The notes under the pieces are model-generated. The model was not told where the DNA came from. It saw nothing but the letters and a program-made list of their open reading frames with translations, and did not search any database. This document shows, piece by piece, positions 1-53,797 of a DNA stretch of 53,797 bases. The stretch lies in assembly GCA_031263535.1 (NCBI GenBank), contig JAISFO010000033.1, positions 1-53,797 of the forward strand. The letters are read 5' to 3'. Position numbers and translations under genes: made by a program. Numbering within the stretch: the first letter of the stretch is position 1; each line of letters opens with the position of its first letter. The stretch is from Holosporales bacterium. Its GTDB lineage: Bacteria > Pseudomonadota > Alphaproteobacteria > UBA3830 > JAIRWN01.

Positions 1-1
1 T

Positions 2-679
2 TTGAAGAATCTGTTAGCCTCTGGCGCTGTTTTAGCAAACTGCCTGGGCTGCTGTACTGTTGGTGTCTTAGGCCTAAGCTTGGCAGCACAGGAAACACTG
101 GCTGCAAGACCTAATATACATCAGTTGCTGCTGAGCTTTTCACAAAACGGCGAGATACCGGAAGATGGTAACATAATTGAACAAGTGCATGGACGTCTAA
201 ATCCTGCCAATAGAGCTGAGCTTGAAAGATGGTTGCAAAATCTGCATAGAGACGTAGGCAGCGATTACTTTGCGGATCAAAATGATATGGAGGGAAATCT
301 TGTGCAGGCCATTGATGCGGTCAATCCAATGGCACGTGAGCATATACTAAACTTTGTCGATGACGTAGCGCGTAATCGCGTACTTTTAGAGTTAGGTATA
401 GATAATGCGGCAGACAGAAATTATATAATCAGAGAATCAGCAACTGGCTATGGGCAAGATGATGGCAGTCTTAGGCTTAGTGGTAAAGCTGTCGATATCT
501 TGATGGGTAAATACGGACTGAATCAAGAGCTGGCTAGAGAAATGCAGGCTTTGTTGACTGTACCTGATGAGCGTCGTGATTGGGATATAATGGAACGTGA
601 GGCTGATGGTAGGTATACATGTCGACATTATCTGTGCAAGTCTGGTGCAGAAAGAAAGCGATTATTGGGATTAGAGTAA
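2..679 (+). CDS. exported orphan-family protein, 5' end probably cut by the window edge
   Basis: I do not recognise a named family. The readable N-terminus is the hydrophobic core of a signal peptide (about residues 4-33, rich in Ala, Gly, Cys and Leu, ending near ETLAA). The expected start with positively charged residues is missing, so the true start probably lies left of base 1 and the TTG at base 2 is not a credible start. It is a paralogue of the protein at 15943-16686. Both share the signal core ASGAV-x-A-x-CLG-x-C and the block LNPANRAELERWL (LDPQNRAEFESWL in the other copy), followed by a short acidic stretch and LVQAI/LVNAI. Their C-terminal helices are also alike (ELAREMQALL against KRAEEVQAML). 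The rest is charged and probably helical. Inference: a secreted, lineage-specific protein acting in the periplasm or outside the cell. Confidence 0.75.
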   Translation: MKNLLASGAVLANCLGCCTVGVLGLSLAAQETLAARPNIHQLLLSFSQNGEIPEDGNIIEQVHGRLNPANRAELERWLQNLHRDVGSDYFADQNDMEGNLVQAIDAVNPMAREHILNFVDDVARNRVLLELGIDNAADRNYIIRESATGYGQDDGSLRLSGKAVDILMGKYGLNQELAREMQALLTVPDERRDWDIMEREADGRYTCRHYLCKSGAERKRLLGLE

Positions 680-689
680 GTAATTTATA

Positions 690-910
690 CACTGTCGTCC
701 AGCAAGAAATATGCATTAGTTATAACTGATGCGTAAAGCTGGACGCTCAATATTAGAAAGCTTTTGCAAACAACAAATTCTTGCTTAATAGTTGCAGGCT
801 GTTTGTTGTTTAGGAAGACGCTTAGAGGGTAAGGACGGTCGTATAGTTAGCGCAATAGGTCTAGCCTTTAGGTTTTTTTGCGGTTGTGCTAACTCGCCCC
901 CTTCCTAAGC
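690..910. other. intergenic stretch with a series of hairpins
   Basis: The gap after the first gene holds several inverted repeats. CGTCCAGC (696-703) pairs with 738-745 around an inner near-palindrome. AAACAACAAA (768-777) pairs with 802-811. TTAGGAAG (810-817) pairs with 901-908 and encloses GTTAGCGCAA (846-855), which pairs with 884-893 with one G-U. No stem ends in a clean U-run. It could be a structured RNA, a 3' UTR or decayed sequence. I match it to no known RNA family. Confidence 0.3.
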
Positions 911-1150
911 GCAATTGCTAAGCAGGGATTGGGTTCCCAATTTAAGCCGATATGACAGGGCTTCAGATACATGCAGGCGAGATACGGATTGGCTTTGTTC
1001 CAAGTCTGCTATAGTCCTGGAAACACGAATAACACGATAATACCCTCTCGATGGTAGTCTCAGCTTCTCAGTCGCATCTACTAACATTGCGTCCGAATCA
1101 AATAGACGACGTATCTCGCTGTAGAAGAGACGACTAGGAGCAAATTTTTA
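905..1150 (-). pseudogene. comM: C-terminal remnant of a ComM/YifB Mg-chelatase-like protein
   Basis: An open minus-strand stretch of about 80 codons reads ...LRLPSRGYYRVIRVSRTIADLEQ..., then ...LHVSEALSYR. This is the arrangement at the extreme C-terminus of ComM/YifB AAA proteins (LSARGYxRVLRVARTIADLEGSxxI...HLAEALQYR). Full-length ComM has about 500 residues with Lon-like, AAA and C-terminal domains. Here a stop codon sits about 20 codons upstream of the recognisable part, and I see no Walker motifs nearby. ComM is a helicase that supports integration of transformed DNA. Its reduction to a tail suggests loss of natural transformation or of this copy. The assignment rests on motif recall, not on a search. 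Confidence 0.6.
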
Positions 1151-1494
1151 AATAGGTTAAGCGATGCGCTGCCTTTCAAAGGGTTGCGCATGTATAGGTC
1201 TTGTGAAAAATACTGAAAGATTCCATATGAATGAATAATTTTTGATTTTTACTATATTTGCGCTGCTCATAGACTTGTTATGCAGAAATCTACTTGGCGC
1301 TTTTATGCACTTGATTTGTTATATAGAATTGTTTATACAAGCGCTTAGCTTACTTTTTGGATGTTAAGCGTGCTTGAGTATATAAGATCGTTCTGCGGCT
1401 TTTTTCTCCATCGATTTATCGGCTAGCAGCCGAGTCATTTTAACATCGCCTTAATACATTTAGTTTATTTACCGATAAAATTTGGAGCACAAAA
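1151..1494. other. AT-rich gap before the aromatic amino acid permease
   Basis: No gene or convincing remnant is visible in these 344 bases. The right end supplies the ribosome site GGAGC about 7 nt before the permease ATG at 1495, so the permease promoter must lie here. I cannot single out one -35/-10 pair with confidence. Confidence 0.4.
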
Positions 1495-2697
1495 ATGCAA
1501 AAACAAATTGGGGCTATTTTGCTTATCGCCGGAACAAGCATTGGCAGCGGAATGATTGCTTTGCCTATGGTTTTGGCTAAGCTTGGACTCCTTCCAAGCA
1601 TATTAGTCATGCTGATCGTTTGGTTGTCTTCGTACAAAAGCGCGCTGGTTAGCGTTGAATTGAATCTTCAGGCTGGAGCCGGCTTAGCCTTAGGGGCTTT
1701 AGGAAATAAATTCTCTGGCCGCAAAGCCGAAATTATCGGCAATATTAGCCTGAAGCTGCTGTTATATTCTCTGCTTGCGGTTTACGTGTGTGGCATGGCC
1801 TCGATCGGTCAGGAAATATTGGCAACTTATTGGCAGATAAACTTTTCATTCCTTAAATTGTCAACTTGGATCGCAATTGGAACCATTGCGCTGTTGACGG
1901 CTCCCATAAGGTGGATTGATTACGTGAACAGGGTCTTCTTCGCCGTCTTACTGGTGGTTTTTTTAGTATTATTGTGCGGAATTGTTGCGTCTGTAAATGT
2001 TTCGCGTTTGCCATTGGTGATTGACGCACAGCCTTCAAGTATGTTTTTTGTCTTATCGGTTGTTTTCACATCCTTCGGATTTCACGTGATATTTCATACA
2101 CTTGCCAATTACTGTGGACTTGATGCAAAAATTTTGAAACGAGCGTTCTTTTATGGCAGCATTATACCCTTGCTTGTATACATAGCCTGGACATACGGCG
2201 TGTTAGGGGTGTTGTACAACGCTAATGAAGCGTTCTATATCCAAATGAGCGCTGGACATAAAGATGTAGGCGATCTGATTAAGGAGCTTAGCTCAATATC
2301 GAACCAGCCGAATATGCAGATTTTGGTCTGGATACTTTCAATATCTGCTGTTTTTACATCGGTCCTTGGGGTAGGCGCCGCTCTGACCAGTTCTCTAGAC
2401 TTCATGCTAAAAAGCAGGATTGCATCAGATTCAATCAGGAGGGTATCTTGCTCGGTTTTAGCCGTCGTTCCTGCGTACCTTACAGCAACTGTTATTCCGA
2501 ACGCATTTATCAAGATCTTTGGCTTTGCTGGGGCGATATTGTCTTTCATCGCGATTTTCATGCCAGTTTATTTGTTCCTAAAAATGATTAGCGGACGGCG
2601 TTCAGTACAACTTTTTTATCAGGAGTTATCAAACAAATGGCTTTTTGGGCTGCTGCTTCTTTTTGGCATTCTCGTTACGATGAGCGAAGTAATTTGA
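1495..2697 (+). CDS. aromatic amino acid permease (Mtr/TnaB/TyrP, HAAAP family)
   Basis: Inner-membrane proton-coupled carrier for tryptophan or tyrosine. The 400-residue length fits the family. It opens with the characteristic first helix, GAILLIAGTSIGSGMIALP (residues 6-24), whose broken GTSIGSGM segment lines the substrate site in this fold. About eleven hydrophobic segments follow. The ATG has a nearby GGAGC ribosome site. The gene stands alone and is convergent with the Nudix gene, with a 16-bp gap and no obvious terminator between them. Import of aromatic amino acids is common in host-dependent bacteria that have lost shikimate-derived synthesis. Tyrosine versus tryptophan preference cannot be read from sequence. 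Confidence 0.88.
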   Translation: MQKQIGAILLIAGTSIGSGMIALPMVLAKLGLLPSILVMLIVWLSSYKSALVSVELNLQAGAGLALGALGNKFSGRKAEIIGNISLKLLLYSLLAVYVCGMASIGQEILATYWQINFSFLKLSTWIAIGTIALLTAPIRWIDYVNRVFFAVLLVVFLVLLCGIVASVNVSRLPLVIDAQPSSMFFVLSVVFTSFGFHVIFHTLANYCGLDAKILKRAFFYGSIIPLLVYIAWTYGVLGVLYNANEAFYIQMSAGHKDVGDLIKELSSISNQPNMQILVWILSISAVFTSVLGVGAALTSSLDFMLKSRIASDSIRRVSCSVLAVVPAYLTATVIPNAFIKIFGFAGAILSFIAIFMPVYLFLKMISGRRSVQLFYQELSNKWLFGLLLLFGILVTMSEVI

Positions 2698-2713
2698 TTC
2701 GTAATCATTGGCC

Positions 2714-3262
2714 TCAATGACATACGAAAGGCGCTTTTAATGCTTTCCATTTTCTGAACATTCGTTTGATATCTTGGTCATCGGGAAGCGAATCTTCTTC
2801 GTCAAACTTAACCCATCTCAAGTCATATGATTCTTCATTGATAACATAAGGTTCGTCTTTCGTTGCCTTTAGGTAAAACCTGACATCATAGTGATAGTGT
2901 TCAGGAATATCTTTATATAAAGGAACAAGGTGCACACCGATGTCAAAGATATCGCCGTTAACGGGCTTAACGGAAAGCCCTGATTCTTCATAGGCCTCTT
3001 TTAGCGATACTCTAAGCAAATCACTGTCACCGTCGGCGTGGCCTCCTAGTTGAAGCCAGCCTTCGTGCTTCCTGTGATGCATAAGCAAGATAGAATCTCC
3101 GTAAAAATTCTCAATCCAACAGCTTCCCGTAAAATGACCTTTCAAGCAATCACGCTTAAAGCAATTTGGCTCATCTGCCAGAAAATTTAGCATTTTGGTT
3201 TTATTTTTAAGCTCTGCTTGATTTTCTGGAAGATAATTATTTAATAACTTAAGCAGTGACAC
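2714..3262 (-). CDS. Nudix hydrolase with a variant Nudix box
   Basis: Members hydrolyse a nucleoside diphosphate linked to another group, using Mg2+ held by the Nudix box. The box lies near residues 76-99 (GGHADGD...KEAYEESGL). Compared with GX5EX7REUXEEXGU, the first Glu is Ser and the Arg is Lys, while the metal-binding EE pair is kept. The preceding WLQLGGHADGD is typical of a Nudix subgroup often annotated simply as NUDIX hydrolase. Length 182 residues, with roughly 40 residues before the core. The start is GTG at 3262, preceded by GAGAAGG. It is 12 bp downstream of the serine hydrolase gene on the same strand, so co-transcription is likely. The substrate is unknown. Confidence 0.8.
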   Translation of the reverse strand: MSLLKLLNNYLPENQAELKNKTKMLNFLADEPNCFKRDCLKGHFTGSCWIENFYGDSILLMHHRKHEGWLQLGGHADGDSDLLRVSLKEAYEESGLSVKPVNGDIFDIGVHLVPLYKDIPEHYHYDVRFYLKATKDEPYVINEESYDLRWVKFDEEDSLPDDQDIKRMFRKWKALKAPFVCH

Positions 3263-3274
3263 GTCGCCTTCTCT

Positions 3275-4216
3275 TCAAGATTTACACTGATCGGAAGAAA
3301 GGCTGGTAATGACCTTTGCCTGAAGGTGTTTGGTTTTTTGGTCAAGGCTTTCACCTTTGCTCAGTTTAAAAACTTCGAAACCGACGGTGGTCTTTCTTGT
3401 TTTGATGTTATAAACAAGCACGCATATGGTGCAGTATTCATCAATCGCATTAAGTATTGCCCCACAATGCATAATCAAATCACCACAGATAACTACACCA
3501 AAGCCGTATCGATCTGAGCCGCCTCGGTTCATTTCAACCTGGCTTTCTGTTAACTTTTTGTACAAGCCGTGCTTTTCCAAATATTGACTCCATTTAAGAA
3601 GGTCTCTAGCTGTAGATATAACGCCTCCGCTTGGATTCATCTGTTTCATCAAAATGTTTGTCAGCGCTGCATGATTTAGGCCAATTAACCTCAAAGACTT
3701 TCGCAGCTTTTTAAACAATTCTTCTTCAGAGACATCGGAATGAAAAAACGTTCCACGCATACCTGCACGCTTGAATAATTCATTGGCCAAATCTTCATAC
3801 CTACGCCCAGTAACCGATTCCAACACTCGGCCAATAATATCATAGTTCTCGTTTTGATAATTGTATCCGATGCGCCTCTTGCCAGTTTTAAAATCAACGC
3901 CAGAAGTATGGTGCAAAAGCTGCCTGACCGTACAACCATGTAAACGGTAATAAGCTTTTTCTTTTAGAAATTTTTTAACATCTGAATCTAGCCGCCCTGT
4001 TAGGTACTTTAAGGCCAAAACAGCGGTTACTTGTTTACTTATCGAACCGATAAAAAAGGGGGTATCTAAATTAACTTTAGGTTTTGCGTACACCAGTTTG
4101 GTGTTTGTGGCAATTATACTCGCCTTACAAAGGGAAAAACTAAAAAGGCAAAATATAATTACAAAAAATACACAGCAACTTAGGCATGGTTTCGGGCAAT
4201 TACACAGCCGATTCAT
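3275..4216 (-). CDS. exported serine hydrolase of the beta-lactamase/class C PBP family
   Basis: Periplasmic or membrane-anchored acyl-serine enzyme; peptidoglycan D,D-peptidases, esterases and class C beta-lactamases share this fold. An N-terminal hydrophobic segment (about residues 14-32) looks like a signal peptide or anchor. The three active-site motifs are visible: SISK (SxxK, near residue 58), YQN (Tyr-x-Asn) inside NYQNENYDIIGRVLESVTG, and HCG (HxG) near residue 250. The block LLHHTSGVDF is also diagnostic. At 313 residues it is somewhat short, mainly between the motifs. ATG start at 4216. A C7 tract at 4284-4290 lies about 70 nt upstream. Substrate not predictable; beta-lactamase activity should not be assumed. 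Confidence 0.82.
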   Translation of the reverse strand: MNRLCNCPKPCLSCCVFFVIIFCLFSFSLCKASIIATNTKLVYAKPKVNLDTPFFIGSISKQVTAVLALKYLTGRLDSDVKKFLKEKAYYRLHGCTVRQLLHHTSGVDFKTGKRRIGYNYQNENYDIIGRVLESVTGRRYEDLANELFKRAGMRGTFFHSDVSEEELFKKLRKSLRLIGLNHAALTNILMKQMNPSGGVISTARDLLKWSQYLEKHGLYKKLTESQVEMNRGGSDRYGFGVVICGDLIMHCGAILNAIDEYCTICVLVYNIKTRKTTVGFEVFKLSKGESLDQKTKHLQAKVITSLSSDQCKS

Positions 4217-4327
4217 GTCTGCTCATCGCCATATGAGTTGGTTTTCATAATTTTAGCGGAATGCCCATAAAACAATAATATAGCCCCCCCACGTTATCCA
4301 CTGAGCGAATGAAACATGCATCAAGCA

Positions 4328-5065
4328 TCAAACCATAAGCATGCCGCCGTTTACATGTATGGTTTGGCCTGTAATGTATTGGGCTTCATCGCTAGCCAAA
4401 AAAACCGCAGTTGCAGCAACGTCTTGTGGCGTTCCAATCTTGCGCATCAGGATCCTTTCAACTAATTTTTCCTTTTGCTCATCGGTAAGCTTCCTTGTCA
4501 TAGGAGAGTCTATAAACCCAGGAGCAATACAGTTTGCCGTAATCCCACGGCTGGCAATTTCCGCAGCGACTGTTTTTGTCATACCGACCAAGCCTGCTTT
4601 GGCCGCAGTATAGTTAGCTTGCCCGGGATTGCCAGTAGCCCCCACAATCGAGGAAATATTGATAATCCTGCCTTTACTGGTCCTTATCATGCTTTTAACG
4701 GCTTCGCGCATAAGAAGGAATGGCGCCGTCAAGTTAATATCCAAAACCTCTTGCCAAGAGTCGTCGGTCATACGTATAAAAAGCTTATCGCGCGTAATTC
4801 CTGCATTGTTGACCAATATGTCTATAAAGCCATTGGCTTTTTCGGCCTCTTGATAAGACGCAGGAATTTCGTCCGTTTTTGAAAGATCTAAATGGCAAAT
4901 AGACACATTGCCCGCAAGCTCGTAAGCTAAGCTGTCTAAAACCTCGGCGTTGGTGCCGGACAAAATAACATGCGCGCCTTGCTGGTGAAATGCTCTGGCA
5001 ATAGCTGAGCCAATTGCGCCAGTAGCCCCAGTTATAAATGCAGTTTTTCCAGATAAGCCAAACAT
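4328..5065 (-). CDS. fabG: 3-oxoacyl-[acyl-carrier-protein] reductase FabG
   Basis: NADPH-dependent reductase of the type II fatty acid synthesis cycle, cytoplasmic, normally a tetramer. Classical SDR features are all present: dinucleotide motif TGATGAIG near residue 12, NNAG near 85, the catalytic Ser in NISSIVG, and the YTAAKAG motif carrying Tyr and Lys. The C-terminus ITGQTIHVNGGMLMV is typical of FabG, as is the 245-residue length. It follows fabD on the same strand with a 20-bp gap, so fabD-fabG is an operon. The usual acpP does not follow; an unrelated gene comes next. Confidence 0.95.
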   Translation of the reverse strand: MFGLSGKTAFITGATGAIGSAIARAFHQQGAHVILSGTNAEVLDSLAYELAGNVSICHLDLSKTDEIPASYQEAEKANGFIDILVNNAGITRDKLFIRMTDDSWQEVLDINLTAPFLLMREAVKSMIRTSKGRIINISSIVGATGNPGQANYTAAKAGLVGMTKTVAAEIASRGITANCIAPGFIDSPMTRKLTDEQKEKLVERILMRKIGTPQDVAATAVFLASDEAQYITGQTIHVNGGMLMV

Positions 5066-5085
5066 GATGACCGCCCTTCCCTATC

Positions 5086-6039
5086 TTAACCAGATATTAT
5101 GGCAGCAGCGCACTCTAGATCAACCACCGAGTTGATGGATAAAACCTCAATATCGGGCGCAGTCCTTTTTATAAGCCCCTTTAAGACGCTTCCTGGTCCA
5201 ACTTCTATGATTTTATGTACCTTCACAGAGGAAATCGACAATATGCTTTCTCGCCATCTGATACGGCCAGTTATTTGGGCGGCTAGATTGTTGATTATAA
5301 TGTTCGCATCGGTTTCCTTTTGAGCAGTGTAGTTTTGAATTATTGGCGTTGAAATACTGTTTGCTTTACACTCCATAAGGTGAGCCTTTAGCTCTTTGGC
5401 GGCTGGTGCCATAAGGCTGCAGTGCGAGGGAACAGATACATCAAGTGGGACGATTTTTTTGGCCCCGTTTTCCTTTGCAAGATCGCCGGCAAGCTCTAAA
5501 GCTGTTTTATAGCCGCTTAGTACGCACTGACCGGGACAATTATCATTAGCAACCTCGCATAAACTTGCTTTTTCGGTCGCAGTTGCGGCAATTTTTTCAA
5601 TCAGCTTGATGTCATCTATTCCCAAAACTGCAAGCATACCCCCAACCCCGGCGGGGACAGCCGATTGCATGGCTAATCCACGTTTTTGAAGTAGTCGGGC
5701 CCCATCTTGAACGCTGAACATGCCAGCCGCAATCAGGGCCGTATACTCGCCAAGCGAATGTCCCGCCATGCAACAAGCGAAATCTTTAAGGCCAAAATCA
5801 TTCGCCAAAACCCGCAAAACAGCTATGCCAACGGCCATAATCGCTGGCTGAGCGTTTTGGGTAAGCTTAAGCTGATCGCTGTGTTCTTCACGAAACATTA
5901 TATCGCTTAGGTTCATTTCCAAAGCATCATCGACTTCTTCAAACAACAGCTTAGCCGATGAAAAATTGTCATACAACCACTGTCCCATGCCAGGCTTTTG
6001 AACCCCTTGGCCTGGGAAAACAGTCGCTATGCGATCCAT
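5086..6039 (-). CDS. fabD: malonyl-CoA:ACP transacylase FabD
   Basis: Loads malonyl from CoA onto acyl carrier protein to supply fatty acid elongation. Visible motifs are FPGQGVQKPGMG at the N-terminus, the nucleophile elbow GHSLGEYTAL (Ser near residue 94), the Arg in ITGRIRWRESI and the catalytic His in SVPSHCSLM. At 317 residues it has standard length. ATG start at 6039. It is the upstream member of the fabD-fabG pair and lies 64 bp from the bamE-like gene on the same strand. Confidence 0.95.
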   Translation of the reverse strand: MDRIATVFPGQGVQKPGMGQWLYDNFSSAKLLFEEVDDALEMNLSDIMFREEHSDQLKLTQNAQPAIMAVGIAVLRVLANDFGLKDFACCMAGHSLGEYTALIAAGMFSVQDGARLLQKRGLAMQSAVPAGVGGMLAVLGIDDIKLIEKIAATATEKASLCEVANDNCPGQCVLSGYKTALELAGDLAKENGAKKIVPLDVSVPSHCSLMAPAAKELKAHLMECKANSISTPIIQNYTAQKETDANIIINNLAAQITGRIRWRESILSISSVKVHKIIEVGPGSVLKGLIKRTAPDIEVLSINSVVDLECAAAIISG

Positions 6040-6103
6040 TGTAGTCGCTTTGTTTTCAAATCGCCAAAGCAGCGAATACTATAAGGCATTGATAAAACCG
6101 CCC

Positions 6104-6529
6104 TTATTTTCTTCTTCCAGGCTTTTGAAGGTTATCAAGGATGTGATCTGCATGAGTACGGCCAGTATCTCTGACAGGCGTTATGGCTTTGTCGAAAACT
6201 ATCTTTTGATGATCTAGCTCAACTATCTGCCAGTCGGACAGAATGCCTCTTTGGTTAAATGTGACCAGAACGGCTTTTTCCTCTGTAACCTTGGGGTCGA
6301 AAAAGGAAATACTCCTCAATCTGCGGCCTATATATAAAACCCTGTTACCATCAAGCTTAAACGACGGAGTGCCAAGGATTTCATAAACATCGTTCACACC
6401 GTGTACGCCGATTTTTAAGTTGTTTAGGTCGTCAGCTTCGCACAAGTTGCCGGATGTGCTTATTACAGGCTTGCATCCCGAAACAAACATCAACAAAAAT
6501 ACAAAAACTATTCTAATTAAACCGTTCAT
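6104..6529 (-). CDS. bamE: outer-membrane assembly lipoprotein BamE (SmpA/OmlA)
   Basis: Accessory lipoprotein of the BAM complex, which inserts beta-barrel proteins into the outer membrane. The N-terminus is a lipoprotein signal with lipobox FVSGC (Cys as mature +1). The SmpA/OmlA core follows: the helix VHGVNDVYEILGTPSF corresponds to the family's G-x-s-...-V-...-lG-tPs, then YIGRR and a short strand region, and the end is Lys/Arg-rich. I chose ATG at 6529, which has AGGTGAGG just upstream, over a GTG nine bases earlier. Length about 141 residues. Placing it upstream of fabD-fabG is not a standard linkage I know. Confidence 0.75.
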   Translation of the reverse strand: MNGLIRIVFVFLLMFVSGCKPVISTSGNLCEADDLNNLKIGVHGVNDVYEILGTPSFKLDGNRVLYIGRRLRSISFFDPKVTEEKAVLVTFNQRGILSDWQIVELDHQKIVFDKAITPVRDTGRTHADHILDNLQKPGRRK

Positions 6530-6660
6530 ACACCTCACCTAGATACGACCTAGCCTTGCTTATAATAAAGCAAGTATAACAGCTTTACTAAGAAAAACAA
6601 ATGCTGCTAGTACTGATGCTCAGACGTAATAACTAGTGATAATTAGCAAAGATAACGCCA

Positions 6661-7569
6661 TTATTTCTTTGTTATCATCATAACTGGCTTAAGCTGCGGC
6701 CCAGAAGCATTTAATCTTGTGTTGGGCATCTGCGGCCAAAACCGACTTACATAAGAAACAGTTGTGAATTCTAAACCATCTATTTGTGATTTAGCTGGTT
6801 CGCCAAAATAATCAATAAAGCTTTCTTTATATCCATTTAAAAAGGTGGCAACTTCTTCAAATGGCGAGTTTGGCATCAGTTGAGGGCCTGAATCAAGATT
6901 TCTGACCTTTATTATTTGTGGCACACTCAAAAATGCCAATGGATTATTAGATACTTCGTTGTAGAACCACGTGTAGTCCCCAAGTTCAACCGAATTAGAA
7001 TTATACTGCCTAATCAAAGATAAGCCCTCAGCATCAACCTTATCACCAATCATTGGAAATGACGATATAATAAGGTGACCGCCTGGTTTTAGACAGGTTA
7101 GTGCCCCAGTAACCGCATTAGGAGTAAATGCGTAACACGCTGGAAGGTTTTCAAGAATCACAATATCCAATTTGCCAGCCATATCGTGCTCAACAGCAAA
7201 TTGTTGTAATTGCAACACATCGCAATTTAAGTCTGGAGTAAATGATTCTACACCTCGCAATGTATCTACTCCTTGAACGAAGTCCATTAGCAGGTAAGAA
7301 TATGCGCCTCGTCCATAGTTTCTTACATCTATACGAGTACCATTGGAATATTCCCCTCTGCCATTGCCAACAATCAGCGTAGCCGGCAGAGCGTCAACTT
7401 TACATTTAAGATAGTCTAAGTAATGTTGCGGATTGGCAAAGTTTATGCCGGATAAAAATTCTTGTGGAGGCAATGCTTCTAAGCTACTGTCTGGAAAAGT
7501 ACTACATGCTAGCTCTGCTGAAAAAATACTTAAAATAAGCAGCGATGATTTGGCGATTTTTATGGGCAT
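6661..7569 (-). CDS. exported protein with a methyltransferase-like (Rossmann) core
   Basis: Unrecognised family. The first 22 or so residues form a clear signal peptide (Lys at 4 and 7, then SSLLILSIFSAELACS). The mature part resembles a class I SAM-dependent methyltransferase: a glycine-bearing first strand (ATLIVGNGRG, near residue 66), an acidic strand LLMDFVQG, the strand LDIVILENLP, and the turn LKPGGHLIISSFP that in this fold links a helix to strand 5. Motif I is GNGRG rather than GxGxG, so SAM binding is uncertain. Most methyltransferases are cytoplasmic; a Sec signal on such a fold is unusual. It could be a secreted effector or an inactive fold reused in the periplasm. It stands alone, with 91 and 131 bp gaps on either side. 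Confidence 0.6.
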   Translation of the reverse strand: MPIKIAKSSLLILSIFSAELACSTFPDSSLEALPPQEFLSGINFANPQHYLDYLKCKVDALPATLIVGNGRGEYSNGTRIDVRNYGRGAYSYLLMDFVQGVDTLRGVESFTPDLNCDVLQLQQFAVEHDMAGKLDIVILENLPACYAFTPNAVTGALTCLKPGGHLIISSFPMIGDKVDAEGLSLIRQYNSNSVELGDYTWFYNEVSNNPLAFLSVPQIIKVRNLDSGPQLMPNSPFEEVATFLNGYKESFIDYFGEPAKSQIDGLEFTTVSYVSRFWPQMPNTRLNASGPQLKPVMMITKK

Positions 7570-7661
7570 ATTTTTTGCACAATCACACTATAAATTATAT
7601 TATGTCATACAAAAATCAATTTTGTGTAAACAAAATTAAGTTTAGATTAACTGACGGTTAT

Positions 7662-9974
7662 TTAAAAGGGCATAAAATCTATTAAAAGGCCGGACCACAC
7701 TGATTTGCGTGATGTATTTTTACCAGTGATATACAGGTGGTCTTGCGCTCTGGTAAGCGCCACATAAAGCAATCGTTGCTTTTCGTGTTCTTGCTCTTGT
7801 TTCAGCCCATTAAAATAATCAGCAATTTTGGCAGGTATTTTTAGGCCGCTTGGAGAGAAAACCGGCAGTATGCTGCTATAAGTATCATTGGTGTTAAGCC
7901 AGGCAGGGGGAAGGTCATTCCTGCTTTGACTGTGTATATCGGCCAGTATTACAAAAGGGGCTTGAAGCCCTTTGGCCCTGTGGACGGTCATTACACGAAT
8001 TTTATTATACTGACCAAATTCGCGCTTAAGCCTGGGGCGCCTTTTTAGAAGCCATGGAACAAAATTCTCAATGGTCAGAGTATTACTGTTTTCATACTTT
8101 AAAATAACCTCCATAAACTCATTAATCACGTCGTTTGCCCCACTTCCCAGACGAGCAATAATACTGCTTCTAATGCCATGTATAGGGTCATCCAAAACAC
8201 CTTCAAAAAAACTGTACGGAGGCTGACTACTTGCCATCTGTCGCCACTTGTTCAGCAGCATGAGCGTGTTGCCAAGCCCGTCGCGCATTTGTGTTTGATC
8301 GGCTAGCCTTTCAATTTGTTGATACACGCTTTCCTGACGATTCATGCATAGCTTCATTAAAACGGCCTCATCCATTGCAATCAGCGGAGACTTCAAAAGA
8401 CAGGCCAAATTGAAATCATCGTATGGGTTAAGCACAAATTTGCTGAGGGCAATAAGATCTTCCGTTACGATTTCGTCGGTTAAGGTAAACTGATCTACTC
8501 CTTCGACCGGCAAGCCCAGATTCTGAAGCTCTTTGATAATAAGCCCCATTAGCGCCCCTCTCTGTTGCAGGAGTATTAGGAAATCACCTGCGGTAACTTC
8601 GCGATTTTTCGATGGAACAAAAGTTTTATGCTTTAAAATTCTTGCAATTTTATCGGCTATACTGCGCGCCAGAACGATGTCCGGCTCTGTTGTAGCGTCA
8701 ATTTCGAGCAAAATTGTCATAGGTAACGCTTGCCCGTCCTGTTTGTTTTCAATAAGCGGCCAGAATTCGACTAGCCCAGTGTCACGCTCTCTAAAAGCAA
8801 CGTGTTCAGTCGGAAGTGTTCCTAGGCCTGGCGTTTTTTGCGGATCAGCAAAGATTTTATCGACGAAACTAAGCACTTGAGGCACAGATCTGTATGACAA
8901 ATTAAGCCTTACGTCATGCCATCTGAGGCCGGCTTTGATGGTTTTTTGCTTAAAATACTTGCGGGCGTTTATAAATGACTGATGACTGGCCCCCTGAAAT
9001 CCATAGATAGACTGTTTGTGGTCGCCTACTACAAACAACGTTTTCGCGCTATCTGCAAAGAAATTGGCGCTAAGCGCCTTTAGTACCTCCCACTGCAAGG
9101 GGCTGGTATCTTGGGCTTCATCAACCAATATGTGTGAGATGCCGCCGTCAAGCTTATACATGATCCAGCTGTTGTCCACATCGCGAAGCAGTATTAGGGC
9201 GTTGAAGATCAGGTCGTCGTAATCAAGCCTGTCGCGCTTAAGGCATCGGTACCGACCGTACACATCCTTGGTTACCAAAGCCAACGCTGCGTTGGCATTA
9301 ACGAAAAGGTCGTCAGCCTCGTCTCCAAAAAGCTCATCGTATCCTGATTGAATCTCATCATCGGTTTTTTTACATAAAAGCTCAGCGTGAATGCGGTCTT
9401 TTATTAACTGCGCAATAAGGTCAACCGCTGATGCATCGTTTTTAAACATACTGATGGCTTCGTATGCCTTTATTAGATTGGGATTTGTGGCTGCCAGGGC
9501 AATCGAGGCCCGCAACGCTGACCTTAACAATTCGGAAGCTTCATAATCATCCAAAACCTGTATAGGCGCGCTCAAGCCGGCTTCCATCGGAAAGGCCTCA
9601 AGCAACCTTTGGCAGAAGCTGTGAATCGTTTGAACCTTAAAGTCACTGCCGGCGTCCAGGACTTCATCAAACAAACGCCTACACCTGTCTATTTGATCGC
9701 CGTTAGAATAAGGGATTAGTTCGTTAAGTTCGAGGCGTAGTACATTGTCATCACACGCTTTCCAACGGCTCAGCTTATCCTTTACGCGGCTTAGCATCTC
9801 GGCGGCAGCAGCTTTGGTAAACGTGATACACAATATCTTTTGCGTAGGTACACCACTGGCCAGTAAAGCTAAGATTCGGTCGACCAGCGCTTTGGTCTTT
9901 CCGGTACCGGCCGAGGCCTCAATCCAGACGCTTGCCCCGATATCGCATATATTCCTCAACTCGGTGCCGACCAT
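7662..9974 (-). CDS. addA: AddA-type helicase, C-terminal nuclease missing
   Basis: UvrD/Rep-like 3'-5' helicase subunit of the AddAB double-strand-break resection complex. Visible: Walker A SAGTGKTKALVDRI near residue 20, CITFTKAAAAEM, LDYDDLI near 247, Walker B HILVDEAQDTSPLQ, GDHKQSIYGFQGA, and motif VI RLLYVALTRAQDHLYITG near the end. The protein stops about 20 residues after motif VI. Alphaproteobacterial AddA normally runs to about 1100 residues and ends in a PD-(D/E)XK nuclease; that domain is absent, and the 91 bp before the next gene cannot hold it. The stretch between motifs Ia and LDYDDLI is also short. The start overlaps the end of addB by 19 bp. Either AddA has lost its nuclease or the complex is decaying. 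Confidence 0.88.
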   Translation of the reverse strand: MVGTELRNICDIGASVWIEASAGTGKTKALVDRILALLASGVPTQKILCITFTKAAAAEMLSRVKDKLSRWKACDDNVLRLELNELIPYSNGDQIDRCRRLFDEVLDAGSDFKVQTIHSFCQRLLEAFPMEAGLSAPIQVLDDYEASELLRSALRASIALAATNPNLIKAYEAISMFKNDASAVDLIAQLIKDRIHAELLCKKTDDEIQSGYDELFGDEADDLFVNANAALALVTKDVYGRYRCLKRDRLDYDDLIFNALILLRDVDNSWIMYKLDGGISHILVDEAQDTSPLQWEVLKALSANFFADSAKTLFVVGDHKQSIYGFQGASHQSFINARKYFKQKTIKAGLRWHDVRLNLSYRSVPQVLSFVDKIFADPQKTPGLGTLPTEHVAFRERDTGLVEFWPLIENKQDGQALPMTILLEIDATTEPDIVLARSIADKIARILKHKTFVPSKNREVTAGDFLILLQQRGALMGLIIKELQNLGLPVEGVDQFTLTDEIVTEDLIALSKFVLNPYDDFNLACLLKSPLIAMDEAVLMKLCMNRQESVYQQIERLADQTQMRDGLGNTLMLLNKWRQMASSQPPYSFFEGVLDDPIHGIRSSIIARLGSGANDVINEFMEVILKYENSNTLTIENFVPWLLKRRPRLKREFGQYNKIRVMTVHRAKGLQAPFVILADIHSQSRNDLPPAWLNTNDTYSSILPVFSPSGLKIPAKIADYFNGLKQEQEHEKQRLLYVALTRAQDHLYITGKNTSRKSVWSGLLIDFMPF

Positions 9975-12610
9975 TCTTTTTCTCGCGCCAGACGGCTATA
10001 ATGACTCACGCCGCAGGGTTTGGCTGGAAACATCCCGCTGGAAAATAGATGATAAATCTCCTCTTGAATTTTGCTGATAATCGCTTGCTTATTTTCCAGG
10101 ATTTTATCGCCAAACACCGTTGTTTCTTTGATCGATTTAATACCCCCATGCATGTGCAGAAATCGTACGTTTATCTTGCTTGGTTTTTGCGCAAGGGAAA
10201 TGCTGCTGGCAATGATGATTTGCAAATTAGTCTTTAAATCCAGCCCAGCTTTAATATCGCTTATATTTTGCTGGGCCGATCCTTTGTAATTTACGATTTC
10301 AATACTGGCTTGATCATCAGACGATCCAAACTTGACCAAATCAAACTTTGTTTTAACCTCAAGGCTACTGCCATCAAGCAGATCAAACGTGATACTGCCT
10401 GCGATCTCTCTTGACCCCTGATCGGAAGAAAACATCATATCTAAATCTTGTACAATGCGCTTATCCTTAAGCTGTTGCAGAGTTTTATCGGCTTCAGCTA
10501 ACAAGCTTCGGCCGGATATCTTTCTTCTTAAGTTTAGGGTTTTATTCGGCTCGTCCCAAAAGTTTGGGCAAGGAGTCAGCTTAAGAACATGCTTAGCGTA
10601 TACCTCATAGGGATTTTTAAATAACGTATTCAAATCGCTAAGACTTAACTCTTTTATTTGAGTGCTCGCTGGCGCTAAGGGACACGGTGGAAGAACTTTT
10701 GATTGAGGGTTACTGCGATTTTGATCACGAGCTCGGCTCAGCCAGTGTTCCCCCCGCTGTCTGGCTAACTCGGCATTACCTTTTAGGGAAGCCATAAGCC
10801 GTACAAGCCATCTGGACGGTTGAGTAGGCGAGCCGTCCTTGGTTTTGCTGCGGGTAAGAAATACATTTTTGCCGCAAAGGGCTTTTGAAAACTCCAGCCC
10901 AAACAACTCAACCTTTCGGTCAAATGACTGCAGGCCTACTTTGCTTAGTATGCTTTGGCTCAGCAGGTTGCCTGCGATGTTTTTTATGGGTGGCCAGGTT
11001 CCTTCGTTAACATCTGGGATAATTAAGTTAGGCGCATCTAACAGCCTGGATTCCAGCACCCCTAGCGAATACAGGTGTTTGCCATCGCCATCACCTTGTG
11101 AGGTTGGTTTAATCTTCCAAAATAAAAGGCAAAATACATTTACGTACTCGTCTGCCGGCACGATTTCATTAAGCAACGGACTTAGCAGGTTTTCTAATTT
11201 GCTCCAAATGCCGGCAACATCGCTTTCAGGGCGCAAAATATCATTGGCTATATGCCCAGACGATTCTTGATTTAAAACGTCAACAAAATCCTTATGAATC
11301 TTTATCCAGTCACGTATGGCGTGGGGCCTGTCAACTGACGGAAGGGATTTTAAAAATGACATAACGTTAAAGATTTTATGCGATGAGCACGGCATTTTTT
11401 CTTCTATGAACTGTGCATGTTCATTGACGGCAGATATAAAATATCTATGCGCTTGAGTTTCACCTCGAAGCGCTAATTCAAAGGTCGCAAGCTCTTTAAA
11501 AATATCCTTGTCAAAGTTAAATGTATTTTTAAGTGCCTCCAGCGTCGGATGGGTCGAAAAGCTGCTCGAAATAACCTCTGCGATCTGCCTTAGCACAGTA
11601 AACTCTGCCGTCTTGGACAGCGGATCTGACTGAGAGTTATAAAACCCAAAACCAAATAATTTTACTATTTCCCTGATGCGCAAAGCGGATGAAGCCTCTG
11701 CGGTGATCAACAAGGGTGTTGGCGAAATTTCCCTAATAATAAGGGCGTTTACGGCGGCTTCTTCCTGTGGATTTTCGCACTCTATTATCGTGATGCTGGG
11801 AATATCAGCTTGGATTTTATAATCAGCAGAAGGCAGCACTGCACTTATATGTTTTTCTGTTGGGCTAATCTTACAGATCGTCGAAATGCTGCCCGGCTCA
11901 ACACCAATTGAGGTAAGCAAGCGCTGGAATGAGCGCTGCAGCGAATAACGCTTGAGCGTATGCCCTAGAGCTTCCGGATCAGCGCCGAGCAGAACTACAC
12001 AGCCAAAAGGCAGCTCAGAGATAGTTTTTACTAGCCGATTAACTGACGGGAATGCGCCGTTCAGGCCAATGGCGAAAACCGGATATTGCGGAGGATTACT
12101 GGCCCACTTCTGACTCAGCATATCCAGGCTATGCTTAGTTTTATCCTCAACCCAAAACCCGGCTATATGGCTTAAAAAGCTAAGTATTTTCTGGGCGTAA
12201 GCCGAAAGGTCCAGCGGCACAATGTCCTTAATCGCCTTTAAATTGATCTCCTCAAGGTTTAGCAACGTCAAAATTTCCTGAGCGTTATAAGTAATTGCCA
12301 AGCATTGACTTAGGCTCTTGTCGCGTCCAAAGTATTCACGGACTGCCTTAAACAGAGGGATTTGATCCGTTTGCTCTGTAGGAATTGGCTCACCTTCAGG
12401 GCCTAGGTCAAAAACAGAATAAGCCTTAATAAGATTGCTGTCGTCGGTCGCGCCTAATTGTTCAATTACACCGCGCCTAAGCTTTTTTGCCGATCTGCGT
12501 GTAGGGGTTAGCAGTAAAATCGGCTCGTCTTTCACCTTATCCAACATCCATTTACTGAATGCGGGGATAAACGGCTCAGAAAAGCCAAAGTTAATAACGT
12601 TACTACTCAT
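9956..12610 (-). CDS. addB: AddB-type subunit with degenerate nuclease site
   Basis: Partner of AddA in recombinational repair. The N-terminal LLTPTRRSAKKLRRGVIE corresponds to the modified nucleotide-site region of alphaproteobacterial AddB. In the middle LIIPDVNEGTWPP and VFLTRSKTKDGSPTQPSRWL match the family closely. The C-terminal nuclease region starts at LSLSDLNTLFKNPYEVYAKHVL. Its catalytic DYKTG motif reads NYKGS, replacing the metal-binding Asp by Asn, and the following QLPLEA-like segment reads NLQIIIA. At 884 residues it is shorter than the usual 1000 or so. Together with the truncated AddA this suggests a helicase without nuclease. It overlaps tsaE by 8 bp. Confidence 0.85.
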   Translation of the reverse strand: MSSNVINFGFSEPFIPAFSKWMLDKVKDEPILLLTPTRRSAKKLRRGVIEQLGATDDSNLIKAYSVFDLGPEGEPIPTEQTDQIPLFKAVREYFGRDKSLSQCLAITYNAQEILTLLNLEEINLKAIKDIVPLDLSAYAQKILSFLSHIAGFWVEDKTKHSLDMLSQKWASNPPQYPVFAIGLNGAFPSVNRLVKTISELPFGCVVLLGADPEALGHTLKRYSLQRSFQRLLTSIGVEPGSISTICKISPTEKHISAVLPSADYKIQADIPSITIIECENPQEEAAVNALIIREISPTPLLITAEASSALRIREIVKLFGFGFYNSQSDPLSKTAEFTVLRQIAEVISSSFSTHPTLEALKNTFNFDKDIFKELATFELALRGETQAHRYFISAVNEHAQFIEEKMPCSSHKIFNVMSFLKSLPSVDRPHAIRDWIKIHKDFVDVLNQESSGHIANDILRPESDVAGIWSKLENLLSPLLNEIVPADEYVNVFCLLFWKIKPTSQGDGDGKHLYSLGVLESRLLDAPNLIIPDVNEGTWPPIKNIAGNLLSQSILSKVGLQSFDRKVELFGLEFSKALCGKNVFLTRSKTKDGSPTQPSRWLVRLMASLKGNAELARQRGEHWLSRARDQNRSNPQSKVLPPCPLAPASTQIKELSLSDLNTLFKNPYEVYAKHVLKLTPCPNFWDEPNKTLNLRRKISGRSLLAEADKTLQQLKDKRIVQDLDMMFSSDQGSREIAGSITFDLLDGSSLEVKTKFDLVKFGSSDDQASIEIVNYKGSAQQNISDIKAGLDLKTNLQIIIASSISLAQKPSKINVRFLHMHGGIKSIKETTVFGDKILENKQAIISKIQEEIYHLFSSGMFPAKPCGVSHYSRLAREKEWSAPS

Positions 12611-13094
12611 CAGATTTCGCGGGTAACAGGCGTTTGCCTACAGGACTAAGCCTTTGTCGCCAGAATGTATTGGACTCAAGCTTTATTTCCCTCTCGTCTC
12701 CTAGAATCTCAAAATATATTCGCAATGTATCTTTGGGCAATAAGGCCTCGGCCAGCTGGGGCCACTCAATGATGCACACCCCTTGTGAAAGTATATCCGG
12801 AAAGCCCAGCTCAAAAAGTTCGCTTTCGCTGTTAAGCCTGTACAGATCTATATGAAAAACCGTTCCTATCCGCGTTTGGTAGGGTTTTATTAAATTAAAT
12901 GTTGGGCTTGGGATGCTAGTCTGGTTTTTGTTGAGGGTTTGGATAATGCCCCTGGCAAATTCACTTTTGCCGACGCCTAAATTGCCGTACAAAGCCAGAC
13001 AGTCGCCACTCTTCAGCACAGCCGCCAGCCGCTCGGCCAGCGCCCATGTTTGTTGCACGTTAGTACTTTTGAAGTTAAGCGTATCTCCTGGCAT
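12603..13094 (-). CDS. tsaE: tRNA threonylcarbamoyladenosine synthesis ATPase TsaE
   Basis: ATPase that works with TsaB and TsaD to form t6A at position 37 of ANN-decoding tRNAs. The P-loop GNLGVGKSEFARGI lies near residue 37, followed by SPTFNLIKPYQ, FHIDLYRLNSESELFELGF and IIEWPQLAEALLP, all signatures of the family. Length 163 residues. ATG at 13092-13094. In many alphaproteobacteria tsaE is followed by a sugar kinase and a nucleotidyltransferase (AmgK/MurU) before addB-addA. Here the order is tsaE-addB-addA directly, so those two genes have been lost or moved. Confidence 0.93.
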   Translation of the reverse strand: MPGDTLNFKSTNVQQTWALAERLAAVLKSGDCLALYGNLGVGKSEFARGIIQTLNKNQTSIPSPTFNLIKPYQTRIGTVFHIDLYRLNSESELFELGFPDILSQGVCIIEWPQLAEALLPKDTLRIYFEILGDEREIKLESNTFWRQRLSPVGKRLLPAKSDE

Positions 13095-13166
13095 GTTTTT
13101 TACAATTGAGTATACTAAGCACGTCGATGCTAGCTTAACTTTAAACTAAAACGAAAGAGGGATTTG

Positions 13167-14180
13167 GTGAAAACCGCAGATGTTGCGATTATCGGTGGCG
13201 GGCCAGCGGGTCTGTTTTGCGCCCTTGAGTGCCGGCTTATGGGGCTTGAGTGTATACTTATCGAGGCCTTAGGAAACCTTGGCGGGCAGTGTTCCGCTCT
13301 TTATCCTGATAAAGAGATTTTGGACATTCCTGGACTACCCAGAGTATTGGCCAGGGATTTAATATCCTCGTTAATCAAGCAAGCCATGCAGTTCGGGCCT
13401 GAGTATTTGCTTGAGCGTAAAATAACCGCCCTTACAAAAGGCGTCGAGGCGGACACGTGGCGTCTTTGCACCAGCCATGATGCAGTCGTGTGTAAGTCAG
13501 TCGTTATCGCAACTGGCGGAGGGGCTTTTGACTTCAACAAAATTCCTTTGCCAGAAGCTCGCCAATTCGAGGGCGTCAGCTTATTTTACGCCATAAAAGA
13601 CAAGTCGGCTATGCAAGATAAAGTCGTATCAATCATTGGCGGCGGCGATGCTGCGTTGGATTGGACGCTTGCTTTGGCAGATACAGCTAAGACGATTAAC
13701 CTTATACATCGCAGGGACAACTTCAAAGCCACTCCTATCAGCTTAGATAGGCTGGCGACCCTCTCAGATCAAGGCAAAGTTAAAGTTTTTACCCCATACC
13801 AACTAGGCGTTATGGCTGGACACGACGGCCAGCTGACCTCCATTACCTTAGCTGCATGTTCTGGCGATGGGGCGGCCAATCAGGTAACTTTGGATACAGA
13901 TGTGCTTTTGGCCTGCTTCGGATTGGCTATGGCGCGAAACACCTTTGAGGCCTGGGGGATTAATATTGAAAGCGGCAAGATCATCGTTGATAAAGCAAGC
14001 TATGCAACCAATCTGCCCTTAATATACGCCATAGGCGACGCAGCGACCTATGAAGGCAAAATCACCTCACTTCTGTCTGCATTCGCCGAAGGTGCAGCTG
14101 CAGCCAGGTCAATAAGGCGGCAACTAAAGGGTCAAACAGGACTGGATCGTCGTGGGTCTTTAGCGGCTTCCCAAAGATAA
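13167..14180 (+). CDS. ferredoxin/flavodoxin--NADP+ reductase, thioredoxin-reductase-like type
   Basis: FAD enzyme passing electrons between NADPH and ferredoxin or flavodoxin. The N-terminal FAD motif IIGGGPAGLFCALE is followed by LGGQCSALYPDKEILDIPG, diagnostic of the YumC/bacterial FNR-like subgroup. This group lacks the CxxC redox pair of true thioredoxin reductases, and indeed none is seen. The NADPH motif IIGGGDAALDW lies near residue 160, and the C-terminal AIGDAATYEGKITSLLSAFAEGA is characteristic. I prefer GTG at 13167 over TTG at 13164 because GAGGG then sits about 5 nt upstream. It is divergent from tsaE and its 3' end overlaps the glycosylase gene by 49 bp tail to tail. Confidence 0.9.
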   Translation: MKTADVAIIGGGPAGLFCALECRLMGLECILIEALGNLGGQCSALYPDKEILDIPGLPRVLARDLISSLIKQAMQFGPEYLLERKITALTKGVEADTWRLCTSHDAVVCKSVVIATGGGAFDFNKIPLPEARQFEGVSLFYAIKDKSAMQDKVVSIIGGGDAALDWTLALADTAKTINLIHRRDNFKATPISLDRLATLSDQGKVKVFTPYQLGVMAGHDGQLTSITLAACSGDGAANQVTLDTDVLLACFGLAMARNTFEAWGINIESGKIIVDKASYATNLPLIYAIGDAATYEGKITSLLSAFAEGAAAARSIRRQLKGQTGLDRRGSLAASQR

Positions 14181-14797
14181 AAAGAGGCAATTGACGCATA
14201 AGGCGAGTATTTGCTTTTATATAAAGCGAAAGTTTCTGGGCTGAACGTATTCTCGTTATAAAGCACAGATATCCCTTTTTTGATTCCAAAGTCATTCCAA
14301 CTCAGGATATTTTTCCTTTTAAGCGAGAAGATCATGCACATTTCCGCGCTCCATTTTCCAATACCTGGCAGCGATACAAGACGCTTTATAACTTCATCGT
14401 CTGATAAGTCAGCCAGAGCGTTGGCAGGAAAGCTTTCGCTTAAAAAGGCGGACGCTACGGCTTGAATGTATTCGATTCTTCGTTTTGGTATACCAATCCC
14501 GTTCAGGTTACGTGCAGCCATGATGTTCTGTGGGGTTATGCTTTCAACCGCATGCAGTAATCTGTTAAACACTGTATTGGCTGCTTTTGACGATATTTGC
14601 TGACCGACAATACTTGTAACCAGACCACAAAAAAGATCCGGCTCTACTGCTCTTTCTATGAACCCTACTTGAATTATGAACCTGCCCAAAACCGGGTCTG
14701 ACCTAATTAGATGGCCAACCTCTTCCTGACTATATTCAAAATAAGCTATATCCCCCACTCCTTTTAATCTTAGCAGCTTAAGTTTTAGATCAACCAC
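14132..14797 (-). CDS. DNA-3-methyladenine glycosylase (AlkA-like, HhH-GPD)
   Basis: Removes alkylated purines to start base excision repair. It has the HhH-GPD fold: FCGLVTSIVGQQISSKAANTV (early helices), the hairpin LPGIGKWSAEMCMIF near residue 137, and the following WNDFGIKKG with the catalytic Asp. At 221 residues it matches the short bacterial AlkA form without the N-terminal extension. GTG start at 14797. Its last 49 bp overlap the end of the reductase gene on the other strand, an unusually long convergent overlap, so the two mRNAs are complementary over that part. Confidence 0.87.
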   Translation of the reverse strand: MVDLKLKLLRLKGVGDIAYFEYSQEEVGHLIRSDPVLGRFIIQVGFIERAVEPDLFCGLVTSIVGQQISSKAANTVFNRLLHAVESITPQNIMAARNLNGIGIPKRRIEYIQAVASAFLSESFPANALADLSDDEVIKRLVSLPGIGKWSAEMCMIFSLKRKNILSWNDFGIKKGISVLYNENTFSPETFALYKSKYSPYASIASFYLWEAAKDPRRSSPV

Positions 14798-15051
14798 ATC
14801 TGAACAGCTACTGATTTTTTATTATACGCTGGCAAGACATAATCTTTGGAACAGAGGTTTTTCTCTAAAACATTGCTTATGGCGCGGCTGTGATTTAGAT
14901 ACGCGCCTAAATGAAATATAAATCCCCTTTCGCTAGTATGATCAATAAGTTACTTGCCAAATTTAGCGAATAAGAAACAAAGCTCATTTAAATTAACTTT
15001 TTATTCATGATGACATGATAATTTTACTATTATGGATTAAGAGGAACAATG

Positions 15052-15303
15052 ATGAATAAGAAACTTTTATTGAGCATGGCTGTTGTTGGTGGGGTTATCT
15101 GCTCTGATGTTTGTTTGTCGGAGGTTGAATCAACGAACCCAGCACCATTAAGTACAGCGGAATATCAGCATAACCTGATGCAAAAAATGAAAGACGAGGG
15201 AGTAGATTCTCGCCTTCGCTCAAGGAAATTCTCAATCAAATCCCGAAGGCTTGGAGCAAATGGGGCAGGGGTAAGAAAAGTTTTTCCTGTCGAGTCAAAA
15301 TAG
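15052..15303 (+). CDS. small exported protein, unknown family
   Basis: An 83-residue protein with a signal peptide (MNKKLLLSMAVVGGVICSDVCLS) and a basic tail rich in Arg, Lys and Ser (SRKFSIKSRRLGANGAGVRK). ATG at 15052 has GAGGA six bases upstream; an ATG one codon earlier is too close to it. The first seven residues (MNKKLLL) equal those of the exported protein at 51488. It ends just before a perfect 23-bp palindrome. On the far side of that palindrome, in opposite orientation, is a decayed sequence resembling its own C-terminal part. No function can be assigned; a small secreted basic peptide is what the sequence shows. Confidence 0.6.
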   Translation: MNKKLLLSMAVVGGVICSDVCLSEVESTNPAPLSTAEYQHNLMQKMKDEGVDSRLRSRKFSIKSRRLGANGAGVRKVFPVESK

Positions 15304-15305
15304 CG

Positions 15306-15361
15306 CATATAATTATAGCCAAGTCTTTAGTTAAATGCAAAGACTTGGCTATAATTATATG
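15306..15361. terminator. perfect 23-bp inverted repeat, probable bidirectional terminator
   Basis: The arms at 15306-15328 and 15339-15361 are exact reverse complements around a 10-nt loop. The outer half of each arm is AT-rich and the inner half (TAGCCAAGTCTTT) is more GC-rich. It begins two bases after the stop of the small exported gene and faces an inverted remnant of the same gene on the other side. Termination from both directions is the simplest reading, though no separate U-tract is present. Confidence 0.65.
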
Positions 15362-15387
15362 GACTATCTTAACTTAATAGGAAAGCC

Positions 15388-15465
15388 TTATCTTCTTCCC
15401 GATACACTTGCTCCAAGCATTAGTGAGGTAATTGAGAATTGATTTGAGAAAAATGGCAGGAGCGT
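15388..15465 (-). pseudogene. inverted remnant of the small exported protein gene
   Basis: On the minus strand the bases end in an open reading NQFSITSLMLGASVSGRR followed by a stop. This resembles KFSIKSRRLGANGAGVRK of the gene at 15052-15303. At DNA level TTGCTCCAAGC and TTGAGAATT are shared with the reverse complement of that gene at roughly the same spacing. No start or signal peptide remains. Together with the palindrome between them, this suggests an old inverted (tail-to-tail) duplication. Confidence 0.4.
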
Positions 15466-15942
15466 AATTACTTAAATCAACCGGTTCAACTTCATACGGA
15501 AATTATTGAATTTGTTTGGAAAAATCCAATTCAAGAGATTTTTCATTACTATATCTAACATAATGTTTTACGCACCAACACTACAGAACAATAACGTGAT
15601 AATTGATGTTCGTATTTTCATTTCAATTTTACTGTGCATAAAATTGGCTATACGTCTAGTACAAATTATCCATTATATTAAATAAGTAATATTTTTGTAA
15701 AGCGATTCTTACGACCATCGTTCAGGGTAAGTATTTATACAGCCAACATTCTGTAGAATATTGCCCTTAATCATTCATCTGAACAAAGGATGTTTTGCCT
15801 TTTTAGTTAGGTGATTGTCTTTTACGCATTTTATTATTGAAATTTTAACAAAAATATATGCTTACAATTGGGTCGATAGTGGCTCTAAGGTTAATCTGGG
15901 TCAGGATGATTTAGAACCTAATTGTTTGAGAGGAAAAATTAT
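15466..15942. other. AT-rich gap with a groEL-like scrap
   Basis: No intact gene is visible. The only recognisable content is the groEL-associated fragment at 15652-15716 described separately. At the right end GAGAGGAAAA precedes the ATG of the next gene. The remainder is AT-rich and shows nothing I can name. Confidence 0.4.
15652..15716 (-). repeat. fragment duplicated from the 3' end of groEL and its flank
   Basis: Bases 15694-15716 match 17507-17529, inside the groEL C-terminal coding region, exactly over 23 nt. Bases 15652-15693 resemble 17277-17318, downstream of groEL, at roughly 80 percent by eye. The two patches are in the same order and orientation but nearly adjacent here, while about 190 bp separate them at groEL. 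The simplest reading is a past duplication of the groEL end followed by an internal deletion. Confidence 0.5.
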
Positions 15943-16686
15943 ATGTCTAAGGAAAAGTTGAGTTTTAGTAAGTTGACAGCCTCCGGCGCAGTAGTCGCAG
16001 GATGCCTTGGGTATTGTGGGATTATTGGTGTAGGCGTTGGAATGTTGACAGAAGAAGTGCAGGCCGCAAGGGCGCTACAACCTCAGGCGGAGACAGATCA
16101 GGAACGTGTGCATCGTTTGATGCAAAGATGCTATCCTGCTGATGGACCAATAGGTTGGCACGGCGAACGTCTTGAGAGTGTGTGTAAAAATCTAGATCCG
16201 CAAAACAGAGCTGAGTTTGAATCATGGCTAGAGAAGGTAGCAGACCGCAATTTTATGGATGGAGCTGGAATGCAACCGGGGCTTGTCAATGCTATTAAAA
16301 CGATTTGTGACACGATTGGCTGCACTGAGAGCTGTGATCAATTAGTGTCGTGGTTTATTGGATCAGTAGCAAAGGCGCATTTGCTTTCTGATGTAGGGGT
16401 TCCAGCCAAAGATAGGGAGGGTATTGCTGTCCGCGCAAGCGGTATCACTAAACAATACGACCCCAGCCGTTGGATGGCTGCTGAGGATGTAACTGGTACG
16501 CTTCAAACGATAGCTGGTTTGGATAAAAAGAGAGCTGAAGAGGTTCAGGCTATGTTAAATCAGGAAGTAGCTCGGGATCAGGGCATAATAGACGATCTTA
16601 CGACCAATCCTCAATTAACGCCTTATGAGCGGTTTCTGTGCAAAACAGAAGATGACAAAAAGGCGGCAATAGGGCTTATAGATTAA
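15943..16686 (+). CDS. exported orphan-family protein, paralogue of the gene at 2-679
   Basis: A 247-residue protein with a signal peptide of about 36 residues (MSKEKLSFSKLTASGAVVAG..., ending near EEVQAA). ATG at 15943 follows GAGAGGAAAA; the longer reading from a TTG at 15922 would overlap that ribosome site. The mature part carries LDPQNRAEFESWLEK, shared with the window-edge paralogue, then an insert with four cysteines (ICDTIGCTESCDQ plus RCYP earlier). A C-terminal region contains KRAEEVQAMLNQEVA and ends in CKTEDDKKAAIGLID, where the paralogue has CKSGAERKRLLGLE. Paired cysteines fit a protein folded outside the cytoplasm. No known family; probably a lineage-specific secreted protein, perhaps host-directed. 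Confidence 0.75.
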   Translation: MSKEKLSFSKLTASGAVVAGCLGYCGIIGVGVGMLTEEVQAARALQPQAETDQERVHRLMQRCYPADGPIGWHGERLESVCKNLDPQNRAEFESWLEKVADRNFMDGAGMQPGLVNAIKTICDTIGCTESCDQLVSWFIGSVAKAHLLSDVGVPAKDREGIAVRASGITKQYDPSRWMAAEDVTGTLQTIAGLDKKRAEEVQAMLNQEVARDQGIIDDLTTNPQLTPYERFLCKTEDDKKAAIGLID

Positions 16687-17056
16687 CAGTGGTTCTCGGT
16701 GTTGTGAGGTATTTGTACAGCAGCAGCGGAAAAGGAAGCGATGAGCGGTTTTGATGAGGGCTTGCCCTGATCTTCAGCAGCTCAGCCTGGAATTTAGGTT
16801 GGGCTGCACTTTGGTTTACAATGAATGTATTAGACGAAGAAGCATAGACTGTATTGCTGTCTACCATGTTCAAGTATGATCGGTAATGTAGAGGATCCCA
16901 TGCTTCTATAAAGATTGCTGCCAATACGTCTAAATTAAGTTTTATCTTATCGTAATTTAGTAAGACTTGCAGATTATCAACTAATCCTTGTACTTGCGGA
17001 TTTTGTTTAATTTTCTCAACCACAAATCTAAATAAAATAACGGCAGCTTTCGTCAA
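16676..17056 (-). CDS. hypothetical protein, doubtful
   Basis: An open frame of 126 codons starting with TTG directly after an in-frame stop, with no clear ribosome site. The middle (LDVLAAIFIEAWDPLHYRSYL) reads like genuine helical protein; the C-terminal third is low-complexity and less convincing. Its 3' end overlaps the exported gene's end by 11 bp tail to tail. It may be a remnant of a larger gene whose front part has decayed in the 330-bp gap toward groEL. No family recognised. Confidence 0.35.
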   Translation of the reverse strand: MTKAAVILFRFVVEKIKQNPQVQGLVDNLQVLLNYDKIKLNLDVLAAIFIEAWDPLHYRSYLNMVDSNTVYASSSNTFIVNQSAAQPKFQAELLKIRASPHQNRSSLPFPLLLYKYLTTPRTTVNL

Positions 17057-17324
17057 ATATCAAGAATTCCAAAAATTCTGTGTGGAATTCACAGCGTTAA
17101 ACTGCGCAGCTGCCAATTGATAGCCCAGCTAATGGCCGATTTTAAATTGTAAAACGATTTTTAAAAAACTTCGCAACTAATACGTAGAAAGGTTTATGTG
17201 CTGAAATGGATAAACTGTTTATTTATTCTAGAAAAACAAATCAAAACATAGGCTACTATTTATATAAATCGACTGCACGTCTAACGTAAATTATCTATGG
17301 TATTAAATAAATAACTATACTGAA

Positions 17325-17352
17325 CAAAAAGGCACGACTCGTCGCCGTGCCT
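17325..17352 (-). terminator. groEL transcription terminator
   Basis: On the minus strand, AGGCACG pairs with CGTGCCT around a 9-nt loop and is followed directly by a run of T's. It lies 36 bp after the groEL stop, in the right orientation. This is a standard intrinsic terminator for the groES-groEL transcript. Confidence 0.8.
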
Positions 17353-17387
17353 GATAAACGCTAAACTATCAAAAAATCTAGCAGTTT

Positions 17388-19037
<1,650 letters not shown>

Positions 19038-19056
19038 TTAATAAATCTGTAATCTT

Positions 19057-19347
19057 TTAGGCAACTATACCCAGGATATCGGACTCTTTCAGAATCAGAT
19101 ATTCCTGGCCGTCAAATTTGACCTCAGTACCGCCCCACTTGGCAAACAGCACCTTGTCGCCGACCTTCACGTCCATGGGCACAATATTGCCCTTGTCGTC
19201 ACGCGCGCCACCGCCAACTGCCAGCACCTTGCCTTGGATAGGCTTTTCTTTTGCGGTATCCGGTATGATGATACCTCCGCTGGTCTTTTCTTCCTGATCC
19301 AACCTTTGGACCAGAACTTTATCCTTTAAAGGCTTGAATTTGTTCAT
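19057..19347 (-). CDS. groES: co-chaperonin GroES (10 kDa)
   Basis: Heptameric lid of GroEL. Family signatures are [13 protein letters not shown], the mobile loop [18 protein letters not shown], and the C-terminal [16 protein letters not shown] prefer ATG at 19347 because GAGGAAAG sits about 6 nt before it; a GTG two codons upstream is too close. Length 96 residues, as usual. First gene of the heat-shock operon. Confidence 0.98.
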
Positions 19348-19376
19348 GATCACTTTCCTCTAAAAACAACAACTTT

Positions 19377-19403
19377 TTAGCACTCGCATCCAACGAGTGC
19401 TAA
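19377..19403 (-). promoter_or_regulatory. CIRCE operator (HrcA binding site)
   Basis: TTAGCACTC and GAGTGCTAA separated by exactly 9 nt, a perfect match to the CIRCE consensus. It lies 30 bp upstream of groES. HrcA repressor binding here would release groESL on heat or folding stress. hrcA itself is not in the window. Confidence 0.97.
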
Positions 19404-19404
19404 T

Positions 19405-19432
19405 ACCTTACACATTTACATATTTAATGCAA
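19405..19432 (-). promoter_or_regulatory. groESL promoter
   Basis: On the minus strand TTGCAT and TAAGGT are separated by 16 nt, and the -10 ends two bases before CIRCE. The operator would therefore cover the transcription start, which fits repression by HrcA. Confidence 0.5.
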
Positions 19433-19560
19433 ATACTTTTATTAATATTTTTTTAATAAACCAATTTTAAGTAATCAATAGCAGAGGTCAGCGATTATCG
19501 AGGATGACATTATTTATTGATCATGGTAAAGAAGATGAAGTACTATCTTACGATTTATTG

Positions 19561-19879
19561 AGGCGCTTATTATGGTGACTGGTGGTGCAAATAGAAAAGA
19601 CATGGGGGGGGGCCTACCCCCCTCTTTGGCACTAGTAGTGAGGGACAGCTTTGCTCTGAACTAGGGGTTAGGTATTGCGATAATTATGTTTCTGAAGAAG
19701 CCAGTACTAGCTTTACGTTATCTTTAGATAGAGCACATAACTTTAAATTTAGTAACGGCTTCAACTTAAGAAAACTTCAGTTCGAAGAACTGTCAAACAA
19801 GGAAGCCAATAAGGCTTCCGAGCCTTGCGTTAGCAAGACCAAGCTGAGAGACGCTCAAGTACTATTCAGTTGGTCGTGA
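19561..19879 (+). repeat. hairpin-rich repeat, copy A
   Basis: This stretch and 19980-20290 are diverged copies of one element. Copy A has an ATG (19572), a G9 tract (19604-19612) beside a C6 tract, then an open frame of about 94 codons (19595-19879) without its own ATG. That frame contains CSELGVRYCDN and QFEELSNKEANKASEPC. The end carries consecutive hairpins: CAGTTC/GAACTG, GGAAGCC/GGCTTCC and CTTGC/GCAAG. Copy B keeps the hairpins with changed bases and also keeps the peptide. A short ATG frame ending in SLALVVRDSFALN is conserved too. It could be a palindromic repeat that encodes peptide, or the 5' part of a decayed surface-protein gene. No transposase is present. Confidence 0.55.
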
Positions 19880-19979
19880 AAGAATAGCGCGGGGGAGGGG
19901 TAAGAGGTCAACAGTAAACCGAAGTTAAAATACTAAAATTTTCGTATTTTTCTATTTTTTATTTGCCTTGATTCGCATC

Positions 19980-20290
19980 AATGTTGTAGTCTTCCTTCAG
20001 ATATTTCGCTATGGAATAGTCATGATAGGCGCAAAGCGTGCTGGAGCTAGAGAGATTGCCCCCCCCCCCTCCTTCTCTTTAGCACTAGTGCTGAGGGGCA
20101 GTCCTGCTCTAAATTGAGGGTTAGGTGTTGCAGTGATTTTAAACCGAATGATGATTTTAATCTAAGAAGAGTTCAGTTCGCAGAACTGTCAAACGAGCAG
20201 GCTAATGCCTGCGAGCCTTGCGGCAGCAAGCCCAAACTGGGCCTATCTAACATACAGATCGCTGGCTGTTCAAATTCTCACGATGGGTTC
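19980..20290 (+). repeat. hairpin-rich repeat, copy B, with C11 tract
   Basis: Second copy of the element at 19561-19879, running into the outer-membrane protein gene. It carries a C11 tract at 20059-20069 and the hairpins CAGTTC/GAACTG, GCAGGC/GCCTGC, CTTGC/GCAAG and GCCCA/TGGGC in close succession. The peptide frame (KLRVRCCSD..., QFAELSNEQANACEPCGSK) is open and continuous with the surface protein from 20306. An ATG at 20022 reads into the C-tract in another frame, and one extra C would join the two frames. A 13-bp direct repeat, GCATCAATGTTGT, occurs at 19975-19987 and 20300-20312, bracketing this copy. Confidence 0.55.
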
Positions 20291-20305
20291 AGCAAATTTG
20301 CATCA

Positions 20306-21164
20306 ATGTTGTTTATGGCCTCATCGATAACATTTTTATCTGGATGCTCAAGTCCAAGTAAAGATTCCTTTCGCCCACATCTGTACCTAGGCGTGACCAG
20401 TAATTACTCGGACTCAAATGCTACTCTGGAGCCAAAGTATTTTGTACCTGAAACAAATGCCGGCGGCGGTCTTACTGGAGCTGGTTGGATTGTTTATCGT
20501 GGTGGTATGAGTATAGTAGGTGCTCCAGCAGTCAATTATGCGGCAAATGGTATTATTGTACATGATGTAGACAAGGATTTAACCGCAAAAGCCTCAGGAA
20601 TTGGTACTGGCGCACTAGTTGGTCTAGAGATGAAAGTTTTTAAGTTGCGGATGTCTTTAGAAGCTGATTGTTCCAATATAAACTACGGAAAAAAATAAGC
20701 AGATAGATAGTCTGCTTGACAATTTCTCTTTTGGATTGTCCTATAGATTTGGTTTGAAGATAGGTAACTATTTCACTCCTTATCTACTTGCAGGAATAGA
20801 GTTCAATACACTCAACGGAGTAGAACTACCTTGTCTCAGGAATAATGGAATCGCTAGATATAATTTTCCTGTTGTTGGCACTGTAGGTAATTTTCCTGCG
20901 GATAGAGTAGCATATTGTAGAGAAAACAACAAAATTATCCGTAATAATCGACTGGGATGTGGTTTTGAGCTTGCTTTTTTTAAGCGTTTCAAGTTCAGGT
21001 TTGATTTTTTTTGGATTCGCAAAAGTAAATTTGATTGTAATTTTTCAACAGAGACGATTGTATCAGGACCGGGATGGGTAGATCGTTTGGGCAACAGGGA
21101 ATATAAATTACCTTTGAGGCACAAGAAATTCTCCACTCGCTTCGGTATCATTATGGATTTGTAG
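20306..21164 (+). pseudogene. outer-membrane beta-barrel-like protein gene, frameshifted at an A7 run
   Basis: The first part starts at MLFMASSITFLSGCSS (signal with lipobox LSGC) and reads barrel-like alternating sequence (HLYLGVTSNYS, ...IGTGALVGLEMKVFKLRMSLEADCS) up to INYGKK and a stop at 20696-20698. The second part continues in another frame with KQIDSLLDNFSFGLSYRFGLKIGNYFTPYLLAGIEF... to FSTRFGIIMDL. The switch point is A7 at 20689-20695; six or nine A's would join both parts into about 285 codons. The C-terminal strands look like a beta-barrel, resembling opacity-like surface proteins, but I cannot name the family. The frame is also open upstream through repeat copy B, which holds a C11 tract. 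It may be phase-variable or a recent pseudogene. Confidence 0.6.
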
Positions 21165-21191
21165 ATTATTTAAGCAGTACTTGAGCCTCTC

Positions 21192-22085
21192 TTAGTTTGA
21201 GCTTACTGATGCAGGATTTAAAGGCAAAAGTTGGGCGATTGAGGTAAATTGGGCGACGCTTATATCCTCAGCCCGGGCATTATGATGAACGCCTACAGAC
21301 TCCATTATCGACGCGGGGTTTTTAAACAAACTGCCAAGGGCTTTTATAACCATTTTTCTTCTGTGAGCAAAAGCTATGCGGCAGAGCTTCTCTATGCTTA
21401 TAAAATCAACATTACTTGAGGGATTAGGGATAATTTCGACTACAGCCGAGTCTACTTTAGGGGGTGGAGTAAAACTTTCAGGAGATAAATCCATAACCTT
21501 TCTGGCACTAGCTTGATACTGAACCAGTACGCTTAGTTTGCCATATGCCTTTGTTCCAGGAGCGGCGCAAATCCTGTCAACTACTTCTCGTTGCAGCATC
21601 AGGTAAAGCGCGCGGTAACTTTGCAAATCCTCAAGCCACCTAAACAGCAGCTGTGAAGCGATATTGTACGGCAAGTTGGCGATAACGACTTTCGGCGAAT
21701 CAATTCGGTCATAATCGAACGATAAAGCGTCAGCATGTAATACCGTTAGACAGTCATGCTGGCTTTCCATTGGATGCAGAAGATCAACAAAACGCCAATC
21801 TTTTTCCAAGGCAGTAATGCTTTTGGGTTTGGCTGCCAGTATCGCTTTGGTCAGGCCGCCGGGACCGGGACCAACCTCAATCACATTAACTCCGACTAAA
21901 TCGCCGGCTTTTAGGACAATTGCCTGATTAATTTGGGGATTAAGTAAAAAATGCTGCCCAAGGGATTTTAAGGCGCGTAGTCCATTCAGATTTTCTTTAA
22001 CGAACGATTGCCCGCAAGACGCATCTTTGAAACTACTTTTCAGTGCAGAGGCCTCAGTTAATATAGGCCATCCTCTTAAGATCAC
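21192..22085 (-). CDS. rsmA: 16S rRNA dimethyladenosine transferase RsmA (KsgA)
   Basis: Dimethylates two adjacent adenines near the 3' end of 16S rRNA during small-subunit assembly. Motifs: SLGQHFLLNPQINQ near residue 40, SAM site VIEVGPGPGGLTKAI, and catalytic VIANLPYNIASQLL; the end region contains FAHRRKMVIKALG. The reading begins with GTG at 22085, giving about 25 residues more than usual before SLGQHF. A later start is possible, but no ATG is available. It overlaps surA by 32 bp, so translation is probably coupled. The pdxA gene that often lies between surA and rsmA in alphaproteobacteria is absent. Confidence 0.94.
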   Translation of the reverse strand: MILRGWPILTEASALKSSFKDASCGQSFVKENLNGLRALKSLGQHFLLNPQINQAIVLKAGDLVGVNVIEVGPGPGGLTKAILAAKPKSITALEKDWRFVDLLHPMESQHDCLTVLHADALSFDYDRIDSPKVVIANLPYNIASQLLFRWLEDLQSYRALYLMLQREVVDRICAAPGTKAYGKLSVLVQYQASARKVMDLSPESFTPPPKVDSAVVEIIPNPSSNVDFISIEKLCRIAFAHRRKMVIKALGSLFKNPASIMESVGVHHNARAEDISVAQFTSIAQLLPLNPASVSSN

Positions 22086-23349
22086 GGAAGTATTGCTCTG
22101 CCATCATGCTAAGCCGCCTTTCCGTTAGCATATTTTTTATATCAGCCAGCGGTGGCGGAGCCATGACCTTGCTGACCTTATCCCACACGACGATCAGAAT
22201 TGCCCCTTGAGGGAACAGCATAGGTTCACTTATTGATTTTGCCGGTAGTTTTTCAATGATGCCTTTAAGTTGAGGCGTGATCTCATCAAGTGAAACTGAT
22301 TCAACCGGACTTAGTTCTATGTTAGGCGAAATTGAGGCTATCTCAGCTATTCTGCTGAGCGGATTCATCCTTGCCTTAAGCTTCTGCGCTTCGGCAAACA
22401 CGCTTCGCGCCTCGTCATCTGAGGTTATCTGGCCGCCAGGAGCATGCATTATCACCTTTTGCAACTTAACCTCGTGGACGAGCTTCTCTCCTTCGTCCTT
22501 CTTGCCGTGCGCCATCAGTATTACATAAGCATTGCCAATATTAATTGGGCTGGAAACTGCGCCTACAGCGACAGAGTTGGCAAGACGAGCCTCGTGAATA
22601 GAAATCTGACTGCCAGTTACCCAACCAAGCCACCCTCCATTTACAGCCTCGGGGGCTTTGGAAAATTGCTGCGCCAACATAGGAAAATTACTGATAGGCC
22701 CGGACATTAATGTGCCGTGAATTTTATGCGCCATCGCTTTGACTCTTTTTTCATCCTTGTCCGATTCTATAGGCAAATAAATACGACTTAGCAGATAGGC
22801 CTTTTGGGTCAGCTGCTTTCTGATGGCATCTTGCTCTTTAATTGCCTCAGCATCAGAAGCCTCAATATTATTCGCAAACATTTCATGCATTATCGTGTGC
22901 CATGCGACCTGAAGGAATATTTGTTTTTTGAAAGCTTCGAAAGGAATGCCGTGCTTTTCCAGCAGGCGCTTAAAAGCATCCAATTCTAAGCCGGCACGCT
23001 TGGCAATGTTTTGAATAGAGCTCATGACCTGCTTATCCGGAATCAGCTCCGCTCTTCTTATTTGTCTTTTTATCCTATTAAGTTCTTGAAACTTTATATT
23101 GTCGCTGATCAAAGCCTCGATGACTTGCTCTCGTACGCTTTGAGCAAAGTCTTCAGTATACTGCCGGCCCATAGATAAAGCGATTATTCTGGACTTTATC
23201 TCGATATCGCGTTCGGTTATGGCCTCACCATTAACTTCTTTAACAATAACGCGGCGACCTGACGCTGCCTTTTCAGCCTTAGCAGATGACCAAGCAAGAC
23301 CAGCGGCAATCGTAAAAGCCAAAGCAAGTAAATTCTTATTAACCTTCAT
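22054..23349 (-). CDS. surA: periplasmic peptidyl-prolyl isomerase/chaperone SurA
   Basis: Chaperone that escorts unfolded outer-membrane proteins to the BAM complex. It has a signal peptide (MKVNKNLLALAFTIAAGLAWSSAKA), an N-terminal helical SurA domain (NGEAITERDIEIKSRIIAL, EALISDNIKFQEL), a parvulin domain around residues 180-290 with NGGWLGWVTGSQI, and a less conserved second isomerase-like region. About 431 residues. I chose ATG at 23349 because the longer TTG start would put six polar residues before the signal. It is adjacent to rsmA and divergent from lptF, the usual alphaproteobacterial neighbourhood. Confidence 0.88.
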   Translation of the reverse strand: MKVNKNLLALAFTIAAGLAWSSAKAEKAASGRRVIVKEVNGEAITERDIEIKSRIIALSMGRQYTEDFAQSVREQVIEALISDNIKFQELNRIKRQIRRAELIPDKQVMSSIQNIAKRAGLELDAFKRLLEKHGIPFEAFKKQIFLQVAWHTIMHEMFANNIEASDAEAIKEQDAIRKQLTQKAYLLSRIYLPIESDKDEKRVKAMAHKIHGTLMSGPISNFPMLAQQFSKAPEAVNGGWLGWVTGSQISIHEARLANSVAVGAVSSPINIGNAYVILMAHGKKDEGEKLVHEVKLQKVIMHAPGGQITSDDEARSVFAEAQKLKARMNPLSRIAEIASISPNIELSPVESVSLDEITPQLKGIIEKLPAKSISEPMLFPQGAILIVVWDKVSKVMAPPPLADIKNMLTERRLSMMAEQYFRDLKRMAYIN

Positions 23350-23444
23350 ACTCTTTGTGTTTTCCAAAAAATGAACTAGATTGTAAAAACTCTGCTTAGT
23401 TTAACAGCGTTTTGGCATAATTTCAATCGGGCAACTTATTCGAA

Positions 23445-24530
23445 GTGAATATTTTTTCTAAGCACTTTACGAAGACTTTGTTGGCAGCAACGCTTCTTGT
23501 TACGTTTGTGCTGACATTTCTGGTGTGGATAGAGCAGTCCGTCCGCTTCATCGACCTTATTACCAAAAAGGAAATGAGAATTGGTGAATTCGCTCTTCTG
23601 ATGCTGTATTTGATCCCGGATTTGCTTGGCATAATCTTGCCATTGGCTTTTGCCCTTTCGTGTGGGATTGTGCTGACAAGGCTGCGTGAGACAAATCAGT
23701 TAACCATAATTCAGTCGGCTGGCCTGCCTTTATCTTCAATAGCGCTTACTGTAATAAAGGTTGGCTCTTGGGTTATAGCGTTTTTATATTTAGTAAATTT
23801 CTATTTTGCCCCGTACTCGCTGCGTCAGTTTAAAAATATCCAGTTTCACATCAACCAAGATGTTGACCGATTGTTTAGTGAAGGTAATTTATTGAATCTT
23901 GAGGGGAAAGTTGCGATTTTCGTAAAAAAAATCTCTAAAGGTAAATTCCAAGGAGTGGCTGTATTCGATCAGCGCTCTGCGCAAAAACAAATCGTCATTC
24001 AGGCAGAAGAGGGTTGTCTGCGCCAAAATGGATCGAAAAATCAGCTTACGCTTAAGAACGGTGAAAGGGCGTCGATTAACCTAAATTCCGGGACTGCGAC
24101 GCGATTCAGGTTTAAAAATTATTCCAGCGATATATCTTTGGGCGAGCTTGTAAAGCTAGATTCGCGAGATATAAAAATCTATGAGCGATATATATACGAG
24201 CTGTTTGATATAAACCTGTTCGGGCCAGATAACCCGCTTGAAAAGAAAATGCAAGCCGAGGGGCACCAAAGAATCATAGCGCCTTGGCTAGCGCTTATAT
24301 TTGCCTTAATTTGCTTTTTAATAGTAACGAGTCACGACAAATTTCGCCAAAGTACGCTTAAAAACATTATTATTGCCGGCGCTTGTATCATCGCCATACA
24401 AGGCTTTAATTTGGCGGCATTCAACCTTTCCCACAAATATTGGCAGTTTAATATCGTCAATTATGCCGGAATTGCCACTGTTCTTATTGTGGCCATGTTG
24501 CTAGTATTCAAGCCTGCATCAGGGAAATAG
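23445..24530 (+). CDS. lptF: LPS export permease LptF
   Basis: One of the two membrane subunits of the LptB2FG ABC transporter that extracts lipopolysaccharide from the inner membrane. YjgP/YjgQ family, 361 residues. There are three N-terminal membrane segments (LLAATLLVTFVLTFLVW, LMLYLIPDLLGIILPLAFAL, and a third near 105), a periplasmic beta-jellyroll in the middle, and three C-terminal segments. The conserved first-loop pattern IEQSVRFIDLITKKE is present. Start GTG at 23445. First gene of lptF-lptG-lptD; lptG begins 4 bp after its stop. Confidence 0.93.
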   Translation: MNIFSKHFTKTLLAATLLVTFVLTFLVWIEQSVRFIDLITKKEMRIGEFALLMLYLIPDLLGIILPLAFALSCGIVLTRLRETNQLTIIQSAGLPLSSIALTVIKVGSWVIAFLYLVNFYFAPYSLRQFKNIQFHINQDVDRLFSEGNLLNLEGKVAIFVKKISKGKFQGVAVFDQRSAQKQIVIQAEEGCLRQNGSKNQLTLKNGERASINLNSGTATRFRFKNYSSDISLGELVKLDSRDIKIYERYIYELFDINLFGPDNPLEKKMQAEGHQRIIAPWLALIFALICFLIVTSHDKFRQSTLKNIIIAGACIIAIQGFNLAAFNLSHKYWQFNIVNYAGIATVLIVAMLLVFKPASGK

Positions 24531-24533
24531 CGG

Positions 24534-25616
24534 TTGATCCTACATCGGTACATCATAAAAAATCAGGCCAAAATGCTTTTGTTTATGACCTGTATTATTT
24601 CGGTTTTGGTTTTCACAACGGATTTTATTGAGACCGTAAGAGTTGAAATTGCTCAGCAGCATACAGTTTTCACCATCCTTTATAAATCGCTTTTCAAATT
24701 CCCATATATAGTTCTGAGCGTGTATCCGTATATCTTCTTAGGCGCTTCCGGTATAGTTTTGTGGAGGTTTATCAAATCGAATCAAATAACAATAATTAAG
24801 ACCATAGGCTTTAAGGATATAAGTATCCTAAAACCTCTTGTAGCGTTTGGTTTTGTAATCGGCCTGTTGTGGTTGGCGGTTTTGCAGCCAATTGCCTGCA
24901 AGATGTACCTAAAAGTGATGAATCCGGAACTGATCGCCAAAATGTATGCCGCGGACAGCAAGATGGAAAACATTTGGTTGCATCAACGGACCGAAGACGC
25001 AGAAACCCTGATTCATATAGATGAGCTTCACAGCAAAATTGCCACAGGAATCAGCATATATTCACTGGATAAAACTGGGATTTTGTGCAGCAAAATAATG
25101 GCTAAAGAGGCCTTTCTTTCGGACAAAGGATTTTTTCTGCACGATGGGATTTCATCGGATTCCTCTAATGAAAGTATCACCAAATTCACTGAAAAATTTT
25201 TTAAGACGAATATTTCAGCGGACCATTTTGCCAGCGAATTCAGGCAGTCAGATTTCATGGGAATCTATGACTTAATAGAGCTTCTTATCCTGCGCTTAGA
25301 TGCCAATCTGGGGTACCAAAAGCTGTTAACGCAGATACATTCCTTGCTGGCGATTGTTTTGCTGACGGCCATTATGCCTTTGTTTGCGGCGGTTCCTTGC
25401 ATGGTGCATTCTAGAAATTACAGAGGCATACATGCATTTTTTCTGTTAGTAGTGGGGTCGGTGTTCATGTACTTCGCCCTAAATGTCCTAAGAATGCTGG
25501 GCTTAAGCAAAACGCATCCGCATGTTCTGTTGGTTTGGATTCCCGTACTGCTGCTTGGTTTTGCAAGCCTATGCTTCATAAGCATACGAGAAAGACGCCA
25601 TGCGGTTTTCAGCTAA
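24534..25616 (+). CDS. lptG: LPS export permease LptG
   Basis: Second membrane subunit of LptB2FG. It has the same architecture as LptF: ILHRYIIKNQAKMLLFMTCIISV at the start, then DFIETVR, a middle periplasmic domain with LIHIDELHSK, and C-terminal membrane segments around residues 265-350. 360 residues. TTG start at 24534, four bases after the lptF stop, with AGGGA upstream. The end overlaps lptD by 17 bp. The cluster supports co-expression of the inner- and outer-membrane ends of LPS export. Confidence 0.93.
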   Translation: MILHRYIIKNQAKMLLFMTCIISVLVFTTDFIETVRVEIAQQHTVFTILYKSLFKFPYIVLSVYPYIFLGASGIVLWRFIKSNQITIIKTIGFKDISILKPLVAFGFVIGLLWLAVLQPIACKMYLKVMNPELIAKMYAADSKMENIWLHQRTEDAETLIHIDELHSKIATGISIYSLDKTGILCSKIMAKEAFLSDKGFFLHDGISSDSSNESITKFTEKFFKTNISADHFASEFRQSDFMGIYDLIELLILRLDANLGYQKLLTQIHSLLAIVLLTAIMPLFAAVPCMVHSRNYRGIHAFFLLVVGSVFMYFALNVLRMLGLSKTHPHVLLVWIPVLLLGFASLCFISIRERRHAVFS

Positions 25617-27816
25617 GTACATCATTACAGTTTCGCTGGCGATAAGCGCCGGTTTAATTCTGGCCCAGGAGGATAAAACCTTAGTGATTCTGTCTGCTGA
25701 TCAAGTTCAGTATGACAACAAGAACAACGTTATATCCTTAAGCGGCGGGGTAAAGTTGGCTTATGGCGAAGAGGTTTTGGAAGCCGACTCAATTGTCTAT
25801 GACCGGCGCAAAGATACGGTTGAGGCTAAAGGTAACGTTACCCTCCATTGCAAAGACCAAACTAGGTTCCAGGCAGAATATTTTCAGTTAACTTCTAATT
25901 TAAAAAAAGGGGTCGCCAAAGAACTTAGGGGGCTTCTTAATAAAAAAACACGCGTTTCTGGACGAAGGATGGACTATAACAGCGGCGGCGTGACGACTGT
26001 CGACAAAGCGCTGTATTCCGTATGTGAGAACTGCAAGAGCGATAAAGATAAGCCTTTGGTTTGGCAGATAAGGACAGAAAGACTTGAATACGATCAAAGA
26101 AGTGAGCACATGACCTGTCAGAACGCATCTGTCGAGTTTAAAGGTGTCCCCATCTTATACACGCCGTATTTCTCGCACCCAAGTCATAAAAAAAAGAGCT
26201 GTAATGGCTTATTATTTCCCAAGTTTGGGCACAGCAGCGATCTAGGTATTATTTTGGTGCCAGGGTATGTTTGGTCAATATCCCCCTCACAAGAGTTTTT
26301 GATGAGAACGGTATTAACCAGCTCTGCTGGCGGAGTGCTGTGGGGAACTTATGCGGCTCGTATAATGAATGGAGAAATCAAACTAGATTCAAGCATCGGA
26401 AGTTCTACAGGGGCAAAGTATAACAGGGCAGATCTTACATCTACTGAAAACAAAGAAATTGGCCGGTTGAGAAAGCGCGGATGGCGTGGACACTGTTTAG
26501 GATACATAAAAAAGGATATGAACGATAAATGGCGAGCATTCGCCAACGTAGATTGGGTGTCTGATAAGACTTACCTAGCAAAATATAGAATGCTGCGTCC
26601 CAATTTGCCTACGCTAATCGAAAGTAACGTAGGCGTTGAATTCTTCAGCGATCGCAGCTATGCCACAGTGAAAACAGCCTCATATCAAAATTTATCAGTA
26701 ACGGATACTGAGTCAAAATATATACCTGTCGTGCTTCCCATAGGGCATGGAAGCTTTGTATTTACGCCAGAGCTGATTGGCGGACACGTTGAAGTAACCG
26801 CCCTTGCAACACAGATGTTATTTCGGCATTCTTTACTTGAACGACGCGCGTTTGTTGGTGCTAAGTGGACTAGGAAATGGCTGATCCCTGGGGGACACGA
26901 TATAATGTTTCAAGTCGGCGGTATGGCCGATGGATGCGCGGTTTCCGAAAACTTCAGCAATCGGTATAAAGACTTAAAATTTTTGACCAATGACAGCAGT
27001 GCCGGAAGGCTTTATCCCAAGGGTGCGTTGTTTTGGAGGTGGCCGCTTGTAGCCTCTGGCGAAAATACTTCCTGCATTTTTGAACCAGTAGTAGGCACGG
27101 TTGTTACAACTACGCTTTCAAAAAAATATGCTGAAATGATCAATTCATCGAGTCTGCTCGCTCGGTCGTTTGAGCTTAACGATATTAATTATGTCAGCCC
27201 GTCTTACTGCGACAGCATTTCCGATTATGTAGACAACGGAAGTCGGCTTGTTTGCGGGCTTAATGCCATGACATACTATAAGTCCAAAAAAATATTACGC
27301 ACTGCGATTGGTCAAAACTATAACATTTCAAAGCCTCAGCTGGATTTACACTATACCAGCGGAGTACGTCACCGATGGTCCAATATGGTGGGACTGGGTG
27401 AAGTTTATCCGTCCGAAAAAAGCCGCGTTTATTACAGATTTTGCTACGCCAAAGAAACCAATGAAATGATTCGGCAAGAAGCGGGGACCAGCGTCACTGT
27501 GTTCGATGATGCTAACGTTTCATTCGATATATTTAGGGGCAAACACTATGCGATCAACCCAGTAAAAACACATTACAAAGGCTGCAGGCTAGCCTTAGAT
27601 ACCCCGCTTGGTGGATACTGGCGCGGGGATTACGCAATCGTACTGGGTGAGAAGTACAAAACCTTAAGCTATCGAGTTGGGGCTAAATATGATGACGAAT
27701 GCTTTGTTTTTAATATATGGGTCGAGCACAGCGCTTACGTTATAAACGACATCAAGCCCTGTACAAATATCATGTTTTCCTTAGAACTTAAGAGCATAGG
27801 CCAAATTGCCTTTTAA
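25600..27816 (+). CDS. lptD: LPS-assembly outer-membrane protein LptD
   Basis: Beta-barrel that inserts lipopolysaccharide into the outer leaflet, partner of LptE. A signal peptide (to about residue 22) is followed by the jellyroll domain VQYDNKNNVISLSGGVKLAY... and LEADSIVYDRRKDTVEAKGNV, then the barrel with the LptD hallmark VPILYTPYFSHPS and GLLFPKFGHSSDLG. 738 residues, at the lower end of the family. Cysteines are present (VCENCKSDK at the jellyroll-barrel junction), as expected for disulfide-controlled maturation. It overlaps lptG by 17 bp and is convergent with the next gene 20 bp away. Confidence 0.93.
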   Translation: MRFSAKYIITVSLAISAGLILAQEDKTLVILSADQVQYDNKNNVISLSGGVKLAYGEEVLEADSIVYDRRKDTVEAKGNVTLHCKDQTRFQAEYFQLTSNLKKGVAKELRGLLNKKTRVSGRRMDYNSGGVTTVDKALYSVCENCKSDKDKPLVWQIRTERLEYDQRSEHMTCQNASVEFKGVPILYTPYFSHPSHKKKSCNGLLFPKFGHSSDLGIILVPGYVWSISPSQEFLMRTVLTSSAGGVLWGTYAARIMNGEIKLDSSIGSSTGAKYNRADLTSTENKEIGRLRKRGWRGHCLGYIKKDMNDKWRAFANVDWVSDKTYLAKYRMLRPNLPTLIESNVGVEFFSDRSYATVKTASYQNLSVTDTESKYIPVVLPIGHGSFVFTPELIGGHVEVTALATQMLFRHSLLERRAFVGAKWTRKWLIPGGHDIMFQVGGMADGCAVSENFSNRYKDLKFLTNDSSAGRLYPKGALFWRWPLVASGENTSCIFEPVVGTVVTTTLSKKYAEMINSSSLLARSFELNDINYVSPSYCDSISDYVDNGSRLVCGLNAMTYYKSKKILRTAIGQNYNISKPQLDLHYTSGVRHRWSNMVGLGEVYPSEKSRVYYRFCYAKETNEMIRQEAGTSVTVFDDANVSFDIFRGKHYAINPVKTHYKGCRLALDTPLGGYWRGDYAIVLGEKYKTLSYRVGAKYDDECFVFNIWVEHSAYVINDIKPCTNIMFSLELKSIGQIAF

Positions 27817-27836
27817 TACAGGCAGCGATTGAATAT

Positions 27837-28862
27837 TTACTGAACGGCTAAGTAACGCTCAGCTTCATCTACAAGGCTACTTATTACCTCGCCAATGCTG
27901 AGTTCTTCCTTCACAAGGCCAACGGCCTGCCCAGCCATAATTGAGCCACGCTCTACATCCCCCTGGATAGCCGCACGCCTAAGAGCCCCTGCCCAAAAAT
28001 GTTCAATCTTTAACTGACCTTCTTTCAGGTCCAGCTGCCCAGCCTCAAATTCGGCTATCACTTGTCTTTGTAGGTTCATAAAATCCTGATAGGCTTCATT
28101 TTTTAGTGCGCGAACAGGAATAACCGGAAACTTTTTATCAAGTTGAACGGACAAGACTGCATCTCGTGCGTTTGCCCTAAAGAAAGCCTTCTTGAAATTC
28201 GGGTGGGCGTTTGATTCTTTTACACAAGCGAACAAAGTCCCTATCTGACAGCCGGATGCGCCCATTCTTAAAAAGCTTGCCATCATGGGGCCAGTTGCTA
28301 TTCCGCCGGCTACGAACACTATTTGATCTTTAAGCGACGGCAGTATTTCCTGTGCCAAAACCGTCAAAGCAGTTGGCCCTACGTGGCCTCCAGCTTCATG
28401 TCCCTCTATAATCAAGGCGTCCGCCCCCATCTTTAAAAGCTTTTGCCCAATGCTTAAGATAGGGGCAAAACACATCAGTTTTAATCCATGCGATTTCGCC
28501 CTTTCTATGATTTCCTTGCTTGGCAGGCCTCCAGCAAGCACCAAGTGTTTTACGCCGGTTTTAGCAACCGTGTCGACCAGATCCGACAGCTGAGGGTGTG
28601 CGGTAATCAAGTTAACGCCGAACGGTTTATCTGTTTTTTTCTTTGTCAGGGTGATTTCGTGCTCTAAATCTTTAGGAGGCATAGCCCCGCCAGCCAGTAC
28701 GCCAAAACAGCCGGCGTTCGATATCGCCGACACAAGATCCGAGTCTGATAACCATGTCATTGCCCCGCCAAGAATGGCGTATTTGGTTCCTAAGAACCCG
28801 GCGCCTTTTTCAAAAAGAATATCCAGTTTACCCATATTTGTTTTAGCCATTTTATCCAACAT
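27837..28862 (-). CDS. nitronate monooxygenase / FabK-like flavoprotein
   Basis: FMN-dependent TIM-barrel enzyme of the NMO/2-nitropropane dioxygenase family, which also contains the enoyl-ACP reductase FabK. Landmarks: AILGGAMTWLSDSDLVSAISNAGCFGVLAGG at the start, PFGVNLI, IIEGHEAGGHVGPT with the catalytic His, and VFVAGGIATGPMMASFLRMGASGCQIGT for FMN phosphate binding. The Met/Trp pattern near residues 35-36 and the length (341) suit either function. A FabK role would make sense with fabD-fabG elsewhere in the window, but sequence alone does not decide. It overlaps lysC by 11 bp, suggesting an operon. Confidence 0.82.
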   Translation of the reverse strand: MLDKMAKTNMGKLDILFEKGAGFLGTKYAILGGAMTWLSDSDLVSAISNAGCFGVLAGGAMPPKDLEHEITLTKKKTDKPFGVNLITAHPQLSDLVDTVAKTGVKHLVLAGGLPSKEIIERAKSHGLKLMCFAPILSIGQKLLKMGADALIIEGHEAGGHVGPTALTVLAQEILPSLKDQIVFVAGGIATGPMMASFLRMGASGCQIGTLFACVKESNAHPNFKKAFFRANARDAVLSVQLDKKFPVIPVRALKNEAYQDFMNLQRQVIAEFEAGQLDLKEGQLKIEHFWAGALRRAAIQGDVERGSIMAGQAVGLVKEELSIGEVISSLVDEAERYLAVQ

Positions 28863-29880
28863 CTAAACCACACGCGGAGTGAATTTTGCTAAGCACAGTT
28901 TCTGTGTACTGCTCATTTACTACAAAGCTAAGCCTATTTTTGGATCCGTCTACTGAAGCGTAATCAACTCCGATGGATTTCATACTTTTTTCTATCGCCG
29001 TATTTATCTCAGCGTTACAAAAGATGTCGTATCCTATAACGCTGACTTTACTTTGGCTAGCCTCATAAGGCATTGCGGTAATGCCGATCGCAAGATGAGC
29101 TTTCTCAGCAACATTATCACTTATTGCCGTTCCAGGTTTATTGTTGAAACTAGAGGCTACGTTAATTAGAACGCCGTGTTTCACAGCACACTCAACCGAA
29201 TATCCTTGCAGCACCTTAGCGCCATGAGCGGCCATTTCAAACATCAAATCATAAGATAAAGACGCAATTCTATGCGATTTTGGAACCAGTCGGGGATCGG
29301 CTGTATACACCCCATCCACATCGGTGAATATATCGCATCTTTTGGCAAATAGCGCGCCGGCAACCGCAACTGCCGTTAAGTCTGACCCGCCACGGCCAAG
29401 CGTTACCAAGCGACTATTCGCTGTTATTCCTTGAAATCCAGCAATAATCGGCACAATCCTTGAAGCAATACATTCATCGATAATTTCGCAGTCAACATGA
29501 AGCGTTTGCGGCATAGGCTCGCCACAGGGGCTGGATTGTACTTTTATGGGCAACTGCCAAGCTAAAACAGATCGTGCCTTAACCCCAATATCGACAAGGG
29601 CCGCAGCAACAAGGCCTGCTGAGACTTGCTCGCCGGCTGAAATTATCACGTCATATTCATTGCAGTGTTGATCCGCATTAATAAGCTCAGCCAAACGCAC
29701 AAGCCTGTCAGTTACACCACCCATCGCCGACGCGATAACGACGGGAACCTCGCCATTTTTAATGCTTTGCGAAATCCTTGCAGCAGCCTTCTTGACTCGC
29801 TCTGTGGTGCCCAGCGAAGTGCCACCAAACTTTTGCACCACAATGTCGTTTTTATGCGCGGTCACAGTTGCCGTGTCCAC
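28852..29880 (-). CDS. lysC: aspartokinase LysC, shortened regulatory region
   Basis: Phosphorylates aspartate, first step to diaminopimelate, lysine, threonine and methionine. The catalytic domain is complete: VQKFGGTSLGTTERVKKAA, VIASAMGGVTDRL, ISAGEQVSAGL, LGRGGSDLTAVAVAGAL and TDVDGVYTADPRLVPKS. The usual length is about 405-420 residues; this has 342. After the kinase domain only one ACT-like segment is recognisable (KVSVIGYDIFC... to ...VLSKIHSACGL), which corresponds best to the second ACT domain, so the first appears deleted. That should change or remove feedback inhibition. GTG start at 29880. Confidence 0.9.
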   Translation of the reverse strand: MDTATVTAHKNDIVVQKFGGTSLGTTERVKKAAARISQSIKNGEVPVVIASAMGGVTDRLVRLAELINADQHCNEYDVIISAGEQVSAGLVAAALVDIGVKARSVLAWQLPIKVQSSPCGEPMPQTLHVDCEIIDECIASRIVPIIAGFQGITANSRLVTLGRGGSDLTAVAVAGALFAKRCDIFTDVDGVYTADPRLVPKSHRIASLSYDLMFEMAAHGAKVLQGYSVECAVKHGVLINVASSFNNKPGTAISDNVAEKAHLAIGITAMPYEASQSKVSVIGYDIFCNAEINTAIEKSMKSIGVDYASVDGSKNRLSFVVNEQYTETVLSKIHSACGLDVG

Positions 29881-29884
29881 AAGG

Positions 29885-31609
29885 CTATGTCAAAGATATC
29901 GGCTTGCTATCCAGAACTTCATCTTTCGATGAAACCGTGTCCTTAACGCCGCTTTTCTGTCGATAGTCGTATATGGTTTGCTTGGCCTCTTCTGTGGACA
30001 CTCCACTGGCTAACAAAACCGCCTCAGCCAATTGAAGGCTTGGCTCTAGCACTTCAGGCGTTATAACATTCACACCTGCTTGCCTTAATGTTTTCACAAG
30101 ATCGGATCCATAAGCACGAACCCATACCTGAAGCTTTGGGAAATTACGCAGCAGCATAAGCGCTGTGCGGGATGAGGCCGTATAGCTGTCAAGCGTAACA
30201 ACAACCAATCTGGCCTCTTTTACGCACAGCAAATTGAACACTTCACTTCGCCTAGCATCACCGAAAAACACCGGCAGCCCTCGCGCCCGCGCCGAGCTGA
30301 CTCTGGCCATGTTAAAGTCAATAGCCACAAACTGAATAAGATGCTGAGCAATGGCCGTAGCAATGGCTTGCCCGCTGGTTCCAAAGCCGGCGATGATAAC
30401 GTGGTTTTCCAACTTATCATCACCACTCAGCACAGATTGAACGGAAGTCTTGGCGTCGCGTTTATCTACTGCGTCGCCTATAATCCTGGCAATCATTGAA
30501 AACAAAGGCGTAAGCGCCATGGATATCGATATTGCTAAGCATATAATTTGCTGCTGTTCTAAGCCAACAATGCCTGTTTTGACGGCCGGCAGTATAAGAA
30601 CAAAGGCAAATTCACCCCCGGCGCAAAGTAAGGCTGCTGCGCGTATAGAGGACGACCTGATCAGTCCAAACAGCCTGCACAATATAAACAGAATACTGAA
30701 CTTTACCGCTATAATCGAACCCAAAGTCTTAGTAACGCTATAGAAATGATTGTACAAAACCATAAAGTCTATGGACATGCCGACGGTTGTGAAAAACAGC
30801 CCAAGCAGCAGTCCCTTAAACGGTCTAATGTCGGCTTCTATTTGGTGTCGGTATTCAGTGCCAGCAAGAAGCATGCCGGTAAGAAACGCCCCAAGCTCCA
30901 TTGACAACCCGATTGACAAAGTCGCTGACGCAGCGCCAAGAACAATCATTATCGTCATCGCCATAAAAGTCTCAGAACCCAGCCTGGACGCCCATTTGTA
31001 TACGGGTTTAAGTGCCTGACTTCCAACTGACAGCAAAAGCGCCAATACAACCAGCGCCTTAACAACCGCAATCACGCTGTTTGTTAAGTTTATCGTTCCG
31101 CCATGTTGCGCCAAAGGCAGCAAAGCAAGGGCCAGTACTACGGCCAAGTCTTGAAATAAAAGTACCGCGAAGCTTGCTTTACCGTACTGTGCGGCCAAAT
31201 CGCCTTGATCGTTTAGTATCTGGACAGCCACCGCAGTCGATGACAGCGATACTGAAAAACCAAATAGTAAAGCCTCGTACAGACTGGAATTTTTCCAGAA
31301 AAACAAAATACAACCATAGGCTATGGCCGAGATAACTACCTGCAGGGACCCAAGACCAAAGGCATAGGTTTTAAGCGCCTTAAATTTTTCTAAAGGCAGT
31401 TGCAGCCCTATGGTAAACAGCAGTGATATTACGCCAAAGTGTGCCGCAGCCTCGACAAATTCACTGTTTGATATTATACCGACGCAATTCGGACCCATCA
31501 GTGCGCCCGCCACCAAATAGCACAGTACAGAGCTTATATTAAACTGCTTGGATAAAGCAGCAATAACCACCGCTACAGCCAAAAACGTTATGATCTCAAT
31601 CGAAAACAA
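29885..31609 (-). CDS. Kef-type potassium/proton antiporter (CPA2) with RCK domain
   Basis: Inner-membrane monovalent cation:proton antiporter. About 12 hydrophobic segments cover residues 1-385, with the family's LVAGALMGPNCVGI and the segment LLFQDLAVVLALALL. A cytosolic RCK_N nucleotide-binding domain follows (VIIAGFGTSGQAIATAIAQ, FVAIDFN, VFFGDARRSEV, VVTLDSYTASSRTAL). 574 residues resembles KefB/YbaL-type proteins. TTG start at 31609. It is four bp upstream of lysC on the same strand, so it may lead the operon kef-lysC-nmo. The N-terminal frame contains no break. Confidence 0.88.
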   Translation of the reverse strand: MFSIEIITFLAVAVVIAALSKQFNISSVLCYLVAGALMGPNCVGIISNSEFVEAAAHFGVISLLFTIGLQLPLEKFKALKTYAFGLGSLQVVISAIAYGCILFFWKNSSLYEALLFGFSVSLSSTAVAVQILNDQGDLAAQYGKASFAVLLFQDLAVVLALALLPLAQHGGTINLTNSVIAVVKALVVLALLLSVGSQALKPVYKWASRLGSETFMAMTIMIVLGAASATLSIGLSMELGAFLTGMLLAGTEYRHQIEADIRPFKGLLLGLFFTTVGMSIDFMVLYNHFYSVTKTLGSIIAVKFSILFILCRLFGLIRSSSIRAAALLCAGGEFAFVLILPAVKTGIVGLEQQQIICLAISISMALTPLFSMIARIIGDAVDKRDAKTSVQSVLSGDDKLENHVIIAGFGTSGQAIATAIAQHLIQFVAIDFNMARVSSARARGLPVFFGDARRSEVFNLLCVKEARLVVVTLDSYTASSRTALMLLRNFPKLQVWVRAYGSDLVKTLRQAGVNVITPEVLEPSLQLAEAVLLASGVSTEEAKQTIYDYRQKSGVKDTVSSKDEVLDSKPISLT

Positions 31610-31696
31610 TCGATAATTCCCAAAAATCCTTTTAGAATAATAATCATGAACACGATCTGTTGCATCAAAAAAACTCTTGACAGAACCATAATTTGT

Positions 31697-32545
31697 TCAG
31701 ATCTGAACTTTTAAGCAACGATCTAGTCCATTTAGATCTTTAAAAACCTTCTTTACGCGGTATCCTTGCGCTTCAAAAATCCTGCTGACATCAGGGGTTT
31801 GGCCTGCCCCTACCTCAAAAAAAGCTGCACCTACGTCTGGGCGCAACAGTTTTCCTAAGACTTTTGCGATTTCTCGATAGCAAGCCAAGCCGTCTTTGCC
31901 GCCGTCCAACGCAAGACGAGGGTCAAAATTTTTTACGTTGTCTGACAGGTCCAAAATCTCTTCGCTGGGGATATAAGGCGGATTAGCCACAATCACGTCG
32001 AATCCACCGTACAAAGCCTGACCCCAACAGCCGCAGATAAAATCAGCCCTACCACACACCTTAAGGGATTTAGCGTTTCTAACCGCTACCTTTAGCGCTT
32101 TTTCAGACAGATCAACGCCAATTCCGTATGCATTTCTGAATTCGTGCAGCAGGGTTATAAGCAGGCAACCACTTCCTGTCCCTAGGTCCAGAATCCTTAT
32201 TGCAGCACTGGGATCGCTTATATGCTCTCTCACCGCTTCTATTACCACCTCGCTGTCTGGCCTAGGGTCCAGAACGTCCTCATTTACATAGAATTCATGA
32301 TTCCAAAACCACCTTTTATGGCATATTTTTGAGGCGGGCTCTCCGCACAGGCCTCTTCGCACATACGCCAAATATCGCTGCACCTCGTCATCAGACAGCG
32401 CTTGGTCGTTGTGCAAAAACAGGCACTTGACTTCTATGCCCGTAAGATATGCCAGCACATGCTTGGCGAAGGACTCAGCCTCATCACTTGCCTCAAAACG
32501 CGACATTATATCTTTGGCCAATTTCAAAGCCGTACTTAGATGCAT
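31697..32545 (-). CDS. prmC: peptide chain release factor glutamine methyltransferase PrmC (HemK)
   Basis: Methylates the Gln of the GGQ motif of RF1 and RF2. An N-terminal helical domain (residues 1-100, with YVRRGLCGEPASKI) precedes the SAM domain: VLDPRPDSEVVIEAV, ILDLGTGSGCLLITL, GVDLSEKALKVAVRNA and the catalytic NPPYIPSEEI. 282 residues, standard. ATG at 32545. prfA, its usual neighbour, is not present. Confidence 0.94.
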   Translation of the reverse strand: MHLSTALKLAKDIMSRFEASDEAESFAKHVLAYLTGIEVKCLFLHNDQALSDDEVQRYLAYVRRGLCGEPASKICHKRWFWNHEFYVNEDVLDPRPDSEVVIEAVREHISDPSAAIRILDLGTGSGCLLITLLHEFRNAYGIGVDLSEKALKVAVRNAKSLKVCGRADFICGCWGQALYGGFDVIVANPPYIPSEEILDLSDNVKNFDPRLALDGGKDGLACYREIAKVLGKLLRPDVGAAFFEVGAGQTPDVSRIFEAQGYRVKKVFKDLNGLDRCLKVQI

Positions 32546-32685
32546 AGATAACGATCTAAAAGCAACGTAGCTTTAAGGTTAAGCTACTAAAAATCGTGTT
32601 TAGTTAACAATTTTATTTTTGCAAAAGACTGTAGCGCGCGTGCCAGATGGATGCAATTTTATCGATAGTTTTTTGTGGCTAGCGG

Positions 32686-32759
32686 TGGCTGGGGGACCTG
32701 GATTCGAACCAGGGTTGCCCGGTCCAGAGCCGGGAGTTCTACCGCTAAACTATCCCCCA
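32686..32759 (-). tRNA. tRNA-Gln(CUG)
   Basis: A full cloverleaf on the minus strand: 7-bp acceptor TGGGGGA/TCCCCCA, D-arm with AGCGGTAG, anticodon stem CCCGG/CCGGG with loop CTCTGGA (anticodon CTG), T-arm CCTGG/CCAGG with TTCGAAT, discriminator G and an encoded CCA. The T1-A72 end is typical of tRNA-Gln. Confidence 0.95.
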
Positions 32760-32884
32760 ATGATGATTAGGCATGTTCGCTGCGCCATAATAAAGTACAG
32801 CGCTCACCCTGCCATAAATACCGACAAAAATCCAGTCGTAGGCCCCAACGGATCATACAAAATGTATTGGTGTTCTTCAGCTCA

Positions 32885-33607
32885 TTAAGTTTCTGACAGG
32901 CTTTTGGCAACATACTGCGCCCAAAGATCCGGCCGACGAGTTCTGGTAAGATTCTTTGCGATGAGGTTTTGGAATGCCTTTGCCTTAACGTGATCTCCTG
33001 TCAGCAGAACGTCAGGAATCGCCTGATCGTTCCAATTTTTGGGCATAGTGTACTGATCGTGTTCTATTAGTATATTACTAAAGGTATCTGATTGCGCCGA
33101 GGCGGGATTGCCCAATACACCAGGTAAAAGCCTTACACATGCTTCTATAACCGCCATAGCCGCAACTTCCCCGCCGGCTAAAATACTGTCACATATGCTT
33201 ATTTCTTGTATGCCATATGAATTAAGAACCCTTTGATCAACGCCTTCGTACCGCCCGCATAAGAAAACCACGTCTGGCTGAGCGACCATGTCCTCAGCTA
33301 ACTTTTGATTGACCAGCTTACCGCGCGGCGACAAATAGAATATAGGCGCGCCTTTTCCATCATGCAGATCACCAAGCGAATCAAGCGCGCATGAAACAAC
33401 ATCTGGTCTTATAACCATGCCGCCTCCGCCTCCACATGGCGGAGCGTCCACATGCCCATATCGATCTTGCGAAAAATCTTTAAGGTTTACTAAGTGCAGT
33501 TTCCATATTTGCTCCTCAAGGGCTTTTCCAATTAAAGAAGCACCAAGAACACCAGGAAATACTTCTGGAAACAGGGTTATGACATGCGCTGTCCAAGGAA
33601 TGCTCAT
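32885..33607 (-). CDS. trmD: tRNA (guanine-N1)-methyltransferase TrmD
   Basis: Forms m1G37, which prevents +1 frameshifting. SPOUT-class knot protein. Motifs: VITLFPEVFPGVLGASLIGKA near the start, DAPPCGGGGGMVIRPDVV, LCGRYEGVDQRVL and the SAM-binding knot EISICDSILAGGEVAAMAVIEACVR. 240 residues, standard. The usual rimM/rplS/rpsP neighbours are absent. It lies 24 bp downstream of the porin gene on the same strand. Confidence 0.96.
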   Translation of the reverse strand: MSIPWTAHVITLFPEVFPGVLGASLIGKALEEQIWKLHLVNLKDFSQDRYGHVDAPPCGGGGGMVIRPDVVSCALDSLGDLHDGKGAPIFYLSPRGKLVNQKLAEDMVAQPDVVFLCGRYEGVDQRVLNSYGIQEISICDSILAGGEVAAMAVIEACVRLLPGVLGNPASAQSDTFSNILIEHDQYTMPKNWNDQAIPDVLLTGDHVKAKAFQNLIAKNLTRTRRPDLWAQYVAKSLSET

Positions 33608-33631
33608 TTGCTCTAGGGCGTCACTATGCCA

Positions 33632-35086
33632 TCAGAACATGTAAGTCAAAGCACAAGCCAGTCGGTTTACAATGATGTGATGCTCACTGGCCATCCATGC
33701 ATAACCATAAACGTACTCTACGCCAAGCTCTAATACGTCCGGAATAGGCGTCCAAACTAGATTTGCATGCACAGAATAACCACTCTTAAGCGTGCTGACT
33801 TTGTTTTTCTTCAAATCGTTGGCCAAAGCAGCATATGCAAACCCTATACCAAGATTGCTTCTAATCTCATGCGCTTTATCCCAGTAATGCTGTATCGCCA
33901 AAACCGTCCCAAACGACTTCTGCTTGTCAATGTCGTTTTTGCCGTAGTCTCCGGAATTCTTGACATAGACGCCAGATATCGCGCCGTCACAAATATACCG
34001 TCCAGCCCCATTCCCTACTCGCAAGGAAGCGGTAAAAATGTCCAGCTCGGTCAGATAAAACTTTCCTTCAGCCATTAAGCCATACCCCGTGGCTCTGCTG
34101 AACTTATTATCTTTGTGCTTTATCCTCAGACGACGCAAAAGACCAGCAAAGGACAGCTCCATACCATCTAATTTATACACAAACTTTGAGACTAGGTCTG
34201 GAACAATGTCTAGGGAATTTGACCGATTAGCGTCATATTTTTTGGCCGCCTCTCCACTTTTATCAACACCATCCGTTTCTGGATTTTCCATCGCCACCAT
34301 CCAGATTTTGTCTTTATCTGAAAACTCATAAGTATAGCGAATCTGCGGCTGGCGTATGCAGCAATCGCCCGCCGGACCAGTTACGTCAACTCCATCTATC
34401 ATGCCGGACAAAGAGCTGGCGAACAAAGAATTGGTCTGTCCTATAAGTAAAGGTCCAATACTGACATATACGTGTCTGCACCGTGGTTTAAGTGCGTTTG
34501 TCACCTGCTCATCGCTGTCAGATTCTCCATTAAGATCAAGTTCGATTTTGGTACTGAAATCTTTAGTATCTTCGCCCCAAGCAACAGGCGTAATCGTGGA
34601 AAAACCTAAACGACTGTTTTTCGCCCCCCACCTGAATTCTCCAGTCCGATCATTTGTACCAGCCTTAACAGCTCCGGATCTTAAATCGCTGAATATATTA
34701 GGCGTAGCATATCCTTGGCCAGTTGGATGATTTGCGTAAGAGGCATTAAACGCAATCCTTCCATCAAACTTCCAATAGCTCTTCATACTTTCGGACTTGA
34801 TGTGACCTTTATATTTATTATCCTTAACCGGCTTTAGCGCGGCATTGTCGCTTACGACAGCCAAAGCCTCTGTTGGTTTGATCTTTTCGACATGTTTTTT
34901 ACTTTCGGCGAGGGCTTTTTGTTTCTCTTCTGCCTGTTCTGCTCTGATCTCGGCCAGAATCTCAGCCTTAAGCTGTGCCTTTAATGCTGCCAATTCCTCG
35001 GCCGATAATTTAGCACCCAACACCTGCTCGCAACCTGCGGCCAGTAGATAACCACCAATCCCAACGGCCAATACTCTTTGCCACAT
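33632..35086 (-). CDS. DcaP-like outer-membrane porin with N-terminal coiled coil
   Basis: Trimeric diffusion channel of the DcaP type by general layout. A signal peptide (MWQRVLAVGIGGYLLAAGC) is followed by a charged heptad-like helix (about residues 27-67, many Ala, Glu, Lys), then the barrel with NSRLGFSTITP, VSIGPLLIGQTNSLF, GPAGDCCIRQPQIRYTYEF and a terminal ALTYMF ending in Phe, the BAM signal. An ATG at 35086 is preceded by AGGTGGTGG; a GTG three codons earlier is less likely. About 484 residues. The Cys-Cys pair and the first-helix Cys are unusual for porins. Substrate unknown. Confidence 0.75.
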   Translation of the reverse strand: MWQRVLAVGIGGYLLAAGCEQVLGAKLSAEELAALKAQLKAEILAEIRAEQAEEKQKALAESKKHVEKIKPTEALAVVSDNAALKPVKDNKYKGHIKSESMKSYWKFDGRIAFNASYANHPTGQGYATPNIFSDLRSGAVKAGTNDRTGEFRWGAKNSRLGFSTITPVAWGEDTKDFSTKIELDLNGESDSDEQVTNALKPRCRHVYVSIGPLLIGQTNSLFASSLSGMIDGVDVTGPAGDCCIRQPQIRYTYEFSDKDKIWMVAMENPETDGVDKSGEAAKKYDANRSNSLDIVPDLVSKFVYKLDGMELSFAGLLRRLRIKHKDNKFSRATGYGLMAEGKFYLTELDIFTASLRVGNGAGRYICDGAISGVYVKNSGDYGKNDIDKQKSFGTVLAIQHYWDKAHEIRSNLGIGFAYAALANDLKKNKVSTLKSGYSVHANLVWTPIPDVLELGVEYVYGYAWMASEHHIIVNRLACALTYMF

Positions 35087-35238
35087 AACCACCACCTAAT
35101 ACCCAATGCACTCTGTCAATTTAAGTCGATTTATAAGAAAAGTAAAAAAGTAATTAGAAAAACCTCTTTAATATTTTTTCATAAGTTACTTTCGGACATG
35201 TGCTGTTGATGCAAAGTAGACCACAACCTTAACAACTG

Positions 35239-36492
35239 TCAGGCGTGTTTTGGTTGTGCCAGCAAAGGCTTAGATGCCAACAGCGCTAGGCAGGAAATAA
35301 ACAAGCTGTATATGAAAGCGTATTTACCGCCGAAATTACTCCATATTTGTCCAGCCAATGTAGATGCTAGAAGGTACGAAATACCAGCCATAAAACAGTA
35401 TATACCGATAGCAGTGGCCGTAACATGCTTGTCGGCCTTTTCACTTATAAGCGAAAGGAACAGTCCTTGAATGGCCGTCATTTGTCCCCCCCACAAAAAC
35501 GCACCTAAGCAAACACCTAAAAGCGATTCTATGAAGATGAAAAACAGATTTGCACAAATCATGCAGATCATGCAAATTCTTATCATAGTAGCTCTTCCAA
35601 ACCTGTCTGCATAAAATCCTATAGGAAATGACATAAGCACTTGACCAAAGCTGACACACATGCTTTCAAAACCCGTAGAGAACACGGACAAATACTGGCT
35701 TGCATATATTGGCAGCAAGACTTCGCTGAAGTGACCAATCTCAAATATAAACGCCAGCAGGATGATTTTCCAAAATCCAAAATCGAGCGACTGTAGATAT
35801 TTTTTCTGAAACGGATTTTTGATTCGTTTGTCTTTTGACGCTATCTTAGGGGGCTTTATCCTAAACAGACAAATTATAGAAATAGCTACTGGAATGACCG
35901 CACAGCAAAATACAAGCCTGTAGTTATTGCAGCTAATATACATGATAATTATCGCTACGGGCGGACCCAGAAGCGATCCAATTGTCTTTAAAGATCTGCT
36001 AAAACCATAAGACTTAGCCCGGCTTTCGACTTTACTTACATCGGCGATTAAAGCGTCTCTAGTAGTGGCTTGAAATCCATTCCCCAATCTTTCGATGGAT
36101 TGAATGATCGTTACCATTAACGATGAGGCGGCGCTTGCCAACATAGACCTGGCAAACAGAGTAGCCAAGCATCCGATCAAAAGAATCGCTTTACGCTCGC
36201 AAAGATAGTCGCTTATAACTCCAGCGAAAATGCGACATACGAACGAGACAAACTCAACTATGCCATCGACAAAAGCGACTACAGATTCATCTACGTGCAG
36301 CTCGGTTTTAAGGAACATCCCGATCTGGCTGTAAACCATGGTTGTGGACATTCCCAAAAACAATCCGAAAAACGAAACTGCAGACACAGCCTTGGGAATA
36401 GTTTTAAATGCAGAAAAAAAGCCCTCGGATTGAGGGCCGGATTGTACAGAAAGCGAATCTTTTTTCTTTTGAGATTGTTGTAAATCGCTCAT
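35239..36492 (-). CDS. MFS transporter
   Basis: Inner-membrane secondary carrier of the major facilitator superfamily, 12 predicted helices in about 417 residues. The signature loop between helices 2 and 3 is visible as AGVISDYLCERKAILLIG, and its repeat in the second half as PIGFYADRFGRATMIRI. ERLGNGFQATTRDALIADV, in the region of helices 4-5, is typical of uncharacterised symbiont MFS proteins. ATG at 36492 has AGGGA close upstream and is preferred to the TTG 18 bases earlier. It lies downstream of the sugar cluster on the same strand, 110 bp away, so a link to that cluster is possible but not shown. Substrate unknown. Confidence 0.82.
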   Translation of the reverse strand: MSDLQQSQKKKDSLSVQSGPQSEGFFSAFKTIPKAVSAVSFFGLFLGMSTTMVYSQIGMFLKTELHVDESVVAFVDGIVEFVSFVCRIFAGVISDYLCERKAILLIGCLATLFARSMLASAASSLMVTIIQSIERLGNGFQATTRDALIADVSKVESRAKSYGFSRSLKTIGSLLGPPVAIIIMYISCNNYRLVFCCAVIPVAISIICLFRIKPPKIASKDKRIKNPFQKKYLQSLDFGFWKIILLAFIFEIGHFSEVLLPIYASQYLSVFSTGFESMCVSFGQVLMSFPIGFYADRFGRATMIRICMICMICANLFFIFIESLLGVCLGAFLWGGQMTAIQGLFLSLISEKADKHVTATAIGIYCFMAGISYLLASTLAGQIWSNFGGKYAFIYSLFISCLALLASKPLLAQPKHA

Positions 36493-36619
36493 TTCCCTGC
36501 CCTTTACCAACAGCTTAAATTCACTAGATTGCGATGAATTGTAACATATTCATAACATATTTGAATGGGGGTTGGGTAGAGCTAATAAGTGAAATTTGAA
36601 GGTTAATGATGCGATTCAA

Positions 36620-37300
36620 CTAGCTTAATAAAGCTCTATACTTTAATTCGGCCATTTTCCAGTCTTCTTCGGTATCAATATCTTGTACCATAGACTCAGG
36701 CAGCACATAAGCCAGCGTTTTTGGCGGCACTAAAGTTTTTTCCTGTAATAAAATTTCGGTTTTACAAAAATAAAACATTCCGGCGTCAAAATACCCTTCT
36801 TTAAGATCCTGTGATCGCATTTGTTGTGCTTCTTCATTGTCTGGTATCAAAAGCCCATCTTGTATCCTAAGCACCCATTCCACTGGTACGGAATATCTGC
36901 ACACGGGCATCAGAGCATCATGCTCAGCGAATTTATCATAGGCATTTTTCAGCAATCCTGCCGTTAAAAATGGGGCGCAAGGCATAATGCAACAAATATT
37001 ATTGAACGTCTTGACTAGATCTTTATAGGCATATATTACTTCTTCAAGAACATCGAATGTAGGAGCTTGATCACTGCTAGTTTCTTGACTACGCATAAAC
37101 GGAACATTTGCACCATATTTTTTAGAAACGTTTGCGATTTCGGGACAATCGGTTGAGACCATTACTTCATCAAAAATACCGCTCTCTACACAGGCGACAA
37201 TGGGATAAGCAATTATCGGCTTACCAAAAAACTCTTTAATGTTTTTCTTTGGTATACGTTTAGATCCACCTCTGGCAGTGACAATTGCGACATTTTGCAT
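36620..37300 (-). CDS. pseF: acylneuraminate/pseudaminic acid cytidylyltransferase (PseF-like)
   Basis: Activates a nine-carbon nonulosonic acid with CTP to the CMP-sugar used by glycosyltransferases. N-terminal VTARGGSKRIPKKNIKEFFGKPIIAY holds the nucleotide-binding signature. MRSQDLKEGYFDAGMFYF and MVQDIDTEEDWKMAELKYRAL match PseF better than NeuA. 226 residues. It is the last gene of the minus-strand sugar operon, 34 bp after the methyltransferase reading frame. The nonulosonate synthase (PseI/LegI/NeuB) that should make its substrate is not in the window. Confidence 0.85.
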   Translation of the reverse strand: MQNVAIVTARGGSKRIPKKNIKEFFGKPIIAYPIVACVESGIFDEVMVSTDCPEIANVSKKYGANVPFMRSQETSSDQAPTFDVLEEVIYAYKDLVKTFNNICCIMPCAPFLTAGLLKNAYDKFAEHDALMPVCRYSVPVEWVLRIQDGLLIPDNEEAQQMRSQDLKEGYFDAGMFYFCKTEILLQEKTLVPPKTLAYVLPESMVQDIDTEEDWKMAELKYRALLS

Positions 37301-37334
37301 AGTACGATTACTACATTAAATTAACTGGCAATAA

Positions 37335-38020
37335 TCAAACTTCTTGGTAGCCGCCATACAAATCTTTCTTTAAAACCTGTACACAATAAAAATCCTCAAT
37401 GTCGCTACAATTAATTGTATTGCAGCAAGGATTAAAGTAATCATAACGAAATTTGTAAATCTCTTTGTATGTTCCAAAAGACTTGAACATTTTACCACAA
37501 TCAATTTTATACGTATAGGCATCAGCTTCTAATTTATGATGATATTTTCGTTTCTGCGGATATGTAGGGCAAAAATCACCTATAACCAAGACTCCACCAT
37601 CGGCTACACAACCATCTGCATTGGCTATACACTGAAAAATAGACTCTCTATCTATCCAGTGTAAACAGTAGCCGAGTATTACTAGATCAAACTTAGAATT
37701 AAAAATCCCCCCCCCCCTGATCTCGCAGAAATATCTCCACAATACAACTCAAGACCAAACTTAGATTTCCCATAGGCAACTGCTTTCTCGGAAGCTTCAA
37801 TTCCAACAAATCTGCGACAATCTTGAAAAATATCTTTCAATAAGCTAAGCCTATACCCACTACTACAACCAAACTCCATTACTGATTTTGGCTTAATTAA
37901 TAGACGAGTAACAATGCTACCAAGTACATCCGTTGATAAATCTTGCTTTAATTCAAAATCCAGATTTTCGGCGAAGTAACGATTCCCTTCACCATTGACA
38001 AATAGTTCTTTCTGATTCAT
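37335..38020 (-). pseudogene. sugar-cluster methyltransferase, out of frame at a G11 tract (phase-variable candidate)
   Basis: Class I SAM methyltransferase in two frames. The first part (38020 downward) has VMEFGCSSGYRLSLL (motif I), VGIEASEKAVAYGK and LYCGDIS, then runs through the G tract and stops after GGGGFLILSLI. The second frame picks up at IFNSKFDLVILGYCLHWIDRE and VADGGVLVIGDFCPTYP, the expected motifs IV-VI, to the end at 37335. One extra G, or two fewer, would restore about 226 codons. The tract lies between motif I and motif IV, so the present form makes only a dead fragment. By position it probably O- or N-methylates the cluster sugar. Long G tracts are classic slipped-strand switches in surface genes of other bacteria. 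Confidence 0.75.
37707..37717 (-). repeat. G11 homopolymer (C11 on the + strand) inside the methyltransferase gene
   Basis: Eleven consecutive C on the + strand, G on the coding strand, in a background of about 40 percent GC. It sits exactly at the frame break; 9 or 12 G's give the full-length reading. Confidence 0.85.
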
Positions 38021-38044
38021 TATAAACTCTTACCTTCAACTTGT

Positions 38045-39364
38045 TTAATTTAGTCTTTTGAATCCGCTGTGACAAACTTTACTATCTACAAAAGCCATCA
38101 TATCTGATTCAGACATAAGGCTCATTTTTCCAAACACTTCATCGACTGAATTTGCATAATCCCGAATATATCCATCCTTATGCGCATATGAGGCATAATA
38201 CAAAGTGGATGCCAAAAAGCCATGCGACAGCATGAGCTTGGTGAAAACAGTCTTATATAGCAACGGATTATTCGATAAAAACTGAAAATGCCCAAGTGGA
38301 TAAATGCCAGATATATCTATTTTCAACCCATGTTTATCTGCTTTTTCTTTCCAACAATCTTGTACCGCTTTTCCGGACTTCATAAGGTGCGAAGGAACGT
38401 TCAAGGCTTTCATTTTATTAATTGTGGCTAGAGCTGCTGTTGGCCCTATCCTTTCCGTCCAATAGGTGCTGGAGATAAACGATTCCTGCGCAGATTGCAT
38501 GATCTGCTTTTTACCTACAACAGCCGCCATCGGATAGCCATTGGATAAAGCTTTAGCAAACACAGCAATATCCGGCTCTATGTCATATATCAGATGCGCT
38601 CCGCCGACATTCAACCTAAAACCAGAAGTGACTTCATCCACTATAAAAGCAATATTCTTTTTCTGAGTAAAAGCCCTAATGGCGGCGATAAAGTCTTTAT
38701 CTGGGGGAGAATTGCGTACGGCTTCTAAAACAATTGCGCCTAATTCGTCGCCATGCTTATAGCTGAGCTCCAAAAATTCTTCTACATCATTATAGTTAAA
38801 CGGGATAGAAGTCTCAAAAAGTTGTCTCGGTATTCCTTTTGGTTTTAATCCAGGCAGTAGGTGGCCATCCAGAGACTTATCAGAAGCTAAATTCGCACTA
38901 ATATACCAATCGTGCCATCCATGATATCCACAAAATAAAACCTTATCCTTTGATGAATAGGCTCTAGCTATTCTAACTGCTATGGCCAAGGCCTCACCAC
39001 CACAGCGAGCAAACCGCACCATTTCAGCCCAAGGATGCAGCTTTAGAAGCTGCTTAGCTAGTTCAACTTCCTCGTAACAGTTTAACGAGGACATCGAGCC
39101 TCTATCTATTGCCTTTTTGACAGCAGAATCAACATCATCGTCCGCAAAACCCAAAGCACATGCCCCTATGCCCATGGATATCATATCGATGTACTTGTGG
39201 CCCTCTAGGTCAATTACCTCACAGCCCTTAGCCTCTGTGTAATAATTTACCCACCCGTCTGGGACAAACATTTCCGGCCGCTTTGACAGCAACTGAGTCC
39301 CGCCGGGGATAATACTTTTAGCTTCGTTGTATGCTTTTTGGTTTTTTGACACTGTATAATTCAA
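38045..39364 (-). CDS. class III aminotransferase, glutamate-1-semialdehyde aminomutase-like
   Basis: PLP enzyme that probably transfers an amino group to a sugar intermediate or side chain in this cluster. GSAM-like layout: SIIPGGTQLLSKRPEMF at the start, MISMGIGACALGFADDDV, FCGYHGWHDWY, FIVDEVTSGFRL and the PLP lysine in VFAKALSNGYPMAAVVG. 439 residues. It is not expected to be the heme-pathway HemL, because of its place in the sugar operon. TTG start at 39364 with a weak ribosome site; it lies 40 bp after the SDR gene. The exact substrate is not known to me. Confidence 0.82.
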   Translation of the reverse strand: MNYTVSKNQKAYNEAKSIIPGGTQLLSKRPEMFVPDGWVNYYTEAKGCEVIDLEGHKYIDMISMGIGACALGFADDDVDSAVKKAIDRGSMSSLNCYEEVELAKQLLKLHPWAEMVRFARCGGEALAIAVRIARAYSSKDKVLFCGYHGWHDWYISANLASDKSLDGHLLPGLKPKGIPRQLFETSIPFNYNDVEEFLELSYKHGDELGAIVLEAVRNSPPDKDFIAAIRAFTQKKNIAFIVDEVTSGFRLNVGGAHLIYDIEPDIAVFAKALSNGYPMAAVVGKKQIMQSAQESFISSTYWTERIGPTAALATINKMKALNVPSHLMKSGKAVQDCWKEKADKHGLKIDISGIYPLGHFQFLSNNPLLYKTVFTKLMLSHGFLASTLYYASYAHKDGYIRDYANSVDEVFGKMSLMSESDMMAFVDSKVCHSGFKRLN

Positions 39365-39403
39365 ACTTTTTAAGTTTAATAGCGCTTAAGCACTAGCGTA
39401 ATA

Positions 39404-40138
39404 CTATACCGCACACCATCCCCCGTCCACCATTAAGTTATGACCGGTGATGTAGCCCGCTTCGTCAGATAACAGAAAGCTAACAGCCGGAGCTACTTCT
39501 TCTGGCTTTGCCATTCTGTTTAAGGGACATTTTTTAGAGTATTGTTTCACAAAAATTGGACTTTGGTTGTCAAAAACCCCACCTGGAGACACGCAATTGG
39601 CCCTTATGCAAAATTTACCAAAGTAAGATGCCAGATATCTGGTGAAGTTTATAACTCCACCCTTAATGGCTGTATAGGCCGCATGAGGCTGCATGTCGGT
39701 GTTTTCATATATATTAAAGTCGTTTCCAACAACGCCGTATATAGATCCGAAATTGACCACAGATCCAGCCTTTTGCTTTTTCATTACCTTAAGAGCCTCA
39801 AAGCAAGTGTAGAATACACTGTTAAGTTGTAAATCTACGTTCTTCGTCCAAGATTCAACAGAAATCTCATCAAACCTTCCGCTGAAGTCTCTAGTTCTTG
39901 GATAAGCGCAATTTACCAGGCCATCAAGCCTTCCAAATCTGGCAATTACCTCACTAATACTTTGCTTCACTGAATTATAGTCGCTGATATCGCATTTAAG
40001 CGAATAGTTGTCCAAATCACCATCAACCGCAGTATCAAAGTTGATACAGCTGCTGCCTTTACTTCGTATATCTTTGACAACAGCTCTGCCGATAAGACCG
40101 CATCCACCAGCTACCACAATCACTTTGTCATGCAGCAT
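39404..40138 (-). CDS. short-chain dehydrogenase/reductase, PtmA-like
   Basis: NAD(P)-dependent oxidoreductase. GGCGLIGRAVVKDI near residue 10 is the dinucleotide site, NCAYPRT replaces the NNAG turn, the Ser is in SVVNFGSIYGVVG, and YTAIKGGVINFTRYLA has the Tyr-x-x-x-Lys pair. The C-terminal ITGHNLMVDGGWCAV is typical. 244 residues from ATG at 40138, which overlaps the stop of the upstream gene in TGATG. PtmA-type SDRs accompany PtmE-type nucleotidyltransferases in legionaminic-acid loci, supporting a nonulosonate role. Confidence 0.85.
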   Translation of the reverse strand: MLHDKVIVVAGGCGLIGRAVVKDIRSKGSSCINFDTAVDGDLDNYSLKCDISDYNSVKQSISEVIARFGRLDGLVNCAYPRTRDFSGRFDEISVESWTKNVDLQLNSVFYTCFEALKVMKKQKAGSVVNFGSIYGVVGNDFNIYENTDMQPHAAYTAIKGGVINFTRYLASYFGKFCIRANCVSPGGVFDNQSPIFVKQYSKKCPLNRMAKPEEVAPAVSFLLSDEAGYITGHNLMVDGGWCAV

Positions 40139-41193
40139 CAAAACCTCACATAATTCACGTCGGCTTTTGCCTTAGCGTAGCTTTGTGGTGTGCCGATATC
40201 AAGCCAGTATCCCATTATAGGGAAATGTCTGACGTTTTTCTTGTGATCTATAAGCAAAGCTACAAAATCTGTAGCGTCAAAGGACTGACCACCCGGAATA
40301 AGGTTTATACACTCATTTTTAATCAAATAAATACCAGCATTTGAATGATAGGTATACGTTGGTTTTTCAGTCAATGAGTCAACCTTATCACTACTGACAT
40401 TCAGAACTGCGTATGGAACATCCACTCTTACGTTTGACGTCGCCACAAGCATATCGCTATCTGTTTCTTTATGCTGATAGAAAAAACTGTCAAAATCTAT
40501 ATTAGTAAGTATATCGGCGTTCATTACCAGCACATCATTGTGAACAAATTTCTTCACTAAACCAACAGATCCAATGGTTCCCAGCGGAATCTTTTCTTCA
40601 ATGTAATGGATATTGATATGCTTATAGGCTTTGTTTAGATACTCTTTTATCTGGCTTTTCATGCAATTTACAGATACATGAAAATCCCGTACTCCATATT
40701 TAATCAGCCTGTCTATATTATGTGCGATTATTGGCTTTCCTGCCAAGTCAAGCAAAGGTTTTGGAATGTTGTTGGTATGCGGCTTAAGGCGAAGTCCTTG
40801 ACCTCCGGCCATAAGCACAGCGTCCATCGGCAAAATCGCCCGCATACTTTTCAGATCTAGCAGATCCTTGATTGTTCCATCGTCAGACAGGACCGGAGCT
40901 ATCTTCAGCTTCATCGATTTTAAAAACCTGATTTTCTCGTAATCATTTATGTTTGAAATGTAATGAAAGTTTGTGCACATCACCTGTGCGACGCTGTCGG
41001 TCAGCGCAATACCAGATATTAAGGATCGCCGGATATCTCCATCAGTCAGCGAGCCGATTAAAGTACCATTATCGTCTATTACAAAAATAGTAAGAATCTG
41101 CGTATCCGAGATCTGATTAATCTTACTTAATGCGGCAAGAATAGTTTCGCTCTTGTGAATTATGAATTTGTCTATTTCCATAGAGCTATACAA
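40138..41193 (-). CDS. nucleotidyltransferase with N-terminal CBS pair, PtmE-like
   Basis: Probably makes an NDP-hexosamine (in the Campylobacter pathway PtmE makes GDP-glucosamine). Residues 1-120 form two CBS repeats (FVIDDNGTLIGSLTDGDIRRSLI). Residues 125-351 form a sugar-phosphate nucleotidyltransferase with MAGGQGLRLKPHTNNIPKPLLDLAGKPII, then VMNADILTNIDF and GYWLDIGTPQSYAKA. The reading starts with TTG at 41193, overlapping the deacetylase gene by 8 bp; ATG at 41181 is an alternative. CBS-linked nucleotidyltransferases are a hallmark of legionaminic-type clusters. Confidence 0.85.
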   Translation of the reverse strand: MYSSMEIDKFIIHKSETILAALSKINQISDTQILTIFVIDDNGTLIGSLTDGDIRRSLISGIALTDSVAQVMCTNFHYISNINDYEKIRFLKSMKLKIAPVLSDDGTIKDLLDLKSMRAILPMDAVLMAGGQGLRLKPHTNNIPKPLLDLAGKPIIAHNIDRLIKYGVRDFHVSVNCMKSQIKEYLNKAYKHINIHYIEEKIPLGTIGSVGLVKKFVHNDVLVMNADILTNIDFDSFFYQHKETDSDMLVATSNVRVDVPYAVLNVSSDKVDSLTEKPTYTYHSNAGIYLIKNECINLIPGGQSFDATDFVALLIDHKKNVRHFPIMGYWLDIGTPQSYAKAKADVNYVRF

Positions 41194-41877
41194 CCTGTTT
41201 CAGTAACTGAAACGCTTCTGCATATCTAACGCCCACTGTACTTCCACGCAGTGTTGCCAGCAACGTTATATTCTCAATGCTTCTTGGGAAAGGTTGATAA
41301 CCAAGCTCTGAAGCATATAATCTTTTAATAAGACTGACTTTACGCTCAAATTGCTCAGTTACATCTACGTAATAGTTTGGGGCAAACATATTGCCTGCAA
41401 TTGCCGGAGCAAATTCTGTTTCCGAAATGGTTTCGTACATTAAAACCTTTTTAATAGATGGATACCGAAAGCTTTTTGTGCAAGCAAATGCAGCGTCAAA
41501 AGTAACTCTGTGATCGCTATGAACGTCGGATCTGTTTGGAATATAGACAACTTCCGGAGTTAATTGCTTAAATATGTCGGCAATTTTGGAGATTGCTTCA
41601 AGTAAAGGAAAAGTATCCATAAAAGTGGTTGGATATCCCAGCTGAAAAACCTCATCAAAATCATAAGCTTGTCTAATATTTTTCATTAAACGGTCTTGTT
41701 CCTTTTCTTGTTTTTGAGATGGGGGTGGGGTGGGGTGGGGGTACAACTGCTTTTAGCAACAGCACAGGTTACAAAAATACAACTGACTTTGTCATTTTCG
41801 CTTTTGTGTCGAAGGATTGTTCCGCCTACGCCTAAACTTTCATCATCCGGATGAGGTGCAATCACCACTACATTCAT
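41186..41877 (-). pseudogene. PIG-L family N-deacetylase, out of frame at a CCCCA repeat (phase-variable candidate)
   Basis: LmbE/PIG-L zinc enzymes remove acetyl groups from amino sugars. The first frame (41877 downward) has the zinc motif IAPHPDDESLGVGGTI and KVSCIFVTCAVAKSSC, then runs out in TPTPPHPHLKNKKRNKTV. The other frame resumes with QKQEKEQDRLMKNIRQAY, FQLGYPTTFMDTF, VYIPNRSDVHSDHRVTFDAAF (second zinc motif) and ends at 41186. The break is at a CCCCA pentamer array on the coding strand. Losing exactly one 5-nt unit restores the whole reading (...SSCTPTPPPSQKQEK...). It overlaps both neighbours by a few bases, so loss of translation here could also affect downstream genes. Confidence 0.75.
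41721..41742 (-). repeat. pentanucleotide array (GGGGT on +, CCCCA coding side)
   Basis: Four GGGGT-like units with an extra G in the first and last. It lies exactly at the frame break of the PIG-L gene. Because five is not a multiple of three, each unit gained or lost changes frame; minus one unit gives ON. Confidence 0.85.
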
Positions 41878-42757
41878 ATGTATTCTCCAACTTTGGGCAA
41901 AGTATTAAATTCATGTTCCAATATCCTGATACTCCCATCATAACATTTGATGTCTATTGAATTGTCAGGTACTGCCAAAATCTTGCCAAATTCAATATTG
42001 CTCACCTCGCACGGCATTTCCTTAACTTTCCAAATTGTCACTTTATTTGAGTCATAAATCAAATGTGCGCCAATATACGGCTTAGATAAAGCTCTGACGA
42101 GGTTATAAATTGCCGTTGAAGACATATTAAAACGGATCACGCCGTCATGTTCGCCTCTTTTCCTCCAATAATTAGCCTGTCTGTCGTCCTGCTTGGATCG
42201 CGTAAATTTACGACATTTCAGCTTATCGTGCAATTTCTCCAGCTGAGATTCGGCTGTAGTCGCAATTTTATTGTATAGACTTCTGGCGTCATCTTCGTAA
42301 GAAACATTTATCGGCGTCTGGCTCAAAATATCGCCGCTGTCTGCACCATCATCCATTATAAAAAAAAGGTTGAGGCTGTCTCGCTTAATCCTAAAGCCAG
42401 CGTCCAAATTAAAGGATGCCTGCCTCTATTTTGGGGAAGATTTGTTGGATGAAAGCCAATCACGCCAATTTCTGTTAGGTTGAGTAACTCTTGCTTTATT
42501 AAGCTAGACCAGCCGAAACAGAAAATAACATCTGGATTAAGCGACTTGATCCAGTCGACTGTCTCCTTGGCATTGACATCGATTGCAAATCTATAAGGAA
42601 TGTTTGCTTTGTTGCACAGAGGAATCAGATCGCAGAAATCAGAGTTAACCCTTGATCTTTCTTTAGTAACTACTCCAACGACCTCTGCTTCAATAGCGAT
42701 AAGCTTGGCCAACATCCGAGCGGAAAACTCAACGGTGCCAATAAATACGATTCTCAT
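41874..42757 (-). pseudogene. formyltransferase of the sugar cluster, out of frame at a T8 run (phase-variable candidate)
   Basis: Methionyl-tRNA-formyltransferase-like fold; in sugar clusters such enzymes add formyl from formyl-THF to an amino sugar. The first frame has MRIVFIGTVEFSARML, VGVVTKE, VIFCFGWSSLIKQELL and IGFHPTNLPQNRGRHPLIW (formyl-THF and catalytic Asn-His region), then stops after ETASTFFL. The second continues IMDDGADSGDILSQTPINV, the expected follow-on with the catalytic Asp, to a C-terminal domain ending in LPKVGEYI. The break is at eight T's; nine or six would give about 294 codons. It overlaps the epimerase gene and the deacetylase gene as ATGA on both sides. Confidence 0.75.
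42360..42367 (-). repeat. T8 run (A8 on +) at the formyltransferase frame break
   Basis: Eight A's on the + strand. The two halves of the formyltransferase meet here, one nucleotide short of one frame. T9 or T6 would be full length. Confidence 0.7.
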
Positions 42758-43902
42758 TTGGCACGCAAATCAAAAAACGCCTTCTTCAACAGCTTACTTG
42801 CATCGATTTTTTTGAGTTTATTTATGATACTGTTCGCCGCGTCGTTTCCTTCGTAAAAATTGCGTACTGTTTTAAGTGCTTGCTGAAACTCAGTTGAATA
42901 TAGTTTTTGCATAGCGCATAGGATTGCTTCTTTGGTGTTTTCACAGTTGATAATAGATTTGGACTGTATCCTGCCTTGTTGTCTGTCGCCAATGTTAATT
43001 GTGCCTATTTTAAAGCTTGGCGCTTCTGTTATTCCGCTGGAAGAGTTGCCGACAACGGCGTCAACAAACTGCAGAGTGGAAAAATATCGAAGCTGGCCCA
43101 GAGACTCGAAAGCTATTGCATTTTCATGCAGCGATACATACTCGTCTGTTAAATCAAATATTTCTTCATTTCCATCATCAGAGTTGGGTTTTGTGAAAAT
43201 GATCTTTGTGTTCTTCAGCTCGGACAAAGCATCCAGCAATGTTTGAAATTGCTCAGCCTGGCTGTAACCATGTGCTAAAGTCATGGGATGAAAAGTAATA
43301 AGCAGGTTTTTTAGGCTGAATTTAAAATGCAGCTGTTCTTCCAGTTCATCTTTGGAGAGTAGTTTTGTGTTTTTGATATTTTCAACGCCAAGAGAGCCAA
43401 CATTAAAAACATACTCTGGATTTTCGCCTAACTGAATTACGCGATTTCTATACTCTTCACAAATCGTGAAATGTAAGTGGCTCATCTTAGTGATGCAGTG
43501 GCGAATTTCTTCATCTATTATTCCAAATGTAGATTCGCCTCCGCCAATGTGCGCTATTGGCAGCTTGCTTAGCATAGCGGCAATGACCACGGCCATTATC
43601 TCATACCTGTCCCCCAGTACAATAAGCACGTCAGGCTTAAGCTCGCCAAAGGCTTCATAGAACTTTTCAACAGCAACCGACATAGCGTATGCGGGCTTTT
43701 TCTCGATGCAAATGTCTATTTTTTTGGTAATCGCAGTTGTAATTTCCGAACAAGTATAACCAAACCGTTCGGATAAATGAGTTCCAGTTACGACCAGCTG
43801 CAGGTCCAAATCAGCATCGCGTGAAATCTTGTCGATTAAGTTCGACATGATTCCATATTCAGCCCTTGTGGAGGTTACAACGCAGATTTTCTTGATGCTC
43901 AT
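42754..43902 (-). CDS. neuC: hydrolysing NDP-GlcNAc 2-epimerase, NeuC/LegG type
   Basis: Converts UDP- or GDP-linked GlcNAc-type sugar to the free ManNAc-type sugar that nonulosonate synthase condenses with phosphoenolpyruvate. GT-B fold: VVTSTRAEYGIMSNLIDKI near the start, VLGDRYEIMAVVIAAML, AHIGGGESTFGIIDEEIRHCITKMSHLHF, LITFHPMTLAHGYS and VGNSSSGITEAPSFKIGTINIGDRQQGR. 382 residues, intact. It overlaps the SH3 gene and the formyltransferase gene as ATGA. With a PtmE-like enzyme present, a GDP-linked substrate (LegG) is plausible. Confidence 0.9.
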   Translation of the reverse strand: MSIKKICVVTSTRAEYGIMSNLIDKISRDADLDLQLVVTGTHLSERFGYTCSEITTAITKKIDICIEKKPAYAMSVAVEKFYEAFGELKPDVLIVLGDRYEIMAVVIAAMLSKLPIAHIGGGESTFGIIDEEIRHCITKMSHLHFTICEEYRNRVIQLGENPEYVFNVGSLGVENIKNTKLLSKDELEEQLHFKFSLKNLLITFHPMTLAHGYSQAEQFQTLLDALSELKNTKIIFTKPNSDDGNEEIFDLTDEYVSLHENAIAFESLGQLRYFSTLQFVDAVVGNSSSGITEAPSFKIGTINIGDRQQGRIQSKSIINCENTKEAILCAMQKLYSTEFQQALKTVRNFYEGNDAANSIINKLKKIDASKLLKKAFFDLRAK

Positions 43903-44354
43903 TTACCGCAACATCCCCACAAAGAACGCAGATTAACCCACCCTTTCAGGCCGTTAACGCCGACTCTAACCCAGCTGTCTTTCGCCGAGATCGTTTCGCA
44001 AATAACATTTTTCTCAAGCTTTGCGATAATGGGGGAATCAGCGCTGGGCGCTTTATACATCATTGTAACCTTAGGTAAAGTAATTACAGTCCTTTTGGGG
44101 CTTAGAAAGTTTTTGTGAACCCAGCCCTCTGTCCCTTCATGATCGCGTATTTTAACCCAGTCGTTAAAGTGAGCTAAAGCCAATACAGGCAGTTTAATGA
44201 CGTTATAGTGCCATATTATCGGATACTGTTTCCCTGGCCCGACCCGCATGTTAACGCTTTGCGAACGCAGGCTCATGTAGTCAATCTTAGTATCATCCGC
44301 CGTGCACCAGCAACAAGGCATGCATAAAAGCAATAAAAAAACGACCTTACGCAT
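43899..44354 (-). CDS. exported SH3-domain protein
   Basis: Small periplasmic protein with two bacterial SH3 repeats, a fold that often binds peptidoglycan or metal. Signal peptide MRKVVFLLLLCMPCCWC, then SVNMRVGPGKQYPIIWHY, WVKIRDHEGTEGWVHKNFL, a second repeat with MMYKAPSADSPIIAKL and VGVNGLKGWVNLRSLWG. The start at 44354 is chosen because any longer reading would enter the RNase P RNA gene. About 151 residues. It overlaps the epimerase by 4 bp, so the sugar operon is probably transcribed through it. Similar DUF1058 proteins are common in alphaproteobacteria. Confidence 0.85.
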   Translation of the reverse strand: MRKVVFLLLLCMPCCWCTADDTKIDYMSLRSQSVNMRVGPGKQYPIIWHYNVIKLPVLALAHFNDWVKIRDHEGTEGWVHKNFLSPKRTVITLPKVTMMYKAPSADSPIIAKLEKNVICETISAKDSWVRVGVNGLKGWVNLRSLWGCCGK

Positions 44355-44379
44355 CAAGCGCCTTTTAAAATGTTGGTGG

Positions 44380-44757
44380 AAAGAAAGTCTGTAAGCCGGG
44401 TTCTGTAGCACATGGCTCTTCCAAGCTATGTGACGGTAATCATTCATCTGCACCAAGCGTCGCCGCCTGGCTTTAGCAACCAACCCGGACATGATATGCG
44501 CAAAAGCTCGCACGTCAAAACTGACACATGCCCCTATTTGGTCTTGCTCCAGGTGAGGTTTGCCTTACCGCCGCTGTTACCAACGGCGTGGTGGGCTTTT
44601 ACCCCGCCTTTTCACCCTTACCGAGCGCAAACCCGGCGGTATATTTTCTGTGGCACTTTCTCTGAGGTCACCCTCGCCAGACGTTATCTGGCACCTTGCT
44701 TTTGTGGAGCCCGGACTTTCCTCTGCATAAAACTGCAGCAATCACCCAACTTTCTCG
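44380..44757 (-). ncRNA. rnpB: RNase P RNA
   Basis: Catalytic RNA that matures tRNA 5' ends. On the minus strand the conserved GAGGAAAGTCCGGGCTCC lies near the 5' end, and the cruciform partner near the 3' end ends in CCGGCTTACAGACTTTC. P1 pairs AGAAAGT near 44755 with ACTTTCT near 44382. About 378 nt, a type A bacterial form. It reads toward the SH3 gene and the sugar operon. Confidence 0.95.
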
Positions 44758-44766
44758 CCCAATTGT

Positions 44767-44796
44767 ATTTTATGACACAAAACATCCATGTTGCAA
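44767..44796 (-). promoter_or_regulatory. putative rnpB promoter
   Basis: On the minus strand TTGCAA and TAAAAT are separated by 18 nt, with the -10 ending about 10 bases before the estimated RNA 5' end. No other good pair lies between rnpB and the divergent lipoprotein gene. It may also feed the SH3/sugar operon by read-through. Confidence 0.4.
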
Positions 44797-44857
44797 AGAA
44801 AAGATCGTTGAGATACCTTAAAGCCAAGATATTACAGTTTATCAGTGTAGGAACAAT

Positions 44858-45070
44858 ATGATTTTAAGGGTGCTTTTGCTTTGCGTTATCTTTTTACTAA
44901 GCGGCTGCAAAGCCTTTGAGAAAATGGGAATCCGGGCAACCAATGTTTACCAAATTAAAGATAACGCGCTGATAGTTCCTCCTGATGCTTATGATTGTCC
45001 TGCGCCAGAAAATGGTGAAGATATCTTGCCGAAAAAGGATACGAAAAAGAAACGCAAGTCGTCTAAGTGA
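44858..45070 (+). CDS. small lipoprotein, DUF3035/BamF-like
   Basis: A 70-residue lipoprotein with lipobox LLSGC (Cys near residue 17). The mature part contains ALIVPPDAYDCPAPE, similar to the LxxPPDxxLxxP core of alphaproteobacterial DUF3035/BamF lipoproteins, and a lysine-rich tail. Those proteins are BAM-complex lipoproteins and commonly precede M16 peptidase genes, as here. It is shorter than most. The assignment is by position and a short motif, so tentative. Confidence 0.55.
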   Translation: MILRVLLLCVIFLLSGCKAFEKMGIRATNVYQIKDNALIVPPDAYDCPAPENGEDILPKKDTKKKRKSSK

Positions 45071-45134
45071 AGGCACGTATGTTAGAGCCAGACTGTTCTA
45101 GGGTGTTTTGGTGTTATTGGAAATGAGGGAGAGA

Positions 45135-46556
45135 ATGATTAGGGGATTTTTCTGCTTTCTTCTGGCTATATATCAAATCTGCGGTTGTTGGTGCAATGCG
45201 CAGAAGCCTGCGGCCGATAAGACTAAAAACGCTCAAAATTTTCAATTAGACTTTTCTGACCTGGATCCCAAGAAAGCCAAAAAAACTAAGCTAGCAAACG
45301 GTATAGAGTTGCTGGTCTTTGAGAATCACTTTGCCCCTATGGTGTACTTCTCCGTATGTGTAATGTCGGGCAGTATGGACGATCCGGCAGGGAAAAGCGG
45401 CGTTGCCCACTATCTTGAGCACCTTATGTTCAAAGGAACCACCAAATATCCAAAGGAAAAGTTGTTGGGCGATTTGCTGAAAAACTCTGCAACTATAAAT
45501 GCTTATACTGCGCTGGATCGCACCGTGTTCTGGGAGTACGGACCTAAGGAGCACTTAGAGCTTTTTGCAGATATCGAATCAAATAGGTTTAAGGAAAGCG
45601 CGGTTCCTCCTGCAGAGGCGTTAAGCGAACGTAGTGTCGTACTGGAAGAGGTGCGTATGTACGAACGTCAGGTTAAAGAGCTGTTGTCCAATTATCTGTC
45701 GAATGCCTTATGTCTTGGAACTCCGTTACAACGGCCGATAGCTGGATGGTTGCCTGAAGTAAGCGAATTGACCCTTGATGACGCAACGCTGTTTAAACAG
45801 AGGCATTACTGTACTGAAAACACCAAAATCATCGTCATTGGGGATGTGTCTTTCGATCAAGTAGTGCGGTTGGTCGAGAAATATTTTGGCGACATTCCAA
45901 GGTCGGCGGCACCCAGCAAAGCTTACGATGAAGAAAACGCTAAACATTACTCTAGCAAGACCTTTCTGCGGCTTGAGAAGTACAACAATCAGTTCGGGCA
46001 TCCCGTTGTATCGCTGATTTGGCAGCCGGATGTTTGCTATAATAAAGATTTACAGCGGGCTGTTGCGCTGGAACTGTTTCTTAACTCAATCGCTGGTGAT
46101 GATATAAGCTGGCTGTATCAAGAATTGATTGAAAAACACAAGATTGCGGCCAAAATAGGGTTGTCAGCTGAGATGAACTTGAGGCACCCTTACAGAATTG
46201 AAATCGCTGCGTCACCTGCACCCAATACCAAGATGAACATCCTTGAAAAACGCCTTTTGGAGGCGATTAAACAAAAATGCCAAAGTGGCTTAACGGTTGA
46301 AGAGTTTGATCTTGCCAGAAACAGACGCGTTATATCCATCATGTATGCAATGCAGGGTTATATGTCGTCAGGACGGTATTTCGAGGCTATGTTTGAAAAC
46401 GATTCTTATTCAAAGATTTTAGATATTCTAAAAACGTTGACCGTGGATTTTGTTAATCAGGTTGCAAGAGAATGTTTGATGCGCCCACCAGTGGCGGTTG
46501 TTGTTATGTGGCCAGATTCGCAATTTTCTGCAGTTTCTGCGGGCGGAAGGAGATAG
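45135..46556 (+). CDS. M16 zinc metallopeptidase, catalytic subunit, exported
   Basis: Pitrilysin/PqqL-like peptidase. A signal peptide (MIRGFFCFLLAIYQICGCWC) is followed by the inverted zinc motif HYLEHLMFKG (HxxEH) near residue 95 and the distal Glu in the segment around EEVRMYERQVKE. The second half is the inactive M16_C domain. ATG at 45135 has AGGGAGAG just before it, better than the upstream TTG. About 473 residues. It is followed after 6 bp by an M16 protein without zinc motif, so the two likely form a heterodimer in the periplasm. In alphaproteobacteria this pair usually sits next to the BamF-like lipoprotein, as here. Confidence 0.9.
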   Translation: MIRGFFCFLLAIYQICGCWCNAQKPAADKTKNAQNFQLDFSDLDPKKAKKTKLANGIELLVFENHFAPMVYFSVCVMSGSMDDPAGKSGVAHYLEHLMFKGTTKYPKEKLLGDLLKNSATINAYTALDRTVFWEYGPKEHLELFADIESNRFKESAVPPAEALSERSVVLEEVRMYERQVKELLSNYLSNALCLGTPLQRPIAGWLPEVSELTLDDATLFKQRHYCTENTKIIVIGDVSFDQVVRLVEKYFGDIPRSAAPSKAYDEENAKHYSSKTFLRLEKYNNQFGHPVVSLIWQPDVCYNKDLQRAVALELFLNSIAGDDISWLYQELIEKHKIAAKIGLSAEMNLRHPYRIEIAASPAPNTKMNILEKRLLEAIKQKCQSGLTVEEFDLARNRRVISIMYAMQGYMSSGRYFEAMFENDSYSKILDILKTLTVDFVNQVARECLMRPPVAVVVMWPDSQFSAVSAGGRR

Positions 46557-46562
46557 TACGCA

Positions 46563-47960
46563 ATGGTTTCATTGAAAAAATATGTGCTTGTTGTGCTTGG
46601 CGTTTTGACCTCCTCGGTGATATGCGCAGATGAAGGCGTGCCGCCGGCTCAAGAGGCTCAGAATCGACCAGTTATAGCCGTCCAAAAGCTTGTGGCAAAA
46701 AATGGCATCAAAATTTGGCTTTATGAAGATCATCGAACGCCGATGATTGCTTTGAAAGTTAGATTCGCAGGTTTGGGTAGCGCGTATGAGTCGGATGACA
46801 AAAAGGGGCTTATGGAAGTCCTTACCAAAACCATTCGCGATGGTGCCGGTAATATGAGTAAAATGGATATCAATAAAGCTTTGCTTAATTTAGGCGCTGA
46901 GCTTTTCTTTTCGGCATCTGATGACGATATGTTCTGTAGCGTTACGGCCCTTAAAAATTCGCTTTACAAAGCTGCCGATATAATAAAAGACGTAATAACC
47001 AAACCAACATTTGACAATAAGCTGGTTAAGATTGCTGTTAATCAGCTGTGCGATAAATATAAATCTTTAATAGAAGATCCAAAATATTTGGCAAGAAAGG
47101 CAATTAGAGAATCTGCTTTTCCTAAGCATCCTTATGGAAGGTTGCCGACAGAAGAGACTTATAAACGTGTAAGCGGAAACGTACTAAGAAAGTTTTGGTC
47201 GTCGGTGTTAAATGTTCAAAATATATTTGTAGTGTTAGTTGGCAATATTGATGCCAAGGAGGCTGTCAACTTGGTTGATCGTCTGTTTGCTGATGTGCCG
47301 TCTGGTGGAAAACGCAAAACACTTGCGCGAGTTACTCCAAAGTGCTCTAGCGACTTGAAGATTGTACATAATGACACAAAGCAATCAATTATAGCATTTT
47401 ATACAGAAGGAATTTCTACTGGTCATCCGGATTACGTGGCTTATCGAGCAGCGAATGTGATACTTGGTGGACCGTATCAATGTTCTCGACTTGCTAAAAA
47501 AATCCGCGCAGACGAAGGGCTGGCCTATTATATTATGACTAACGTCAAGAATTATGTTAATGCAGACATGCTTGTGGGGATTGGGGAAACTTCCAACAAA
47601 ACAGCCTATACAGTTGTCAATATGATGAAAGATGTTGTTTATAAACTGAAGTTTGATGCCAGCAAGAAAGACAACTCAAAAATCGAAGAAGATGAGCTTG
47701 CTTTAGCTAAAGGACAGTTGTTAAAGGATTTTTATAACGCATTTTCTAATTGTAAAACGCTTGCGAGTTATCTTATGAGCATGCATGTGGCTCGGCTGCC
47801 TTTGTCATACTTATACGATTATCCGGCTAAGGTCAGCGCTTTAACTTTGCAAGATATTCAAGATGTGTTTAACAAAAAACTGATCGATCCAGACAAAATA
47901 ACCTGCATAATCGTTGGTCAACCAGAAATTACCACGCCTACGCCGCAGACTAAGCAATAG
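46563..47960 (+). CDS. M16-family protein lacking the zinc site, exported
   Basis: Partner of the preceding peptidase. Signal peptide MVSLKKYVLVVLGVLTSSVICA, then an M16 N-domain (KIWLYEDHRTPMIALKVRFAGLGSAYE). Where the active enzyme has HxxEH, this one reads KGLMEVLTKTI, without His or Glu-His. The C-domain has HPDYVAYRAANVILGG and SRLAKKIRADEGLAYY, the substrate-clamping region of inactive subunits such as those of mitochondrial processing peptidase. 465 residues. The ribosome site GGAAGGAGA lies close before ATG. Inference: a non-catalytic subunit. Confidence 0.88.
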   Translation: MVSLKKYVLVVLGVLTSSVICADEGVPPAQEAQNRPVIAVQKLVAKNGIKIWLYEDHRTPMIALKVRFAGLGSAYESDDKKGLMEVLTKTIRDGAGNMSKMDINKALLNLGAELFFSASDDDMFCSVTALKNSLYKAADIIKDVITKPTFDNKLVKIAVNQLCDKYKSLIEDPKYLARKAIRESAFPKHPYGRLPTEETYKRVSGNVLRKFWSSVLNVQNIFVVLVGNIDAKEAVNLVDRLFADVPSGGKRKTLARVTPKCSSDLKIVHNDTKQSIIAFYTEGISTGHPDYVAYRAANVILGGPYQCSRLAKKIRADEGLAYYIMTNVKNYVNADMLVGIGETSNKTAYTVVNMMKDVVYKLKFDASKKDNSKIEEDELALAKGQLLKDFYNAFSNCKTLASYLMSMHVARLPLSYLYDYPAKVSALTLQDIQDVFNKKLIDPDKITCIIVGQPEITTPTPQTKQ

Positions 47961-47995
47961 ACCTGTCCTCTGATTTTCATATATAATTTAAAGAT

Positions 47996-48499
47996 ATGGA
48001 AAGTAAAAAAGATCAAATCGATGCCGAAGCAGTTCGGTCGCTTGCCGATCTGTTAAAAGAGACAGGACTAACCGAAATTGAGTATCAGCTTGACAATCTA
48101 CGCATAAGGGTTGCCAAGAATGTGCAGGTGGTAAATGCTGCATTGGCCGCCCCTGCTGCTGTTTCTGCCATAGTGCAATTGCCGCAGGAGGCTCAGCCTG
48201 AAGCCACCCTTTCCACAGCAACAACCGCCCAATCAACATCAGAGCCCGATGAGGTAGGCACAGAAAGCGAAGCCATTAGGTCGCCTATGGTAGGTGTTGT
48301 TTACGTTGCGCCGTCTCCAGGGGCGGATCCATTTGTGAAGGTTGGTGAAACGGTATCCGAAGGTCAGACTTTGCTGGTGATCGAGGCCATGAAGGTTATG
48401 AACATGATCAAAGCCCCAAAATCAGGGACTGTGAAAGAGGTTTTGGTACAAGACCGACAGCCAGTGGAGTATGGTGAACCTTTGATAGTCATTGTTTAG
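47996..48499 (+). CDS. accB: acetyl-CoA carboxylase biotin carrier protein AccB
   Basis: Carries biotin between carboxylase and transferase halves of acetyl-CoA carboxylase, supplying malonyl-CoA to the FabD step. The N-terminal region has EIEYQLDNLRIRVAK, an Ala/Pro-rich linker follows, and the biotinyl domain has VIEAMKVMNMIKAP with the biotinylated Lys. 167 residues. No good ribosome site is visible before ATG at 47996. accC follows after 12 bp, the usual arrangement. Confidence 0.96.
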   Translation: MESKKDQIDAEAVRSLADLLKETGLTEIEYQLDNLRIRVAKNVQVVNAALAAPAAVSAIVQLPQEAQPEATLSTATTAQSTSEPDEVGTESEAIRSPMVGVVYVAPSPGADPFVKVGETVSEGQTLLVIEAMKVMNMIKAPKSGTVKEVLVQDRQPVEYGEPLIVIV

Positions 48500-48511
48500 G
48501 TTCACCCGTCG

Positions 48512-49855
48512 ATGTTTAAAAAGATACTCATTGCCAATCGCGGCGAGATTGCCCTTCGGGTTATGCGTGCTTGTCGCGACATTGGGATTCATACAGTTGC
48601 TGTGCACTCTACCGCCGACGCTGATTCTATGCATGTACGCTTAGCCGATGAAAGCGTGTGTATAGGCGGCCCTTTAAGCAAAGACAGTTATTTAAATATA
48701 CCGGCTATCATTACCGCCGCAACGGTAACTAATTCTGACGCTATACACCCAGGTGTTGGATTTTTAAGCGAAAATGCCGAGTTTGCCGAGATTGTTAGGG
48801 ATCACAACTTGGTTTTCATCGGCCCTTCGCCTCAGCACATTACAGATATGGGCGATAAGGTTAAGGCTAAAAAAATCGCCGCTAAGCTGGGTATCCCAAT
48901 CGTTCCAGGATCTGACGGCGGCGTATCCAGTTTACCTGAAGCACAAAGTATCGCCCGTAATATCGGCTATCCCATCCTGATTAAGGCTACAAGCGGCGGT
49001 GGTGGCCGCGGCATGAAGATCGTCCGTAGCGAGTCTGAATTAGCTGAGGCCATCCAAATGGCCAAAAGCGAGGCTGAAGCTTCCTTTGGTAACAGCGAGG
49101 TCTATATAGAAAAATACTTGCCGCACCCTAAGCACATAGAGATTCAGGTGATCGCCGATAACTTTGGCAATGTTATACACTTGGGTGAGCGTGACTGCTC
49201 ATTGCAGCGCAGGCATCAAAAAGTTTTTGAGGAATCGCCCAGCCCCGTTATTACGCCTGAGCAACGAGCTGAGCTTGGTAAACTGGTCGCTAATTCAATT
49301 AAGCAGCTTGGATACCGTGGCGTTGGAACGATTGAATTTTTATATGCTAGCGGCCATTTTTATTTTATAGAGATGAATACTCGCCTTCAGGTAGAGCACC
49401 CAATAACCGAACAAATAACCGGCATAGATATAGCGCAAGAGCAGATCAAAATTGCCGCAGATGACAAGCTATCGTTCTCTCAGCAAGACGTAAAGCTCTC
49501 CGGTCATGCCATAGAATGTCGGATTAATGCAGAAGACCCCGATACCTTTGCTCCTTCGCCAGGACTAGTCAGCAGTTATCACTCCCCAGGCGGTCCAGGG
49601 GTCAGAATCGACAGCCATCTTTATTCTGGCTATAAGATTCCATCGTATTATGACAGCTTGGCCGCCAAGCTTATTGTTTATGAAGTAAACAGGAAAAGGT
49701 GCCTGGCCAGGCTTAAACGCGCGCTAAGCGAATACGTTATTTCTGGAGTAAAAACCCTTATTCCCCTGCATTTGCGCATTATCGATAATCCAGAAGTTAT
49801 TTCAGGCCGATATGACATCACCACGCTTGAAAGAATGATGGCGGCTTTACAGTAG
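48512..49855 (+). CDS. accC: acetyl-CoA carboxylase biotin carboxylase AccC
   Basis: ATP-grasp enzyme that carboxylates biotin on AccB. FKKILIANRGEIALRVMRA at the start, HPGVGFLSENAEFA, GGGGRGMKIV (ATP loop), EMNTRLQVEHPITE (metal and bicarbonate residues) and INAEDP. 447 residues, standard. Together with accB it forms a two-gene unit. It is convergent with the alanine symporter, whose end lies 8 bp away. Confidence 0.98.
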   Translation: MFKKILIANRGEIALRVMRACRDIGIHTVAVHSTADADSMHVRLADESVCIGGPLSKDSYLNIPAIITAATVTNSDAIHPGVGFLSENAEFAEIVRDHNLVFIGPSPQHITDMGDKVKAKKIAAKLGIPIVPGSDGGVSSLPEAQSIARNIGYPILIKATSGGGGRGMKIVRSESELAEAIQMAKSEAEASFGNSEVYIEKYLPHPKHIEIQVIADNFGNVIHLGERDCSLQRRHQKVFEESPSPVITPEQRAELGKLVANSIKQLGYRGVGTIEFLYASGHFYFIEMNTRLQVEHPITEQITGIDIAQEQIKIAADDKLSFSQQDVKLSGHAIECRINAEDPDTFAPSPGLVSSYHSPGGPGVRIDSHLYSGYKIPSYYDSLAAKLIVYEVNRKRCLARLKRALSEYVISGVKTLIPLHLRIIDNPEVISGRYDITTLERMMAALQ

Positions 49856-49863
49856 GCCCTATT

Positions 49864-51204
49864 TTAAGAAATAAGGCTTTCCTTTGTAAGCTCTTTCCTT
49901 AAGCCAATAATTCCAAGTACATTGGGGATTATCATAAGGCCAATCACTATATCCGCAATCACAAAGACCGTATCGATTTTCAAAAAAGCCCCTGAGATTA
50001 GGCAACATACAAATACGATTTTATAGGGAATAACATACTTATCATTTAGCAAGTACTGAATACATTTTTCTCCATAAAAGTTCCACCCTATTATTGTGGT
50101 GAATGCAAAGAAGATGATGCTAAGGCTAACGATGTATTTTCCAAACTCGCCCATGCCAAGCCCAGCCACAAAAGCACATGAGGTCAGCAGATTGCCGTCT
50201 ATGCTTCTTGTAACGCTGAAAAATCCAGTATCAGCGTTTGTTATAAGCAAAACCAACCCTGTCATAGTGCACACAACGACAGATAAAAGCGCCCCGACCA
50301 TTGATATTAAGCCCTGCTTGACAGAAGAGTCTGTCTTCGCTGTAGCAACAGCGATCGCCGAACTTCCAAGGCCAGATTCATGAGCATAAATACCTCGGCT
50401 GATTCCTATATGCACAACGTTTGCAACAGTAACCCCCGCCCCACAACCTAAAATCGCTTGAGGAGAGCAAGCTCCTTGAAATATCAGATAAAAAGCCTGC
50501 GGTATCTGGTCGATTTTCAGCAGCAATATCAAAATCGCGGCACCGATATATATCACGGTCATGATTGGGACAATCTGCTGAGCGACTTGAGATATACGCT
50601 TAAGCCCGCCTATGGTCACGGCAACAACTATGGCGCTAAGCAGCGTTATGGCAATGGTCGACGACATGCCAAATGTTCCTGCCGCTGCCACTATAGAGTT
50701 GCTTTGCGCCAGCGTCCCTATCCCAAGAATGGCCACAAAAACCCCGAACAGGGCATACATTTTTGCAGGCAATCGGCTTTTTAAACCAACCTCTATATAG
50801 CGCATCGGACCGCCTATAATTTGCTTATATTGGTTGGTTATTCTGTATTTTATGGCCAGCACGCCTTCAGCATATTTAATGGATAAGCAAAGCAGAGATG
50901 AAACCCAAAGCCAGAATATCACGCCAGGCCCGCCTACGGTTATAGAGACCGCAACGCCAACAATATTGCCGGTACCAAGCGTTGCCGAAAGCGCTGTACA
51001 TAGGGCCGCAAAGCTTGAAATATCGCCGCTGTGGCTGTGGTTTTCTTTCTCAAAAACGTATCTAATGCCAAGCTTCAAATTGGCGAGCGTAAGTGTTTTA
51101 AGTTTAACGGTAAAATAAGCTCCTGCACCAAGCAGCAGCGTTATTAGCGGCCATCCCCAAATCCACTCGTTAAGTGTGATAATGTATTGCTCTATTAGCT
51201 CCAT
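49864..51204 (-). CDS. alanine/glycine:sodium symporter (AGCS family)
   Basis: Inner-membrane sodium-coupled carrier for alanine or glycine. The family is clear from ALSATLGTGNIVGVAVSITVGGPGVIFWLWV, GGPMRYIEVGL and the C-terminal ISRGIYAHESGLGSSAIAVA and GWNFYGEKCIQYLL. About 10-11 membrane segments. I prefer ATG at 51204 (MELIEQYIITLNEWIWGW), typical of the family; a TTG 36 bases upstream gives a longer reading. With the aromatic permease this is the second amino-acid importer of the window. Confidence 0.9.
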   Translation of the reverse strand: MELIEQYIITLNEWIWGWPLITLLLGAGAYFTVKLKTLTLANLKLGIRYVFEKENHSHSGDISSFAALCTALSATLGTGNIVGVAVSITVGGPGVIFWLWVSSLLCLSIKYAEGVLAIKYRITNQYKQIIGGPMRYIEVGLKSRLPAKMYALFGVFVAILGIGTLAQSNSIVAAAGTFGMSSTIAITLLSAIVVAVTIGGLKRISQVAQQIVPIMTVIYIGAAILILLLKIDQIPQAFYLIFQGACSPQAILGCGAGVTVANVVHIGISRGIYAHESGLGSSAIAVATAKTDSSVKQGLISMVGALLSVVVCTMTGLVLLITNADTGFFSVTRSIDGNLLTSCAFVAGLGMGEFGKYIVSLSIIFFAFTTIIGWNFYGEKCIQYLLNDKYVIPYKIVFVCCLISGAFLKIDTVFVIADIVIGLMIIPNVLGIIGLRKELTKESLIS

Positions 51205-51423
51205 GCCCACAAAACTATCCGCTATAGATATGTTTAGCAAGGCTGTTTACGCGTTATAATGGGATGTTAGGGCTTTTTCGTAAAAAAAAGATTGCGGCAA
51301 TGCTTTGATGAGGTGATTTGCAAACAGAAGGCTGATTTAGCTTTTAATGAGCTTGATTTTTAGCACAAGAGGCGCTGCACAAAACTTTTAATGATTTGTT
51401 TAGTATTTTTTTTAAAAAAGTTA

Positions 51424-51453
51424 TTGACAAATGATATTGATATAGTATATAAG
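51424..51453 (+). promoter_or_regulatory. strong sigma70-type promoter for the exported protein gene
   Basis: A consensus TTGACA (51424-51429) is followed after 16-18 nt by TATATA/TATAAG (51446-51453). The next gene starts at 51488 behind AGGAGA. It is the closest to consensus of the promoters I can see in the window. Confidence 0.7.
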
Positions 51454-51487
51454 TACATCGTTAGCATTTTAACATTAGGAGAATAAA

Positions 51488-51751
51488 ATGAATAAGAAAT
51501 TGTTATTAGCAAACGCTGCGGCTGTAGCCTTCAGCTGCTTTAGCGGCTCAACAGTAGATGCAATGTTTCGACGTCCTGAGAGAATAAAGACGGCAGGCGA
51601 TTCATTTGCCCAGAGCGAAGCAGAAACTGAGGTGTTTCCACGAGTTCGTATTGCTGGAAATCCACAAGACGCAACGACTGTTTTAGAGATAGCTAGTTTT
51701 TTCCAAAAAGCGCAGAACCAATCGGGTGAGTTTAAAAAAAATACAAAATAA
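51488..51751 (+). CDS. exported protein, 5' part of a probably split gene
   Basis: Signal peptide MNKKLLLANAAAVAFSCFSGSTVDA followed by a polar stretch, ending in GEFKKNTK at an A8 run (51734-51741). The consensus promoter and AGGAGA ribosome site indicate strong expression. If one A is removed the frame continues KIQNKFQLFSKNAMKLFAGL... for about 25 to 40 codons. A second shift, at T7 (51819-51825) or T6 (51848-51853), then joins the 375-codon frame to 52969. In that reading this is the signal-peptide part of a protein of about 493 residues. No family recognised. The first seven residues match the small exported protein at 15052. Confidence 0.6.
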   Translation: MNKKLLLANAAAVAFSCFSGSTVDAMFRRPERIKTAGDSFAQSEAETEVFPRVRIAGNPQDATTVLEIASFFQKAQNQSGEFKKNTK

Positions 51752-51841
51752 GTTTCAGCTATTTTCGAAAAATGCAATGAAGTTATTTGCAGGACTTCCT
51801 GATCTTGAGCTCGTGAGGTTTTTTTCACTCAAGCGAGAGAT

Positions 51842-52969
51842 GTGCGGTTTTTTGTAAGTGACGAAAGACAACAAGCTGATGATAAAGTGTCAGAGCGACG
51901 CGACCAATTGCGAACAAAAAAAGCCGAGCATAGATCAAGCCAGGCTACAGCGGACGATGTTCAACAAGCTGGCTCAGATTTAAATTTAGCTAAACAATCT
52001 TTGGCTATAGCAAAAAATAGAGACCGGGCAGCTTTATTTTTGAGATTGAGTATGCCTTCTGTGTTGGCTAGCTTCGAGGAAGCGGGATACTATAATCCTG
52101 ATCTAATAGAGATAACTTTTGCAACATTAACTAGGTTTTTACCTCCAAGGAATAGTGAGCGAGAGTCAATTTTTTCTGCGATGTTGGATGAGTATAATTT
52201 CACACCTACCAGCCTACTTAAGGCTTATTATCTATTAGAACCCAATGCGCAGAAGGAGTTCGTAGATTATCTTTTAATTCCAGCAAAAGGTGTTGCTAAC
52301 GATAGAATCTCAATTGGCAAGTTATGCGATGCTTTAAATGCAGTAGTTTATCCATTAGGAAGCATTACCGCTGAATTTTTATCTGCTCTGACTAATACGA
52401 TGATAGAAGCAATACTTCTTAATCGCGGCGATAACCCGCAATCGATAAGGCTTGAAATGTATCTATTTCATACAGTTGGGTATGTACCCGTCGTGCCAAT
52501 GCTGATGGGTGATTATGATTTATTAGTAAATAATTTAGTTTATATAGAGCAGAGAGCTGATCCGAAATATAAAGAACCAATGCATGCGTTCTTAAAAGGT
52601 TTGGCGATAGGGCGCCCCATCTTGGCAGATCGTAGTTTAGTGTCATATTCGAGCAATCAATGTGATATTGCAGATACGACCTTTGATACTTTATACATCG
52701 ATGGTTGGCGTTCAGTTGTTGCATATTATCTAGGCCAGGATTTTACTGATGTAGAGGTTGCGCTGGTTGTTGCTGCTGACGATTTGCCTAAGGCTCCGTC
52801 TTCAGATCAATTTATGCTGAAGCATCTTATGCCATTTAGTGCAAGTCCAGAAGTAAATGCTGCTAGGGAGTCGCAAGCATCACGGTTGTTGTCTGCCGAT
52901 GCTACAATAGCCACTCGCTTGCGGGAGATTTTAGGAATAGAACATAACCCTGAGCTAGATAGTAAATAA
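51842..52969 (+). CDS. helical protein of unknown family, 3' part of a probably split gene
   Basis: A long open frame starting with a weak GTG. The N-terminal 80 residues are charged and coiled-coil-like (KVSERRDQLRTKKAEHRSS...). The rest is predicted mostly helical with repeated hydrophobic blocks (ALFLRLSMPSVLASFEEAGYYNPDLIEI, LKAYYLLEPNAQKEFVDYLL, SIRLEMYLFHTVGYVPVVPML). No signal peptide of its own, no catalytic motif seen. Because it lacks a convincing start and follows a strongly promoted signal-peptide frame, it is most likely the body of that protein, separated by homopolymer indels. It ends before an intrinsic terminator. A secreted, host-directed role is possible but not shown. Confidence 0.6.
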   Translation: MRFFVSDERQQADDKVSERRDQLRTKKAEHRSSQATADDVQQAGSDLNLAKQSLAIAKNRDRAALFLRLSMPSVLASFEEAGYYNPDLIEITFATLTRFLPPRNSERESIFSAMLDEYNFTPTSLLKAYYLLEPNAQKEFVDYLLIPAKGVANDRISIGKLCDALNAVVYPLGSITAEFLSALTNTMIEAILLNRGDNPQSIRLEMYLFHTVGYVPVVPMLMGDYDLLVNNLVYIEQRADPKYKEPMHAFLKGLAIGRPILADRSLVSYSSNQCDIADTTFDTLYIDGWRSVVAYYLGQDFTDVEVALVVAADDLPKAPSSDQFMLKHLMPFSASPEVNAARESQASRLLSADATIATRLREILGIEHNPELDSK

Positions 52970-52997
52970 CGCTCTTTCAGATCAAATGCCGAAGACC

Positions 52998-53031
52998 AAG
53001 AGGCGTGATGATTCCTTCATTCACGCCTCTT
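52998..53031 (+). terminator. intrinsic terminator after the split exported gene
   Basis: AAGAGGCGTGA pairs perfectly with TCACGCCTCTT (11 bp) around a 12-nt loop, followed by CCTCTTT. It sits 28 bp after the stop codon at 52969. Confidence 0.75.
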
Positions 53032-53064
53032 CCTCTTTGTGAAAATTGAAATATAAGAATCCAT

Positions 53065-53280
53065 TACGTTAATGGCTCAATATGTTGTAATCTTCCTTCA
53101 GATATTTCATGAGTGTAGTCATGATAGGCGCAAACCACGCTGGAATTAGATAGAAAGCCCTATAGCTAATGATTGGCAGTTTTGCGCTATACTAAAACTT
53201 AAACATTGCGATAATTCTATTATTGAAAAGGCTAGCCGATATTGCATTGGTTACAGAAGGATCTTCTGAAAAATGCGATA
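53065..53280 (+). repeat. hairpin-rich repeat, degenerate copy C
   Basis: Bases 53079-53160 align with 19981-20060 of copy B (shared blocks CTTCCTTCAGATATTTC and TAGTCATGATAGGCGCAAA). The next part resembles copies A and B (TTGCGCTATACTAAAACTTAAACATTGCGATAATTCT), with residual peptide HCDNSIIEKAS against RYCDNYVSEEAS in copy A. The C or G tract and the run of hairpins are not preserved, and stops interrupt the frames. So it is a decayed copy 33 kb away from the other two. Confidence 0.5.
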
Positions 53281-53680
53281 GTCATCATGGTGATTCTTTA
53301 GATGGTTAAGTAAATTTTATAGTATATCGTTTCAGCGACGGCTCGGAGGCCTCAGGGCCACTCTCAGTAAATATAATACTGAATCATCGAAGCTTTCTAA
53401 ATGCTTGAGATGGTTTAGAAACTGCAAAGTTTTCCTAACCGCATACATTAATAAACAGTTAAGCGCTAATCCAGCAGCGGTCATTGATTTTACAAAGAGA
53501 AGCATTTAGTTTGCAAAATTGGCAACCGATGAAACCTCAGAGCCTTCTAGGTGCCGCCTTAGCGACATATTATTGAGTTTATTAGCTAGTTTGCCTGAGT
53601 ATTTAGATATCTGTAATGATTCACCTTTACTCATGTCCGCCTTAGTTAGTAACCCTACTAAACAATTATTATTTAAACCA
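53281..53680. other. gap with weak traces of the repeat family
   Basis: No gene is visible. Two short stretches carry a peptide resembling the SEP motif of the repeat: SGPEASEPSLK on the minus strand near 53330-53370, and ATDETSEPSRC on the plus strand near 53520-53560. These similarities are short and may be chance. Confidence 0.25.
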
Positions 53681-53712
53681 AAAAGCCCCTACCTCATGAG
53701 GCAAGGGCTTTT
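53681..53712. terminator. bidirectional intrinsic terminator
   Basis: AAAAGCCC (53681-53688) pairs with GGGCTTTT (53705-53712), with an inner CCTCATGAGG palindrome. It lies just beyond the stop of the minus-strand gene at the window edge and has the T-run for that direction. Confidence 0.75.
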
Positions 53713-53734
53713 ATACTCTAAAATCCTAAGAAGC

Positions 53735-53797
53735 TTAGAACGTGTAAACACCCATCACACGAAATCCCCACTTCTTACCTTCAAGCTCAATCTGCTT
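53735..53797 (-). CDS. C-terminus of an outer-membrane protein, cut by the window edge
   Basis: Twenty codons are readable: QIELEGKKWGFRVMGVYTF then TAA. Alternating hydrophobic residues and a final Phe are the usual last beta-strand that the BAM complex recognises. A terminator follows. Only the tail is available, so the family cannot be named; a porin or barrel protein is the likely reading. Confidence 0.6.
   Translation of the reverse strand, partial: KQIELEGKKWGFRVMGVYTF

Follow-up and report, generated by a model that had tools for sequence, protein, structure and literature searches.

An eleven-G homopolymer within a SAM methyltransferase gene is probably a translational phase-variation switch operated by slipped-strand mispairing and assembled in its OFF state. 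The gene lies on the minus strand of contig 33, which in its entirety (53,797 bp, 43.3% GC) forms the window, that is, the whole stretch of DNA analysed, and belongs to a genome of 912,503 bp in 41 contigs (96.9% complete; here G000). During replication, slipped-strand mispairing would add single G's to the run or remove them. At G9 or G12, ribosomes would stay in one frame and make the whole class I SAM methyltransferase; any other length would bring a stop immediately after the tract, ahead of motif IV, and leave the cell without the enzyme. The assembled genome would have captured one of these OFF lengths. That the G11 tract changes length in cells is suggested by comparison with other tracts of the genome and genus.

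The original prediction placed the meeting point of two reading frames exactly at eleven G's, and this was confirmed at the position given in Table 1. ORF1 runs from 38020 to 37682; ORF2 (135 aa, minus strand) is open from 37742, has its stop at 37335-37337 and carries FDLVILGYCLHW, and the two overlap across the tract. Setting the tract to G9 or G12 in silico gave a single frame of 227 or 228 aa, respectively, so that the proposed restoration of a complete methyltransferase by these two lengths was borne out, whereas G8, G10, G11 and G13 led to a stop at 111, 106, 112 and 107 aa, respectively. The glycine-rich EFGCSSG lies 5′ of the tract and FDLVILGYCLHW 3′ of it; the predicted location of the switch point, between motif I and motif IV, therefore holds. 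Motifs on both sides are intact and tract length is the sole lesion in the gene. G11 is thus a frame-setting repeat inside a coding sequence, as expected for poly-G translational phase variation. It is internal to the contig, has unique flanks on both sides and occurs at a single place in the genome; the assembly contains no further copy of the locus in which the tract differs in length.

Table 1. Positions in the window of the tract, the methyltransferase frames and the surrounding operon genes
Feature	Position	Strand	Remarks
PseF-type CMP-nonulosonate cytidylyltransferase	36620..37300	-	downstream of methyltransferase, same cassette; TIGR03584 253 bits, cut-off 206
Methyltransferase C-terminal part, other frame	37335..37706	-	FDLVILGYCLHWIDR, GGVLVIGDF
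Methyltransferase N-terminal frame	37682..38020	-	112 aa as assembled; motif I EFGCSSG
G11 homopolymer, proposed slippage site	37707..37717	-	C11 on + strand; predicted ON = G9/G12; assembled = OFF
Class III aminotransferase (glutamate-1-semialdehyde aminomutase-like)	38045..39364	-	upstream of methyltransferase, same cassette; Aminotran_3 1.8e-41
Short-chain dehydrogenase, PtmA-like	39404..40141	-	below PtmA cut-off
Sugar nucleotidyltransferase with CBS domain (PtmE-like)	40138..41193	-	
PIG-L/LmbE deacetylase	41186..41877	-	in two frames, split at C-rich repeat
C-rich repeat CCCCCACCCCACCCCACCCCC in PIG-L deacetylase	41721..41741	-	split point of gene
Formyltransferase	41874..42757	-	in two frames, split at T8 (42360-42367)
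NeuC-type hydrolysing UDP-GlcNAc 2-epimerase	42754..43902	-	TIGR03568 440 bits, cut-off 236

The joined product is a class I SAM methyltransferase, with the glycine-rich loop of motif I, a Rossmann-like fold and profile matches above the Pfam cut-offs to Methyltransf_25 (7e-8), Methyltransf_11 (2e-7) and Methyltransf_12. Its AlphaFold model (mean pLDDT 81.5, pTM 0.83) has a predicted fold matching methyltransferases that include the sugar N-methyltransferase NodS, and places residues G102-G104 between strand 91-94 and strand 110-116, i.e. strands 3 and 4. The pseudaminic-acid-associated methylase family Pse_Me-ase (TIGR03587) was rejected as an assignment, with 17.1 bits against a cut-off of 112. 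Homologues were drawn from a red-deer alphaproteobacterial MAG, Mailhella MAGs, a Spirochaetia, a Deltaproteobacteria and a Leptospirales MAG. Both halves of the protein align with them over their length at 30-39% identity, and the tract-coded residues are missing in all seven homologous sequences. Together with the modelled position, this indicates that the tract codes for a loop insert, a feature that the original prediction had missed. According to the model, the insert is probably dispensable and could gain or lose a glycine with the core left intact. The distant homologue in the red-deer MAG (39-42% identical) has an in-frame G9 of its own at a different codon; the chance of such a tract in a 690-bp gene, at the tract density of that genome, is about 2.6%. 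The nonulosonate cluster of the same MAG (L059, locus 31% GC) contains three G/C tracts of 9-10 at 1118, 8408 and 11902, in genes for PseB, the homologous methyltransferase and another methyltransferase, all in frame.

Also overlooked at first reading was the operon in which the gene resides, together with the splitting of two more of its genes at simple repeats. The genes of Table 1 lie on the same strand, as does an MFS transporter, while LegB, LegC and NeuB are found on contig 39. LegB, LegC, NeuB, NeuC and PseF each score above cut-off, and the CMP transferase is of PseF type, not LegF. By its gene content, the operon is assigned to a nonulosonate pathway of legionaminic/pseudaminic type. 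The methyltransferase would probably act on a sugar of this type or on its CMP-activated form, and switching would change the surface glycan from cell to cell.

In the two same-genus genomes used for comparison, G001 and G002, a Gfo/Idh-like and NeuA-like pair (genes named from sequence) replaces the aminotransferase-methyltransferase-PseF cassette, and the methyltransferase gene was not found in either. The red-deer MAG and Mailhella have the cassette gene set too, adjoining PseB/NeuB-type genes, and the same aminotransferase neighbours the methyltransferase homologue in L059 and L060. The methyltransferase therefore belongs to a swapped terminal module.

The claim that eleven G's are long for the GC content of this genome was upheld: with independent bases, 0.004 runs of at least 11 are expected in the window. 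G/C runs there number 29 of length 5, 4 of length 6 and 2 of length 7, followed by runs of 9, 11 and 11; the fall-off is 0.14-0.26 per added base up to 6, and 0.012 runs are expected at lengths of at least 9. A/T runs are far more frequent than G/C runs when short, but none is longer than 8. Genome-wide, 38 G/C runs of at least 9 were counted against about 1.5 expected (independent bases) and only 7 A/T runs of that length. The corresponding G/C counts are 48 in G001 and 39 in G002. Several relatives in the order have no such G/C runs yet carry 30-84 A/T runs, and the excess is therefore confined to G/C runs and to some of the lineages.

The tracts lie largely in methyltransferases and other glycan enzymes (several methyltransferases, a C-methyltransferase, an FkbM-type methyltransferase, a dehydratase, formyl- and acetyltransferases, an MBOAT acyltransferase); some are intergenic or in core genes. 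Tracts of this genome are thus longer and commoner than chance and concentrated in surface-structure genes. Lost mismatch repair was ruled out as the cause of the excess, since MutS and MutL are present and intact in all three genomes; by the same token, these proteins would damp slippage, which counts against a switch. Core-like genes of the sister genomes, named from sequence, also carry in-frame G tracts: a Der-type GTPase (G10; L095 2512-2521) and EF-G (G8; L098 1571-1578) in G001, and LptD (G9; L112 1526-1534) in G002. Such tracts suggest that G-runs arise readily throughout these genomes, or that slippage is modest in rate, more than that each tract is under selection, and part of the excess may reflect this mutational tendency instead of selection for switching.

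The other long runs of the window, G9 (19604-19612) and C11 (20059-20069), lie upstream or at the start of members of an outer-membrane-like paralogous family with the C-terminus HKKFSTRFGIIMDL. Tracts of this family also occur in L006, L016, L032, L044 and L053, with some copies in frame and others not. Similar flanks capable of pairing, GCTAAAGAGA...TCTCTCTAGC, surround the G-run at L016 470-510, L044 2025-2070 and window 20045-20085, as if a dispersed small palindromic element carried the tract in its loop.

Orthologous tracts of glycan genes coincide in position between the species but not in length. Of the 8 tract genes with an orthologous tract, 5 differ in frame between G000 and G001, three being OFF in G000 and ON in G001 and two the reverse. 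The second formyltransferase (contig 39), for example, has C13 out of frame and C14 in frame in G001; a PglD-like acetyltransferase has C16 in frame, C14 out of frame in G001 and G11 in frame in G002; and another methyltransferase has G12 out of frame, with G10 in frame in both G001 and G002. Within the operon itself, the deacetylase tract reads about C21 in G001 (L128 88-108) and C12, in frame, in G002 (L131 71-82), in the same codon region; its position is kept in the three species while length and composition differ. The operon formyltransferase, split at T8 in G000, is intact with T6 in G001, a further switch-like break in the pathway. Length differences between relatives at the same locus are thus seen both for the deacetylase tract and for other tracts of the genome. 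Contig breaks lie close to the deacetylase tract in the G001 and G002 assemblies, and the + strand GGGGGTGGGGTGGGGTGGGGG at the repeat in G000 is a strong predicted G-quadruplex candidate. The two-way frame differences between G000 and G001 are as switching predicts, unlike simple decay. By comparison with the sister genomes, the G11 run would be one of dozens of slippable tracts of this kind. Tract excess, sister-species tracts and the homologue's own tract make the slippable switch originally proposed the best explanation of the locus, and a mixture of lengths would be expected in cells.

An ordinary pseudogene, in an operon decaying in this species and with the G-run merely the place where the frame broke, is an unlikely reading, although some of the data favour it. 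Three operon genes are out of frame in the assembly. Moreover, HisF has a frameshift and the WbuX-type amidotransferase a nonsense codon, both away from simple repeats (L045 3160-3320 and 4440-4640) and both genes intact in G001; such ordinary breaks in legionaminic genes mean that some decay is under way. With these lesions the acetamidino branch would be decaying, either in the genome itself or at the level of the assembly. Against a pseudogene, the methyltransferase has no lesion beyond the length of its tract, its flanking motifs and both cassette neighbours, the aminotransferase and PseF, are intact, and one-way decay does not give the two-way differences described above.

An error of assembly or sequencing, the true length being a fixed G9 or G12 and the gene simply on, is improbable. 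The length of a homopolymer is easily misread, and these assemblies show poly-G artefacts at contig ends, but the G11 tract is internal and uniquely placed, and like tracts are found at orthologous sites in independent assemblies. From this recurrence it follows that the runs themselves exist, although a given length may be miscounted by one base. The multi-contig state of the assembly and the artefact-like poly-G at some contig ends, among them the start of contig 17 of G000 and the end of G001 C10, nevertheless count against the switch. Very long poly-C/G stretches at contig ends, L019 1-82 (that same contig 17 start) and L106 1586-1623, are probably sequencing artefacts.

Slippage could also take place on the G-run during transcription or translation, so that an OFF length would still give a share of complete enzyme and the tract would tune dosage instead of acting as a genetic switch. 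There is precedent in Buchnera, where polymerase slippage on poly-A rescues frameshifted genes (PMC2831843), and G11 is long enough for this to be considered. We regard it as very improbable as the full account, as DNA length differences between sister species point to genetic change; transcriptional or ribosomal slippage and phase variation could, however, coexist.

Poly-G contingency switching of nonulosonate glycans is best known from Campylobacterota and Neisseria. The closest known system appears to be ptmH (Cj1325) of Campylobacter jejuni, and by analogy the present locus would work like it. The ptmH tract ranges from G8 to G11, with G9 in frame (PMC3025981), and PtmH N-methylates CMP-Leg5Am7Ac (PMC3766260). 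Compared by description, both are SAM methyltransferase genes of a legionaminic pathway with a coding poly-G, whose length changes by single bases in ptmH and is proposed to do so here. They differ in phylum, in the ON lengths (here G9/G12) and in the presence here of a class III aminotransferase and a PseF-type transferase in the cassette; in addition, the WbuX-type amidotransferase, would-be supplier of the acetamidino group, is broken here. ORF 8 of the Legionella pneumophila serogroup 1 LPS locus is likewise a legionaminic-acid methyltransferase tied to a phase-variable epitope in the account given by passages of PMC3766260; unlike the present gene, it concerns the Legionella O-antigen, and those passages describe no poly-G switch for it.

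At the genome scale, the comparison is with the Campylobacter phasomes analysed by PhasomeIt, in which lengths are mostly 9-10 and poly-G is far commoner than poly-A (PMC6321876). They too comprise dozens of coding G/C tracts per genome, with methyltransferases and a formyltransferase among the genes (PMC6321876). The genomes studied here differ from them in being alphaproteobacterial and about 0.9 Mb in size, in keeping MutS/MutL, in having tracts of up to 16-21 and in carrying some tracts in core genes. We give an even chance to a broader reading, in which small-genome uncultured Alphaproteobacteria run a Campylobacter-like phasome of 40-60 G/C tracts per genome with MutS/MutL kept, one nonulosonate pathway is switched combinatorially (deacetylation, two formylations, acetylation and methylation), and the exchange of the terminal cassette introduced a further switch, either carried in with the cassette or gained by it.

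In the open-access literature, searches covering Alphaproteobacteria, Holosporales and gut Alphaproteobacteria turned up no report of a poly-G phasome. Poly-G phase variation being a known strategy, our results suggest its use in a lineage for which no report was found. If the switch is real, tiny-genome uncultured Alphaproteobacteria also use poly-G switching of nonulosonate glycans, and related methyltransferases of the pathway would have acquired G-tracts at different positions. It would further be predicted that switchable genes of these bacteria are called broken in metagenome assemblies, and that a reduced genome can retain mismatch repair and still hold a large number of switches.
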